Source: a bacterium
Lineage (GTDB): Bacteria > Acidobacteriota > Polarisedimenticolia > J045
NCBI GenBank assembly: GCA_021372775.1
Contig: JAJFTU010000027.1
Coordinates: forward strand, 1-60,108
Length of the DNA stretch: 60,108 nt
Direction: 5' to 3'
A program made the position numbers and the translations under genes. The notes below the pieces were generated by a model, which was given only the letters and a program-made list of their open reading frames with translations, searched no databases and was not told the DNA's origin. Positions 1 through 60,108 of the stretch are shown here, piece by piece (the stretch's first letter is position 1; each line of letters opens with the position of its first letter).

Positions 1-1182
1 CCACTTGTCGTTGAGCGCCAGCGCCGCGGCGAATCCCTCCTCCGGCGCGCGCGACCACTCGAGGATCTTCTTCCCCCAGTACATCCGCATGTAGTTGTGC
101 ATCGTCCCCGAGCGGACCATCTGCCGCTGCGCCGCGTTCCAGGCCGGATCGTGCGTTTCCGCCCGCTCCAACGCGTCGAGCGGGTAGAGCGCGGGGCGCG
201 GGTCGGCGGCGTGCGCGCCGAGGACGCCGCGGCACCACGCCGGCAGTCCCTCCCAGCGGTCGTAGCTCGGGTTGAAGCGGCAGAAGTTGAACGAGAGCTC
301 GCGGCGCACGACGAGCTGCTCGAAGAACGCCTCGGCCCCCGGGCCGCGCCGCGCGCGGACGGCGAGCGCCGCGCGGAGCGGCGAGAGCTGGCCGAAGTGG
401 AGGTAGGGGGAGAGGCCGGAGGTCGCGTCCTCGAGCGACGGGTCGTTGCGCCGCTCCGCGTAGCGGCCGAGGCCGCGGGCGAGGAACTCCTCCAGCCGCT
501 CCTCCGCCGCCGTCTCGCCCCCTTCGAGATCGTCGATCGGCGGGACGGAGCGGTCCGCGCCGAGCGCGTCGAGCGTCCCCGCGACGTCGTCGAGGTCCAC
601 TTCGTCGCGGGGCAGGTCGAGGCCGAGCGAGGAGCGGCGCGGCCGGCGCTCGGCGAGCGGCGCGAGGAAGCGCGGCAGCGCGCGCCGGATCTTCGGCCGC
701 AGCGTCGCCGCCGCGAACTCCTCCTTGCCCGACGCCGACTCGACCGGCACGACGACGTCGGTCTCCACCTCCTCGACGAGGCAGGGCGCCGCGGCGGCGA
801 AGCGGGCGCGCCATTCGCGCGGCGCGCGGAGCACGGCGCCGTCCACGACGACGCGCGCGGCGTCCGGCGCGAGACGGAGCGCCGCCTCGTGCGGCTCGCC
901 GCGCAGCGCGACGAGGCGCACGCCGCGTTCGGCGAGGCGCCGCCGGACGTCGGCGAGCCCCTGCAGCAGGAACGCGTAGTGGCGCGCGTTCGCCTCGGGA
1001 TAGTCGGGGGTCAGGCCGAAGACGACGACGAGCGGCGTCCCGGCCTCGTCGGCGCGGTCCGCGGCGTAGGCGAAGGCGTGGTTGAAGCCGACGCGCATCG
1101 CCCCCTGCATCCAGTAGAGGACGTAGGCGCCGCGGCGCGCGTCGGCGTCGTTGAGCGGCCGGACCCGCTCCTCCTGAATCAC
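1..1182 (-). CDS. phr: Class II deoxyribodipyrimidine (CPD) photolyase, 3' end outside window
   Basis: Light-driven repair of cyclobutane pyrimidine dimers by an FAD enzyme. The N-terminus reads VLYWMQGAMRVGFNHAFAYA followed by LVVVFGLTPDYPEAN, the class II photolyase alpha/beta antenna domain. At the window edge the protein still reads HNYMRMYWGKKILEW, the conserved class II FAD-domain segment, so only a short C-terminal tail is missing (394 codons seen, against about 450-480 usual). The GTG start at 1182 overlaps the TGA of the upstream lipoprotein gene in a GTGA junction, implying translational coupling. The large plus-strand open frame opposite is a GC-rich shadow. Product call secure; exact C-terminus unknown. 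Confidence 0.93.
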   Translation of the reverse strand, partial: MIQEERVRPLNDADARRGAYVLYWMQGAMRVGFNHAFAYAADRADEAGTPLVVVFGLTPDYPEANARHYAFLLQGLADVRRRLAERGVRLVALRGEPHEAALRLAPDAARVVVDGAVLRAPREWRARFAAAAPCLVEEVETDVVVPVESASGKEEFAAATLRPKIRRALPRFLAPLAERRPRRSSLGLDLPRDEVDLDDVAGTLDALGADRSVPPIDDLEGGETAAEERLEEFLARGLGRYAERRNDPSLEDATSGLSPYLHFGQLSPLRAALAVRARRGPGAEAFFEQLVVRRELSFNFCRFNPSYDRWEGLPAWCRGVLGAHAADPRPALYPLDALERAETHDPAWNAAQRQMVRSGTMHNYMRMYWGKKILEWSRAPEEGFAAALALNDKW

Positions 1183-1874
1183 GCCTTGGCGCCCGAGGGG
1201 CGGATCGAGGCGACGAGCGCCTTGAACGCCGCGCGCTGCGCCTCGACCGCCGCGCGCGGGCCGACGAGCTTGAAGAAGACGCTGCCGCGCGGCCCTTCGA
1301 CGATCGCGCCGAGGAGCAGCGCGTCTTTCTGCGCCGGGGGCGCTTCCTTCCCCGCGCCCATCGCCATCGCCCCTTGGTACTCGCCGGCGATCTCGACGAG
1401 CGTCGTCTTGACCAGCGCGCCGGCGAGCGGCGCGACCTTCGCCGCGGGGGGCGCGCCGGCGGGGCCGGCGAACTGCGAGCGCCAGCGCTCGACGTTGTCC
1501 TGCACGGCGCCGCCTTGGCCGGGGCCGAAGGCGAAGACGTTGCACGCCGCGCCGCCGGCCGCGTACTGCGCGATCCGCATCCCGCTCGGCGGCGACGACG
1601 TCCAGCCCGCGGGGACGGTCCACGAAACGCCGGGATCGGCCTGTTCCGCGTCCGCCGCGGAGGGCGCGGCGCCTTGCGCGCGGTCGATCGGCGGATGGCC
1701 CGGCGGCAGCGATTCGGCGTTGGTGGGCGCGTTGGCCGGCGCGTTCGACGGCGCGTTCGACGGCGCGGGCGCCGCGGCGGGCCGCTTGTCGTCGGCCGGC
1801 ACGGTCCCGCGGGAGCAGGCGGCGGCGAAGAGGAGAAGGAGCGCGAGGGAAAGGGACGTCGCGGTGCGGGTCAT
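1179..1874 (-). CDS. Putative lipoprotein with Pro/Ala/Asn-rich linker
   Basis: A 231-residue secreted protein of unknown function. ATG 1874 begins a short basic n-region, a hydrophobic core and a lipobox (A17-A18-A19-C20), predicting lipid attachment at Cys20. A low-complexity linker (repeated NAPSNAP/NAPANAP) and an LPPGHPPID motif follow, then a folded domain from about residue 80 (WTVPAGWTSSPPSGMRIAQY) to the end (FKALVASIRPSG). The frame stays open far upstream, but that part overlaps the oxidoreductase gene antisense or out of frame and lacks a signal sequence, so the lipobox start was preferred. The stop overlaps the photolyase start. No functional family recognised. Confidence 0.78.
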   Translation of the reverse strand: MTRTATSLSLALLLLFAAACSRGTVPADDKRPAAAPAPSNAPSNAPANAPTNAESLPPGHPPIDRAQGAAPSAADAEQADPGVSWTVPAGWTSSPPSGMRIAQYAAGGAACNVFAFGPGQGGAVQDNVERWRSQFAGPAGAPPAAKVAPLAGALVKTTLVEIAGEYQGAMAMGAGKEAPPAQKDALLLGAIVEGPRGSVFFKLVGPRAAVEAQRAAFKALVASIRPSGAKA

Positions 1875-1999
1875 CGGCGGTCTCCGCGCGGCCGCGCGGC
1901 GCGCCTGCGGCCGGAGGGGGAACAGTACGGCGCTCGCCGGCGCCGCGCAGCGCGCTTCGCGCCCCGCGCGAGGTCGCGTCGATCGTCCCGGCAGCGCGC

Positions 2000-2977
2000 T
2001 CAAGGCACGAGGACGATCTTCCCCATGTTGGCGTTCTTCTCCATCAGCGCGTGCGCCTCCGCGGCCCGCGCGAAGGGGAAGACGCTGTCCACGAGCGGCT
2101 TCAGCCGGCCTTCGGCGAGGAGCGGCAGCATCCGCGCGCGGAACGTCTGCGTGACCGCGATCTTCTCCTCGAGCGGCCGCGCCCGCAGCACGGTGCCGAA
2201 GAGCCGCAGCCGCTTGCCCATCACGACCGAGAGGTTCAGCTCCGCCTTGTGCCCGGCCATCGTGCCGACGAAGACGATCCGCCCGCGCGGCGCGAGGATC
2301 TCCATGTGCAGCGGGAAGGCGGCCGCGCCGACGAGATCGAGCACGACGTCCGCGCCCCGCGGCGCCGCGGCGCGCACCTGGTCCGCGAGGTCCGGGGCGG
2401 TCCCGTCGAGGACCGTGCCGATCCCCATCTCCTCGAGGCGGCGCTTCTTCTCCGCGCTGCGCGTCGAGCCGACGACCCGCGCGCCGCAGGCCGCCGCGAT
2501 CTGCGCCGCGGCGAGGCCGACGCCGGAGGCGAGCGCGGGCACGTAGACCGTCTCCCCCGCGGCGAGGCCGCACTGCAGGACCAGCGCATCGAAGGCGGTG
2601 AGGAACGCCTCGGGCACGGCGCCGGCCTCTTCCCACGAAAGCCGCTCGGGCACTTCGAGGCAGAGCCGTTCGTGCGTCGCGACCTCCGTCGCGTGCCCGC
2701 CGCCGCCGAGGATGCCCATCACGCGCGCGCCGGGCGCGAGGCCGAAGACGCGCGCGCCGACCGCCGCGACCTCGCCGGCGAACTCGAGGCCGGGGACGTC
2801 GGCGGGGGCGCCGGGAGGGGCGGGGTAGCGGCCGCGCCGCTGCAGCAGATCGGCGCGGTTGAGCGCGGCGGCGCGGACGCGGACCACGACCTCCTCCGGA
2901 CCGGGAACGAGCCGCTCCCGCTCCTGCAGTTCGAGAACGTCGGGGTCGCCGAAACGGGGGATGACGATCGCTTTCAT
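2000..2977 (-). CDS. NAD(P)H:quinone oxidoreductase, PIG3-like MDR family
   Basis: A zinc-free medium-chain dehydrogenase/reductase of 325 residues, probably reducing quinones or other electrophiles with NADPH. It starts MKAIVIPRFGDPDVLELQ and carries the MDR substrate domain (VRAAALNRADLLQRRGRYP, then PGLEFAGEVAAVG). The cofactor site is VPALASGVGLAAAQIAAACG, followed by GADVVLDLVG and GRIVFVGTMAG, typical of the PIG3/TP53I3 branch. There is no structural-zinc cysteine cluster. It is probably cotranscribed with the lipoprotein and photolyase genes, although 125 bp separate it from the lipoprotein start. Substrate is not deducible. Confidence 0.9.
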   Translation of the reverse strand: MKAIVIPRFGDPDVLELQERERLVPGPEEVVVRVRAAALNRADLLQRRGRYPAPPGAPADVPGLEFAGEVAAVGARVFGLAPGARVMGILGGGGHATEVATHERLCLEVPERLSWEEAGAVPEAFLTAFDALVLQCGLAAGETVYVPALASGVGLAAAQIAAACGARVVGSTRSAEKKRRLEEMGIGTVLDGTAPDLADQVRAAAPRGADVVLDLVGAAAFPLHMEILAPRGRIVFVGTMAGHKAELNLSVVMGKRLRLFGTVLRARPLEEKIAVTQTFRARMLPLLAEGRLKPLVDSVFPFARAAEAHALMEKNANMGKIVLVP

Positions 2978-3084
2978 GGGCCGAGGATCGCACGCGCGGC
3001 GCGGCGTGTCAGCCGGCCTTTCGGCGCTTCGAAACCGCGGCGCGAGGACGGAGGGAACGAAGGCGTGCGGCCGCTGCGGCGCGG

Positions 3085-3181
3085 CGCGCCGGGGCGGTCG
3101 ATCAGCCGCGGGGCGCCGTCTGGACCGCGCCGCGCCGGGGCGGTCGATCAGCCGCGGGGCGCCGTCTGGACCGCGCCGCGC
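3085..3181. repeat. Tandem 46-bp duplication across the 3' end of the MglA-GAF gene
   Basis: Two head-to-tail copies, about 3085-3136 and 3131-3181, repeat with a 46-bp period and are identical over the core that begins GGGGCGGTCGATCAGCC (3091 and 3137). The copy nearer the gene carries the real TGA (complement of 3148-3150) and the last codons (GAVQTAPRG). The distal copy repeats the same codons and stop beyond the gene end. It looks like a replication-slippage duplication that leaves the protein intact. Confidence 0.9.
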
Positions 3182-4560
3182 AGCGCGAGCGCGACGACCG
3201 ATCCGACCGCCGCCGCGAACTCCGCGTCGTCGGCGTCGAAGTCGCGCGTCGTGGCGTCGGCGTAGAGCAGCACGAGCAGCGGCGGCAGGCCGCGTCCGGC
3301 GAGGATCGGCAGCGCGAGGACGCCGCGGATCCCCTCCAGCGCGGGATGCGGCTGGCCGAAGAGCAGCTCCGCCGTCGGATCGTGGAAGACGGCCGTTTCG
3401 CCGCGTTCCAGCACCGCCGACGCGGCCGAGCCGACGCCGGGGGCGACGATCGAGTTCAGCGGGTCGCGCGGGTGGCCGGCGACGGCGATCTCGCGCAACG
3501 GAATCCGCGGCCCGACCGCCTGCAGCACCGAGCCGCGGCCGACCTCGAGGCCGGCCTGCGCCGCGCGCAGCGCGACGCGCGCCACGCCGTCCAGATCCGT
3601 CGCGCCGAGCGCGAGCCGCGCCGCGCCGGAGAGGGCGCGCCGCTCCCGCCGCACGCGCGCCCAAAGCTGCTCGCGCGAGGCGTCGGCGACGAGCCGCTCG
3701 GAGAAGGCGAGGTTCGCCTGCACCGACTCGCCGAGCAGTTCGTCGAGCCCCAGATGCTGCCGCAGCAGGTCGGGGCGCGCGTCGGCCCGCTCCTCCGCGG
3801 CGCGCGGCCCGCCCGCCGGGTCGGGCGTCGGCCGCGGCGCGGCCGGAGACGCCGGCCCGGCGATCGGCGCCGCGGGGAGGAACGCCGCGGTGCGCCGCGC
3901 GGCCTCGATGAAGCCGGCGAAGATCGTTTCGACCTTGTGCCGCAGCTCCGCCACCTTCATCCGGTCGCCGAGCGACGGCGAGCGCTGGGCGAGCGCCTCG
4001 AGCGTCTGCACCGTGATCTCGCGGAACGTCTCCATCACGCCGACGCCGGTCGTCGCCACCGCTTCGTGCGTCGGCAGGCGGCGCCAGTTCAGTTCGGCGT
4101 CGAGCTCCCCCGCGGGGAGCGCGTCGGCGAGGTCGCGCTTGTTCCACTGCAGGACGATCGGCAGCTTCTGCGGGTCGAGCCCGTTCCCCGTCAGGTTGCG
4201 CTGCAGGTTGCGCAGCATCACGCGGTTGTTCTCGCGCTGGCGCGGCGAGGAGTCGGCGACGAAGACGACGCCGTCGGCGCCGGCGAGCACCTGGCGGCGG
4301 GTCGTGTCGTACTGGATCTGCCCGGGGACGGTGTAGAGCTTGATCCGCACGTTGAGGCCGAAGAGCTGCCCGAGGTCGAACGGCAGCAGGTCGAAGAAGA
4401 GCGTGCGGTCCCCTTCGGTCCGCAGCGAGACCATCGGCTGGCGCCGGCGCGGATCGGTGAGACGGTGGATCGTCTCGAGATTGGTCGTCTTCCCCGAGAG
4501 AGCCGGTCCGTAGTAGACCAGCTTCACGTAGAGCGACTTGTCGGCCGTGCTGAACTGCAT
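3148..4560 (-). CDS. MglA-like small GTPase fused to a GAF-like domain
   Basis: A 470-residue cytoplasmic protein. Residues 1-200 are an MglA (gliding/polarity) Ras-like GTPase: P-loop GPALSGKTT (18-26), TVPGQ in the G3 position (77-81) and NKRD (140-143). A Pro/Ala-rich linker (about 225-260) leads to a C-terminal region (about 300-465) that looks like a GAF domain, with the pattern ILAGRGLPPLLVLLYADATT. MglA proteins set cell polarity and motility and normally work with an MglB/Roadblock activator; none is encoded nearby. The ATG at 4560 is 2 bp after the stop of the upstream dehydrogenase, so the two are probably coupled. GTPase call firm; GAF call is by pattern only. Confidence 0.88.
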   Translation of the reverse strand: MQFSTADKSLYVKLVYYGPALSGKTTNLETIHRLTDPRRRQPMVSLRTEGDRTLFFDLLPFDLGQLFGLNVRIKLYTVPGQIQYDTTRRQVLAGADGVVFVADSSPRQRENNRVMLRNLQRNLTGNGLDPQKLPIVLQWNKRDLADALPAGELDAELNWRRLPTHEAVATTGVGVMETFREITVQTLEALAQRSPSLGDRMKVAELRHKVETIFAGFIEAARRTAAFLPAAPIAGPASPAAPRPTPDPAGGPRAAEERADARPDLLRQHLGLDELLGESVQANLAFSERLVADASREQLWARVRRERRALSGAARLALGATDLDGVARVALRAAQAGLEVGRGSVLQAVGPRIPLREIAVAGHPRDPLNSIVAPGVGSAASAVLERGETAVFHDPTAELLFGQPHPALEGIRGVLALPILAGRGLPPLLVLLYADATTRDFDADDAEFAAAVGSVVALALRGAVQTAPRG

Positions 4561-4562
4561 CC

Positions 4563-5567
4563 TCAGTACCCCGCCGTCGCGTCCACGACGTTGAGCAGCG
4601 GCCGGCCGGCGAGCCAGCGCGCCACGTTCTCGGCGAATATAGCCTCTACCTTGTCCATCGTGCCCGGCGCCGTGCCGCCGATGTGCGGCGTCAGGACGAC
4701 CCGCGGCTCGCGCCAGACGGCGTGGTCGGGCGCCGGCGGCTCGTCGGGAAAGACGTCGAGCCCCGCCCCGTCGATCCTCCCCGCCTCGAGCGCCTCGAGG
4801 AGCGGATCGAGATCGACGAGGCCGCCCCGGCCGACGTTGACGAAGACCGCGCCGGGACGCAGCTTGGCGATCCGCTCGGCGTCGAAGAGGCCGCGCGTGG
4901 CGGCGGTGATCGGCGCGGCGAGGACGACGACGTCGGCGGCGCCGAGCGCGTCGTCGAGCCGCGCGGCCGGCACGACCGCGTCGAACTCCGGCGGCGGCGG
5001 CGCGTCGGTCCGGCGCGCGCCGACGACCTTCATCCCGGCGGCGCGGGCGCGCCGCGCGACGCCGCGGCCGACTTCGCCGACGCCGACGACGAGCATCGTC
5101 CGCCCGGCGAGGACGAACGGCGCGGCGGCGGCGTCCTCCCAGAACTTCTCGCGGATCCACTCGCCGCGCGACTGCGCGTCGCGGCAGAGCGCGATCCGCC
5201 GCGTCGCGGCGTAGAGCAGCGCCATCGCGTGGTCGGCCACCGCGTCGGCCGTCGCGCCGCGGCTGTTGGTGACGGCGATCCCCGACGCCGCGAGGGCGGG
5301 GGACAGCAGCCGATCGACGCCGTCCTCGGGGGTGTGGACCCAGCGGAGCCTCTTCGCCGACGGGAGCAGGTCGGGCGGCAGCGTCCAGGTGAGGAGCGCG
5401 TCGGCGTCCGGCAGCGCGGCGGCGAACGAAGCCCGGTCGCGCGTTTCGGGGAATTCCGCCTCGGGGAAGCGCGCGGCGAGACGGCGCGAGGCTTCCTCCG
5501 GCCAAGACCACACGGGCCAAGGCAGCGAGGCGTTCAGCAGGACGACCGGCTTCGGGGGGCGTTCCAT
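4563..5567 (-). CDS. D-isomer-specific 2-hydroxyacid dehydrogenase
   Basis: A 334-residue NAD(P)-dependent dehydrogenase interconverting 2-oxo acids and D-2-hydroxyacids. The Rossmann motif is [10 protein letters not shown]. The catalytic set of the family is present: Arg in [10 protein letters not shown], Glu in DVFPDEPP, His in LTPHIGG. The N-terminal substrate domain ([15 protein letters not shown]) resembles the hydroxypyruvate/glyoxylate reductase-like (GhrA) branch. Length is normal. It is the first gene of a minus-strand pair with the MglA-GAF gene and divergent from the hydroxybutyryl-CoA dehydrogenase gene; the 119-bp gap should hold both promoters. Exact substrate unknown. Confidence 0.92.
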
Positions 5568-5686
5568 TGACGCCTATGTTGCCACGCTCTCGTTTGTCGG
5601 TACATCCGGAGCGGACGACGGATCGGGCGGCGGCGCGGGCGGGCCGCCCGCCGGCGGGCGCGGGGCGAACGCGCGGAGGGCGGACG

Positions 5687-6544
5687 ATGCGGGCGGACGA
5701 CGTTCGGACGGTCGGCGTGGTCGGGGCGGGACAGATGGGGAGCGGCATCGCGCAGGTCTTCGCGCAGGCGGGGCGCGCGGTGCTGCTGCACGACGTTTCG
5801 GCCGAGGCGCTCGAGCGCGGGCTCGCCGCGATCGACCGCAACCTGCAGCGCGCGGTGGACAAGGGACGTCTGGCCGCCGACGAGGCGCCGGCGGTCCGCT
5901 CCCGCGTCGCCGCGGCGGCGCGCCTCGAGGAGCTCGCCGCCGCGGATCTCGTCGTCGAGGCGGTCGTCGAGAACTTCGACGTCAAGTCGGAGCTGCTGCG
6001 CGCGCTCGGGCGGATCGTCCGCCCCGAGGCGATCCTCGCCTCCAACACCTCGTCGCTGCCGATCACGCGCCTCGCCGCCGCGGTCTCGCGGCCGGAGCGG
6101 GTCGCGGGGATGCACTTCATGAACCCGGCGCCGGCGATGAAGCTGGTCGAAGTCGTGCGCGGCCTCGCCACCGACGACGCCGTCTTCGAGCTCGTCCGCG
6201 AGCTCGCGACGCGTCTCGGGAAGACGCCGGTCGCGGTGCAGGACTTCCCCGGCTTCGTCTCCAACCGCGTGCTGATGCCGCTGATCAACGAAGCGGTCTG
6301 CGCGGTCCACGAAGGGGTGGCGAGCGTCGAGGACGTGGACGCCGTGATGAAGCTGGGGATGAACCACCCGATGGGCCCGCTGGAGCTCGCCGACCTGATC
6401 GGGCTCGACACCTGCCTCGCGATCATGCGCGTCCTGCACGACGGGTTCGGCGATCCGAAGTACCGGCCGTGCCCGCTGCTGGTGAAGTACGTGGACGCCG
6501 GCTGGCTGGGGCGCAAGACGGGGCGCGGCTTCTATCGCTACTGA
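5687..6544 (+). CDS. hbd: 3-hydroxybutyryl-CoA dehydrogenase
   Basis: Oxidises (S)-3-hydroxyacyl-CoA to the 3-oxoacyl-CoA with NAD(P), in beta-oxidation, butanoate or aromatic degradation. The 285-residue protein has the family's standard single-function length. The dinucleotide site is [11 protein letters not shown] (10-20). The catalytic region reads SNTSSLPIT and [15 protein letters not shown], and the C-terminal dimer domain [16 protein letters not shown] ends in [12 protein letters not shown] 5687 was chosen over the long upstream open frame because a GGAGGG Shine-Dalgarno at 5675-5680 precedes it at a good distance and homologues begin here. No thiolase or enoyl-CoA hydratase is adjacent. 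Confidence 0.95.
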
Positions 6545-6598
6545 GCCGCCGCGGCGCCGTTTCTTGTAAAGCCGCGGGGGACGCGGGACACTACGCGC

Positions 6599-7234
6599 AT
6601 GGAATCGTTCGATGTCGCCTCGTTCGCGACGTGGCTCGTCGCGTTTCTGTTCTCGACCACCTGCCACGAGGCGGCGCACGCCGTCGTCGGCCGGTGGGGC
6701 GGCGACCGCACCGCCGAGAAGCAGGCGACGCTCAACCCGCTGCCGCACCTGCGCCGCGAGCCGATCGGGATGGTCGTGATGCCGCTCGTCACCGGGATGA
6801 TGAGCCACGGCAGCTCGCTGATCGGCTGGGCCTCCGCGCCGTACGACCCCGAATGGGCGCGGCGCCGCCCCGGTTGGGCGGCGCTGATGTCGGCCGCGGG
6901 GCCGGCGGCGAACGTGGTCCTCGCCGCGCTCTGCATCGCCGCGCTGCGGCTCCTGCGCGGCGCGTCGATTCCGTACGCGGCGGCGTACCTGCTGCTCGTC
7001 GGCGCCTGCCTCAACGCGCTGCTCTTCGTCTTCAACCTGATCCCGCTGCCGCCGCTCGACGGCGCGGGGGTCGTGCGGGGCCTCGGCGGGCCGTTCGCGG
7101 CTGCGCTGGACGGGCTGCGCCGCTCCCCCTTCGCCTCGATCGCCGCCTTCTTCGCCGCCTTCATGCTTTTCCAGTGGGTCGCGCCGCACGTCGTGAACGT
7201 CGTCGTGGCGCTCGTCGTCGGAGGCGCGCGGTGA
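6599..7234 (+). CDS. M50-family (site-2-protease-like) membrane metalloprotease
   Basis: A 211-residue integral membrane protein of the rhomboid-sized M50 group. The first hydrophobic helix carries the zinc motif HEAAH (His23, Glu24, His27), and a later helix carries NLIPLPPLDGAG with the third zinc ligand Asp154. At least four hydrophobic segments are visible. There is no PDZ or CBS domain, so this is a minimal core protease whose substrate cannot be inferred. Its stop overlaps the GTG of the Nudix gene (GTGA at 7231-7234), tying it to a three-gene coupled set. Confidence 0.92.
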   Translation: MESFDVASFATWLVAFLFSTTCHEAAHAVVGRWGGDRTAEKQATLNPLPHLRREPIGMVVMPLVTGMMSHGSSLIGWASAPYDPEWARRRPGWAALMSAAGPAANVVLAALCIAALRLLRGASIPYAAAYLLLVGACLNALLFVFNLIPLPPLDGAGVVRGLGGPFAAALDGLRRSPFASIAAFFAAFMLFQWVAPHVVNVVVALVVGGAR

Positions 7235-7800
7235 ACGCCTCCCCCGACACCTGCTGGACGCTCCTCTCGCGGCGCGAGGGGCCGGACCTCCGGATCTTCC
7301 GCGTGCGGTTCGACCGCTACCGGATCGCCCCGACCGACATCGAGCGCGACTTCGTGGTCCTCGACGGGCCGGACTGGGTCAACGTCGTGCCGCTCACCGA
7401 CGACGGCGAGGTCGTCCTCGTGCGGCAGTTCCGCCACGGCTCGGGGCGCGTGACGCTCGAGGTGCCCGGAGGCGTCGTCAACCGCGGCGAGGATCCGGCC
7501 GCGGCCGCGCTGCGCGAACTGCGCGAGGAGACCGGCTGCGCCGCGCGCTCGATCGAGCCGATCGGCGCGCTCAACCCGAATCCGGCGATCCAGACCAACC
7601 GCTGCCACTTCTTCCTCGCCCGCGGCGTCGTTCCCGACGGCCCGCCCGAGCCGGACGAGGCGGAGCGGATCGAGGTCGTCCGCGTGCCGCGGCGCGACGT
7701 GCCGCGCCTCGTCGGGGAAGGTGCGTTCGACCACGCCCTCGTCGCCCTCGCCTTCGGCTTCGCGGGATTGATCGACGGGCCGCTCTCGGGGACGCGGTGA
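7231..7800 (+). CDS. Nudix hydrolase, ADP-ribose pyrophosphatase-like
   Basis: A 189-residue hydrolase of nucleoside diphosphates linked to another moiety. The full Nudix box is present around residues 81-103 (GGVVNRGEDPAAAALRELRE, then ETGC). A proline follows downstream in the family pattern (IGALNPNPAIQTNRCHFFLA), which favours ADP-ribose or a related NDP-sugar. The GTG start lies inside the stop of the protease gene, and its own stop overlaps the start of the dihydrouridine synthase gene (GTGA at 7797-7800). A probable role is removal of free ADP-ribose; substrate not proven by sequence. Confidence 0.92.
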   Translation: MNASPDTCWTLLSRREGPDLRIFRVRFDRYRIAPTDIERDFVVLDGPDWVNVVPLTDDGEVVLVRQFRHGSGRVTLEVPGGVVNRGEDPAAAALRELREETGCAARSIEPIGALNPNPAIQTNRCHFFLARGVVPDGPPEPDEAERIEVVRVPRRDVPRLVGEGAFDHALVALAFGFAGLIDGPLSGTR

Positions 7801-8831
7801 GCCTCCCGCCGCCGCGCGTCGCGCCGCTCGTCCTCGGCGCGGCGACGATCGACCCGCCGCTGTTCCTCGCGCCTCTCGCGGGGATCTGCGACCGCCACTA
7901 CCGCCTGATCGTCCGCCGCCTCGGAGGCGTCGGCCTCGTCTCGATGGAGTTCATCTCCGCCGACGCGGTGACGCGCGGCAGCGCGGCGATGATCGAGAAG
8001 ATGCGCTTCGCCGAGGAGGAGCGGCCGCTTTCGATCCAGATCTACGGCCGCGATCCGGAGCGGATGGCCGCCTGCGCGGATCTGGTCGAGGCGCTGCGCC
8101 CGGACGTCTGCGACATCAACATGGGCTGCCCGGCGAACAAGGTCCTCAAGGGGTGCTCCGGCGCGGCGCTGATGGGCGACCTGCCGCGCGCCGCGAAGAT
8201 CGTCGAGGCTTGCCGACGCCGGCTCTCGATTCCGCTGACGGTGAAGTTCCGGATGGGGCTGGGCAAGGGGGACGATCCGGTCAATTACCTCGAGCTCGGC
8301 CGGATCTGCCAGGCCCTCGGCGTCGCCGCGGTCGCGCTGCACGGACGCACGGCGAAGCAGATGTTTTCCGGCGCCGCCGACTGGGACGCGATCGCGCGGC
8401 TCAAGCGGGAACTCGCGATTCCGGTGATCGGCAACGGCGACGTCAAGACGCCGGAGGACGCGCTGGAGATGTTCCGCCGCACCGGCTGCGACGGCGTGAT
8501 GGTCGGCCGCGGCGCGCTGGCCGACCCGTGGATCTTCCGCCGCGCCGCCGCGCTTCTTGCGGGACGCCCCGCGCCGGCGGCGACGCTCGCCGAGCGCCGC
8601 GCGCTGATCCTCGAGCACTTCGGCTGGATCGTGCGCGACGAGCCGCCGCCCGAGGCGCTGCACAAGCTGCGGACCTTCCTCGGCTGGTACACGCGCGGCG
8701 TGCCGGGCGGGCGGCGGCTGCGCGGCCTGATCAACGACCTCAAGGCGCCGGAGCTCTTCCTCGAGGCGGTCGAGGAGCACTTCGCGGCCCTCGATCGCGC
8801 CGGCGCGGACCGCGCGCCGGACGAGCCGTAA
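7797..8831 (+). CDS. dus: tRNA-dihydrouridine synthase
   Basis: An FMN-dependent enzyme reducing uridine to dihydrouridine in the tRNA D-loop. The 344-residue TIM barrel starts LFLAPLAGICDRHYRLIVRR. The signature DINMGCPANKVLKGCSGAAL contains the catalytic Cys111. ALHGRTAKQMFSG and PVIGNGDV supply the flavin-phosphate region, and CDGVMVGRGALADPWIF closes the barrel. Overall it is most like DusB. It starts with GTG overlapping the Nudix stop by 4 bp. A 35-bp copy of its 3' end recurs just downstream (see the repeat entry). Confidence 0.95.
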   Translation: MSLPPPRVAPLVLGAATIDPPLFLAPLAGICDRHYRLIVRRLGGVGLVSMEFISADAVTRGSAAMIEKMRFAEEERPLSIQIYGRDPERMAACADLVEALRPDVCDINMGCPANKVLKGCSGAALMGDLPRAAKIVEACRRRLSIPLTVKFRMGLGKGDDPVNYLELGRICQALGVAAVALHGRTAKQMFSGAADWDAIARLKRELAIPVIGNGDVKTPEDALEMFRRTGCDGVMVGRGALADPWIFRRAAALLAGRPAPAATLAERRALILEHFGWIVRDEPPPEALHKLRTFLGWYTRGVPGGRRLRGLINDLKAPELFLEAVEEHFAALDRAGADRAPDEP

Positions 8832-8903
8832 GGCCCGCGTTCCCCGCGCGACCGCCGGGGCGGAGGCAGCGCCGGACGAGCCGCAAGGCCCGCGTTCCCC
8901 GCG
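8814..8903. repeat. Direct duplication of the 3' end of dus
   Basis: A 35-bp segment at 8814-8848 covering the last codons and the TAA of dus is repeated at 8869-8903, a 55-bp offset. One difference is seen: the stop codon TAA in the first copy is CAA in the second. The copies are separated by about 20 bp of unrelated GC-rich sequence. The pattern resembles the duplicated gene end at 3085-3181. Confidence 0.85.
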
Positions 8904-8960
8904 AAACTCGACGCCGCCGCGGCGACGCCGCCTTCGGCGCCGCCGCGGTACTATTGCGGC

Positions 8961-10022
8961 ATGCGGTTCGAGCTTCTTCGGCCGGTCTTGGGGATCACGG
9001 CGCTCGGCGTCGTCGTCGTCGGGGCGGCGCGGACGCTCTGGCCGTTCCTCGACCCGATCCTCTGGGCGATGATCCTCGGCTCGGCCACCTGGCCCGCCTA
9101 TCGCCGCCTGCGCGCGTGGTTCGGCGGGCGCGAAGGCCTGGCCGCGGCGACGATGACCGCGATCCTCGTCCTCGTCGTCGTCATCCCCGTGTTCTTCCTC
9201 TCCCTCTCGCTCGTGCGCGAAGTCCAGCCGACGGTCGAGCGGATGCAGAAGTGGGCCGAGGGGGGCGCGCTGGAGATGCCCGACTGGGTCAAGAACGTGC
9301 CGGGGCTCGAAGGGCAGGTCAAGCCGTGGATGGAGCGGATGACCGACCCGCGGACGCGCGAGGCCTGGATCCGCGGCACGCTGCTCCCGGCGGAGCGGCT
9401 GCTGCGTTGGAGCCGGAACATCCTTCACGTCGCGGCCGTGGCGCTGCTCGCCGTCTTCGCGCTCTTCTTCGTCTACCGCGACGGCGAGAAGGCGGCGCGC
9501 GAGGTCGGACTGCTGCTCGACAAGATCGCCGGCGGGCAGGGGAAGGAACTGCTCCGCGCCGTGCGCGAGACGGTCCGCGCCGTCTTCTTCGGCTGGCTTC
9601 TCACCGCCGCCGCGCAGGGCGTGGTCTCGATGATCGGCTACTGGATCTGCGGCCTCGGCTCGCCGGTCCTGCTCGGCGTGGCCACCGGCCTCGCCGCGGT
9701 GATTCCGTTCGGCGTGGGGCTGGTCTGGATCCCCGCCGTCGCCTCGCTCGCCCTCGCGGGGGAGTGGGGGAAGGCGGTCTTCCTGACGGTCTGGAGCCTC
9801 GGCTTCGTCGGCCTGATCGACAACTTCCTCCGCCCGCTCTTCATCTCCGGCCCGTCGAAGATCCCGTTCGTGATCGTCTTCTTCGGCGTGATGGGCGGGC
9901 TGCTCGTCTACGGGCTCCTCGGGCTGGTCCTCGGCCCCTGCTTCCTCGCGATCCTGCTGGCCCTCTGGCGCCAGTGGAGCGGGACGCTCGTCGCCGCCTC
10001 CGGTCCGGAGGCGCAAACTTGA
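8961..10022 (+). CDS. AI-2E family transporter (PerM/UPF0118 permease)
   Basis: A 353-residue polytopic membrane protein. Paired N-terminal helices (LGITALGVVVVGAARTLWPF, then a second ending before WPAYRRLRAW) are followed by a third helix and a soluble stretch (EVQPTVERMQKWAEGG). Four or more C-terminal helices include VLLGVATGLAAVIPFGVGLV and the conserved IDNFLRPLFISG, the AI-2E/PerM hallmark. Family members export autoinducer-2 in a few species and act as Na+/H+ antiporters in others, so the cargo is unknown here. It stands alone between dus and tRNA-Gly. Confidence 0.92.
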   Translation: MRFELLRPVLGITALGVVVVGAARTLWPFLDPILWAMILGSATWPAYRRLRAWFGGREGLAAATMTAILVLVVVIPVFFLSLSLVREVQPTVERMQKWAEGGALEMPDWVKNVPGLEGQVKPWMERMTDPRTREAWIRGTLLPAERLLRWSRNILHVAAVALLAVFALFFVYRDGEKAAREVGLLLDKIAGGQGKELLRAVRETVRAVFFGWLLTAAAQGVVSMIGYWICGLGSPVLLGVATGLAAVIPFGVGLVWIPAVASLALAGEWGKAVFLTVWSLGFVGLIDNFLRPLFISGPSKIPFVIVFFGVMGGLLVYGLLGLVLGPCFLAILLALWRQWSGTLVAASGPEAQT

Positions 10023-10041
10023 CGCCCCCGGCGGCGTCGGC

Positions 10042-10070
10042 TTGCGCGCCGCGCCCCCGTTGGCTAGAAT
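10042..10070 (+). promoter_or_regulatory. Sigma-70-type promoter of tRNA-Gly
   Basis: TTGCGC at 10042-10047 and TAGAAT at 10065-10070 are separated by exactly 17 bp. The predicted transcription start near 10077 lies about 20 bp before the mature tRNA 5' end. It is one of the clearest promoter matches in the window. Confidence 0.75.
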
Positions 10071-10096
10071 CCGCCCGCTGTTGATCGAGACCCCGA

Positions 10097-10172
<76 letters not shown>

Positions 10173-10191
10173 TTCTTCGGTCGTCGTCGCG

Positions 10192-10222
10192 CGCCGGGCC
10201 GGTCGCCCGGCGTTTTCGTTTT
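10192..10222 (+). terminator. Intrinsic terminator after tRNA-Gly
   Basis: An 8-bp GC stem (CGCCGGGC at 10192-10199 with GCCCGGCG at 10205-10212) and a 5-nt loop are followed by TTTTCGTTTT. It lies 20 bp after the tRNA, making the tRNA a single-gene transcription unit. Confidence 0.85.
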
Positions 10223-10326
10223 CGGGACTTCCCGCGCCGCGTTGACGCGCGGAAACGCCGGTTGCTACGATCGCGCCGCGGCGGCGGCCGCGCCGGGGGG
10301 CGCGCCGTTCCGCGGGGAGGCGGGCA

Positions 10327-11136
10327 GTGGTCTCGATCGGGGCTTCGGACGTCGGCCGGGCCGCGGGCGACCGCGGCGGCCGGCGCGCGCTCGTCACGGG
10401 GGCCGGCGGCGGCATCGGCCGCGCCCTCTCGCTCCGTCTCGCCGCCCGCGGCTGGCGGCTGGCGCTGGTCGGGCATCGTCCCGCGCCGCTGCGGGAGACC
10501 GCGCGGCTCTGCCGCGGGCTCGGCGCCGAAACGCTCGAGCTGGCCGCCGACGTCGCCGCGCCGCGGGAGGTCGAAGCCGCCGTCGCCGAGGCGGGAAGGA
10601 CGTTCGGCGCCCTCGACGGCGTCGCGAACAACGCCGGCGCGGTGCGGCACGAGCCGATCGAGGAACTCGAGCCGGACGCGTGGCGCGCGATGCTCGACGT
10701 CAACCTGACCGGGCCGTACCTCGTCACGCGCGCCGCGCTGCCGTGGCTGCGGCGCGGGGACGCGCCGTCGGTGGTGATGGTCTCCTCGACGCTGGGGATG
10801 GTCGGGCTCCCGCGGTCCGCGGCGTACTGCGCGGCCAAGGGCGGGCTCAACAACTTCGCCCGCGCCCTGGCGGTCGAGCTGGCCCCGCAGGGGGTGCGGG
10901 TCAACGTCGTCTGCCCCGGCGTGATCGACACGCCGATGCTCGACGCGCCGGGGGAGGATCCGTCCGACCGCGCGGCGCGGGTCGCCCGCCTGGGGCGTCT
11001 TCACCCGATCGGCCGGGTCGGCGCGCCGGACGAGGTCGCCCTCGTCGTCGAGGGGCTTCTGGCGCCCGGGCCGGCGTTCCTGACCGGAGCGGTGATTCCG
11101 GTGGACGGAGGCCAGACCGCCGGCTTCCTGGAGTAG
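10327..11136 (+). CDS. Short-chain dehydrogenase/reductase (FabG-like)
   Basis: A 269-residue NAD(P)-dependent classical SDR. Cofactor motif TGAGGGIG (24-31), NNAG (101-104) and the catalytic Ser153/154, Tyr167 and Lys171 (YCAAK) are all present. The C-terminus reads VRVNVVCPGVIDTPM and ends ITG-like (FLTGAVIPVDGGQTAGF). GTG 10327 is preceded by GGGGAGG at 10314-10320, about 6 nt away. Closest in style to 3-oxoacyl-ACP reductase, but no fatty-acid genes are adjacent, so substrate remains open. Confidence 0.9.
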   Translation: MVSIGASDVGRAAGDRGGRRALVTGAGGGIGRALSLRLAARGWRLALVGHRPAPLRETARLCRGLGAETLELAADVAAPREVEAAVAEAGRTFGALDGVANNAGAVRHEPIEELEPDAWRAMLDVNLTGPYLVTRAALPWLRRGDAPSVVMVSSTLGMVGLPRSAAYCAAKGGLNNFARALAVELAPQGVRVNVVCPGVIDTPMLDAPGEDPSDRAARVARLGRLHPIGRVGAPDEVALVVEGLLAPGPAFLTGAVIPVDGGQTAGFLE

Positions 11137-11259
11137 GCCGAACCGGGGCGGGACGCCCGGCCCGGGCGGGCAAACTGGATGGCCGCGCCGGCGCCGCCGC
11201 CGTAGACTTCCCCTGATCCGGGGGATGCTGCGCCCACAACTACGAGGGGTCCGTTCGCG

Positions 11260-11649
11260 ATGACCGAAGAGCAGTCGTCCCGCAAAGTGCGCGTTCTGGT
11301 CGTGGATGACGAAGAGGCGATCCGGGAAGGGATCGGCCGCGCGCTCGCGCGCCGCGGCTGCGCCGTCCAGACCGCCGGCGACGGGTTCGAGGCCGGCTAC
11401 CAGATGGCCGCCTTCAAGCCGGAAGTCGTCCTGCTCGACATCGTCATGCCGGGCATGGGCGGCTTCGACGTCTGCGAGCGGATGCGCCGCATGCGTGACG
11501 GCGAGAAGCTGAAGATCATCATCCTCACCGGCTTCGGCGGTTCGGGGAACAACGAACAGTCGCTGATCTCCGGGGCCGATTTGTTCCTCACCAAGCCGCA
11601 GGACACCAAAAGCCTGATGGCCCACATCGAGGACATACTCGGAGACTGA
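11260..11649 (+). CDS. Single-domain response regulator (CheY-like receiver)
   Basis: A 129-residue stand-alone REC domain with no output domain. The acidic pair Asp16-Asp17, the phospho-acceptor Asp60 (LLDIVMPGMGG), Thr90 (IILTGFGG) and Lys112 (LTKP) are all conserved. The loop after Thr90 has an extra Gly/Ser/Asn-rich stretch (GGSGNNEQ), longer than in CheY. It ends 6 bp before a histidine kinase gene, its likely phosphodonor. Without an output domain it must act by protein binding or as a relay. Confidence 0.93.
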   Translation: MTEEQSSRKVRVLVVDDEEAIREGIGRALARRGCAVQTAGDGFEAGYQMAAFKPEVVLLDIVMPGMGGFDVCERMRRMRDGEKLKIIILTGFGGSGNNEQSLISGADLFLTKPQDTKSLMAHIEDILGD

Positions 11650-11655
11650 AAGCGC

Positions 11656-12723
11656 ATGACCGGTCCCGACGCGCCCGACGCGGTCCTCGCCTGGACGAGG
11701 GTCGCCGACGATCCGAACGGAGCGCTGCTCATCGATGCCGGAGGACGCATCGTCGAGCTCAACGAGACCGCCGCCGCGCTTTTGGGACGCCCCGCGGCCC
11801 GCTGCCGCGGACGCCGCCTGCTCGCGCTCCTGCCGCCCGCCGCGATGGAGGCGGTGCGGCGCGCGCTGCCGGGGTTCCTCGCCTCGGGAAGGCTGCGCGA
11901 CCTCGAAGTGACGATCGACGAGGGGGGCGAGACGAGGCTGCTCCTCGTGGACGGCCTCGCGCTCCGGTGCGACGGCGGCGCCTTCGCCGGCGCGCGTCTC
12001 GCGGTGCGCGACGCGACGCGGCGCGAGGCGCGGCGCGCGCACGAGGCCGACGTCGCGGTCCGCGCGGCGCTGTCCCGCTTCGCCGCGGCGATCGCGCACA
12101 AGATCAACAACCCGCTCCAAGGGCTCGTCGTGCGGCTCGAGCTGCTCGAGGAAGACTGCGCCGAAGGGGGCGCCGATCCGGACCTGATCGAGAAGATCGC
12201 CGAAGGGGTGGCGCGGATCCAAGGCGTCGTCCGCGACCTGCCGACGCTGCAGCGGAACCACGAGCCGGCGCCGGAGGAGGCGGGCGCGCCGCTGCACAAG
12301 GTCCTCGCCGAGACGCTCGCGCTGGTCGAGGACCCGGCCGCCCATCGGCGCGTCGCGCTCGTCCTCGACGCCCCCGGCGAAGTTCCGCCGAGCTCGGTTC
12401 CCGCGGCCGTCGTGCGCGACATCATGACCGCGCTGCTGCTCAACGCCGTGCGCGCGGCGCGTCCCGGCGGCGAGGTCGAGCTGACGGTCCTCGCGGACGG
12501 GGACGGCGGCACGCTCGTCGTCGTCCACGACGACGCGCCGGCGATCGACGAAGGGCGGCTGGGGCACGTTTTCGACCCGTTCACGGGGTGCGAGGCGGGC
12601 CGCGGCGACGACTGCGGCCTCTTCGTCGCCTTCCTGCTGGCCCGCCGCTACGGCGCGCGGCTCGCCGTGTCGTCGTGCGCCGGGCGAGGCAACACTTTCA
12701 AGCTCCTCCTGCCTTCCGCCTGA
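11656..12723 (+). CDS. PAS-containing sensor histidine kinase, soluble, with degenerate ATP-binding boxes
   Basis: A 355-residue protein without membrane segments, so a cytoplasmic sensor. Residues 15-125 form a PAS-like domain (LLIDAGGRIVELNETAAALL). The H-box AAIAHKINNPLQGL holds the putative phospho-His148. An N-box Asn263 (ALLLNAVRAARPGG) is present. The G1 box reads HDDAPAID where DxGxG is normal, and G2 reads DDCGLFVAF instead of GxGL. It may therefore bind ATP poorly or act as a phosphatase. Directly downstream of the receiver gene, with which it forms a two-gene system. Confidence 0.85.
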   Translation: MTGPDAPDAVLAWTRVADDPNGALLIDAGGRIVELNETAAALLGRPAARCRGRRLLALLPPAAMEAVRRALPGFLASGRLRDLEVTIDEGGETRLLLVDGLALRCDGGAFAGARLAVRDATRREARRAHEADVAVRAALSRFAAAIAHKINNPLQGLVVRLELLEEDCAEGGADPDLIEKIAEGVARIQGVVRDLPTLQRNHEPAPEEAGAPLHKVLAETLALVEDPAAHRRVALVLDAPGEVPPSSVPAAVVRDIMTALLLNAVRAARPGGEVELTVLADGDGGTLVVVHDDAPAIDEGRLGHVFDPFTGCEAGRGDDCGLFVAFLLARRYGARLAVSSCAGRGNTFKLLLPSA

Positions 12724-12759
12724 CCCGCGCGCCGCCGCGCGCTACCATCGGGTTCCGCC

Positions 12760-14589
12760 ATGAGCCTCGATGCGATCCCGATCCTTCCCGCCCCCGACTG
12801 CTCGTGCGAATGTCGGCCGGTGGCGCTCGTGCGCGACGGCGTGCTCCTCGGCCTCGAAGGGGAGGACGGCGCGCCGCCGTGCGACGCCTGCCTCGCCGCC
12901 GCCTTCCGCGCGCAGGACCCGGCGCGCCTGACGCAGCCGCTCCGCGCGCGCGGCATCGAGCGGGACGCCGCGCGCCCGGAAGAGATGGACCCGGCGCCGT
13001 GGGACGAGGTCGTGGACCGGGTCGCGTTCCTGCTCGCCGAGGCGGCGCGCGGCCAGCGACGCGTCGTCTGGATCTCCTGCGGCGGCGCGCCGCGCCTGCT
13101 GCAGGCCGTGCCGCGGCGGATCGGCCGCCTCGTGCCCGATCTCACGTTGATCCGCCGCCAGCCGCCGCGGGAACGTCTCGGCCGGCTGCTCGACGGGATG
13201 CTCTATCCCGACGAGCGGGCCGGCGCCGACGGGCTCAAGAGCGCCGACCTGATCGTCGCCTGGGGCGCCGATCCGCGCCGCGGGCCGCCGCCCCTCTGGT
13301 TCGCCGCGTCGGCCGCGGTCGAGCGCGGCGCGAAGCTCGTCGTCGTCGATCCGCGCGCCTCGGCCAGCGCCCGCGAGGGAACGCTCCACCTGCCGCTGCG
13401 CCCGGCGACCGACGTCGCGCTGGCGATGACGCTCGTCGAGCGGCTCCGTCCGACCTCGGAGCGCGCGGCGTCGTTCCCGGCCCTGCTCAACTCCGCCCTC
13501 TCGGAGTGGCCGACCGCGCGCGGCGCGGAGGTCTGCGGCCTCGCGCCGCGCGACGTCGAGCGGCTCGCCGGCTGGCTCGCCGAGGCGAAGCAACCGGCCC
13601 TTCTGCTCGGCGGCGGGCTCGCCCGCCAGCCGGAGGCGCTGATGGCGGTGCACGCCGTCGTGCTCCTCGCCCGCTCGGCGAAGGCGCTGATCGTCGGCCC
13701 CTCGTCCGCGCCCGATCCGTCGCTCGGCGTGCTCCTGCCGAACGGCTCGTCGTCGGCGCGCGAGGCGGAGGCCGGGGCGCTGGACCGCGAACTGGCCGCC
13801 CGGGAGCCGCGCCACGACCTCGTGATCGTCGAGGGGGGCGATCCGCTCGACGAGTTCCCGGCCGGCGGCGGCCTGCCCGGCTACCTGCGCCAAGCCGGGT
13901 TCATCGTGACGCTCGCCGACGTTTGGAGCCGTTGCTGCGCCCTCTCCGACATCGTCCTGCCGGTCGCGGCCCACGTGGAGCGGGGAGACGCGGCGGGGCT
14001 GCGCTGGCCGCCGACGATGCGGCTCGGCCGCCCCGCGCTGCCGCCGCGGCGGGACGCGCGGACCGACGCCGCCGTCTGGCGCGCGGTCGCGAAGCGGGTC
14101 GGCTGGCCGGAGCGTTGGTTCCCCGCCGACCCGGCCGACCTGGCCCGCGAGGTTTCCGCGTACGGCGTGCCGACGTTCCGCCTGACCGGCCTTCCGGGGC
14201 GCTGGGAGCCTCCTGTCTTCCGCGAGGCGGGGGAGGGGCCCAGAAGCGCGCCGGACCAGTTCCGCGTCTTCAAGCTCCTTCTGACGCGCGGCGAATGGCA
14301 TCTGCCGATCGGCGTCTTCCCCTCGGGGCCGCCGCCGCTGCTGCTCAATCCGGCCGACGCCGCGGCGCGCGGCCTTTCGGCCGGCCGGATGGTCGTCGTC
14401 CACAACGAGCGGGCGCGGCTCCTGGCGCGGGCGGTCCTCGATCCGGCGCAGCCGCCGGGAGTGGTCGTCCTTCCGGAGCGGTGGCCGGTTCATCGCGGCC
14501 GCTCGGTCAACGAGCTGCTGCCGCCGCAGCGGTTCGAAGGGGACGGCGAAGCGCCGGAGCCCTGCCTGGTCGATCTCGCCAAGCCGTGA
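12760..14589 (+). CDS. Molybdopterin oxidoreductase family protein with atypical N-terminal cysteines
   Basis: A 609-residue relative of the bis-MGD (DMSO reductase) superfamily. The motif RLTQPLRARG followed by MDPAPWDEVVDRVAFLL matches the family's PLxRxG...WDEAL signature. Further matches are LIVAWGADPRR, VVDPRASASA and a C-terminal dinucleotide-binding part (NPADAAARGLSAGRMVVVHN). The usual CxxCxxxC(n)C cluster motif is replaced by Cys14, Cys16, Cys18, Cys41 and Cys44, so an Fe-S cluster may be absent or altered. No electron-transfer subunit, chaperone or cofactor gene is adjacent. It could be FwdB-like or a divergent oxidoreductase; substrate unknown. Confidence 0.8.
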   Translation: MSLDAIPILPAPDCSCECRPVALVRDGVLLGLEGEDGAPPCDACLAAAFRAQDPARLTQPLRARGIERDAARPEEMDPAPWDEVVDRVAFLLAEAARGQRRVVWISCGGAPRLLQAVPRRIGRLVPDLTLIRRQPPRERLGRLLDGMLYPDERAGADGLKSADLIVAWGADPRRGPPPLWFAASAAVERGAKLVVVDPRASASAREGTLHLPLRPATDVALAMTLVERLRPTSERAASFPALLNSALSEWPTARGAEVCGLAPRDVERLAGWLAEAKQPALLLGGGLARQPEALMAVHAVVLLARSAKALIVGPSSAPDPSLGVLLPNGSSSAREAEAGALDRELAAREPRHDLVIVEGGDPLDEFPAGGGLPGYLRQAGFIVTLADVWSRCCALSDIVLPVAAHVERGDAAGLRWPPTMRLGRPALPPRRDARTDAAVWRAVAKRVGWPERWFPADPADLAREVSAYGVPTFRLTGLPGRWEPPVFREAGEGPRSAPDQFRVFKLLLTRGEWHLPIGVFPSGPPPLLLNPADAAARGLSAGRMVVVHNERARLLARAVLDPAQPPGVVVLPERWPVHRGRSVNELLPPQRFEGDGEAPEPCLVDLAKP

Positions 14590-14610
14590 CGGCGCGGCCG
14601 GGCCGCGGCG

Positions 14611-15615
14611 CTAGCGCTCGATCCGGACGACGAGCGATCCCTCGACGCGGCTCTCCCGCAGCTTGGAGAGCGCGTCGTCGATCCGCTCGAGCGGGGCGGT
14701 CTCGATCCGCGGCGCGAGCGGGAGCCGGGCCGCCAGCGCGAGGAAATCGGCGGCGTCGGACCTCGTCGCGTTGGCCACCGACCGCAGGACCCGCTCGCGG
14801 TAGAGCAGGCGGTCGTAGTCGAGGGGCGGAATCTCGGTCATCGTCACCCCGGCCAGCGCGAGCGTCCCGCCGGAGGCCAGCGCCCCCAAGGCGCGCGGGA
14901 CGAGCCCGCCCGCGGGCGCGAAGCAGATCGCGCCGTCCAAGGGGGCGGGGACCGGCCCGTCGGCCGGCCCGGCCCACGCCGCGCCGAGGTCGAGGGCGAG
15001 CCGCCGGTGGGCCTCCCCCCGGGTGAAGACGAAGACCTCGTGCCCCTGCGCCCGCGCGACCTGCAGCGTCAGGTGGGCCGACGCGCCGAATCCGTAGAGG
15101 CCGATCCGCGCCGGACGGTCGAGGCCCAGAAGGCGGAAGGCGCGGTAGCCGATCACCCCGCCGCAGAGGAGCGGGGCGGCCTCCTCGTCGGCGAACCGTT
15201 CCGGGAGCGGGACGAGAAAGCGGGCCGGCGCCGCCATCAGCTCGGCGAACCCGCCGTCGGCGGAGAAGCCGTTGAACTGCGCCTCGGGGCAGAGGTTCTC
15301 GAGCCCGCGGCGGCAAAACTCGCACCCCCCGCAGGCGCGGCGCAGCCAGAACGCCCCGACCCGCGCGCCGGCCGGGGGGCCGCCCCCGTCGGCGGCGGGG
15401 CGGACGATTTTGCCTACCGCCTGATGGCCCAGGACGAGCGGAAGGCGGGGCGGCCGCAACTCCCCCTCCACAAGGTGCAGATCAGTCCGACAGAGGGCGC
15501 AGCAGACGACGGCGACCAGCGCCTCGTCCGGCCGGGGCGTCGGCGCGGGGTGTTCGGCGACGTCCAAAAGCGTGTGCCGACGGTCGGCCGACCGGCGCAG
15601 CACGGCGGCTTTCAT
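14611..15615 (-). CDS. Zinc-dependent alcohol dehydrogenase (MDR family)
   Basis: A 334-residue NAD(P)-dependent alcohol dehydrogenase. Catalytic-zinc residues Cys42 and His47 (CRTDLH) and His64 (GHQAVG) are visible, as are the four structural-zinc cysteines Cys95, Cys98, Cys101 and Cys109. The segment LCGGVIGYRAFRLLGL and the cofactor motif GLYGFGASAHL place it near the AdhA/YahK branch. The usual GHE is GHQ, and the glycine motif is GFGASA rather than GxGGxG. It converges with the molybdopterin gene, stops 21 bp apart. Substrate unknown. Confidence 0.9.
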   Translation of the reverse strand: MKAAVLRRSADRRHTLLDVAEHPAPTPRPDEALVAVVCCALCRTDLHLVEGELRPPRLPLVLGHQAVGKIVRPAADGGGPPAGARVGAFWLRRACGGCEFCRRGLENLCPEAQFNGFSADGGFAELMAAPARFLVPLPERFADEEAAPLLCGGVIGYRAFRLLGLDRPARIGLYGFGASAHLTLQVARAQGHEVFVFTRGEAHRRLALDLGAAWAGPADGPVPAPLDGAICFAPAGGLVPRALGALASGGTLALAGVTMTEIPPLDYDRLLYRERVLRSVANATRSDAADFLALAARLPLAPRIETAPLERIDDALSKLRESRVEGSLVVRIER

Positions 15616-16039
15616 GGCTCCGCGGGGCTCCTGTTGGCCGGGGTCACCAACACCCCGGGCCGCCCGCTAATGTTACGAAGATATGGATTTCCACCGCTTC
15701 ATCCACAGCTGTGAAAATCGGTTTGTCGACGATGCGGGACGAAAAACGTCAAATTCCCGACACCCTCTGACCGCGACGCAAAACGTCGTTTGCCGGAGGG
15801 CGGCGCGCGCCCTGATGAGTCGCGCCGTTCCTGACCGGCGTCCAGAAAATGCGTTCGGCGATTGCGCCGCGGGACTGAACTCTCTCCATCCGCGCCAATG
15901 CGCGCAGGGTGGGTGATTTCGCGCACGCCTTGGATTCGTTTATGTTCGTTTGCGTTCGCGATCAGCGCCGGACTAGCCGGTATGTTTGGCACGCGCGTTG
16001 CTCTATTGAAGGGCGCGGAGGCAAGCGGCTTGCCGCGGC
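15616..16039. other. Gene-poor intergenic segment upstream of the alcohol dehydrogenase gene
   Basis: Noticeably lower in GC than its surroundings and without a credible gene. The 15661-15790 part is AT-richer and contains a perfect palindrome CACAGCTGTG (15704-15713), flanked by opposed sequences one base off the DnaA-box consensus. The dehydrogenase promoter should lie here on the minus strand. Together with the next entry it makes the only gene-free stretch over 300 bp in the window. Confidence 0.6.
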
Positions 16040-16202
16040 CGCCGCCGGGAAGACTGGCCAAATTGGCCGGGAGCTCGGGAAACCGAATACGGGCCTGACG
16101 ACAACGGGTGGGGAACGGCCCGTCGGACCGAACCTGGCTTCGTCTAGTCTTCCGCATTATTCGCCAAATCCCCCGCGGACTTGTCCGCGGGGGATTTATT
16201 TT
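16040..16202 (+). ncRNA. Candidate structured RNA or leader, ending in an intrinsic terminator
   Basis: Several nested complementary segments suggest a folded RNA on the plus strand. GGAAGACT (16048-16055) pairs with AGTCTTCC (16146-16153). Inside are TCGG-GAAA-CCGA (16075-16086), a GNRA-capped hairpin, and ACGGGCC (16089-16095) with GGCCCGT (16117-16123). The strong terminator at 16166-16202 follows. It lacks the hallmark sequences of tmRNA, RNase P RNA and SRP RNA as I know them. It could be a free small RNA or an attenuating leader of the downstream EF-G gene. Folding is inferred by eye. Confidence 0.45.
16166..16202 (+). terminator. Strong intrinsic terminator upstream of the EF-G gene
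   Basis: A perfect 14-bp stem (16166-16179 with 16184-16197), loop CTTG, then ATTTT. It sits 97 bp before the EF-G start codon with no gene ending upstream on the plus strand, so it must close a non-coding transcript or act as an attenuator. Confidence 0.9.
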
Positions 16203-16298
16203 GGTCCGGTTCCGCGCCGCGTTGCGGCGCCCGCGCGACGCCTGCTACCTTCTCCCGTTCCGCCGCGCACAAGACGCGTCGATCGACAGAGGCCTCCC

Positions 16299-18383
16299 AT
16301 GCTTTTGAAACCGCTCGAGCGGGTCCGCAACATCGGCATCATCGCGCACATCGACGCGGGGAAGACGACGACCACCGAGCGCTTCCTGTACTACGCCGGC
16401 CTGACGCACAAGATCGGCGAGGTCCACGACGGCGAGGCCGTGATGGACTTCCGCCCGGACGAGCGGGAGCGCGGCATCACCATCTCCGCCGCGGCGACGA
16501 CGTTCATCTGGAACGACCATCAGGTCAACCTGATCGACACGCCGGGCCACGTGGACTTCACGGCCGAGGTCGAGCGGAGCCTGCGCGCGCTCGACGGCGC
16601 GGTCGTGATCTTCTCCGGCGTCGAGGGGGTGGAGCCGCAGAGCGAGACGGTCTGGCGGCAGGCGGACCGCTACGGCGTGCCGCGCGTCGCCTTCATCAAC
16701 AAGCTCGACCGCGTCGGCGCCGACCACGAGCGGGCGCTCGCCGACATGGAGGCCAAGCTCGGCGCGCGCGCGGCGTTCGTCAATCTGCCGCACGGGCTCG
16801 AGGACCGGCTGGACGGCGTCGTCGACCTGCTGGAGATGAAGCTGCTGGTCTTCGACGCGGAGTCGCACGGCCGCGAGCTCGAAGCGCGCGCGATTCCCGC
16901 GGACGCGGCCGACGCCGCCGCGGCGGCGCGCGAGCGGCTCGTCGAGAAGACCGCCGACGCGGTGGAATGGCTCGCCGACAAGTACCTCGCCGAGGAGCCG
17001 ATCTCGACCGACGAACTGAAGCGGGCGATCCGCGAGGCGACCGTCGCCGGGCGGCTCGTGCCGGTCCTCTGCGGCGCCGCGCTGCGCGACCTCGGCATCC
17101 GGCCGATCCTCGACGCCGTCTGCGACTACCTTCCCGCGCCGATCGACCGCCCGCCCGCCGCGGGCGAGGATCCGGAGAACGGCGGGACGGTCGTCTGTCC
17201 CGCGTCGCTCGAGGCGCCGTTCGCCGCGCTCGTCTTCAAGGTCGTCGCGGCGCCGAACACCGACTTCTACTGGCTGCGCGTCTACTCCGGCTCGCTCTCC
17301 AGCGAGGACCGCTGCTACAACCCGCGCACCAAGACGCGCCTCCGCCTGCGCCGGCTGCTGCGGATCCACGCCGACCGCACCGAGCCGGTGGACCGCGCCG
17401 AGTGCGGGGACATCGTCGCCGTCCCGGGGCTGAAGGACGTCGCCAACGGCGACACGCTCTGCGCGCCGGAGAAGCCCGTCGTCTTCGAGGCGATCCAGTT
17501 CCCGCAGACGGTCGTCTCGGTGGCCGTCGAGGCCCGCACCTCGGCCGACCGCGAGAAGCTGCTCGAGGTCGTCGCGCGCCTCACGCGCGAGGACCCGACG
17601 TTCACCTACCACACCGACGAGGAGACGGGACAGCTGATCCTCTCCGGCATGGGCGAGCTGCACCTCGAGGTGCTGCGCAACCGGATGCAGCGCGACTTCA
17701 ACGTCGCCGCCCGCTTCGGCCGTCCCCGCGTGTCGTACCGCGAGACGGTGGCCGGCCCGGCGCGCGGCGTCGGGGACTTCGAGAAGCGGATGGGGGACGC
17801 GCTCGTCTCCGCGCGCGCCGAGGTGGACGTCGAGCCGCGGCCGCGCTCGGCCGGGGACCGCTCGCAGCCGCCGGTCGAGGTCGAGCTGGCCGGCGGGGCT
17901 GCGGCGCTTCCGCCGGCGCTGCAGCGCGAGGCGCTGGAGATCGTCGCCAACGCCTGCGCGGCGGGCGGCGGCTACGGCTACCCGGTGGTGGACGTCAAGG
18001 TGAAGGTGCTCGACGTGCAGCTCGGCGAGCCGCCCGATCCGCTCGTCCCGCTGCTCGCCTCGCTGACGATGGCGATGCGCGACGCCTTCGAGAAGGCCGG
18101 CTCGGTCGTGCTCGAGCCGGTGATGCGGCTCGAGGCGCGCGCGCCGGAGGAGTTCCTCGGCGCGGTGATGAAGGACCTCGGCGCGCGCCGCGCCGAGATC
18201 CGCGAGACGTCGCTCGTCGGGAACCTCGCCGTCGTCCGCGGGCGCGCGCCGCTCGCCGAGATGTTCGGCTACTCGACGCAGATCCGCTCGCTGACGCAGG
18301 GACGCGGCGTCTTCTCGCTCGAGCCGTTCGACTACCAGGCCGTCCCCGGGCACATCGCCGAGCGCGACCACACGCTCCTCTGA
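16299..18383 (+). CDS. fusA: Elongation factor G homologue (EF-G/EF-G2-like translational GTPase)
   Basis: A 694-residue five-domain GTPase driving ribosomal translocation or recycling. GTP motifs: [23 protein letters not shown] and INKLDR. Later domains follow normally ([18 protein letters not shown]; domain [21 protein letters not shown]). Where canonical EF-G reads near MDWMEQEQERGITI, this has [14 protein letters not shown], closer to the EF-G2-type paralogues. It is not in an rpsL-rpsG-tuf operon, which also suggests a second copy. ATG 16299 was chosen because homologues begin just before the P-loop. Classical versus EF-G2 role is undecided. Confidence 0.92.
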
Positions 18384-18434
18384 GGCGTCCTCCAATCCTT
18401 CCCGCGCCGCCGCCGGCGCCGCTCCGCGCGGCGC

Positions 18435-18463
18435 TTGACGCCCTCCCCGCGCCGTCTTAGGAA
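18435..18463 (+). promoter_or_regulatory. Probable promoter of the hsp20 gene
   Basis: TTGACG at 18435-18440 and TAGGAA at 18458-18463 have a 17-bp spacer. They lie about 60 bp before the start codon and after the EF-G stop, so the heat-shock gene can be transcribed separately. No CIRCE or HAIR-type inverted repeat is visible. Confidence 0.5.
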
Positions 18464-18523
18464 CTGCCTGCCGCGGCGGAAAGAGGCCGCGGACGACGCG
18501 ACGAAGCGCAGGAGGAAAACACC

Positions 18524-18964
18524 ATGACGTACATGACCATCGAACCGCTGCGCAACTTGGCCCGGATGCAGAACGAGATGGCGCGCGCGATGAGCGAGGC
18601 TTTCGAGCAGGTCGGCGGGCGCGGAAGCGCGGACGGCTTCGTGCCGCCGGTGGACATCGTCGAAAGCAAGGAGTCGGTCGTGCTGCTCGCCGATTTGCCG
18701 GGCGTGAAGCTCGAGGACGTGGACGTTTCGGTCGAGAACCGCACGCTGACCCTGTCCGGCGAGCGCAAGCCGGGCGAGGACGCGAAGGACGGCGACGCGT
18801 TCCGCTGCGAACGGCCGGTCGGGCGCTTCACGCGCACCTTCTCGCTGCCGGCGACGGTGGACGTCGCGCGGATCAGCGCCGACGCGGCGGACGGCGTGCT
18901 GCGGATCTCGATTCCGAAGGCGGCCGACGCGCGGCCGCGCCGGATCGAGATCGCGCGGCGTTGA
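18524..18964 (+). CDS. Small heat-shock protein (Hsp20/alpha-crystallin family)
   Basis: A 146-residue ATP-independent holdase chaperone. The alpha-crystallin domain spans about residues 42-140 (VDIVESKESVVLLADLPGVK, LSGERKPGED, then GRFTRTFSLPATVDV), with the A-DGVLRISIPKA motif near the end. Amphipathic N-terminus and a short C-terminal tail (RRIEIARR). A strong AGGAGG site precedes the ATG. Located between EF-G and Lon, so its neighbours fit protein quality control. Confidence 0.96.
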   Translation: MTYMTIEPLRNLARMQNEMARAMSEAFEQVGGRGSADGFVPPVDIVESKESVVLLADLPGVKLEDVDVSVENRTLTLSGERKPGEDAKDGDAFRCERPVGRFTRTFSLPATVDVARISADAADGVLRISIPKAADARPRRIEIARR

Positions 18965-19139
18965 CGCGGGAACGCGCGGCGGACGGGACCGGGCGGGATT
19001 CGCTCCCGCGCCGGTCCCTCGCCGTAATTTGGAGAGGCGCGCGACGGCGCGCGCCGCATGAAAACGCCGCGGCGGCGTGGCAGACTGCACGGGACGCGGC
19101 GAGCGCACGGCGCCGGACGAGGCGCGGCGGGGGATGTCG

Positions 19140-21569
<2,430 letters not shown>

Positions 21570-21664
21570 ACCATGGGGCTTCAGGCGGGCGGGGCGGGGG
21601 CGCCCCGCCCGTTTCGTGCGCGGCGGGACGCGTTCGGTATCATGGACGCGAAAGGGATCGGCCG

Positions 21665-21913
21665 ATGCTGAGTCAGCAAGAGGATTTCAAGCCGGGCGAG
21701 CGCTGCCCGGAAACGTGCGAGTTCTTCTGCGCCGCCTGCGACGGGCTGAAGGTCGAGACGACGCTGACGGTCGAGGCGGCGCAGCCGATGCCGCTCTGCC
21801 CGGCCTGCAAGGCCGCGGGGCGGAACGAGATCGACCAGCTCTGGGTCCGCGTCCGCGACCGCGCCGACTGGCGCAAGCGGGCCGACACCCGTTGGCGCGG
21901 GTTCTGGAGCTGA
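21665..21913 (+). CDS. Small zinc-ribbon-like protein
   Basis: An 82-residue protein with six cysteines: Cys14 and Cys18, then FFCAAC (Cys22, Cys25) and PLCPAC (Cys45, Cys48). The last two pairs, about 20 residues apart, form a probable zinc ribbon. The C-terminal half is Trp/Arg-rich (WVRVRDRADWRKRADTRWRGFW). It lies 95 bp after lon and before a bidirectional terminator, so it could be read through from lon. No family assignment; a regulatory or nucleic-acid-binding role is only a guess. Confidence 0.72.
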   Translation: MLSQQEDFKPGERCPETCEFFCAACDGLKVETTLTVEAAQPMPLCPACKAAGRNEIDQLWVRVRDRADWRKRADTRWRGFWS

Positions 21914-21980
21914 CGCCCCCGGCGACCGTGCGGATCATCCGGCGCGTCGCGCCGCCCGGCGGCGGCGGCGGCGCGCAAAA

Positions 21981-22012
21981 AAAAGCGGCGCGGAAATCTC
22001 CGCGCCGCTTTT
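21981..22012. terminator. Bidirectional intrinsic terminator
   Basis: A 14-bp inverted repeat (10 bp of GC stem plus AAAA/TTTT arms; 21981-21994 with 21999-22012) encloses a 4-nt loop. A-runs on the left and T-runs on the right let it stop the lon/zinc-ribbon transcript from one side and the export-locus transcript from the other. Confidence 0.9.
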
Positions 22013-22031
22013 GATTTGTCCGGAAAGAGCG

Positions 22032-22715
22032 TCAGCGACGCTTCTTGGTGTTTCCGCCCGGCAGGAACGGGGTCGCCGGGAGCTCGCTGCTGCTGTCCTT
22101 CTGGTGGTTGACCAGCGCGCCCAGAGCCGCGATGCCGACCGCCGCCAGCACCGGGGCGAGATACCCGCCGCCGCCGCCCGCGCCCGCCGCGGCGCCGACC
22201 GCCGCGCCCTTCGTCTTGGCCGCGACCACCATGCCCGCGCGCGGACGACCTTCGACGATCCGCGCGACGCCGTCCGGCGTGCGGTCCAAGCCGGGGATCC
22301 GCCGGTCCGGTTCGGCCGACCACCACTCCGTGTCTTCCGGCTGCGGCGGGCCGAGAACCAGCGAGACTTCGATCTTCTCGCCGGCCGGGGCGTTGATCAC
22401 GCGGTTGGCCAGGAAGAGCCCATCGCTCGTTTCGACGGCGATGTCGTAGTAGCCGTACGGAAGCCCCGTCAGCTGGTAATCGCCCTTGTCGGCCGACGGC
22501 GCGGAAGTGAAGACCTGCTTGGTGTCGAGGTGGACCGCGTAAACGCGCGCGCCGGTGACCGGCGTCGCCTTGTCGCCGCGCACGACCGCGCCCTTGAGCG
22601 AGACGTTGCCGGCGGGAGCGGCGGCGAAAGCCGCCGGAACGAGCAGCAGGCACGCCGCGACCGCGGCGAAGACACTGAACGCGTAGCGGCGAACGGTGGC
22701 GATTTGCATCGACAT
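22032..22715 (-). CDS. Secreted carboxypeptidase-regulatory-like protein with C-terminal hydrophobic helix (paralogue A)
   Basis: A 227-residue exported protein. The start at 22715 (MSMQIATVRR) follows an AAAGGAG site and leads into a signal peptide ending near AAFAAAPAG. A carboxypeptidase-regulatory-like beta-sandwich follows (VSLKGAVVRGDKATPVTGAR, DKGDYQLTGLPYGYYDIAVE). After a linker come an Ala/Gly-rich segment and a hydrophobic helix (YLAPVLAAVGIAALGALV), then NHQKDSSS and a basic end KKRR. It is the last gene of the export locus before the terminator and shares architecture with the genes at 22866 and 30890. Function unknown; perhaps a periplasmic, membrane-anchored accessory. Confidence 0.8.
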   Translation of the reverse strand: MSMQIATVRRYAFSVFAAVAACLLLVPAAFAAAPAGNVSLKGAVVRGDKATPVTGARVYAVHLDTKQVFTSAPSADKGDYQLTGLPYGYYDIAVETSDGLFLANRVINAPAGEKIEVSLVLGPPQPEDTEWWSAEPDRRIPGLDRTPDGVARIVEGRPRAGMVVAAKTKGAAVGAAAGAGGGGGYLAPVLAAVGIAALGALVNHQKDSSSELPATPFLPGGNTKKRR

Positions 22716-22865
22716 CGGAACTCTCCTTTGTCGCATCGCGCCGAACCGGATTCGAGGGTTCGACAACACGAGCGCCTTCCCCTCCCCTGGAGAAGAAGCC
22801 AGCCGGTACAGTAGTCCAAGAGCCGCGGCGGATCAACCGGTGTCGAGCGCCGCGACCGGAAATTG

Positions 22866-23513
22866 TTAACGCGGCAATCGGTCCGATTTAACGCTAGTTG
22901 ACGAGGTTGTGGTGGTCGTCGTCGTGCTGACGTAGTCGTTGCTCTTGCCGCCCGAGGCGATCAGAGCGGCGACGACGAGCGCCCCGCCCCCGACCAGCAC
23001 GGCCACGCCCTTTCCGGTGCGGAACCACGCCAAGCCGGTCGGCTCGGTGTTTTCGACCAGGCGGGCGACGCCGTAGATCGGCGCGTTCAGCCCCGGAGCG
23101 GGCTTCCCGGCCTCGATCCCGCCGAGCTTGTCGTCGGTCTGGACCGGCGAAAGGCGAAAGTCGGCGACGACCTTCTTGAGCGGCGGGACGAGCAGCGAGC
23201 GGTTCGAGACGTACGCCTTGCCGCCGTAGGCGACGGCGAGGTCGTAGAGGCCGCGGGCGACGGCGGGGAAGACGTACTTCCCGCCGGCGTCGCTTTCGAC
23301 CGTCAGCGCGGCCCCGCGCGCCTCGAGCGGCGTCAGGACCAGCTTCGCCCCCGCGACCGGCTTTCCCGCTTCGTCGTGGATCGAGCCGCTCAGCCGCGCC
23401 ATCTTCGGGGCCTTGGCCTCGTCCGCGGCGCGGGCGGGCAGGGCGGCGGCGGCGACGAGCGCCATAAGCAGGACGGTCCAGAGCGGCCGGAGCGAGAGTC
23501 GGTGCGCGTTCAC
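22866..23513 (-). CDS. Secreted carboxypeptidase-regulatory-like protein with C-terminal hydrophobic helix (paralogue B)
   Basis: A 215-residue exported protein. GTG 23513 is preceded by GGAGG at 5 nt, so it was preferred to a codon six residues upstream. Signal peptide (LWTVLLMALVAAAALPARAA) followed by a beta-sandwich (ARLSGSIHDEAGKPVAGAKL, GGKYVFPAVARGLYDLAVAY). The C-terminal part has GKGVAVLVGGGALVVAALIA, then SGGKSND and a run of threonines and serines. Same layout as paralogues A and C. Sits between the Wzy-like gene and paralogue A. Function unknown. Confidence 0.8.
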   Translation of the reverse strand: MNAHRLSLRPLWTVLLMALVAAAALPARAADEAKAPKMARLSGSIHDEAGKPVAGAKLVLTPLEARGAALTVESDAGGKYVFPAVARGLYDLAVAYGGKAYVSNRSLLVPPLKKVVADFRLSPVQTDDKLGGIEAGKPAPGLNAPIYGVARLVENTEPTGLAWFRTGKGVAVLVGGGALVVAALIASGGKSNDYVSTTTTTTTSSTSVKSDRLPR

Positions 23514-23706
23514 GTGATCCTCCGTGGGCAACCCGGTGATGCTACACCATCGACGCCGCCGGCCGCCCCTCGTCTCGGACGGGCGACGGCCCGGCGCGCG
23601 CCGTTTCGGGCGGGCGCCGCCGCGCGCTTCGCGGACTTCGGCGACGCGTCGTCGCGGCGCGGCGCGCGCGCCGCCCCGCGGCGTTTCGGCGGGAAGGGGG
23701 CGCTCG

Positions 23707-26244
23707 TCAGAACGGGTTTTCGCCGCGGCGCAGCGCCTCTTCCGCGCGGTCGAGGCCGGGATAGTCGGGGGCGTCGTCGCGCACCGCCCGGAGGTGGTCG
23801 AGCGCCTCGGCGGGCTGCCCGGCGCGGCCGAACGCCGCCGCGGCGTGCCAGTGCAGCTCGGCCCGCTTCCGCGGCTCCCGCGGGGCTTCCGCGCCGGAGA
23901 GCAGCGCCTCGGCGCGCCGCGCCGCCTCGGGCCAATCGCGCGTCGTCTCGGCCAGCTCGAGGGCGCGCCAATCGCGGTTCCATCCGGCGGCCATCCCGCG
24001 GATCAACAGGGCGGCCTCGTCGGTCCGTCCGTCGCGGATCTCCTCCCGCGCCAGCCAGCCGGCGACGTTGTTGGACCACTCCTCGTCGGCGCGGACGGCG
24101 GGGAGGGCGCGGCACGCTTCGAGGAACGGCCGCCCCGAGGCCGCGCGGAGGCGGCGCTGCGCGTCGGCGACGAGCGCGCCGGCGCGGCAGCGGGCCTCGT
24201 CGGCGGCGGCGTTCTCCGGCACGAGGCCGGCGACGACGGCGAGGTCGTTCTCGTTCAGCGCCTGCTCGAGCAGGGCGGAGAAGGCGGGGCCGGTGCGCGG
24301 GGCGAGCGCGGCGAGCGCCGCCGTCGGCAGCCCGGCCTCGCGCAGCGTGCGGAGCGCGGTCGCCGCCTGGTCGGCGTTGTTCCGCGCGAGGACCTGATAG
24401 TCCTTCACCGCGAGGTCGACGTCGCCGAGGGCGAGCGAGACCTCGGCCAGCGTCTGGCGCGAGTTCGGGTCCCACGGGTCGAGCAGGCGGGCGCGGGCGG
24501 CGGAGCGGGCCGCCTCGGCCCGCAGCGCGTCCTCGTCCCCGGCGGCCGCGCCGTGCGCCAGACCCGCGGCGACGTAGTGGGCGTGATCCACGGAGTGCGG
24601 CGCGAACGTCGGGCGGGCGGCGAGGGCGCGGGTCTGGAAATCGACCGCCGCGCGCCAGGAGGCCGCGTCCTTGTCCGCGCGCCAGTGGTCGAAGGCGCGC
24701 GCCGCCGCGGCGCGCAGCGCCTCGGGATGGGCCGGGAGGAGCGCGGCGACGCCGGGCCAGAACGGCCCGGAGACGACGACGGCGGGCGCGACGGCGGCCG
24801 CGGCGGCGAAGGCGGCGAGCCGGCCCGCGCGCCGCGACGGCCGGTCGGACGGCGGCGGCGCGGACGCTCCGGCGAGGAGCGCCGTGAACAGGAGCAGCCC
24901 GGGCAACTGCAGGCCGAAGTCGAAGAACTCGTGCAGCGCCAGCGCGGCGAACGCGGCGTAGAGCGGCCACGGCGCGGGGCGCGGCGGGCGCTCCGCCCGG
25001 CGCGCGCGGACGAGGTCGCGGAGGAACAGCGCGGGGCCGAGGAGCGCGAGCAGCAGCCCCGGCAGGCCGGTCTCGAAGAGCGTTTCGAGATAGTCGTTGT
25101 GGGCGTAGTCGTAGCGCACGGCGATCGACTCGGGGCGGCGCCGCGCGAAGGCCGACTCGAAGGCGCCGCCGCCGACGCCGAAGACCGGCGCCTCGCCGAG
25201 CATCGCCGTCGTCGCCCGCGCCACCGCGCCGCGCCCTTCGGGGCTCGACCATTCCGCGGGGAGGGCGCGGAAGCGGGCCGCGGCGCCGGGGGCGGCGACG
25301 AGCAGCGCCGGGGCGAGGAGCAGCGCGGCGCCGCCGAGCGCGACGAAGGCGATTCTCCGGTTGCGCCACGGCGCGGCGATCAGCGCGCCGGCGACGACGA
25401 TCGCCGCGCAGCCCAGGCCGCCGCGGGAGTGGCTCGCCAGGATGCCGACGACCTGCAGCGCCGCGAGGAGCGCGAGCGCGGCGCGCAGCGAGAACTCCTT
25501 GCCGCCGTCGGCCAAGAGCCCGCGCCGCGGCGCGGACGGCCGGTCGAGCAGCAGCGTCAGCGTGCAGCCGAGGCCGAGGTAGAGCAGCAGGGCGAAGTGG
25601 TTTCGGTTGACGAGCGAGCCGGTGGCGTCGCCGAGGTACGCCGTCTTCCGGTACCAAAGAATCGTTCCCGCGTTCGTTCCCCACTGCCAAAGGCCGTAGA
25701 ACGCCTCCAGCCCGGCGAAGCCGGCCGCGGCCCACAGGAGGGCGCGGCGGGCGCGGCGCGCCTCCGGTCCGGCGAAGGCGGCGCGGGCCGCCCAGAAGAC
25801 GGCGAGGGCCGCGAGAACGCGCGCCAGCAGATCGATCGTGCACCAGGCGTCGAGCGTCAGCCGCGCGGCGCCCGGCGCGGCCGCCGCGACCGCGGCGCCG
25901 TCGAGCGCGCGGAGCGGACCGGGCCACGCCTCGATCCGCTGCGCGGCGACCGCCGGGTTGAGCGCGGCGGCCAGCGAGGCGGGAATCGGGATCAGTTGGA
26001 GAAGGAGCCACGCGGGATAGGCGAGGACCGCGAGCCAGAAGAGGCCGGGCCGCCGTTCGGGGGGCGTCCGGAACAGGATCGCGGCCGAGGCGGCCGCGGC
26101 CAGCGCGAGGACCGCGCCGCGCGTTCCCGGCTCGACCGCGCCGAAGAGGGCCGCGCCGCCGATCGCGGCCGCGGCCAAGATCCACGCCAAGGGCGCGTTC
26201 CGGGCGGCGCCGAGCGCGCCGCCTTCGGGAATGCTCTCGGCCAC
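23707..26244 (-). CDS. O-antigen ligase/polymerase-like membrane protein with C-terminal TPR-like region
   Basis: An 845-residue protein. About a dozen hydrophobic helices (residues 20-470) include the Wzy/WaaL-type periplasmic loop region (YDYAHNDYLETLFETGLPGL), the O-antigen ligase family signature. From about residue 500 to the end it is soluble and rich in helical TPR-like repeats (LDPWDPNSRQTLAEVSLALG; the end AEALDHLRAVRDDAPDYPGL). Probable role: polymerise or ligate undecaprenol-linked repeat units at the periplasmic face. The start is 10 bp after the stop of the tyrosine kinase gene, consistent with one operon. Confidence 0.88.
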   Translation of the reverse strand: MAESIPEGGALGAARNAPLAWILAAAAIGGAALFGAVEPGTRGAVLALAAAASAAILFRTPPERRPGLFWLAVLAYPAWLLLQLIPIPASLAAALNPAVAAQRIEAWPGPLRALDGAAVAAAAPGAARLTLDAWCTIDLLARVLAALAVFWAARAAFAGPEARRARRALLWAAAGFAGLEAFYGLWQWGTNAGTILWYRKTAYLGDATGSLVNRNHFALLLYLGLGCTLTLLLDRPSAPRRGLLADGGKEFSLRAALALLAALQVVGILASHSRGGLGCAAIVVAGALIAAPWRNRRIAFVALGGAALLLAPALLVAAPGAAARFRALPAEWSSPEGRGAVARATTAMLGEAPVFGVGGGAFESAFARRRPESIAVRYDYAHNDYLETLFETGLPGLLLALLGPALFLRDLVRARRAERPPRPAPWPLYAAFAALALHEFFDFGLQLPGLLLFTALLAGASAPPPSDRPSRRAGRLAAFAAAAAVAPAVVVSGPFWPGVAALLPAHPEALRAAAARAFDHWRADKDAASWRAAVDFQTRALAARPTFAPHSVDHAHYVAAGLAHGAAAGDEDALRAEAARSAARARLLDPWDPNSRQTLAEVSLALGDVDLAVKDYQVLARNNADQAATALRTLREAGLPTAALAALAPRTGPAFSALLEQALNENDLAVVAGLVPENAAADEARCRAGALVADAQRRLRAASGRPFLEACRALPAVRADEEWSNNVAGWLAREEIRDGRTDEAALLIRGMAAGWNRDWRALELAETTRDWPEAARRAEALLSGAEAPREPRKRAELHWHAAAAFGRAGQPAEALDHLRAVRDDAPDYPGLDRAEEALRRGENPF

Positions 26245-26253
26245 GGCGCGCGG

Positions 26254-28485
26254 TCAGCCGCGGGCGCGCCCGCGGCCCTCCGCCGCGCGTTCCGCGTCCT
26301 CGCCCTTCCGCCGGGCGTAGCCGTAGCGGTAGTTGCGGTACTGGTACGGCACGCTGTCGATCCCCACGGCGTTGAGCAGCGCGCCGAGCAGCGGCACGCG
26401 GCCGGACGCCAGCTTCTCTTTGGCCATCCGCCCCGATTCGCGCGTGGTGACCGCCGAGCGGACGACGAGGATCGTGCCCTCGGTCGCGCGGCCGACGACC
26501 AGCGGATCGACGACGGAGAGGGTCGGCGGCGTGTCGAAGACGACGTGGTCCCAGTCCCCGCTCGACGCGAGCCGCTTCGCCAGGTCGGTGAACCGTTCCG
26601 CGTCCAGCAGCTCGGCCGGGTTCGGCGGGATCGGCCCCGCGGGGAGGAGCGTCACGTTAGGGACGCTCGTCGGCACGGCGAGACCGTCGAATTCCGCGTT
26701 GCCGGAGAGGTAGGTCGAGAGCCCCTCGTCGGCGGCGACGCCGAAGACGCGGTGGCAGCGCGGCCGCCGCAGGTCGGCGTCCACCAGCAGCACGCGCTTG
26801 CCGAGCTGGGCCAGCGCCGCGGCGAGGTTGATCGCCGTCGTCGTCTTCCCTTCGCCCGGCTGGCTGGAGGTGACCGTCAGGGAGCGCGGCGGATGCCCCG
26901 CCGTCGCCAGCAGCACCGCCGTGCGCAGCTCGCGGTAGGCCTCGGCCGCCGGCGAGAGGGGCGCGTCGTTCGTCGCCAGCGCCGGGTCGGGCCCTTCGGG
27001 ATCGGCCTCCTCCGCGCGCCTTTCGCCGAGCCAGCGCCGCGGCCCCTGCGCCGGCGCGTCGGGGGCGGGGATCATCCCCAGCACCGGGACGCCGAGGGCG
27101 GCGCGGACGTCTTCGGGGGTCTTGATCGTGTTGTCGAGGTACTCGAGCAGCACGGCCCCGCCGACGCCGAGGAACAGGCCGACGAGGAAGCCGAGGGCGA
27201 TGTTGACCTTCTTCTTCGGCTTGAAGATCTGGTGCGCCGGACGCGCCTCGTCGATCACGCGCACGTTGTGGCCGGTGTCGCCGAGGCTGGCGTTGAGCGC
27301 CATCTGGTTCTCTTTGTCGAGCAGGTCGTTGAGCGTCGCGCGCTTGGCGTCCACGATCTTCTTGCGCGTCAGGTACTCGCTGTACGGCCCCTGGAAGCGG
27401 TCCACGTCCACGCGCGAGCCGGCGAAGAGGCGCGAGAGCTCGTCCGCCTGCGCCTTCTTGTTCTCGTAGTCGATCCGCGCCGCCTCGACCGTGCGGCGGG
27501 CCAGCTCCGTCGTCTCGGAGGCCAGCTTCTCCTTCGCCGCGTCCATCTTGGAGCGGATCTTGATCACCTCGGGATACTGCGAGCCGTAGGTGGAGAACTT
27601 CTCGCGGTACTCCCGCTCCGCCTCCGCCGCCGCCTCGCCGAGCTGCTGGATGAACTGGTTCGTGCGGACTTCGTCCAGCGACTCGGGGCTGGCCGCGGCG
27701 TACGCCTTGTAGCGGCCCTGCGCCTCGGCGAGGTCCGCCTGGACCTTCGTCAGCCGCAGCCGCAGGTCCTCGAAGTTCTTGAGCGCCGCCTCGTTGGTGT
27801 CGCCGGTGACGAGCTGGTTCGCCCGCGCGAACTCCTGCAGCGCCGCCTCCTCGCGCGCGATCTCCGCGCGCAGCTCGGCGATCCGCTTGACGAAGAACTC
27901 GCCGGAGTCCCGCGCGATCTCGAGCTTGCTGCCGAGGGTGAAGTTGAGGTAGGCGCGGGCCACCGCGTTCGCCGCGGCGGCCGCGAAGTCGCGGTCGGGG
28001 GAGACGTAGGCGATCTCGACGAGATGGCTGTCGCGGACCGGCGTCACCGTCAGGCCGCCGCGCAGCGACTTGACCGGCGCGTAGTAAGGATCCGCCTCCG
28101 CCTGCGGGGCGCGGCCGAGGGAGAGGAGGCGCGAGAGGAGCGACGGCTCGCCGCCGGGCGCCGGACGCTCGCGCAGCCGCAGCACGTCCACCGCGCCGCG
28201 CAGCACCTTGTCCGACTCGATGATCTTGTACTGGGTGTTGTAGAAGTTCTGATAGTCGAGCCAGCTCGGCTCGGCGGTGGCGAGGTCCTGCTTGAGCAGC
28301 CGCACGCCGGAGCGTTCGATCGAGACCGAGCACGCCGAGCGGTAGACGGGGGTGGCGACGAAGCTCGCCACGGCCGACGCGAGCGTCGCCGCGAGGACGA
28401 AGGTGAAGATCAGGTAGCGCCGGCGGACGAGGACCTGCCAGTGCTCCCGGACGTTGAACTCGCGGCGCGCGGCGGCGTCGGACAT
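26254..28485 (-). CDS. Polysaccharide co-polymerase with tyrosine autokinase domain (Wzc-like)
   Basis: A 743-residue bifunctional inner-membrane protein controlling chain length and export. The Wzz domain has an N-terminal helix (YLIFTFVLAATLASAVASFV), a long periplasmic coiled coil (about residues 170-390) and a second helix (VNIALGFLVGLFLGVGGAVL). The cytoplasmic BY-kinase has Walker A QPGEGKTTT, Walker A' LLVDADLRRP and Walker B VVFDTPP. The C-terminus is a tyrosine cluster (PYQYRNYRYGYARRKG), the expected autophosphorylation site. No partner phosphatase (Wzb) is encoded nearby. Followed by the polymerase gene and preceded by the Wza-like gene. Confidence 0.95.
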   Translation of the reverse strand: MSDAAARREFNVREHWQVLVRRRYLIFTFVLAATLASAVASFVATPVYRSACSVSIERSGVRLLKQDLATAEPSWLDYQNFYNTQYKIIESDKVLRGAVDVLRLRERPAPGGEPSLLSRLLSLGRAPQAEADPYYAPVKSLRGGLTVTPVRDSHLVEIAYVSPDRDFAAAAANAVARAYLNFTLGSKLEIARDSGEFFVKRIAELRAEIAREEAALQEFARANQLVTGDTNEAALKNFEDLRLRLTKVQADLAEAQGRYKAYAAASPESLDEVRTNQFIQQLGEAAAEAEREYREKFSTYGSQYPEVIKIRSKMDAAKEKLASETTELARRTVEAARIDYENKKAQADELSRLFAGSRVDVDRFQGPYSEYLTRKKIVDAKRATLNDLLDKENQMALNASLGDTGHNVRVIDEARPAHQIFKPKKKVNIALGFLVGLFLGVGGAVLLEYLDNTIKTPEDVRAALGVPVLGMIPAPDAPAQGPRRWLGERRAEEADPEGPDPALATNDAPLSPAAEAYRELRTAVLLATAGHPPRSLTVTSSQPGEGKTTTAINLAAALAQLGKRVLLVDADLRRPRCHRVFGVAADEGLSTYLSGNAEFDGLAVPTSVPNVTLLPAGPIPPNPAELLDAERFTDLAKRLASSGDWDHVVFDTPPTLSVVDPLVVGRATEGTILVVRSAVTTRESGRMAKEKLASGRVPLLGALLNAVGIDSVPYQYRNYRYGYARRKGEDAERAAEGRGRARG

Positions 28486-28501
28486 GGCGAACTCCCCCGG
28501 C

Positions 28502-29419
28502 TCAGAAGAACGATTCGGGCACGACGACGATGTCGTTGCGCTGGAGCAGCATGTCTTCGTCCTTGCCCCGCTTGACCCGCTTGAGGTTGACCTTGAACAG
28601 CTGCTTCGAGCCGTCCGGCATCCGCCGGATGATCTGGACGCGGCTCTCGTTGGCGCGGTCGTTCCCGCCGCCGGCGGCGGTCACCGCCTGCAGCACGGTC
28701 ATCGGCTCGCCGCCCGCGTACTCCACCGGGCCGGGGCGCGAGACGGCGCCGTTGACGAAGACCTTGAAGACCTGCTCGTAGGGGACCATCACGATGTCGC
28801 CGGGCTGGACCCGCAGGTTGGCCGACGGGTCGCCCTGGTAGACGAGCCGCTCGGCGTCGACCTCGATCCGCTCCGCGCCGCCGGCGGCGAACGGCCGGAC
28901 GACGTAGATCCGCGTGCCGGCGCGGTCGATCAGGCCGCCCGCCTCGCCGACGACGTCGAGCAGCGTGCGGTCGCCGAGGAGGTTGATGATCCCCGGCTTG
29001 CTCACGGCGCCCTGGACGAAGACGCGGCGCGAAACGAACTCCTGCACGAAGACCGAGACCTGCGGGTCGCGGACGAGGTTCCCGTCGCGCAGCATCTGGG
29101 CGATCTTCTCTTCGACCCCGCGCGGCGTCAGGCCGCCGACCGGCACCTGCCCGAGCAGCGGCAGGGAGATCGTCCCGTCCTTCGTCACGCGCACCGTCCG
29201 GTCGAGCTGCGAGAGCTCGAAGACCTTGATGTCGAGCAGGTCGTTCGGACCGACGACGTAGTCGTCGACCCGCGTCGGCGGGGCGGCGAACGCCTTGGTG
29301 TCCGGCGTCGGGACGGTCTGCGGCGCGGGCGCCGGAGCGGGGGCCTTGGAGGCCTCCTGGGCGAGAACGGGGACCGCGGCCGCGGCGAGCGCGGCGGCGG
29401 CGAGGGCGAGGAGCTTCAT
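28502..29419 (-). CDS. Polysaccharide export protein (Wza-like, SLBB domains)
   Basis: A 305-residue exported protein. A signal peptide (MKLLALAAAALAAAAVPVLA) is followed by a Pro-rich linker, a poly-export domain (YVVGPNDLLDIKVFELSQLD, GTISLPLLGQVPVGGLT, DPQVSVFVQEF) and two SLBB-type domains (VFVQGAVSKPGIINLLGDRT; VFVNGAVSRPGPVEYAGG). No lipobox cysteine is seen, unlike E. coli Wza. ATG 29419 is preferred to GTG 29428 because GGAG sits 8 nt before it. The start lies 25 bp after the barrel gene's stop. It should form the periplasmic/outer-membrane channel of the export complex. Confidence 0.94.
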   Translation of the reverse strand: MKLLALAAAALAAAAVPVLAQEASKAPAPAPAPQTVPTPDTKAFAAPPTRVDDYVVGPNDLLDIKVFELSQLDRTVRVTKDGTISLPLLGQVPVGGLTPRGVEEKIAQMLRDGNLVRDPQVSVFVQEFVSRRVFVQGAVSKPGIINLLGDRTLLDVVGEAGGLIDRAGTRIYVVRPFAAGGAERIEVDAERLVYQGDPSANLRVQPGDIVMVPYEQVFKVFVNGAVSRPGPVEYAGGEPMTVLQAVTAAGGGNDRANESRVQIIRRMPDGSKQLFKVNLKRVKRGKDEDMLLQRNDIVVVPESFF

Positions 29420-29444
29420 CTGCGTCACTCCGGTTTCCCTCCGG

Positions 29445-30722
29445 CTAGAAGGCGTAGGTGCCGGAAGTCGTCACGTAGCGCTGGTCGTCCACGGCGGTCG
29501 GCAGGTTCGAGTCCCGCTTGCGCCGCCCGACGCGCAGCCCGATTTCGAAGCCGTTCTTGAGGCGGAACAGCGCCCCGACGTAGCTGTCCTTGGTGCGGTC
29601 GTCGCGGGGCGCGTGGATCGTCGGGGAGACCTCGGGGTACTTGGAGTCGCGCAGGCTGTAGCCGCCCTGCACGCCCCAGAAGGCGCCGAGGTACATGTCC
29701 ACGCCGACGCCGCGGTAGGTGTCGACGTAGTAGAGGTTGCGCTCGAAGACGGAGAAGACCGGCGCCCGTTCCGCGGTGGCGGTGAAGCGGGTCCAGCCGT
29801 TCGGCCGGTAGCGGAGCTCCGAGGAGACGACCGTGCCGTCGAACGGCCGCAGCCCGAGGCTCGCGTCCTTCGGCTCCAGCTTCGACGTGCCGGCGAGCAG
29901 CCGTCCCGAGAGCTTGCTCGAGGCGCTGAACTCGACGCCGAGCGCGCGCCGCCGCTCCGTGGCGTTGCGGCTTTCCCCGCCGACCATGTGGCGGAAGTCG
30001 CTGTCGCGGTCGAGGTACTGGGCGAAGAGGCGCGTCCGCGGGCGGATCCGCCAGCCGACCTCGGCCGTGCGGTCCTTCTGGTCGCGGTCGAGCGCCTCGT
30101 CGATCGTCGCCTGCGTCCACTCGTCGCCGACGAGGAGGTAGTACGGCAGCTCGGAGTTGTAGCGGTAGCGGGTCGTCGAGGCGGTGAACGAGACGTCGGT
30201 CCGCGGGCTGAGGAAGAGGCGCGCGGTCTGCCAGACGCGGACGTCGTTCTCCCGCACGCGCTCGACGATTTCGGAGCTCGGACGCCAGCGGTAGCTGTTC
30301 CACGTCCCGCCGACGGTGAAGAGCGCGGGGCCGATCAGGGCGTCGAACTGCCCGTCGAAGTTGTTGTCGGCGTGGTTGAGCGACGAGTGCCGCGCGAAGA
30401 CCTCGCCGGCCAGCTTGTCGTGGATCGTCAGCGCCAGGCGGTGGCCGATCGGCATCTGGGCCCGGACCTCCGGCCCCATGCGCAGGATGTAGTCGGTCTC
30501 CTTCGGCCGCGGGTCGGCCTGGGAGTAGAGGAACACGTTGTCGTCGTAGCCGATGTTGTCCAGCGTGAAGCGGGGCACGACGAGGAACGGACCCCAGCGG
30601 CGCGTGCCGAGCAGCTCCGGGAACGGGGCGTCGCGGGTCGGCGTCTGCGCGCCGGCGGCGCCGACCGCGGCCAGCATGGCCGCTCCCGCGAGCAATGTTC
30701 TCGTCCAGAACCGGCGACTCAT
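29445..30722 (-). CDS. Outer-membrane beta-barrel protein of the export locus
   Basis: A 425-residue exported protein. A signal peptide (MSRRFWTRTLLAGAAMLAAV, ending near GAQ) is followed by many alternating amphipathic strands. A C-terminal aromatic residue (TSGTYAF) is the usual signal for the barrel-assembly machinery. Strand patterns such as VPRFTLDNIGYDDNVFLYSQ and WGVQGGYSLRDSKYPEVSPT resemble barrels found beside exopolysaccharide genes. It sits directly upstream of the Wza-like gene. Role in polymer exit is inferred from the neighbourhood; no exact family is claimed. Confidence 0.85.
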   Translation of the reverse strand: MSRRFWTRTLLAGAAMLAAVGAAGAQTPTRDAPFPELLGTRRWGPFLVVPRFTLDNIGYDDNVFLYSQADPRPKETDYILRMGPEVRAQMPIGHRLALTIHDKLAGEVFARHSSLNHADNNFDGQFDALIGPALFTVGGTWNSYRWRPSSEIVERVRENDVRVWQTARLFLSPRTDVSFTASTTRYRYNSELPYYLLVGDEWTQATIDEALDRDQKDRTAEVGWRIRPRTRLFAQYLDRDSDFRHMVGGESRNATERRRALGVEFSASSKLSGRLLAGTSKLEPKDASLGLRPFDGTVVSSELRYRPNGWTRFTATAERAPVFSVFERNLYYVDTYRGVGVDMYLGAFWGVQGGYSLRDSKYPEVSPTIHAPRDDRTKDSYVGALFRLKNGFEIGLRVGRRKRDSNLPTAVDDQRYVTTSGTYAF

Positions 30723-30835
30723 GTCCGCTCCGCGCCCGTCGGTCCGCAGCCCCCGCGGCCGACGGACGGACTCCGACGATTATTCCCGAGGATGGGCGGT
30801 CCGGCCATCCGGGCCGCGGACCGCCCCAAAACAGA

Positions 30836-30864
30836 CGCCGGCCCGGGACATCCGCGGGCCGGCG
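30836..30864 (-). terminator. Probable intrinsic terminator after paralogue C
   Basis: A 10-bp GC stem (30836-30845 with 30855-30864) and 9-nt loop; on the minus strand it is followed by TCTGTTTT. It may separate paralogue C from the beta-barrel gene, or permit partial readthrough. A second GC hairpin lies at 30794-30826. Confidence 0.65.
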
Positions 30865-30889
30865 AGAGAAGCCGCGTGGGCGGCGAGCC

Positions 30890-31420
30890 TTACTTGGGAA
30901 CGTTCGGGCTCACCGGGCTGCTGCTGTTGTCCTTGACGAGGCTGTTGGCGGCCACGGCGAGGATGATCGCCGCGCCGACGATCACGGTGACCTTCCCGGT
31001 CGGCGTGGAGAGGAAGCCTTCGCCGGCCGCGGGGGCCGCGGCGCTCTCGCCCGGCTTGCGGTCGGGGAGCGCCATCGTCACGGTGGTCTTCTCGCCGGCC
31101 TTGGCCATCACCCGGGCCGTCGCCAGCGGCTGCCCCTTGGCGTCGCTGATCAGCAGGTCGTAGTAGCCGGCGGGCAGGGCGGCGAGTTCGAAGCGGCCGT
31201 CCTTGTCGGTGCGCGAGGACGCGGCCGGCGCCTTGGCGCCGAGCGAGGTGGCCGCGACGGTCAGCGACGCGGCGGGAGTCACGAGATCCTTGTCGAAGAC
31301 CCGGCCCGCGAGGCGGGCGTCGGCCGAGGACGGCGTCGCCGTCGCGGCGGGAACGGGTCCGAGGAACAGAGCGGCCGCGATGGCCACCGTCACGAGCTTC
31401 ATCAACCGGTTCGCCTTCAT
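30890..31420 (-). CDS. Secreted carboxypeptidase-regulatory-like protein with C-terminal hydrophobic helix (paralogue C)
   Basis: A 176-residue exported protein. The signal peptide (LMKLVTVAIAAALFLGPVPA) is followed by a short beta-sandwich (LAGRVFDKDLVTPAASLTVA, DKDGRFELAALPAGYYDLLI). Then come a linker, TGKVTVIVGAAIILAVAANS and the tail LVKDNSSSPVSPNVPK. The YYDL strand and the helix plus KDxSSS tail are shared with paralogues A and B. First gene upstream of the export operon and divergent from pyrE across 159 bp. Possibly an inner-membrane-anchored periplasmic accessory; function unproven. Confidence 0.82.
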   Translation of the reverse strand: MKANRLMKLVTVAIAAALFLGPVPAATATPSSADARLAGRVFDKDLVTPAASLTVAATSLGAKAPAASSRTDKDGRFELAALPAGYYDLLISDAKGQPLATARVMAKAGEKTTVTMALPDRKPGESAAAPAAGEGFLSTPTGKVTVIVGAAIILAVAANSLVKDNSSSPVSPNVPK

Positions 31421-31579
31421 GTCTTATGTCTCCGGCGCGAGTCGGACTCGCGGAGGCGCGGGCGCATGGGCGACGTTCGACGCTTGCGGAGCGACCCGAA
31501 CGGCGGGGATCATGCGTACCGGAACCTTGGACCGCCCGCCGCCCCTGAGGCGGGCCGTTCCAATTGGACAGGAGATTAT

Positions 31580-32161
31580 ATGACTCGGGAGCAGATGAGG
31601 CGGCGACTCGCGGAAATTCTTCAAGTCGAGTCGATCAAGAAGGGTGATTTCGTCCTCGCCAGCGGCCGCCGGTCGAATTACTACCTCGACTGCCGCCGTA
31701 CGACGCTCCACCCCGAGGGCGCCTATCTCGTGGGGAAGCTCGTCCTGGACGCGGCCGACCGTCGCGGCTGGGGCGCGGAGGCCGTCGGCGGCCTGACGCT
31801 CGGCGCCGATCCGATGGCCACGGCGGCGGCGGTGGTGTCCTACCTCGACGAGCGTCCGATCCGCGCGTTTCTGGTCCGCAAGGAAGCCAAGACGCACGGC
31901 ACCGGGCAGCAGATCGAGGGGGCGCCGGCGGCGGGCGCGGCGGTCGTTCTCGTCGAGGACGTGATCACGACCGGCGGCAGCACGCTCGTGGCCAAGGAGG
32001 CCTGCGTCGCGGCCGGCTTGGTGGTGAAGGGGGTCGTGGCGTTGGTGGATCGCGAAGAAGGCGGCCGCGCCGCTCTCGAGGCCGCCGGCCTCGAGGTCGA
32101 GGCGCTCTTCACGGCCCGGGAACTCCTATCGACCGACTCGACCCACTCGACCGACGCGTAG
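31580..32161 (+). CDS. pyrE: Orotate phosphoribosyltransferase
   Basis: Forms orotidine 5'-phosphate from orotate and PRPP in pyrimidine synthesis. The 193-residue protein has the type I PRTase core. It opens with KKGDFVLASGRRSNYYLDCR and has AVGGLTLGADPMATA. The flexible loop is VRKEAKTHGTGQQIEG, and the PRPP motif is VVLVEDVITTGGST. AGGAGA at 31569-31574 precedes ATG 31580, which sets the start despite a long open frame upstream. The C-terminus ends in an odd Ser/Thr/Asp repeat (STDSTHSTDA). No other pyr gene is nearby. Confidence 0.95.
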   Translation: MTREQMRRRLAEILQVESIKKGDFVLASGRRSNYYLDCRRTTLHPEGAYLVGKLVLDAADRRGWGAEAVGGLTLGADPMATAAAVVSYLDERPIRAFLVRKEAKTHGTGQQIEGAPAAGAAVVLVEDVITTGGSTLVAKEACVAAGLVVKGVVALVDREEGGRAALEAAGLEVEALFTARELLSTDSTHSTDA

Positions 32162-32241
32162 GGGAGGCAGGCGCGGTGGTTTGTTGAGCGGTCCGACGAT
32201 CGTCGGGGCGCGCCAGCCTCCCGTACGGATTCTATTGATTG

Positions 32242-32272
32242 GTGTCCGGACACCGTCCGGACACCGTGTCCG
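32242..32272. promoter_or_regulatory. Palindromic tandem repeat, possible operator or mobile-element remnant
   Basis: Two perfect 11-bp copies of GTCCGGACACC (32244-32254, 32255-32265) and a partial third. The first is part of a 12-bp palindrome GTGTCCGGACAC (32242-32253). It lies between pyrE and the next start codon. Such paired dyads suit a dimeric regulator, but a remnant of a repeated extragenic element is also possible. Confidence 0.5.
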
Positions 32273-32373
32273 CCGGCGGACGTCGCCGGGGCGGGGCGGC
32301 GTTTCGTTTCAACGAGTTGCGCGGTCGCGGCGCGCGGCGCCGAACGTGCAGCCCTCCCTTCGCGGGAGGGACG

Positions 32374-32946
32374 ATGCCGTCGAACAAAGAGGCGCGCGTC
32401 GAAGCGTTGAAGCACCCGGGGCGCGCGGAGGAAATCATCGAGGCGCTGGCGCGCGAATTCCGCCTCGCGCCGCATCTGGTCGCGGTGGCTGTCGGGGCGG
32501 CGGTCGCCGCCGCGGCGCGGCGCCTCGGCCCCGTCGCGGGCCCGGCGCTCGTGAGCTGGTTCCCCTGCGCCTGGGCGTTCATCCGCCCGGACCATTACGG
32601 CCTGACGCGACGGCCGATCTCGGCGCCGCGCGGGCGGGACCTCGGCGCGCGGGAAGAGATGGTCATGGCCGCGGCGGCGCACGGCGTTCCATGCGTCCTC
32701 GCGCCGCGGTTCGCCGCGCTTCTCACGGTGTTGATCGGCGAGCGGTGCGGGTCGGCGCTCGCGCGGGCGCTGCAGCCGGGCCTTGGGCGGGAGGACGTCC
32801 CCGAGACCGCGGCCGGCGACGACGGGATCAGCGCCGGCGCGGCAGCGGCTGGCCCATCCGCAGCAGCGCCGCGTCCTCGCGCAGCGCGGCCATCGTCGCC
32901 GCCACCTGGCGGCGCGTCTGGTCCCAGCGGCCGCCGTTGTCGATGA
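32374..32946 (+). CDS. Hypothetical protein overlapping coaE at its 3' end
   Basis: A 190-residue frame with a strong GGGAGGG site 3 nt before its ATG and GC-rich third codon positions over the first 150 codons. Residues 10-60 read as helices (ARVEALKHPGRAEEIIEALA, LAPHLVAVAVGAAVAAAARR), followed by a moderately hydrophobic part (VLAPRFAALLTVLIGERCGS). The last 40 codons are antisense to coaE (119-bp overlap) and low in complexity, so the real stop may have been altered or the gene may be decayed. No family recognised. Confidence 0.45.
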   Translation: MPSNKEARVEALKHPGRAEEIIEALAREFRLAPHLVAVAVGAAVAAAARRLGPVAGPALVSWFPCAWAFIRPDHYGLTRRPISAPRGRDLGAREEMVMAAAAHGVPCVLAPRFAALLTVLIGERCGSALARALQPGLGREDVPETAAGDDGISAGAAAAGPSAAAPRPRAARPSSPPPGGASGPSGRRCR

Positions 32947-33511
32947 CGTAGTCGGCGACGTCGAGCTTCCGCTCCAGCGGCAGTTGGGCGCGCAGGCGCG
33001 CGCCGGCGGCGTCGGCGTCGATGTGGTCGCGGGCCATCAGCCGCGCCAACTGGACGTCGGGGGGCGCGGAGACCACGACCAGCCGGTCCACCTCGTCGCG
33101 CCGTCCCGTTTCGACGAGGAGCGCGGCGTCGTAGACCACGACCTCGGCCCGCGTCGCCTCGGCCGCGTCGGCGAGGCGATCGCGCGCCGCCGCGGCGACC
33201 AGCGGATGGACGATCTCCTCCAGCTGTTCGCGCGCTTCGTCGTTGCGGAAGACGAGCGCGGCGAGCGCGACCCGGTCCACCGCGCCGTCGAGCGTCTGCG
33301 CCGCGGCGCCGAAGGCGGCGACGATCGGGCCGACGGCGGCCCCGCCCGGCGCGAGCAGCTCGTGGACGATCTCGTCGGCGTCCACGACCGGCGTTCCCAA
33401 CTCGCGCATCATCCCCGCCACGGTGCTCTTGCCGGAGGCGATCCCTCCGGTCAGCCCGGCGACGAGGACCGGCCCCAGCCCGGGGACGAAGAGGCGCGCG
33501 GGGAGGCTCAC
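32828..33511 (-). CDS. coaE: Dephospho-CoA kinase
   Basis: Phosphorylates the ribose 3'-OH of dephospho-CoA, the last step of CoA synthesis. The 227-residue P-loop kinase has [32 protein letters not shown] and [13 protein letters not shown], then the lid region ([20 protein letters not shown]) and NGG near the C-terminus. The GTG start at 33511 overlaps the folD stop by 4 bp (GTGA), giving about 15 residues before the first strand. Cotranslated with folD. Confidence 0.94.
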
Positions 33512-34431
33512 GCGCAGAGACGCCGCGCCGCGACGAGCGTGTTCTCGAGCAGCAGCGCCACGGTCAGCGGGCCGATCCCGCCCGGCACCGGCGTCAGCCG
33601 CCCCGCGACCTCGAGCGCCTCGCCGAAGTGGACGTCGCCGACGAGCGCGCGCCCGTTCTTTGCGAACCGCTCCAGCCGCTTCCGCTGCCCGGCGAGCAGG
33701 TCCTCGGCCAGACGCGAGTCGGTGATCTCGTTGATCCCGACGTCGATCACCGTCGCGCCCTGCTTCACGAAACTCCCGCGGATCAGCCCCGGCTTGCCGA
33801 CCGCGGCGACGAGGACGTCGGCCCGGCGGCAGACCTCCGCGAGGTCGCGCGTGCGGGAGTGGCAGACCGTCACCGTCGCGTGCCGGCCGAGCAGCAGATG
33901 CGCCAGCGGCTTCCCGACGATGTTCGACCGCCCGACGATCACCGCCTCGGCGCCCTTGAGCTCCACCTTCGCGTCGTCGAGCAGCGCCATCACCCCCCGC
34001 GGCGTGCAGGAGACGAGGCCGTCGTCGCGGCCGAGCAGCAGCCGGCCGGCGTTCTCGGGGTGGAACCCGTCGGCGTCCTTCTCCGGCGGGACGGCGATCT
34101 GCGCCTCCCACGGGTCGATGTGCGGGGGCAGAGGCAACTGGACCAGCATGCCGTGAACGCGCCGGTCGGCGCCGAGCTCGCGGATCTTCCCGAGCACGTC
34201 CTCGCGCGACGTCTCCGCCGGCAGGTGGACCGAGTAGTTGGCGAACCCGACCTCCGCCGCGGCCGTCTCCTTGTTCCGCACGTAGACGGCGCTCGCCGGA
34301 TCGTCCCCGACCCGCACGACGGCCAACCCCGGCGGGAAGCCGTTCCTGGCCGCGAAGGCGGCCGATTCCTCGGCCAAGCGGACCCGGATCCGCTGGGCGA
34401 GGTCCTTTCCGTCGAGCAACTGGGCGGCCAT
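33508..34431 (-). CDS. folD: Bifunctional methylenetetrahydrofolate dehydrogenase/cyclohydrolase
   Basis: Interconverts methylene- and formyl-tetrahydrofolate. The 307-residue protein carries [20 protein letters not shown] (catalytic Tyr and Lys), [22 protein letters not shown] and [10 protein letters not shown], then the NADP site [20 protein letters not shown] and the C-terminal [19 protein letters not shown]. Slightly longer than E. coli FolD (288) because of an insertion around [20 protein letters not shown]. Divergent from uvrA. A one-carbon enzyme coupled to coaE. Confidence 0.96.
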
Positions 34432-34558
34432 GGAGCGCGTTCCTCCGCGAAGAGAGGGAACAGTGTACCCGCGCCCCGGGCGGGGCGCGCGGAAGCGGGT
34501 TGTTGTCGCGGCGCGGCGCCGGCATAAACTTGCCGGTTCACCTTCCGCGGAGCGACCC

Positions 34559-37375
<2,817 letters not shown>

Positions 37376-37385
37376 AGGAGACGAC

Positions 37386-39011
37386 ATGACGACCGAACGC
37401 CGCGACTGGCGCGCCTTCTTTCCGACCGAGGACGAGATTCCCGCGGACGCGCGGCTCCCCGGGCCGATCGAGCAGCGGGAGTGGCTCGTCGGCGGAGAGC
37501 TCCGCACGTGGGAGGGGCCGCTCAAGGAGGCGCGCTCGCCGGTCTGCGTGCGGCGGGGCGGGACGCTGGAGCAGGCGCTCGTCGGGCGCTTCCCGTCGAT
37601 GGACGAGGAGGCGGCGCTGGCGGCGCTCGACGCCGCGTCGCGCGCCTTCGACCGCGGCCGCGGCGCGTGGCCGACGATGTCGGTCGCGGAGCGGATCGGC
37701 CGCGTCGAGGAGTTCCTGTTCCGGATGCAGGAGCGGCGGGACGAGGTCGTGCGGCTCCTCTCGTGGGAGGTCGGCAAGCCGCTCGCCGACGCGCGCAAGG
37801 AGTTCGACCGCACGGCGCAGTACGTGCGCGACACGATCGACGCGGTGAAGGAGCTCGACCGCACGTCCTCCCGCTTCGTCGTCGAGGAGGGGGTGCTGGC
37901 GCAGATCCGCCGCTCGCCGCTCGGCGTGGTCCTCTCGATGGGGCCGTACAACTACCCGCTCAACGAAACGTTCACGACGCTGATCCCGGCGCTGATCATG
38001 GGGAACTGCGCCGTCGTCAAGCCGCCGCGTTTCGGCGCGCTGCTCTGGCGGCCGCTGCTCGACGCGTTCCGCGCCGCCTTCCCGCCGGGCGTCGTCGGCA
38101 CGATCTACGGCGACGGGCCGACGATCGTCGGCCCGCTGATGCGCTCCGGCGCGGTGGACGTGCTGGCGTTCATCGGCTCCTCGCGCGTCGCCGACGCGCT
38201 GCGGCGCGACCATCCGCGCCCGCACCGGCTGCGCGGCGTGCTCGGCCTCGACGCCAAGAACGCGGCGATCGTCCTGCCCGACGCGGACCTGGACCTGGCG
38301 GTGCGGGAGTGCCTGCTCGGCGCCCTCTCGTTCAACGGCCAGCGCTGCACGGCGATCAAGCTGATCTACGTGCACAAGCGCGTGGCCGAGCCGTTCGTCG
38401 CCGCGCTCGCCGCGGCGGTGGACGGACTGAAGCGGGGGATGCCGTGGGAGGACGGCGTCGCCGCGACGCCGCTCCCCGAGCCGGGGAAGCCGCAGAAGCT
38501 CCGCGCGATGTGCGACGAGGCGCTCGCCAAGGGGGCGCGGATCGTCGGCAACGGCGGAACCGTCGTCGGCACGTTCTTCGACCCGGCGGTCGTCTATCCC
38601 GTGGACTCGTCGATGCGCCTCGCCCGCGAGGAGCAGTTCGGGCCGGTCGTTCCCGTCGCGCCGTTCGAGGACGTCGCCGACGTCGTCGAGGCGATCGTCG
38701 CCTCCGAGTACGGCCAGCAGGTCAGCCTGTTCGGCCGCGACCCGAAGACGCTCGGCCCGCTGATCGACGTGATGGCGAACCAGGTCTGCCGCGTCAACCT
38801 CAACAGCCAGTGCCAACGCGGCCCCGACACCTTCCCCTTCAACGGCCGCAAGGACTCGGCCGAAGGCACGCTGTCGGTGACGGACGCGCTGCGCGCCTTT
38901 TCCATCCGGGCGCTCGTCGCCGCGCGGACGGAGGAGGCGAACAAGCGCCTCGTGACCGATATCGTGCGGGGCCGGACGTCGAACTTCCTCTCGACCGACT
39001 TCATCCTCTGA
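37386..39011 (+). CDS. gapN: NADP-dependent non-phosphorylating glyceraldehyde-3-phosphate dehydrogenase
   Basis: Oxidises glyceraldehyde-3-phosphate directly to 3-phosphoglycerate with NADPH formation and no ATP. The 541-residue aldehyde dehydrogenase has the proton-relay Asn in GPYNYPLNETF, the Glu-equivalent region RGVLGLDAKNA and catalytic Cys321 in SFNGQRCTAIKLIYV, a GapN-branch wording. In the second motif the usual EL(G)GK is GLDAKN, again as in GapN. Starts 10 bp after uvrA with a GGAG site. It neighbours PPi-phosphofructokinase, supporting a role in a modified glycolysis. Confidence 0.88.
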   Translation: MTTERRDWRAFFPTEDEIPADARLPGPIEQREWLVGGELRTWEGPLKEARSPVCVRRGGTLEQALVGRFPSMDEEAALAALDAASRAFDRGRGAWPTMSVAERIGRVEEFLFRMQERRDEVVRLLSWEVGKPLADARKEFDRTAQYVRDTIDAVKELDRTSSRFVVEEGVLAQIRRSPLGVVLSMGPYNYPLNETFTTLIPALIMGNCAVVKPPRFGALLWRPLLDAFRAAFPPGVVGTIYGDGPTIVGPLMRSGAVDVLAFIGSSRVADALRRDHPRPHRLRGVLGLDAKNAAIVLPDADLDLAVRECLLGALSFNGQRCTAIKLIYVHKRVAEPFVAALAAAVDGLKRGMPWEDGVAATPLPEPGKPQKLRAMCDEALAKGARIVGNGGTVVGTFFDPAVVYPVDSSMRLAREEQFGPVVPVAPFEDVADVVEAIVASEYGQQVSLFGRDPKTLGPLIDVMANQVCRVNLNSQCQRGPDTFPFNGRKDSAEGTLSVTDALRAFSIRALVAARTEEANKRLVTDIVRGRTSNFLSTDFIL

Positions 39012-39094
39012 CCGGCGCCGCGCCGAAGCGCGCGGCGCGTAATATTCAGGTCGGCTTCGCGGGGAGCGGCGGACGCCGCGAAAGGACGCCGGGC

Positions 39095-40399
39095 ATGATG
39101 CAGCAGAAGAGAATGGCGATCTTGGTCGGCGGCGGGCCGGCGCCGGGGATCAACAGCGTCATCGCCGCGGCGACGATCCGCGGCCAGCTCGGCGGCGTCG
39201 AGGTCGTCGGCGTGCAGGACGGCTTCGAGTGGGTCCAGAAAGGAAACGTGGACCACGTCGTCCCGCTGACGATCGACGCCGTGAGCCGCATCCACTTCCG
39301 CGGCGGCTCCTACATCGGCATCTCGCGCGCCAACCCGACGGTCGATCCGCAGCTGCTGGAGAACACGATCCTCTCCCTCCTGCGGCTCAACGTGACGCAG
39401 CTGATCACGATCGGCGGCGACGACACCGCCTTCTCGGCGATGAAGCTCGAGGAACGCTCGGCGGGCCGGATCCACGTCGCCCATGTGCCGAAGACGATCG
39501 ACAACGACCTCGCCCTCCCGCCGCAGATCGACACGTTCGGCTTCCAGACGGCGCGCCACGTCGGCGTCGAGATCGTGAAGAACCTGATGGTCGACGCGCG
39601 GACGACCTCCCGCTGGTACTTCATCATCGCCATGGGGCGGAAGGCGGGGCACCTCGCCCTGGGCATCGGCAAGGCGGCGGGGACGACGCTGACGCTGATC
39701 CCGGAAGAGTTCGGCGGCGGCAAGATCCCGCTGCGCGCCCTCGTGGACACGCTCGTCGGGGCGATCATCAAGCGCGCCGCCGACGGCCGGCGGGACGGCG
39801 TGGCGGTGATCGCCGAGGGGGTCGCGCTGGGGATCGACCCCGACGACCTCGGCCGGCTGGCCGACGTCGAGCGGGACGCCCACGGCCACCTGCGGATCGC
39901 CGAGATCAACATCGGCGAGATCCTGAAGAGCGAAGTCCAGAAGCGGCTCGCCGACTTCAAGCTCAAGACGACGATCGTCGCCAAGAACATCGGCTACGAG
40001 CTGCGCTGCGCCGACCCGATCCCCTACGACATGGAGTACACGCGCGACCTCGGCTACTGCGCGGCGAAGTTCCTCCTCTCCGGCGGCAACGCGGCGATGG
40101 TCTCGCTGCAGGGCGGGCACTTCGTCCCGGTGCCGTTCGCGGAGCTGCTCGACCCGGCCACCGGCCGCTCCAAGGTGCGGCTGGTGGACATCGAGTCGGC
40201 GCGCTACAAGATCGCCCGCCGCTACATGATCCGGCTGCGCCGCGACGACTTCGAGGATCCGTACGAGCAGGCGAAGCTCGCCGCCGTCGCCGGGGTGACG
40301 ATGGAGCAGTTCGGCGAGCAGTTCGGGTATCTCGTGCAGTTCGAGCCGCCGCCGTTCGAGATCGAGCTCGTTCCGCCGCCGCCGGCGCAGGAGCCGTAA
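39095..40399 (+). CDS. pfp: Pyrophosphate-dependent 6-phosphofructokinase
   Basis: Reversibly phosphorylates fructose-6-phosphate with PPi. The 434-residue protein has GGGPAPGINSVI, the phosphoryl-donor motif IGGDDTAFSA (107-115) and VPKTIDND (131-138). Two residues set donor choice in this family: Asp110 in place of the Gly of ATP enzymes, and Lys133 in PKTIDND in place of Gly. Both are the PPi type. The substrate motif FGFQTARHVG and MGRKAGHLAL are intact. Start at the first of two adjacent ATGs (39095/39098) after an AAAGGA stretch. Lies 83 bp after gapN. Confidence 0.92.
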   Translation: MMQQKRMAILVGGGPAPGINSVIAAATIRGQLGGVEVVGVQDGFEWVQKGNVDHVVPLTIDAVSRIHFRGGSYIGISRANPTVDPQLLENTILSLLRLNVTQLITIGGDDTAFSAMKLEERSAGRIHVAHVPKTIDNDLALPPQIDTFGFQTARHVGVEIVKNLMVDARTTSRWYFIIAMGRKAGHLALGIGKAAGTTLTLIPEEFGGGKIPLRALVDTLVGAIIKRAADGRRDGVAVIAEGVALGIDPDDLGRLADVERDAHGHLRIAEINIGEILKSEVQKRLADFKLKTTIVAKNIGYELRCADPIPYDMEYTRDLGYCAAKFLLSGGNAAMVSLQGGHFVPVPFAELLDPATGRSKVRLVDIESARYKIARRYMIRLRRDDFEDPYEQAKLAAVAGVTMEQFGEQFGYLVQFEPPPFEIELVPPPPAQEP

Positions 40400-40456
40400 A
40401 GCGGAAGCGGCGGGAACGCGGTCGGCGCGCGGCGCGGGAGAGCGGAAGGCGCGCGG

Positions 40457-40921
40457 TCAGCGCGCGCGGCGGAGGTAGCCGTCGGGATGCGTCCCGCGGC
40501 CTCCGCACGAGCCGTCGGCCGGATGGGTGAAGTGGATCAGGTCCTGGCCGCTCGGCGGATGAACGTACTCCCCCTTCAGCTCGACGGTGTCCCCCATGCG
40601 GAGGCCCACCGGCTCGCCGCCGCAGGTCAGGTCGTGCACGACGCGGACCGGCCGCGTCGCGATCACGCGCGGGAGTTCCGCCCCCTCGCTTCCCCGCAGC
40701 GGGGCGAGCTCGAAGCGACGGACCAGCGCCGTGAACTCGAGGAAGCGGCGGCCGTTCTTGTGCGTCGTCGCGCGCGGCGGCGACTCCACCGTGACGACGG
40801 CGGTGATCTCGGCCTTGAGCGTCGGCGCGCGGCGCGCGCGCGGGGCCGCCCCCGCGGACGGAGGCGCGGCGGAGACGAACGCCGCGAGCAGCGCGGCGAG
40901 GAGCAGCAGCGTCTTCTTCAT
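40457..40921 (-). CDS. Secreted DUF3465-like protein
   Basis: A 154-residue exported protein. Signal peptide MKKTLLLLAALLAAFVSAAP, then a small domain matching the DUF3465 pattern (VVHDLTCGGEPVGLRMGDTV, LKGEYVHPPSGQDLIHFTHP, ending GGRGTHPDGYLRRAR). Two cysteines (in LTCGG and GSCGG) may form a disulfide. DUF3465 proteins are periplasmic and of unknown role, possibly OB-fold. It converges with the phosphofructokinase gene and lies downstream of the FCD regulator on the same strand. Confidence 0.82.
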   Translation of the reverse strand: MKKTLLLLAALLAAFVSAAPPSAGAAPRARRAPTLKAEITAVVTVESPPRATTHKNGRRFLEFTALVRRFELAPLRGSEGAELPRVIATRPVRVVHDLTCGGEPVGLRMGDTVELKGEYVHPPSGQDLIHFTHPADGSCGGRGTHPDGYLRRAR

Positions 40922-40950
40922 GCCGTGCAGTCCGCGGCGCGGCGCGGCGG

Positions 40951-41712
40951 TCAGCGGCGCAGCGGGGCGCCGCGCCCCGCGTCGTCCGGGCCGAGGCCGG
41001 CGAGCCACTGATCGATGTGCCGGATGAACTCGTCGATGTGCGCCGCCGCGGCCGCCGCCGCGCGCTCGCCGTCGCGGTCGGCGATCGCCGCGACCAGCTC
41101 CGCGTGCGCCGGACGCGAGTCGCCGCCGATCGTCGCGCCGAGGTGGAACATCAGCGCCTCGAGCGATTCGGCGCTCGTCCGGATCAGGCGCAGCGCGGCG
41201 GCGATGAAGCGGTTCCCCGAGGCCTCGGCCAACGTCTGGTGGAAGTCGAGCGCCTCCTGCGCGCCGCGTCCTCCCGCCTCGACGTTTTTGGCCTGCGCCT
41301 CGGCGATCCGCTGCAGCGTGGCCACCTGTTCCTGCGTCGCCCGCTCGGCCGCCTCGCGCGCCATCTCCGCCTCGAGCCCGCGCCGCGCGAGCATCGCGTT
41401 CCGCAGCTCGGTCAGCGTGGAGCGGCCGACCGCGCGCAGCACGCGGTCGCTCGACTGGAAGGCGGCGCGCCGCGCCTGCGTCCGCTCGAGCCACGTGCGC
41501 CCCGTCGCCGTGATCGTGCGCCCCTTGTTGCTCACCTTCTCCGCGAAACCGCGGCGGGTGAGCGAGTCGAGCGCGCGGCTGACGGTGGGCCGGCTCGTGG
41601 CGACGCCGCGCGCGAGGAGACGCTCCAGGATCGCCCCCGAGCCGACGGGGCCGGGGGTTTGGGCGAGTTCGGCGGCGACGAGCGCCGGCAGGTCGCGGAA
41701 GCGCGGTTTCAT
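40951..41712 (-). CDS. FCD-domain transcriptional regulator
   Basis: A 253-residue DNA-binding protein. Residues 1-75 form a winged helix (GAILERLLARGVATSRPTVS, RALDSLTRRGFAEKVSNKGR), not the usual GntR wHTH sequence. Residues 95-240 are an all-helical FCD domain (LRNAMLARRGLEAEMAREAA, ALDFHQTLAEASGNRFIAAA) with metal/ligand histidines (DFH, MFH, HAEL, H near the end). FCD regulators respond to organic acids. No metabolic operon is adjacent except the convergent glycolytic genes, so the target is unknown. Confidence 0.85.
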   Translation of the reverse strand: MKPRFRDLPALVAAELAQTPGPVGSGAILERLLARGVATSRPTVSRALDSLTRRGFAEKVSNKGRTITATGRTWLERTQARRAAFQSSDRVLRAVGRSTLTELRNAMLARRGLEAEMAREAAERATQEQVATLQRIAEAQAKNVEAGGRGAQEALDFHQTLAEASGNRFIAAALRLIRTSAESLEALMFHLGATIGGDSRPAHAELVAAIADRDGERAAAAAAAHIDEFIRHIDQWLAGLGPDDAGRGAPLRR

Positions 41713-41791
41713 CGGAGGTCAGTCTAGATCGCCCGCCGCGCGCTGTCCCGCCCCGGCGCCGGCGGGACGGGGCGCGCCCCGCGCGGCGCAA

Positions 41792-41825
41792 AGAAAACGG
41801 CCGCCCGCGCGCGGCGGGCGGCCGT
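41792..41825 (-). terminator. Intrinsic terminator of the giant repeat-protein gene
   Basis: A 12-bp GC stem (41797-41808 with 41814-41825) and 5-nt loop; on the minus strand it is followed by a TTTTCTTTG tract. It begins 26 bp after the stop at 41851. Confidence 0.88.
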
Positions 41826-41850
41826 CGGCCGAGGCTTCCGCGCTCGGTCG

Positions 41851-44800
41851 CTACTTGAGGTGGAGCACGGCGTCGAACGTCACCGTCGCGCCGCTCGAGG
41901 CGGGGCTCTTGTCGCCCGAGACGACGACGCGGAGCGTGTGGGCGCCGGCGGCCAGGCCGCGGATGTGGAACGCCCAGACGCGCCACTCTTCGGACGGCGC
42001 GTAGAGATCGACGCCCGCGGCGGGAGCGCCGTCGATCAGGATCGTGGCGATCCCTTGGTCGGGGCCGCGCTTCATCAACAGGCTCGCGCCGGTCCCTTCC
42101 AGCGCCGCGCCGCCGTCGAGGAAGAGCGGGATCGTCGCCGCGGCGTCCTTGACCGCGGAGGCGACGGCGCGCCCGCCGCTCGCGCGGACGTCGAGCTGTT
42201 CGGTCCAGCCCGCGGAGAGGGCGACGCTCGGGTCGTTCTCCTCGCGGAACCAGCGGGCGTGGGCCCCTTCGGCGTCGTCGGCCGCGACCGTGTCCACGAG
42301 GAAGAAGTGCGTCGCGCCGTCGCCTCCGAGGCCGGAGAGGGTGAACGTCGTCGCCGGGGCGGCGACGTAGTAGTTGTTCGCCGCGGTCGCCGGATCGACG
42401 GTCGGCAGCGCGCCTTCGTAGATCCGGTACCCCTTCATCGCCGCCGCGCCGGAACCGAGGTCGGCGGTCGCCGCGGACCAGTCGAGCCGCAGGTCGCCGC
42501 CGGAGCGGGCGACGCGCACGTCGTCCACGAACGGCGGCGCGCCGTCTCCCGTCGGCCGCGCCCAGACTTCCGGGCTCCGCCCGCTCTCGACGCCGCCGCG
42601 CAGCGCGGTGACGACGTAGCGGTGGGCGAGGCCGTTGATCAGGCCGGCGTCGCGGTAGGAGAGGGCCAGGAGCGGCGCGGCGTTGAGCTTGGCGAACGCG
42701 CCGCTCTCGATCGCGCGGTAGACGTTGTAGCCGGTCGCGCCCGGCAGCGCCGGCGGGCCCCAGAAGACCGTGACCATCGAGTTGTCGGGGTGCGCGGCCG
42801 GAGCGGTGGGGATGTCGGGCAGGGCGACGGTGAAGCGGCGCGAGGCCGGGGCGGAGACGTTCCCCGCCTTGTCGGCCGCGCGGACGAGCGCCGCGATCTC
42901 GCCGTTCTGCGTCGGGGCGAAGCTGTAGCTCCACGAACCGCCGCCGGCGGCGAGGATCCACGTCGTTCCGCCGTCGAAGCTGAGCTGCACGTAGTCGAGG
43001 CCGGCGCCGACGTCCTGCGCGGTGCCGGAGAGCGTCGTCGGGGTCGCGGCGATCGTCGCCCGGTCGGCCGGCGAGGACCAGGCGACCGTCGGGGCCGTCG
43101 TGTCGGCGCCGAAGACGAAGTAGCGGACTTCCGACGTCCACGGCGAGGCGGCGTGGCGGTTGTCCACGGCGCGCAGGCGCCAGTAGTAGGTCCGCTGCGA
43201 GACGAGCGACGCGTAGCCCGGCAGGTCGCCGAGCGGCGCGGTGATCGTCGGCAGCGCGGCGGCCAGGTCGTTCTTCGCCGTCGCGCTGAGACCGGTCGCC
43301 GAAACCTCGGGGGCGCCGAAGTTCGGGTCGTCGTCGATCTCGAGGTCGTACGTCACCGTGTCGCCGGGATTCGGATCGACGGAGGCGTACCAGGTGAGCG
43401 CGGCCTCGGCGCCCCAGAGCTGCGCGCCGTTCGGCGGCGCGACGAACTTCGGCGCCGGCGGCGCGTCGTTGCGCAGGACGACGTAGAAGGCGGCCGGCGC
43501 CATCCACGGCCCTTCGTGCCCTTCGGGATCGCGGCCCCGAGCGCGCCACCAGTAGCGGGTGTTGTTGGCGAGGTCGGTGTCCACCGTCCACGACGTCGTG
43601 CTCGTTCCTTCGGCGACCGCGGGGACCTCGGCGACGGTCGAGTCGAACGAGGAGTCGGACGCGACCTGGATCCGGTAGGTGAGCGGGTCGAACTGGTAGT
43701 CGAGCGCGTTGTCGAGCGTCAGCGTCGGGCGGAGGACGCCGACCGCGCCGCCGTCCGGCGGGTCGTGCGGCGCGGGCGCCCCCGGCGTCGGCTCGCCGAT
43801 CCGCACGGCGTCCACGTGGACGACCGCGTCGGCGCCGCCGTAGCAGGTGTTGAGGAAGCCGCGCAGCCGCAGGTGCGCGTTCTTCAAAGGCGAGATGTCC
43901 ACCGTCGTCTTGACCCACGTCGCGTCGGAGGCCCAGTCGTTCCCGCGGATCGTCCCCGGCACGTCGGTCCAGGTGATCCCGCCGTCGATCGAGGACTGGA
44001 AGCGGAAGGTGCTGCACCAGTACATGTGCCCGCGGATCCAGTAGGACAGGGACGGGCTCGTCGCCGCGGAGAGGTCGAGCTCGCCGGCGAAGGCGAAGCT
44101 GTGGTTGGCGTCGGCCCAGATCCGCTGGCCGGGGGTCGCGACGAGGTCGGCCGCGCCTTCCTTCGGGAGGTCCGCGCCCTGGACCCACGCCGAGGGGAGC
44201 AGGTCGTCGAGCGCTCCTTCGAAGCTCTGCGCGTAGGGGTAGGGAAGCGGGGCGTGCGCGTTCTCGACGACGGCGAAGTCGTCGATCGACCAGCCGTCGG
44301 CCTGGATGCCGCAGCCGTCGGAGAGCGAGCGGAAGCGGATCCAGACGTTCTCCTGCCCCTTCCACGGGCTGAGGTCGATCTGCGCGCGGCGCCAGTCGGG
44401 ACGCGTGCCGGTGACGGTGTAGACGCGCGTCCACGACGATCCTTCGTTCGTCATCACCTCCACGACGCCCCAGTCGTAGTTGTCCTGGTAGGCGTAGCGG
44501 TCGTGGAAGGTCAGCACCGGCCACGAGGCGTTCTTCAGATTGACGGAGGTCGTCGCCGAGGCGTCCATGCCGCAGGGGTAGTCGCCGATCGAATCGACGA
44601 GCGCGGCGCCGCCGTTGCGGCCCGCGCCGCTCTGGACGGCCCACGTCCCGGTCATGGTCCAGTGGTCGTTCGGCGTCTCGAAGTCGTCCGCCGCCGACGA
44701 CGGGACGAGCGGCGCGGTCCGCGCCGAGACGACGTTCGAGGGACTGTACGCGTCGTGGACGTCCTGCGCGTAGAGGCGGTAGTAGTAGGTCTTGCCCGCC

Positions 44801-47800
44801 TGCAGGCCGGTGTCCACGAACTGCGTCGCCGCGCGGTCGCCGAGCGTCGCGACGAGCGCGCTGCCGAGGCCGACGCCGTTCGTGGTGTCGCGGTAGAGCA
44901 GGTAGGACCTGAACGACGGCGCGTCGGCGTATGCGCTCCAGGAGAGGCGCATCGAGCCGTTGCCGATCGAGTCGGGCGGCGCGAGGACCGGCGCCGCCGG
45001 CAGCTCCGACACGGCGACGTCGTCGATGGAGAAGTCTTCGTCGGCGCCGCCCCAACACGAGGCGACCTCGAACAGCAGGCGCACGGCCTGTCCTTTGTAG
45101 CCGGAAAGGTCGACCTGCGCGCGGCGCCAGGCCCCGGAGGAATTCCAGTCGTTCCCCTGGCCGAAGAGCGAGCCGCTCCAGGTCGCGCCGCCGTCGGTGG
45201 AGGCGTAGACGTTGAGGCTGCTGCACCAGTAGGCGTGGCCGGACATCCAGAAGGTGAGCTGCGGGTTCCGCGCCGCGGCGAGGTCGATCTGGCCGTTCAG
45301 CAGAAGCTGTTCGTAGCCGCTGTTCCAGAGGTTGCCGTCGGCGCTGCTGCGGACGCTCGCCGCGCCGCCGTGGACCGCGTCGGCGGCGACCGTCCAGCGG
45401 CTCGCCTGCCAGTTGCCGAGGCCGGACTCGAAGCCGTCGGTGAACGGGAAGGCGAAGGTCTTCCAGCCGTCGGCCTCGCCGATCGTCACGTCGTCGATCC
45501 GCCAGCCGGCGTTGGTCGTGCCGCCGTCGGTGGCGACGCGGAAGCGGATCCGCAGGTTCGTCTGGCCGCGCCAGCGGGTGAGGTCGATCCGCTGCCTCGC
45601 CCAGGCGGCGCGGACGCCGGTGACGACGTACGGCCGCTGCCAGTTGTTTCCGTCGGCGCTGACCTCGACGCTGCCGTAGTCGGCGTTCTGCTGGAAGGCG
45701 GGCTGGTCCCAGAAGCTCAGGACCGGGTGGACCGCCGCGGTCAGGTCCACCGCGGTGAGGATGTAGGTGCTGCTGCTGTTCGGGTAGTCGCTCGTCGGCG
45801 AGCTGGCGATGCAGCTTCCGGTCGCGCCGTCGCGGCCCGGCGAGAGCGGGCCCCACGTCGGCTGGTCGGCGCTGTCGGTTCCGCGGACCCAGTTCCGCAG
45901 GTCGTCCATCGCGTCGGCGACCGGATAGGGCAGCGGGACGGTGACGGCGGAGCGCTCGTTGCTCGGGGCGACCGTGCCGTACGTGTCGAAGGTGAAGACC
46001 TTGTAGTAGTAGGTCGCGCCGATGGCGAGCCCTTCCGGCGGGTTTTCGTCGAGGGCGCTCACCGTGTTCACGTCGGCGATCGAGGCGACGAGCGTTCCGT
46101 CGAGCGTGACGCCCGGCGAAGTCGAGCGGCGGACTTCGTAGCGGGCGAAGTTCGGGTCGCTCGACTTGGTCCAGGCCAGTTCGGCGGTCTTGAGGTGCGG
46201 CGTCGGCGCGGCGAGGGTCACGGCCGTCGGAAGATCTTCCACGCGCACGTCGTCGACGTAGAAGTCCTCGTCGGCGCCGCCCCAGCAGGAGCTGACTTCG
46301 AACAGCAGACGCACGGCCTTTCCCTTGTAGCCGGAAAGGTCCACCTGCGCGCGGCGCCACGTCCCGGAGGTGTTCCAGTCGCTCCCTTGGCCGAAGAGCG
46401 TGCCGCTCCAGGTCGCGCCGCCGTCGGTGGAGGCGTAGACGTTGAAGCCGCTGCACCAGTAGGCGTGGCCGGTCATCCAGAACGTGAGCTGCGGATTCTG
46501 CGCCGCGGCGAGATCGATCTCGCCGTTCAGCAGAAGCTGCTCGTAGCCGCTGTTCCAGAGGTTGCCGTCGGCGCTGCTGCGGGCGCTCGCCGCGCCGCCG
46601 TGGACCGCGTCGGCGGCGATCGTCCAGCGGCTCGTCTGCCAGTTTCCGAGGCCGGATTCGAACGTCTCGGTGAACGGGAAGGGGAAGGCCGTCCAGCCCT
46701 CGGCCTCGCCGATCGTCACGTCGTCGATCCGCCAGCCGGCGTTGGTCGTGCCGGCGTCCGTGGAAACGCGGAAGCGGACGCGCAGGTTCGTCTGGCCGCG
46801 CCAGCGGGTGAGGTCGATCCGCTGCTTCGCCCAGGCGGCGCGGACGCCGGTGACGACGTACGGCCGCTGCCAGTTGTTTCCGTCGGCGCTGACCTCGACG
46901 CTGCCGTAGTCGGCGTTCTGCTGGAAGGCGGGCTGGTCCCAGAAAGTCAGGACGGGGTGGACCGCCGCGGTCAGGTCCACCGCGGTGAGGATGTAGGTGC
47001 TGCTGTTGTTCGGGTAGTCGGTCGTCGGCGAGCTGGCGATGCAGGTTCCGGTCTCGCCGTCGCGGCCCGGCGAGAGCGGGCCCCACGTCGGCTGGTCGGC
47101 GCTGTCGGTCCCGCGGACCCAGTTCCGCAGGTCGTCCATCGCGTCGGCGACCGGATACGCGAGCGGCACCGTCGTGGCGGAGCGCTCGTTGCTCGGCGTG
47201 ACCGTGCCGTACGTGTCGAACGTGAAGACCTTGTAGTAGTACGTCGCGCCGATGGCGAGCCCTTCCGGCGGGTTGTCGTCGAGGGCGCTCACCGTGTTCA
47301 CGTCGGCGATCAAGGCGACGAGCGTCCCGTCGAGCGTCACGTTGGGCGACGTCGAGCGCCGGACCTCGTAGCGGGCGAAGTTCGGGTCGCTCGACTTGGT
47401 CCAGGCGAGTTCGGCGGTCTTGAGGCGCGGCGTCGGCGCGGCGAGGGTCACCGCCGTCGGGAGGTCTTCGACGCGCACGTCGTCGATGTAGAAGTCCTCG
47501 TCGGCGCCCCCCCAGCAGGTGGAGACCTGGAACATCAGGCGGGTCTTCTGTCCCTTGTAGGCGGAGAGGTCCACCTGCGCGCGGCGCCACGTCCCGGAGG
47601 TGTTCCAGTCGTTCCCCTGGCCGAAGAGCGAGCCGCTCCAAGTCGCGCCGCCGTCGGTGGAGGCGTAGACGTTGAAGCCGCTGCACCAGTAGGCGTGGCC
47701 GGACATCCAGAACGTGAGCTGCGGGTTCGCCGACCCGGCGAGGTCGAGCTCGCCGTTCAGGACGAGCCGCTCGTAGCCGTCGCTCCAGAGATTGCCGTCG

Positions 47801-49938
47801 GCGCTGCTGCGGGCGCTCGCCGCGCCGCCGTGCGCCGCGTCGGCGGCGACCGTCCAGCGGCTGGCCTGCCAGGCGCCGAGGCCGGACTCGAAGGTCTCGG
47901 TGAACGGCAGCGCGATCGTCGGCAGCGGCGCGACGTCCTTCACTTCGACGTCGTCGATGTACCAGCCGTCGGCGACGGTCCCGGCGTTCGTGGCCACGCG
48001 GAAACGGATCCGCAGGTTCGCCTGTCCGCGCCACGGCGAGAGGTCGATCACCTGGCGCGCCCAGTCGAGGCGCGTTCCGGTGGCGACGTACGGCCGGGAC
48101 CAGTTCGCGCCGTCCGCGCTGACCTCGAGGGCGGCGAAGTCGGCGTTCTGCTCCAAGGCGAAGCGGTCCCAGAACGACAACGCGGGGTTGAGGGCGCCGC
48201 GCAGATCGACGGCCGTCATCGCGTAGGTGTCCGAGTTGTTGGCGTAGTCGCCGGGGCTGTCCTGCAGGACGAAGGCCCCGCCGTGCGCCGGGACGACGCT
48301 GGTCTTCGACCAGCCGCCGGTGAAGGTCCAGGCGTCGAGCGCCCCTTCGAAGCCGTCCGCGAACGGCAGCGGGTTGTTGAGCGTCGTCGCCGCGGCTTCG
48401 GCCGCGCTGTCCGGGCTGAAGCAGCCCCAGCGGTTCACGGCGTAGACCCGGTAGTAGTAGGTCGTGTTGAGCGCGAGGCCGCGGTCGTCGAAGGTCGTCG
48501 CGGCGACGTCGTGGATCTCGGCGGCGATCGTGCCGTAGACCCCGGCGTTGGGGGAGGTCGAGCGGACGACTTCGTAGTGGTCGAAGCCGCTTCCCGTCGC
48601 CTGCGGCCACGCGACCCGGATGGCGTGCGAGTCGAGCGGCGTCGGCGTCGGCGTCGCCAGCGCGGCGAGCGGCTCGGAGACGGCGACGTCGTCGAGATGC
48701 CAGCCGTCGCCGTTCGTCGCCCCGTCGGCCGTGACGCGGAACCGCACCAGCGTCGCCTGCGCCTTGTAGGCCGAGAGGTCCACCTGCACGTACGTCCAGG
48801 CGGCGACGGTCCCGTTGGTGAAGTCGCGCAGCGCGGTCCAGGTCTGCCCGTTGTCGGTCGAGACCTCGACGAGGCCGTGGTCGTTGCCGGGGAAGTCGTA
48901 GGTGTGCCGGAAGGAGAGGGTCGGACGCGTCGCGGCGCGCAGGTCGAGCGGCGCGGCGAGCGTCAACGACGCGTTGACGTTCGCGGCGTAGGGGCCGCCC
49001 GGCGAATCGCTCCACGCCGAAGCGCCGCCGTACGCGGCCTCGGTCGAAAGGGCCCAAGGCACGTCGGCCCGCCAGGTCGCCGCCCCCGCCTCGCCGTCGT
49101 CGAGGAACGGGAAGTCCATCCCCGCCGACGTCGTCGCCGAGACTTCGTCGGAGGCCGCCTCGATCCCGTTGCCGCGGGCGACGACGACCCGGTAGTGGTA
49201 GCGGCTCTTCGGGTTGAGGGCGACGTCGGTGAAGTTCGTCGTGGACGCCGCGCCGAAGGAGGCGACCGTCGTCGCCGTCCGCCAGTCGAAGCCCTGCGTC
49301 GCGGAGCGGACGACGCGGTAGCCGGCGAAGTCGGCGGCGGCCGAAGCCGTCCAGGAGAGGGCGATGGTGTTGGCGGTGACGGCGCCGGCGGTCGCCGTCG
49401 GCGCGTCCGGCGCCTCGTCGACCACCACGTCGTCCACGTGCCAGCCGTCGAGCGTCACGTTGGCGTCGCTGACGAGGCGGAAGCGGAGCTTCACCGTCGC
49501 CTGCGTCTTGTAGGCCGAGAGGTCGATCTGCTCGCGCCGCCAGGCCGCGTTGCCGGTGAACGAGGCGAGCGGGGAGGCCTGCCAACTCGCGCCGCCGTCG
49601 AGCGAGATCTCGACGTAGCCGAAGTCGTACCCCGGCTCGAGGTTGAACGTGTGCCAGAACGACAGGCGCGGCCGCGTCGACCGCGTCAGGTCGAGCGAGT
49701 CCCGCATCGTCAGCGCGACGTTCGCGTTGTTGGCGTAGTTGGCGCCCGGGCTGTCGCTGAAGGCGAAGCTCCCCGCGTGCGCGCTCTCCGCGCTCGCCGC
49801 CCACGGCGGCGCGGCGGACCACTGACCCGCGCCCGCTTCCGCGCCGTCCGCGAACGGATAGGCGGCCAACGCGAAGCCCGCGGCGGCGGCGAGGACAATC
49901 GACAGACACACGACAAGACGAACGGCGCGTTCGGGCAT
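41851..49938 (-). CDS. Giant secreted multidomain protein: ten jelly-roll (MAM-like) modules with FN3 domains
   Basis: A 2,695-residue exported protein without any catalytic domain I can see. ATG 49938 after GGAGGAG opens a signal peptide (VRLVVCLSIVLAAAAGFALA). Ten modules of about 150 residues follow, each with an FESGLGNWQ-like start, S-DGGATW, an RRAQVDLSAYKGQ-like strand and a DEDFYIDDV-like end. FN3 domains are interspersed. The C-terminal third has several FN3/Ig-like domains and a final carbohydrate-binding-like jelly roll (VDLYAPSEEWRVWAF, KSPASSGATVTFDAVLH). Four modules share YWCS and SCWGG cysteines. The central part is repeated at 1,230-bp period. A likely adhesin or matrix protein; role inferred. 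Confidence 0.88.
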   Translation of the reverse strand: MPERAVRLVVCLSIVLAAAAGFALAAYPFADGAEAGAGQWSAAPPWAASAESAHAGSFAFSDSPGANYANNANVALTMRDSLDLTRSTRPRLSFWHTFNLEPGYDFGYVEISLDGGASWQASPLASFTGNAAWRREQIDLSAYKTQATVKLRFRLVSDANVTLDGWHVDDVVVDEAPDAPTATAGAVTANTIALSWTASAAADFAGYRVVRSATQGFDWRTATTVASFGAASTTNFTDVALNPKSRYHYRVVVARGNGIEAASDEVSATTSAGMDFPFLDDGEAGAATWRADVPWALSTEAAYGGASAWSDSPGGPYAANVNASLTLAAPLDLRAATRPTLSFRHTYDFPGNDHGLVEVSTDNGQTWTALRDFTNGTVAAWTYVQVDLSAYKAQATLVRFRVTADGATNGDGWHLDDVAVSEPLAALATPTPTPLDSHAIRVAWPQATGSGFDHYEVVRSTSPNAGVYGTIAAEIHDVAATTFDDRGLALNTTYYYRVYAVNRWGCFSPDSAAEAAATTLNNPLPFADGFEGALDAWTFTGGWSKTSVVPAHGGAFVLQDSPGDYANNSDTYAMTAVDLRGALNPALSFWDRFALEQNADFAALEVSADGANWSRPYVATGTRLDWARQVIDLSPWRGQANLRIRFRVATNAGTVADGWYIDDVEVKDVAPLPTIALPFTETFESGLGAWQASRWTVAADAAHGGAASARSSADGNLWSDGYERLVLNGELDLAGSANPQLTFWMSGHAYWCSGFNVYASTDGGATWSGSLFGQGNDWNTSGTWRRAQVDLSAYKGQKTRLMFQVSTCWGGADEDFYIDDVRVEDLPTAVTLAAPTPRLKTAELAWTKSSDPNFARYEVRRSTSPNVTLDGTLVALIADVNTVSALDDNPPEGLAIGATYYYKVFTFDTYGTVTPSNERSATTVPLAYPVADAMDDLRNWVRGTDSADQPTWGPLSPGRDGETGTCIASSPTTDYPNNSSTYILTAVDLTAAVHPVLTFWDQPAFQQNADYGSVEVSADGNNWQRPYVVTGVRAAWAKQRIDLTRWRGQTNLRVRFRVSTDAGTTNAGWRIDDVTIGEAEGWTAFPFPFTETFESGLGNWQTSRWTIAADAVHGGAASARSSADGNLWNSGYEQLLLNGEIDLAAAQNPQLTFWMTGHAYWCSGFNVYASTDGGATWSGTLFGQGSDWNTSGTWRRAQVDLSGYKGKAVRLLFEVSSCWGGADEDFYVDDVRVEDLPTAVTLAAPTPHLKTAELAWTKSSDPNFARYEVRRSTSPGVTLDGTLVASIADVNTVSALDENPPEGLAIGATYYYKVFTFDTYGTVAPSNERSAVTVPLPYPVADAMDDLRNWVRGTDSADQPTWGPLSPGRDGATGSCIASSPTSDYPNSSSTYILTAVDLTAAVHPVLSFWDQPAFQQNADYGSVEVSADGNNWQRPYVVTGVRAAWARQRIDLTRWRGQTNLRIRFRVATDGGTTNAGWRIDDVTIGEADGWKTFAFPFTDGFESGLGNWQASRWTVAADAVHGGAASVRSSADGNLWNSGYEQLLLNGQIDLAAARNPQLTFWMSGHAYWCSSLNVYASTDGGATWSGSLFGQGNDWNSSGAWRRAQVDLSGYKGQAVRLLFEVASCWGGADEDFSIDDVAVSELPAAPVLAPPDSIGNGSMRLSWSAYADAPSFRSYLLYRDTTNGVGLGSALVATLGDRAATQFVDTGLQAGKTYYYRLYAQDVHDAYSPSNVVSARTAPLVPSSAADDFETPNDHWTMTGTWAVQSGAGRNGGAALVDSIGDYPCGMDASATTSVNLKNASWPVLTFHDRYAYQDNYDWGVVEVMTNEGSSWTRVYTVTGTRPDWRRAQIDLSPWKGQENVWIRFRSLSDGCGIQADGWSIDDFAVVENAHAPLPYPYAQSFEGALDDLLPSAWVQGADLPKEGAADLVATPGQRIWADANHSFAFAGELDLSAATSPSLSYWIRGHMYWCSTFRFQSSIDGGITWTDVPGTIRGNDWASDATWVKTTVDISPLKNAHLRLRGFLNTCYGGADAVVHVDAVRIGEPTPGAPAPHDPPDGGAVGVLRPTLTLDNALDYQFDPLTYRIQVASDSSFDSTVAEVPAVAEGTSTTSWTVDTDLANNTRYWWRARGRDPEGHEGPWMAPAAFYVVLRNDAPPAPKFVAPPNGAQLWGAEAALTWYASVDPNPGDTVTYDLEIDDDPNFGAPEVSATGLSATAKNDLAAALPTITAPLGDLPGYASLVSQRTYYWRLRAVDNRHAASPWTSEVRYFVFGADTTAPTVAWSSPADRATIAATPTTLSGTAQDVGAGLDYVQLSFDGGTTWILAAGGGSWSYSFAPTQNGEIAALVRAADKAGNVSAPASRRFTVALPDIPTAPAAHPDNSMVTVFWGPPALPGATGYNVYRAIESGAFAKLNAAPLLALSYRDAGLINGLAHRYVVTALRGGVESGRSPEVWARPTGDGAPPFVDDVRVARSGGDLRLDWSAATADLGSGAAAMKGYRIYEGALPTVDPATAANNYYVAAPATTFTLSGLGGDGATHFFLVDTVAADDAEGAHARWFREENDPSVALSAGWTEQLDVRASGGRAVASAVKDAAATIPLFLDGGAALEGTGASLLMKRGPDQGIATILIDGAPAAGVDLYAPSEEWRVWAFHIRGLAAGAHTLRVVVSGDKSPASSGATVTFDAVLHLK
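45011..47930. repeat. Tandem 1,230-bp repeat array inside the giant gene (about 2.4 copies)
   Basis: Matching sequence recurs at 45301, 46531 and 47761, exactly 1,230 bp (410 codons) apart. The unit encodes one cysteine-bearing jelly roll, one FN3 and one DAMDDLRNWV-type jelly roll. Some stretches are base-identical over more than 100 bp, for example 45597-45714 and 46827-46944. Elsewhere copies differ at scattered sites, many of them third codon positions. The frame is kept throughout. Confidence 0.93.
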
Positions 49939-50004
49939 CGCTCCTCCCAGGGCAGGTGCGAGAGCGCGGGCGGATCCCCAGAGCCGCCTGCTTCCAGCGC
50001 GCAC

Positions 50005-50055
50005 AGTTTCACTGAAACGCGGTCAGTTAACGAGCGGCCTGTTTTAAATAAAACG
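50005..50055. promoter_or_regulatory. AT-rich island with inverted repeats upstream of the giant gene
   Basis: In otherwise GC-rich DNA this segment holds GTTTCA-C-TGAAAC (50006-50018), GTTAAC-like sequence near 50026-50031 and GTTTTAAATAAAAC (50041-50054). It lies about 70-115 bp before the giant gene's start codon and 150 bp after the CoA-transferase stop, the expected place for the giant gene's promoter and operator. No exact sigma-70 match was found. Confidence 0.45.
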
Positions 50056-50150
50056 TCCGCTTTCGCGCGACGGGCACGCAACGCGGCGACGACATGACGG
50101 CAATTTCGAAGGGCTCGTCCGAGACTGTCCGATCCGCTCCCGAAACGCGA

Positions 50151-50176
50151 ACGGGCGGCGCCGAAGCGCCGCCCGT
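50151..50176 (-). terminator. Hairpin after the CoA-transferase gene
   Basis: A perfect 11-bp GC stem (50151-50161 with 50166-50176) closes a CGAA loop, 30 bp after the stop codon. The following minus-strand sequence has only a short T-run (CGTTTCG), so termination may be weak or the hairpin may protect the mRNA end. Confidence 0.6.
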
Positions 50177-50205
50177 CGCGGTCATGCGGAACGCGCAGGA
50201 ACCGC

Positions 50206-51507
50206 TCAGAGGATCTTGCGGTCCTTGGCCATCTGGGTCAGCTCGGAGCGGAAGTCGGGGTGCGCGACGTTGATCAGCGCTTCGGCGCGCTGGTGCAGGT
50301 TGCGGCCGAACAGCTCCGCCACGCCGTACTCGGTGACGACGTAGTGGACGTCCGCGCGGGTCGTGACGACGCCGGCGCCCGGCTTGAGCATCGGGACGAT
50401 CTTCGAGAACATCTTGCCGTCCTTCGACTTGCCGGTGGCCGGGAGGGCGATGATCGGCTTGCCGCCCTTGGAGCGGGCCGCGCCGCGGATGTAGTCGACC
50501 TGGCCGCCGAAGCCGGAGAAGATCCGCGTGCCGATCGAGTCGGAGCAGACCTGGCCGGTGATGTCGACTTCGATCGCGCCGTTCACCGCGACCATCTTCT
50601 CGTTCTGGCTGACGACGTACGGGTCGTTGCAGTACTCGACCGGCTGGGCCTCGATCATCGGGTTGTTGTCGAGGAAGTCGTAGAGTTCCTGCGAGCCGAG
50701 GGCGAAGGTGATGACCGCCTTCCCCTGGTGGATGTTCTTGCGCGCGCCGGTGACGATCCCGCGCTGGATGGCGCGCATCGCGCCGTCGCTGAGCATCTCG
50801 GTGTGGATGCCGAGGTCGTGCAGGCCGTCGAGCGAGTTGAAGACGGCGTCCGGAATGCCGCCGATCCCCATCTGGATGCAGGAGCCGTCCTCGATCAGGC
50901 CGCGGATGAAGCCGCCGATCTTCTTCTCGATGTCCGAGGAGGGGCGCGGGGTCAGCGACGTCATCGGCTCGGTGTGCTCGACGACCGCGTCCACGCGGCT
51001 GACGTGCACGAAGGCGTTGCCGAGGACGCGCGGGGTCTTCTCGTTCACCTGGACGATGACCTTCTTCGCGTTCTGGATCGCGGCGCGCGCGGCGAGGGCC
51101 TCGAGGCCGAAGCTCATGAAGCCGTGCTCGTCCGGCTTGGAGACCTGGACCATCGCCACGTCGAGCGGGAAGCTCGTCTCGAAGATCCGCGGGATCTCGT
51201 AGAGGAAGATCGGCACGTAGTCGGCGCGCCCTTCGTTGACCGCGAGGCGGTCCGAGGGGCCGACGAACAGGGAGTGGTGCCGGACGTGCGGGGCCATCTC
51301 GGGCGCGGCCAGCGGGTCCTCGCCGAGCACCAACACGTGCGTCATCTTCACGTTCTCGAGGCTCTTGCAGCGCTCGGCGGCGGCGCGCATCAGCGCCAGC
51401 GGCATGTTGGCGTTGCCGCCGTAGAAGACGCGGGAACCGCTCTGGATCATGGAAACCGCCTTCTCGGCGGACATACGCTTGCTGTTGTAGTCGTCGTGCC
51501 AGCTCAT
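50206..51507 (-). CDS. Acetyl-CoA hydrolase/transferase family CoA-transferase
   Basis: A 433-residue class I CoA-transferase. The sequence GIGGIPDAVFNSLDGLHDLG-IHTEM places the family's catalytic Glu at residue 237. GLGxG-like loops, MTSLTPRPSSDIEKKIGGFI and the C-terminal VVTEYGVAELFGRNLHQRAE match the 4-hydroxybutyrate/butyryl-CoA:acetate CoA-transferase group rather than a hydrolase. It would exchange CoA between acetate and another acid. Lies 61 bp downstream of alanine dehydrogenase and is probably cotranscribed, hinting at amino-acid or acid metabolism. Exact acyl group unknown. Confidence 0.9.
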   Translation of the reverse strand: MSWHDDYNSKRMSAEKAVSMIQSGSRVFYGGNANMPLALMRAAAERCKSLENVKMTHVLVLGEDPLAAPEMAPHVRHHSLFVGPSDRLAVNEGRADYVPIFLYEIPRIFETSFPLDVAMVQVSKPDEHGFMSFGLEALAARAAIQNAKKVIVQVNEKTPRVLGNAFVHVSRVDAVVEHTEPMTSLTPRPSSDIEKKIGGFIRGLIEDGSCIQMGIGGIPDAVFNSLDGLHDLGIHTEMLSDGAMRAIQRGIVTGARKNIHQGKAVITFALGSQELYDFLDNNPMIEAQPVEYCNDPYVVSQNEKMVAVNGAIEVDITGQVCSDSIGTRIFSGFGGQVDYIRGAARSKGGKPIIALPATGKSKDGKMFSKIVPMLKPGAGVVTTRADVHYVVTEYGVAELFGRNLHQRAEALINVAHPDFRSELTQMAKDRKIL

Positions 51508-51568
51508 CGTGGGTCTCCAAGGCCGCGCCCGCCGGCGCGGGTCAAGTCAACGGGTCGGACGAAAGGGG

Positions 51569-52687
51569 TCAAGGCAACAGGTCGTTCAGGCGGGAGGGCG
51601 CCAGTCCGAGCGCCTTCGCCGCCAGTTCGTTCACCATCCGGCCGCGGAACGAGTAGGCCCCGCGGGCCAGCCCCGCGTCGGCGCGGAGCGCGGCCTCGGG
51701 GCCGCTCTCCGCCAGCCGCGTGATCAGCGGCAAGGCGGCGAGCCCCAGGGCGCGCGAGGCGGAGCGCGGCACGTTGGTGGTCATGTTGGGCACGCAGTAG
51801 TGCGTCACGCCGTGGACCTTGTAGGTCGGCTGCTCCGGCGTCGTGGGGCGGCTCGTCTCGACGCAGCCCCCCTGGTCCACCGCGAGGTCGATGATCACGC
51901 TGCCGGACTTCATCGACTTGACCATCTCCTCGCCGATCAGGAACGGGGCGCGCCCTCCGGGGACGAGCACGGCGCCGACGACGACGTCGGCGACCGGCGC
52001 GAAGCGGAGGATGTTGCGCGGGCTGGAGACGGCGGTCACGGCGTCGTGGCAGCCGCGCTCGATCGCGTCCCGCAGCTTGGCGAGGTCGCTGTCGAGCAGG
52101 ATGACGTGCGCGCCGAGCGCCAGCAGGTGCGAGGCGGCCGTGCGGCCGACGACCCCCGCGCCGAGCACGAGGACCGTCGCCGGGGCGACGCCGGCGACGC
52201 CGCCGAGCAGCACGCCGCGCCCGCCCTGCGACGTTTCGAGCAGGTGGCCGGCGACGTGGATCACCATGTGGCCGGCGATTTCGGACAGCGCGGCCAGCAC
52301 GGGGCGGCCGCCGCGCGCGTCCTCGCAGATTTCGTAGCCGATCATCGTCAGCCGCCGGTCGACCATCGCCTGGACGACCTCCTTGCCGGCGACCGCCAGA
52401 TGATGGAAGCCGAGGATCGTCGTTTCCGCGCGCAGGAGGGCCATCTCGTCCGCGGAGAGGGCGCCGACCTTGGCGACGACGTCGGCGCGGCCGAAGACCT
52501 CGTCGGCGTTGTAGACGATCGTCGCCCCCGCCTGCGCGTAGTCCGCGTCGGCGAAATGAGCGGCGGCGCCCGCGTCGCTCTGCACGAAGACGTCGTGTCC
52601 AAGATCGACCAACTTGGACACGCCGAACGGCGTGAGGCCGACGCGGTGCTCGTGGCGCAGCGTTTCCTTCGGGACGCCGATCTTCAT
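51569..52687 (-). CDS. ald: Alanine dehydrogenase
   Basis: NAD-dependent reversible deamination of L-alanine to pyruvate and ammonium. The 372-residue protein begins MKIGVPKETLRHEHRVGLTP with substrate Arg15, and has Lys73, His96 (GFHHLAVA), the NAD motif VLVLGAGVVGRTAASHLLAL and the catalytic Asp region VIIDLAVDQGGCVETS. Around Lys73 it reads AKVGALSADE where most family members have VKVKEP, a modest divergence from B. subtilis Ald. NVPRSASRAL near the end is standard. First of a two-gene set with the CoA-transferase. Confidence 0.94.
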   Translation of the reverse strand: MKIGVPKETLRHEHRVGLTPFGVSKLVDLGHDVFVQSDAGAAAHFADADYAQAGATIVYNADEVFGRADVVAKVGALSADEMALLRAETTILGFHHLAVAGKEVVQAMVDRRLTMIGYEICEDARGGRPVLAALSEIAGHMVIHVAGHLLETSQGGRGVLLGGVAGVAPATVLVLGAGVVGRTAASHLLALGAHVILLDSDLAKLRDAIERGCHDAVTAVSSPRNILRFAPVADVVVGAVLVPGGRAPFLIGEEMVKSMKSGSVIIDLAVDQGGCVETSRPTTPEQPTYKVHGVTHYCVPNMTTNVPRSASRALGLAALPLITRLAESGPEAALRADAGLARGAYSFRGRMVNELAAKALGLAPSRLNDLLP

Positions 52688-52807
52688 GGGCGGTCTCTCC
52701 TTTGCCGGGGCGGCCGGAGATGCGAAACGGACGACAACGGCGTCTTCCGCGGATCCTCCCGCGGACGACGCGCTCTAAAGATAGCCTTGGGCGACAGTGC
52801 GGGCCAA

Positions 52808-53350
52808 CTATTTGAGGCCCAGCGCCTCCTTGTTTTCGCGCAAGGCGTCGATCGCGATCGCCGCGACCTCGGCCAGTTCGACGCCGAGCAACTCCGCCCC
52901 CGCCCGGACCTCGTCGCGGTCTACCTTCGCCGCGAATCCCTTCTGCTTGAGCTTCTTCAGGACCGACGCGACGGCGACGCCGGCGATCCCCTCGGGGTTG
53001 ACGAGGGAGCAGGCGACGATGAACCCGGTCAGCTCGTCCGCGGCGACGAGCGCCTTCGGCAGCAGGGCCTCGTAGGGCCGCCCCCATTTGGTGTAGTGGG
53101 CGGCGACGGCGTCGGCCAATTCGTCCTCGCCCGCCGCCCGCAGCCGCTCGACGGTCGCCTGCGGGTGCCGCTCGGGAAACGCCTCGTAGTCGGCGTCGTG
53201 GAGCAGGCCGGCGACGCCCCAGAGGTCTTCGTCGCCGCCGAACCGCCGCGCCAGCGCCCGCATCGTCGTTTCGACCGCCAGGGCGTGCTTCCGCAGCGCC
53301 TCGCCCGCGGTCCATTCGGTCACGATCGCCCAAGCCTCGTCGCGCGTCAT
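52808..53350 (-). CDS. HD-domain metal-dependent phosphohydrolase
   Basis: A 180-residue cytoplasmic HD protein. His22 (LRKHALAVE), the HD pair His51-Asp52 (GLLHDADYEAFPERHP), a histidine in AAHYTKWG and Asp in VAADELTGF give the metal-binding pattern H...HD...H...D. This HDIG-like group is often annotated as a hydrolase and located near nucleotide genes; the adjacent purine permease gene fits that loosely. Substrate unknown. It is divergent from the permease gene. Confidence 0.88.
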   Translation of the reverse strand: MTRDEAWAIVTEWTAGEALRKHALAVETTMRALARRFGGDEDLWGVAGLLHDADYEAFPERHPQATVERLRAAGEDELADAVAAHYTKWGRPYEALLPKALVAADELTGFIVACSLVNPEGIAGVAVASVLKKLKQKGFAAKVDRDEVRAGAELLGVELAEVAAIAIDALRENKEALGLK

Positions 53351-53463
53351 CGTCGCTTCCTCGCAAGATCCGGCCTTAGGATAGCCCCCGGTCCGAACCG
53401 CTCGCCGCGGCCAACGCCCGCCTCGGGGCGGACGCGGGGGCGGACGAGACGGTGGAGCGCGCG

Positions 53464-55092
53464 ATGTCCTTGTTCGGCGACCGCCCCGCGGACGTGGGGC
53501 GCGGCGACCTCGACGGCTTCTTCGGCCTGATGGTCGACAACCTGCTGCAGTTCCTCGTGATCCTGCCGCTCTCCGTCGGGATCTGCGGTTTCCCGGCCGA
53601 CTTCGTCCTGTCGCGGGTCTTCCCCGGCGCGGCGCTGTCGATCATCTTCGGCAACCTCTACTACGCGTTCCTGGCGCGCCGCGCGGCCCGGGCGACCGGC
53701 CGGCGGACGACGGCCCTGCCGTACGGGATCAACACCGTCAGCCTCTTCGCGTTCGTTTTCTTCATCATCGGTCCGACCTACGCCGAGCTGGCCGCCGATC
53801 CGTCGGTCGGCGCGGAACGCGCGGCGCGCGTCGCCTGGCAGGTCGGCCTCGCCGCCTGCTTCTTCTCCGGCGTCCTCGAGACGGCGGGCGGTCTGGTCGC
53901 CGACTGGGTCCGCCGCGCGACGCCGCGCGCCGCGCTCCTCTCGACCCTCGCCGGGATCGCCCTCGGCTTCATCTCGATGGAGTTCGTCCTGCGCTCCTTC
54001 GACCGGCCGCTCGTCGCCTTCGCGCCGCTGGCGCTGGTCCTCGTCACCTACCTCGGGCGGCTGCGGTGGCCGGGCAACCTCCCCGGCGGGCTGGTGGCCG
54101 TCGCGCTCGGCACGGCGCTGGCGTGGCTGCTCAAGGCGACGGGGGCGCCGGGGGGCGTCGCCGTCGGCGGCGCGGACATCCTGGCCGGGGCGGGGCTGCG
54201 TCCGCCGATCCCGGCGCTCGGCGACCTGTGGGCCGCCCTCGGCAGCCCGCACGTCTGGGGGCGGATGTCGATCATCGTGCCGATGGCGCTGATCAACGTC
54301 CTCGGCTCGCTCCAGAACATCGAGTCGGCCGAGGCGGAAGGGGACCGCTTCCCGGCGCGCCGCTGCCTCGTCGTCAACGGCCTCGGCGCCGTCGTCGCCG
54401 CGTGCTTCGGCTCCTGCTTCCCGACGACGATCTACATCGGCCATCCGGGCTGGAAGCGGATGGGGGCGGGGTGGGCCTACTCCGCCGCCAACGGCCTCTT
54501 CTTCGCCGTCGTGGCCACGACCGGCCTGATCGGCCCGATCGCCAAGATCGTGCCGGTCGAGGCGGCGATGGCGATCCTGGTCTGGATCGCGGTCGTGATC
54601 ACGGCGCAGGCGTTCACCGCGACGCCGCGGGCGCACGCCCCGGCCGTCGTGCTCGGCCTCCTGCCGGGCCTCGCCGCGTGGGGCTGGCTGCTGGTCGAGC
54701 AGACGCTCGGCGGGGCCCGCGCCGCGGGGCGGCTCGTCGCCGGCGCCGACCTGCCGCGGCTCGTCGCCGATCTCGGCGCGACGACGATTCCGTACGTTCA
54801 GGGGCTGCTGACGCTCAAGGCCGGGTTCCTCTTCTCGGCGACCTTCCTCGGCGCGATCGGCGTCTTCCTCGCCGAGCGGCGCTTCGGCAAGGCCGCGCTC
54901 TGGGCGGGCGTCGCCGGCCTCTTCGCCCTCGCCGGACTGATGCACTCGTTCACCGTCGCCGCCGGCGCGGTGCGCGAGGAGGCGATCTTCGGCGCGGCGT
55001 GGCCGATGGCCGTCGGTTACTTCGCGGCCGCGCTCGTCTTCCTCGCCGCCGCCCGCTTCGGCCGGCCGCTGCCCGACGAGGGGCGCGAGTAG
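53464..55092 (+). CDS. NCS2-family purine/xanthine permease-like transporter
   Basis: A 542-residue inner-membrane protein with some 12-14 helices. The features NLYYAFLARRAARATGRRTT-ALPYGINT, VPMALINVLGSLQNIESAEA and GSCFPTTIYIGHPGWKRMGA match the xanthine/uracil permease superfamily, nearest the hypoxanthine/guanine (AzgA-like) type. ATG 53464 was chosen over GTG 53452 because GGTGGAG precedes it with good spacing. About 110 bp separate it from the divergent HD hydrolase gene. Substrate specificity is not decidable by eye. Confidence 0.85.
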   Translation: MSLFGDRPADVGRGDLDGFFGLMVDNLLQFLVILPLSVGICGFPADFVLSRVFPGAALSIIFGNLYYAFLARRAARATGRRTTALPYGINTVSLFAFVFFIIGPTYAELAADPSVGAERAARVAWQVGLAACFFSGVLETAGGLVADWVRRATPRAALLSTLAGIALGFISMEFVLRSFDRPLVAFAPLALVLVTYLGRLRWPGNLPGGLVAVALGTALAWLLKATGAPGGVAVGGADILAGAGLRPPIPALGDLWAALGSPHVWGRMSIIVPMALINVLGSLQNIESAEAEGDRFPARRCLVVNGLGAVVAACFGSCFPTTIYIGHPGWKRMGAGWAYSAANGLFFAVVATTGLIGPIAKIVPVEAAMAILVWIAVVITAQAFTATPRAHAPAVVLGLLPGLAAWGWLLVEQTLGGARAAGRLVAGADLPRLVADLGATTIPYVQGLLTLKAGFLFSATFLGAIGVFLAERRFGKAALWAGVAGLFALAGLMHSFTVAAGAVREEAIFGAAWPMAVGYFAAALVFLAAARFGRPLPDEGRE

Positions 55093-55095
55093 GGA

Positions 55096-55131
55096 AAAGA
55101 AAGAGCCCCCGCCGCGCGCGGCGGCGGGGGC
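55096..55131 (-). terminator. Intrinsic terminator of the subtilase gene
   Basis: An 11-bp GC stem (55105-55115 with 55121-55131), 5-nt loop; on the minus strand TCTTTCTTTTC follows. It lies 25 bp after the subtilase stop and 12 bp after the convergent permease stop, so it may serve both. Confidence 0.85.
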
Positions 55132-55155
55132 CCGGTGAATCGAAACGCGGCCGGT

Positions 55156-58100
55156 CTAGTTGGTCGCGCGCGGCAGCTTGCAGCTTCCGACGGTCGCTTC
55201 GGGCAGCTCGTACCCGGCCGAGTTGCGGCCGTACGGCCCTTCGTAGGCGCCGTTGTTCCCGACCGCCACGAAGTAGAACACCTGGCCGGCCTGCGGCGTG
55301 CCCGGATCGAACGAGGCGGACCCGGTCGCCCCGAGGCCGCAGAACGACTGGGTCCACTGCAGCCCGGAGAGCGGCGCGACCGCCGTGCCCATGTAGACGG
55401 TCGTGCCGGTCGTGTTGCTGCCGGCGGCGAAGGCCAGGTTCACCGCGCTTCCCGCGGCCTTGGCGACGGTCATCGTGCCGGCCGCGGAGACCTCGCCCGG
55501 CAGGTTCGACGAGCCGGCCGTGCAGGCGCCGCGGACGTCGAGGTCGAGGAACCAGGAGTTGAGCGTGCCGGTGTCGCCGGGCCCGCAGTCCTGGACCAGC
55601 AGCTGCCAGACGCCGTTCGGGGCCTCGCTGTAGAGGTCGGCGAGGAAGCCGTCGGCCGGCGTCTGGCTGTCGAAGACGGTGTTGAGGTTCTGCGTCGGGT
55701 CGGCGCCGCCGCCCTTGAGCAAGACCTGCTTTCCGGACGGCGCCTGGATCACGATGTCGAGGTCGCCGATGTAGGTGTGCGTGATGTTCACGCCGACCTG
55801 CACGTTGGTCAGCGTGCCGCCGTCGGGAACGGTGATCGAACGGGACAGGAGCGTGCCGCAGGCGGTCGAGGTGGCGTCCGTGATCGCCGCGGGGAGCCCG
55901 GCCGCGGCGTCGTCGTAGTGCTTGACGCCGCCGGCGCCGGTGACCAGCACGGAGCGCTGGACGCTGTTCGCGTCGGTCGCGCCGGTCGCCGCGTCGGTGG
56001 CGCGGACGACGTAGTAGTAGGTCGCCGCGTTGGCCACGCTCAGCGTGTCGGTGAAGCTGGTCTGGCCGATCCCCTTGGCGAGCAGCGTCGACGAGCTCGG
56101 GGCGAAGCCCTTCGTCGTCGAGCGGTGGACTTCGTAGAGGACGTTGCCGCCGCAGTTGGCGGTCGCGGCGCTCCAGTGGAGCGTCGTGCCGCAGGTGGCG
56201 CCGCCCGCCGCGTCGATCGAGGAGAGGCCGGCGAAGGTCGGCGGAACGAGGCAGACGCCGGAAGGCTGGCGCGCGATCTCGTTGGAGTCGGCCGACTCGC
56301 ACGAGCCGAAGGCCCGCACGACGTAGTAGTTGAGCCGGTCCGCGGTGGCCGTCGGGTCGTCGTAGCCCGGGCCGGCCGTCGTCGCGATCTGCGTGTAGGG
56401 GCCGCCCGCGGTGTAGGCGCGGTAGACGTGGTACTCGCTCGCCCCGGAGACCGCGCCCCAGTAGAGGGCGACGTGATTGCCGGAGAGCGCCGTTCCGGTG
56501 AGGCCGGCGGGGGCCGCCGGGCCGGTGCACGCGGCGAGGTTGTAGCCGTAGAGCGCGAAGTCCTGGTCGATCGAGATCCCGTTGCCCGGAACGCCGTCGT
56601 CGACGAGGTTCGCGGCGCGGACCGTGATCCTGAGCGTGCGCGCGGCGCCGGCCGGCAGCACGACGACTTCGAGGTTGTTCTTGGCGTCGGCCGTTCCGCC
56701 GGCCACGGAGTAGCCGTTCGACGTCGCGCCGAAGTTGTTGCCGACGTAGGTCGAGCCGTTGTCGTCGACCACCAGGTCGAGATCGTTCTTCCACGGGGCC
56801 GAGCTGGTGTTGCCGGGGGCGTCGGTCCAGGCGAGGACGATCTTGACCGGCTTGTCGGTCGCGGAGACGGTGGCGTACTTCACGTAGGTCTCGCCGGTGC
56901 TCTTCAGCAGGACCGTCTGGTCCACGCGCAGGGCGGGCGTGCCGTCGAACAGCCGACCGACGTTGATCCGGCCCCACCCCTCGTGGACGTTCGGGATCTT
57001 CGGCATCGGCACCGAGGGGGCCACGCACTTGGTGTAGTCGCCCGCGGCGCCGGCGGGGGCGCAGCCGCCCTCGTCGCCCATGTCGCTCGCGGTCGCCGCG
57101 AAAGCGGCCTTGACCAGCGCCGGGCTCGGGGCGGCGAAGCCGTGGTCGAGCGACCAGCGGTAGAAGAGGGCCGCCGATCCCGCTGCGGCCGGGGTCGCCG
57201 CGCTGGTGCCGTTGTGGAGCTGGTAGAGGGTCTTGTCGGCCGTGTCCCACGCCGGGAAGGCGGTCGAGGTCTGGACTTGGCTCTTCGTGGCGACCCAGCC
57301 GTGCGCGATCGCCGTGACGTCCGGCTTGATCCGGCCGTCGGCCGTGGGGCCGCGGCTGCTGTAGTAGAGCAGGTCGCGCCCGGCGGTGTTGTTCTGGATC
57401 GGCTTGTAGCCGGTGAGGGCGACGCCGGTCCAGAAGTTCTCGGTCGCGCCGAGGGTGAGGACGTTCTTCGCCGTCGCCGGCGGGGTCACGGTGCCGAAGC
57501 TCGCGTTGACCCCTTCGTTCCCGGCGGCGAAGACGATGATCATCTGCTGGTTGCCGGCGTCGCTCGTCGCGTCGCGGACGATCCGGTCGTAGTCGCGCGC
57601 CGGAATGTTGTAGTAGGAGAAGGCCGAGGTCCCCGACGGCTTGCTCCCCCAGCTGTTGCTGCTGATCCGCGCGCCGGCGTGGTAGGCGTCCTGCTCCATC
57701 TGCGTGTACGAGGTGATCGACGTCCACTTGCCGTTGTGGTCGAAGACCTTCGACGCGCCGAGCATCGCCAGCGGGGCGACGCCGACGCCGAAGTGATAAC
57801 CCTTCGAGCCGACTTGGCCGGTGCCGGTCCCCGCCGAGTTGTTGTAGCCGGCGATCACGCCGGCGCAGGCGGTGCCGTGCCCTTCGCCGTCGGCGCCGGT
57901 CCAGGTCGCGTCGGTCTGGTCGATCGTGTAGTCGTGGTCGTAGGCCACGCGCGAGACGCCCGAGGGATCGCGCAGGTCCTGATGGATCGTCTTGCCGGCG
58001 ACGTTGCCGACGTCGAGGCCGGTGTCGGTCACGTTGACGACGACGTTCGTCCACGGATGGGCGACGTCGAAGCCCTTCGACTGCAGCCACGAGAGATAGC

Positions 58101-59001
58101 CCTGGCCGGCGGTGCCGAAGCCCGCGGTCATGCCGTCCACCGTGAAGCCGGCGTTGTTGAGGCCGCCCGGCTCGTCCATCGGCGACGGCGCGACGTACGG
58201 CTCCATCCAGAACGAGGCGCCGCTCTTGGCGATGTCGGCGATCTGCGAGGCGTCGATCGCGGCGGCGAAGGAGAGGAACTTGCCGTCGGCGGAGACGCCG
58301 CGCAGCGTGCGGGCCGCGCCTTCGAGCGTGCGCTTGGCCAGCGCGCGCCCTTCCGGGTTGTCGAGGACCATGAACGCGACTTCGGTCTCGCCGGAGCGGC
58401 CGAGCAGTTCCTTGGCCACGCGGTAGGTCGGCTGGTGGACGCCGACGTAGCGCAGCGGCGAGCGGCCGGTCAGGCCGGTCGGCAGCGCGGACGCGAGGCG
58501 GGCGCGCTGTTCGGGGGTCATCCGCACGATGTAGCCGTTGGCCGGCACGTACTCGACGATCTCGACGTCGATCGCGCGCAGCGCGTCGAGCCACGCGGCC
58601 TTGACCGGCCCGTAGAACTGGATCAGGTGAAGCCCCTTCTCGCCGGCCGCGTAGTCGGAGATGGTCAGCGCGAGCGTCTCGGCCGTCGTCGCGAGCGTCT
58701 GCGGCTTCGTTTCGGCTTCGGGGTCGAACGGATAGTCGCGCAGTTCGAGCCGCGCGCCGGCCTCCCGGGCGCCGTCGAGCAGCGCCGGCGAGGCGGCCAG
58801 CGCCTTCAGGCCCGCGTCCGAGGTCTCGACGAGGACGAACGAGCCGTAGTCCTCGAGCGGCTGGGCCTTCGTCGCCGCGAGGAACTTCTGGTACGAGCCG
58901 TCCTTCGGCACGGTGAGGCGGTTTCCCGCGAGGGCGGAGGCGCCGGCGAGCAACAGCGCCGCGGCCGCCGCCGCAAGGCGGATCCAAGAGGGACCTTTCA
59001 T
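55156..59001 (-). CDS. Secreted subtilisin-like serine protease (S8) with FN3 and proprotein-convertase P domain
   Basis: A 1,281-residue exported protease. Signal peptide (WIRLAAAAAALLLAGASALA), a long prodomain-like region to about 310, then the S8 domain with catalytic Asp326 (NVTDTGLD), His375 (EGHGTACAG) and Ser600 (HNGTSAATP); oxyanion Asn495 is in FAAGNEG. A KP-43-type beta-sandwich follows (about 690-825), two FN3 domains (about 830-915 and 920-1020) and a P domain (about 1045-1158: ITHTYIGDLDIVIQAPSG). The 120-residue end is uncharacterised. ATG 59001 gives a normal signal peptide. A likely extracellular nutrient protease. Confidence 0.94.
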   Translation of the reverse strand: MKGPSWIRLAAAAAALLLAGASALAGNRLTVPKDGSYQKFLAATKAQPLEDYGSFVLVETSDAGLKALAASPALLDGAREAGARLELRDYPFDPEAETKPQTLATTAETLALTISDYAAGEKGLHLIQFYGPVKAAWLDALRAIDVEIVEYVPANGYIVRMTPEQRARLASALPTGLTGRSPLRYVGVHQPTYRVAKELLGRSGETEVAFMVLDNPEGRALAKRTLEGAARTLRGVSADGKFLSFAAAIDASQIADIAKSGASFWMEPYVAPSPMDEPGGLNNAGFTVDGMTAGFGTAGQGYLSWLQSKGFDVAHPWTNVVVNVTDTGLDVGNVAGKTIHQDLRDPSGVSRVAYDHDYTIDQTDATWTGADGEGHGTACAGVIAGYNNSAGTGTGQVGSKGYHFGVGVAPLAMLGASKVFDHNGKWTSITSYTQMEQDAYHAGARISSNSWGSKPSGTSAFSYYNIPARDYDRIVRDATSDAGNQQMIIVFAAGNEGVNASFGTVTPPATAKNVLTLGATENFWTGVALTGYKPIQNNTAGRDLLYYSSRGPTADGRIKPDVTAIAHGWVATKSQVQTSTAFPAWDTADKTLYQLHNGTSAATPAAAGSAALFYRWSLDHGFAAPSPALVKAAFAATASDMGDEGGCAPAGAAGDYTKCVAPSVPMPKIPNVHEGWGRINVGRLFDGTPALRVDQTVLLKSTGETYVKYATVSATDKPVKIVLAWTDAPGNTSSAPWKNDLDLVVDDNGSTYVGNNFGATSNGYSVAGGTADAKNNLEVVVLPAGAARTLRITVRAANLVDDGVPGNGISIDQDFALYGYNLAACTGPAAPAGLTGTALSGNHVALYWGAVSGASEYHVYRAYTAGGPYTQIATTAGPGYDDPTATADRLNYYVVRAFGSCESADSNEIARQPSGVCLVPPTFAGLSSIDAAGGATCGTTLHWSAATANCGGNVLYEVHRSTTKGFAPSSSTLLAKGIGQTSFTDTLSVANAATYYYVVRATDAATGATDANSVQRSVLVTGAGGVKHYDDAAAGLPAAITDATSTACGTLLSRSITVPDGGTLTNVQVGVNITHTYIGDLDIVIQAPSGKQVLLKGGGADPTQNLNTVFDSQTPADGFLADLYSEAPNGVWQLLVQDCGPGDTGTLNSWFLDLDVRGACTAGSSNLPGEVSAAGTMTVAKAAGSAVNLAFAAGSNTTGTTVYMGTAVAPLSGLQWTQSFCGLGATGSASFDPGTPQAGQVFYFVAVGNNGAYEGPYGRNSAGYELPEATVGSCKLPRATN

Positions 59002-59116
59002 CTCGACCCTTTCCCCTTGCCGCGCCGGGGGACGCGGCGGGCGACGCGGACTCCCGCCGCGGTCGGGGGCGTCCGAGCCCCGCCGCGCGAGAATCCGCTC
59101 TTCTGCAGAACGACGC

Positions 59117-59122
59117 ATTCTA
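59117..59122 (-). promoter_or_regulatory. Possible -10 element of the subtilase gene
   Basis: TAGAAT on the minus strand, identical to the -10 of the tRNA-Gly promoter, about 115 bp before the start codon. No good -35 is found at 16-18 bp, so it may need an activator or be chance. Confidence 0.35.
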
Positions 59123-59226
59123 CCCCGGCGGGGCGCGCCGACGGAGGGCGCGGCGAGTCCGCGAGCGTCCGCCCCCTTCCGCGCCGGGCCCGTTCCGGTT
59201 TAGGATCGCCCTGAAGGAGAGGGCGA

Positions 59227-60108
59227 ATGGACAAGGCGGTGCGGATCCACGAGGTCGGCGGGCCGTCGGTGATGAAGCTGGAAGAGGTCGTCGTTCCGGC
59301 GCCCGAAGCCGGCGAGGCGGTCGTCCGGCAGGCCGCGGTCGGCGTGAACTTCATCGACGTCTACCACCGCACCGGGCTCTATCCGCTGCCGCTTCCGGCG
59401 ACGATCGGCCTCGAAGGGGCGGGGGTCGTCGAGGCCGTCGGTCCGGACGTCTCCGACGTGCGCCCCGGGGACCGCGTGGCCTACGCCGGCGGCCCGATCG
59501 GCGCCTACGCGGAACGGCGGGTCGTGCCGGTCTCGCGGCTTGTGCCGCTGCCGCCGGAGATCTCCTTCGAGACCGCCGCGGCGGCGACGCTCAAGGGGAT
59601 GACCGCCTGGTACCTGATCCGCCGCACCCACCGCGTCGAGCGCGGGGAGTCGATCCTCGTCCACGCCGCCGCCGGCGGGGTGGGGCAGATCCTCTGCCAG
59701 TGGGCGGCCGGTCTGGGCGCCAAGGTCATCGGGGCGGTGGGGAGCGAGGCGAAGGCCGAGATCGCCCTCGCCCACGGCTGCGCGCACGCGATCGTCCTCG
59801 GCCGCGGGAATTTCGCCGCGAAGGTGCGCGAACTCACCGGAGGGGAAGGGGTCGCCGTCGTCTACGATTCGGTCGGCAAGGCGACGTGGGAAGGGTCGCT
59901 CGACAGCCTGCGGCCGTTCGGCCTGATGGTCACGTTCGGCAACGCGTCCGGCCCGGTGCCGCCCGTCTCGCCGCTCGACCTCTCGGCCAAGGGCTCGCTG
60001 TTCCTGACCCGCCCGGCGCTGGCCCACTACACGGCGCGGCGCGAGGACGTGCTCGAAGCGGCGCGGGAGCTGTTCGCGGAGCTCGTCTCGGGGCGGGTGC
60101 GCGTCGCG
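59227..60108 (+). CDS. qorA: NADPH:quinone oxidoreductase (QorA-like), 3' end outside window
   Basis: A zinc-free MDR-family quinone reductase, 294 codons visible of about 325. MDKAVRIHEVGGPSVMKLEE starts the substrate domain; VGVNFIDVYHRTGLYPLPLP and the cofactor motif HAAAGGVGQILCQWA match the QOR group, then VYDSVGKATWEGSLDSLRPF and LFLTRPALAHYTA. AAGGAG at 59214-59219 precedes ATG 59227. Divergent from the subtilase across 225 bp. It differs from the PIG3-like reductase at 2000-2977, so the window has two quinone-reductase-like genes. Confidence 0.95.
   Translation, partial: MDKAVRIHEVGGPSVMKLEEVVVPAPEAGEAVVRQAAVGVNFIDVYHRTGLYPLPLPATIGLEGAGVVEAVGPDVSDVRPGDRVAYAGGPIGAYAERRVVPVSRLVPLPPEISFETAAAATLKGMTAWYLIRRTHRVERGESILVHAAAGGVGQILCQWAAGLGAKVIGAVGSEAKAEIALAHGCAHAIVLGRGNFAAKVRELTGGEGVAVVYDSVGKATWEGSLDSLRPFGLMVTFGNASGPVPPVSPLDLSAKGSLFLTRPALAHYTARREDVLEAARELFAELVSGRVRVA

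Follow-up and report, generated by a model that had tools for sequence, protein, structure and literature searches.

Probable concerted evolution of a tandem jelly roll-jelly roll-FN3 array within a giant acidobacterial gene

The middle of a giant acidobacterial gene consists of closely similar tandem units, each encoding two jelly rolls and one FN3 domain. Comparison of its product with two full-length orthologues newly identified here, 44-50% identical end to end and with identical domain order, indicates that these units probably belong to an old array of constant copy number that has evolved in concert within the gene, rather than to a recent expansion. The gene lies in a stretch of 60,108 bp (the window), which is contig C27 of a 3.67-Mb genome in 494 contigs.

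The gene, its domains and its 1,230-bp repeat

Several frames are open over positions 41851 to 49938 because GC content is high (72.7% in the window); the minus-strand frame is the gene. The ATG start codon at 49938, behind GGGAGGAG, a third-position GC of 96%, and the full-length orthologues make the gene call sound. The product is probably exported, and its sequence suggests the Sec route. Just downstream, on the same strand, lies a candidate FCD-domain (GntR-type) regulator (40951 to 41712), and elsewhere in the window there is a 46-bp tandem repeat (3080 to 3181; 2.2 copies, 98% matches).

With the domains of one unit as queries, the order found was SP-M1-F1-M2-F2-B1-A1-F3-B2-A2-F4-B3-A3-F5-B4-A4, followed by Ig/FN3-like domains and a C-terminal beta domain. 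Thus ten MAM-like jelly rolls and five interspersed FN3 domains follow one another in fixed order. The repeat unit is composed of jelly roll B, jelly roll A, and an FN3 domain, 410 residues in all, with a linker of about 8 residues joining B to A; the searches thereby bear out the initial annotation, which had proposed a single gene with two jelly-roll types and one FN3 per unit. Type A is marked by the motifs YWCS and CWGG, and type B by DAMDDLRNWV. Both types belong to one broad MAM-like family, with scores above the curated cut-offs for PF20773 (InhA-like MAM, 221 bits, cut-off 26.9) and NF038128 (choice-of-anchor J, 156 bits, cut-off 30). The features are as follows.

41851 to 49938, minus strand: whole gene for a probably exported multidomain protein of 2695 residues (open frame, ATG, GC3 of 96%, two full-length orthologues)
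49861 to 49938, minus strand: predicted signal peptide (SP), about residues 1-26, read by eye from MPERAVRLVVCLSIVLAAAAGFALAA; the N termini of the orthologues are similar
49414 to 49860, minus strand: MAM-like jelly roll M1, residues 27-175, then FN3 domain F1; groups by position across orthologues
48673 to 49119, minus strand: MAM-like jelly roll M2, residues 274-422, then FN3 domain F2; 71-73% identical to M2 of the orthologues
47935 to 48369, minus strand: jelly roll B1, residues 524-668, its first third outside the homogenised block (domain searches)
47464 to 47910, minus strand: jelly roll A1 with the YWCS/CWGG cysteines, residues 677-825 (domain searches)
47158 to 47463, minus strand: FN3 domain F3, residues 826-927 (domain searches)
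46705 to 47157, minus strand: jelly roll B2 of the DAMDDLRNWV type, residues 928-1078 (domain searches, structure model)
46234 to 46680, minus strand: jelly roll A2, residues 1087-1235 (domain searches, structure model)
45928 to 46233, minus strand: FN3 domain F4, residues 1236-1337 (domain searches, structure model)
45475 to 45927, minus strand: jelly roll B3, residues 1338-1488, 97% identical to B2 in nucleotides (domain searches)
45004 to 45450, minus strand: jelly roll A3, residues 1497-1645 (domain searches)
44704 to 45003, minus strand: FN3 domain F5, residues 1646-1745, not homogenised (domain searches)
43792 to 44703, minus strand: jelly rolls B4 and A4, residues 1746-2049, not homogenised (domain searches)
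41854 to 43791, minus strand: Ig/FN3-like domains of the C terminus, then a final beta domain that has no clear Pfam family (poor model, pLDDT 63)
45004 to 48219, minus strand: homogenised block with a 1,230-bp period and about 2.6 copies in DNA, reaching from late B1 through A3 (repeat analysis and codon-level scans; the end at 48219 is approximate)

Other proteins in the class also contain the last domain, of about 125 residues (41854 to 42261), and a genome often has several copies of it (G016, G024, G030, G034, G038, and G040).

Self-comparison of the gene DNA reveals a clean 1,230-bp diagonal. The repeat families D1 (44975, 46205, and 47435) and D2 (45488, 46718, and 47948) are each spaced 1230 + 1230 bp. 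Thus, the "exact" repeat of the initial annotation is exact in spacing but not in its copies: the closest pair is about 92% identical (91.7% over 45005 to 46670, with 138 mismatches in 1,666 bp), and a third, incomplete copy is about 80% identical. Against the rest of the window, the stretch from 45005 to 46670 has a background identity of 0.30 +/- 0.03. At a lag of 1230, identity per 120-bp interval is 83-98% over 45000 to 46680 and then drops via 58-75%, reaching the background of about 30-40% by 47040; at a lag of 2460, it is 73-94% over 45000 to 45720. The array thus amounts to about 2.6 copies at the DNA level (about 45004 to 48220), nested in a longer run of four B-A pairs at the protein level. 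All matches of the 1,230-bp DNA on its own contig fall within the gene; on other contigs there are three matches, all weak and 32-55 bp long. The period of the array exceeds the maximum of Tandem Repeats Finder (500), which therefore does not list it.

The 118-bp stretch of base identity mentioned in the initial annotation is indeed the longest exact run between copies over 45005 to 46670. When mismatches are randomly redistributed inside codon positions, such a run has a probability of 0.003, and this clustering of identity points to patchy homogenisation.

The same array in three genera

Among the 12 genomes searched for the family, which are also the 12 searched for the order, an orthologue is present solely in G009 (contig JAGOJY010000059.1, Acidobacteria bacterium Go_SlDig_bin_260). 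It is 44% identical end to end and is called here the sludge orthologue, since the name of the bin indicates that it probably came from digester sludge. A first scan of contigs with a single protein as query gave no match. A scan with a two-row alignment then revealed the third member, a protein of 2685 residues from Holophagales bacterium UBA2201 (DCUZ01000075.1; Acidobacteriota) that is 50% identical end to end. UBA2201 carries two tandem genes of the family (locus L043, 2273 to 10330 and 10598 to 12727); the second runs off the end of the contig, and over its first 696 residues it matches the first at 71% identity. A 10.4-kb match in UBA2201, considered as possible extra units, was rejected, as it corresponds to these two genes. 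Viral contigs yielded no relative.

All three full-length proteins, from three genera, contain the same ten jelly rolls and five FN3 domains in the same order. The proposal that copy number may vary between strains gains no support from this comparison, which covers one genome per species. What differs is the relationship among the domains. Domains A1-A3 are 80-86% identical to one another within the window protein, 61-70% within the UBA2201 protein, and 58-61% within the sludge protein, versus 32-44% for the same position between proteins. For B2-B3, the values are 94%, 71%, and 67% within the three proteins, respectively, versus 40-52% between them, and for F3-F4 they are 93%, 79%, and 72%, versus 45-58%. 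For M2 the relationship is reversed: it is 70-73% identical between proteins and less than 50% identical to M1 of its own protein.

Maximum-likelihood trees give the same picture. A1-A3, B2-B3, and F3-F4 group by protein (the sludge A clade has support of 91/94), whereas the position clades of M1, F1, and F2 are well supported, and that of M2 more weakly. Clades by position are rejected for A1 (p-AU 3e-7), A2 (9e-62), A3 (4e-54), F3 (1.5e-4), F4 (1.5e-12), B2 (6e-5), and B3 (1e-9); for B1 such a clade is rejected marginally, and for B4 it is neither supported nor rejected. Codon-level scans place the edges of the block alike in all three proteins: it begins near residue 50 of B1 and ends at the A3/F5 junction.

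Synonymous divergence bears on when the middle units became alike. In the window protein, dS is 0.06 for B2-B3, versus 0.6-1.0 for the same domain between the window species and the other two, and 0.21-0.26 for A1-A3, versus roughly 0.5-1.1 for the same domains between species. Homogenisation in this lineage is therefore younger than the species split. Within the UBA2201 protein, dS is near saturation (1.0-1.9), so homogenisation there is old, the evidence for it being the amino-acid trees. The recent recombination proposed in the initial annotation is thus upheld for the homogenisation but not for the origin of the array, which is probably old, since three genera have it in common, edges included.

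With three proteins compared, an ancestral array would be the simplest reading of the equal edges and equal counts. The common ancestor of the three acidobacterial lineages would already have had a tandem B-A-FN3 array with the edges seen today. Later, homologous recombination between units of the same gene, either gene conversion or unequal exchange that restores the number of units, would have kept the middle units of each lineage alike; the outer domains would have diverged in the normal way. Recombination as the homogenising agent is inferred from these patterns of identity. A more tentative suggestion is that selection has held the number of units fixed over genus-level time while recombination rewrote the middle units jointly, so that the copies of a binding module would change in step within each lineage.

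Separate duplication would also predict the grouping of the middle units by lineage: an ancestor with fewer units could have given rise to three lineages that each duplicated B-A-F to the same count. That such arrays do arise repeatedly is suggested by a distant protein of 2225 residues from another Acidobacteriota family (genome G097, locus L050, contig C118; reverse strand, frame open from base 3032), which has its own series of three tandem jelly roll-jelly roll(-FN3) units of 407-411 residues, 56-66% identical to one another. This protein shares tandem jelly roll-jelly roll-FN3 units with the window protein, but its first jelly roll is of M rather than B type and its C-terminal half differs; it is not an end-to-end orthologue. 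Parallel expansion would, however, require that the same count and the same block edges be reached in three lineages. In addition, the N-terminal form of B2 and B3 (D.M....NWV) is common to all three proteins and differs from that of B1 and B4; two or more unit types must therefore be older than the split. Independent expansion consequently seems unlikely, and the ancestral array is preferred. An assembly artefact, in which units of a metagenome were collapsed, duplicated, or misjoined, can be rejected as most improbable: although the genome is in 494 contigs and identical repeats of a similar kind broke the automated assembly of Porphyromonas gingivalis hagA, which resisted assembly from draft genomes (PMC5266723), the copies here differ at 138 of 1,666 bp, no exact run is longer than 118 bp, a single frame is open throughout, and two independently assembled genomes have the same architecture.

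The composite jelly roll-jelly roll-FN3 unit is rare in the phylum. Strong matches over most of it were found in 3 of 396 Acidobacteriota genomes (G000, G009, and G097); other genomes match single jelly rolls.

Fold, analogues and likely function

The unit B2-A2-F4 (410 residues) was modelled from a 12-row alignment with a pLDDT of 89 and a pTM of 0.80, and its jelly rolls, which the initial annotation had named from sequence, adopt the MAM-like fold. In VIA-align 2 comparisons, the best match is the MAM domain of human meprin beta (Z 16.2, 143 residues aligned, rmsd 2.5). Reelin (2e26) follows with Z 15.8 and 286 residues aligned over both jelly rolls, and reelin fragments are also the top Foldseek matches (E 5.8e-12). 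The K1 and K3 cleaved adhesin domains of gingipain, which rank with the best matches to domain A, give Z values of 15.1 and 14.7 and rmsd values of 2.6 and 2.7, respectively, with 139 residues aligned each at 24-26% identity. The carbohydrate-binding modules CBM61 and CBM16 also appear among the structural matches (Z about 13). Likeness of fold is no proof of like function. The C-terminal 646 residues modelled poorly (pLDDT 63, pTM 0.32), and the FN3-type structural matches of this region were set aside, their rmsd being mostly large.

The YWCS and C(W/Y)GG cysteines occur in all four A domains of the window protein. Numbered by unit, they are residues 235 and 291; in the model they lie just past strands 222-231 and 281-289, and a disulfide between them is plausible. 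In the UBA2201 orthologue neither position is a cysteine; in the sludge orthologue only the second is, there as a vicinal CC. The orthologues thus do not share the pair, any disulfide would be a lineage feature, and the cysteines by which the initial annotation told this type apart are not supported as a defining feature.

The initial annotation knew of no characterised protein with this architecture. Its exact order is indeed unmatched; nevertheless, there are close parallels. The best characterised analogue is HagA of P. gingivalis, in which repeated K3-K2 pairs of cleaved adhesin domains are encoded by direct repeats (PMC5266723). Cleaved adhesin proteins have been tied to heme binding and hemagglutination (PMC11500903). 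Like HagA, the window protein is a giant, probably exported protein without a catalytic domain, whose paired jelly rolls arise from large tandem direct DNA repeats. The number of HagA repeats differs among strains, with one additional K3-K2 repeat in ATCC 33277 (PMC5266723, which credits the variable number to Kozarov 1998), whereas the window family has the same count in three genera, with one genome per species. HagA is exported by type IX secretion via a C-terminal domain; whole-protein Pfam and NCBIfam scans detected none in the window protein. FN3 is not described in the HagA pairs but is present in the window unit. Pfam does not report the cleaved adhesin family PF07675 in the window protein at E <= 1, despite the K1 and K3 structural matches.

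By the model, no solved structure comes closer to the paired jelly rolls than reelin repeats. Both proteins have tandem paired jelly rolls with Asp boxes (the motif S.DGG..W is seen in the alignment), and Pfam Reelin_subrepeat-B scores 100.7 bits in the window protein, above its cut-off. Yet reelin repeats have an EGF module between their sub-repeats (PMC4882317) and no FN3 in the repeat, and Pfam finds no EGF in the window protein. Moreover, an rmsd of 6.6 over both domains indicates that the two jelly rolls are oriented differently to each other than in reelin. Common descent of the whole unit with reelin is not claimed. With neither a type IX C-terminal domain nor EGF, the window protein is a member of neither the HagA nor the reelin class; it is a member of the MAM-like/choice-of-anchor J domain family (NF038128, PF20773). 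Choice-of-anchor J and InhA-like MAM domains usually occur singly or in small numbers, on secreted peptidases or together with a C-terminal anchor. The window protein, by comparison, has ten in series and no detected anchor.

The protein is apparently elongated and non-catalytic. From its signal peptide, its fold, and its lack of enzyme domains, it is fairly likely to be a multivalent secreted adhesin or matrix component, as the initial annotation had inferred in proposing a secreted modular adhesin or scaffold. Binding would fall to each B-A pair as a module, in the manner of reelin repeats and HagA, and the FN3 domains would be spacers. The jelly rolls might instead target a degradative enzyme or complex to carbohydrate, as the CBM61 and CBM16 matches, the matches of secreted M36 peptidase models to the same domains, and the nearby gene for a secreted S8 peptidase would allow. 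However, Pfam and NCBIfam scans detected no catalytic family across the 2695 residues, and no gene neighbourhood is kept across the three loci, a peptidase with P domains being near two of them only; a role in enzyme targeting is thus improbable. The S8 peptidase, of 1320 residues and with a P domain, is encoded a few genes away at 55156 to 59118, and the trypsin-like protein encoded beside the G009 orthologue has three P domains. A connection to a peptidase operon, which these neighbours had suggested, was dropped, since gene order is not shared.

Significance of the pattern

Taken together, the likely explanation of the whole is an old array, homogenised within the gene, that encodes an exported, non-catalytic adhesin or matrix protein. 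The evolutionary pattern is well supported, but the system that shows it is not a new one: sticky proteins of this kind are known. The family adds a composite unit of jelly roll, jelly roll, and FN3 to the extracellular proteins of the HagA/reelin-like class. It also allows recent duplication to be told apart from recent homogenisation, so near-identical internal repeats should not be read as recent expansion. Within one comparison of three proteins, ordinary orthologous evolution is seen at the ends of the gene and concerted evolution in its middle, while the number of units is unchanged.
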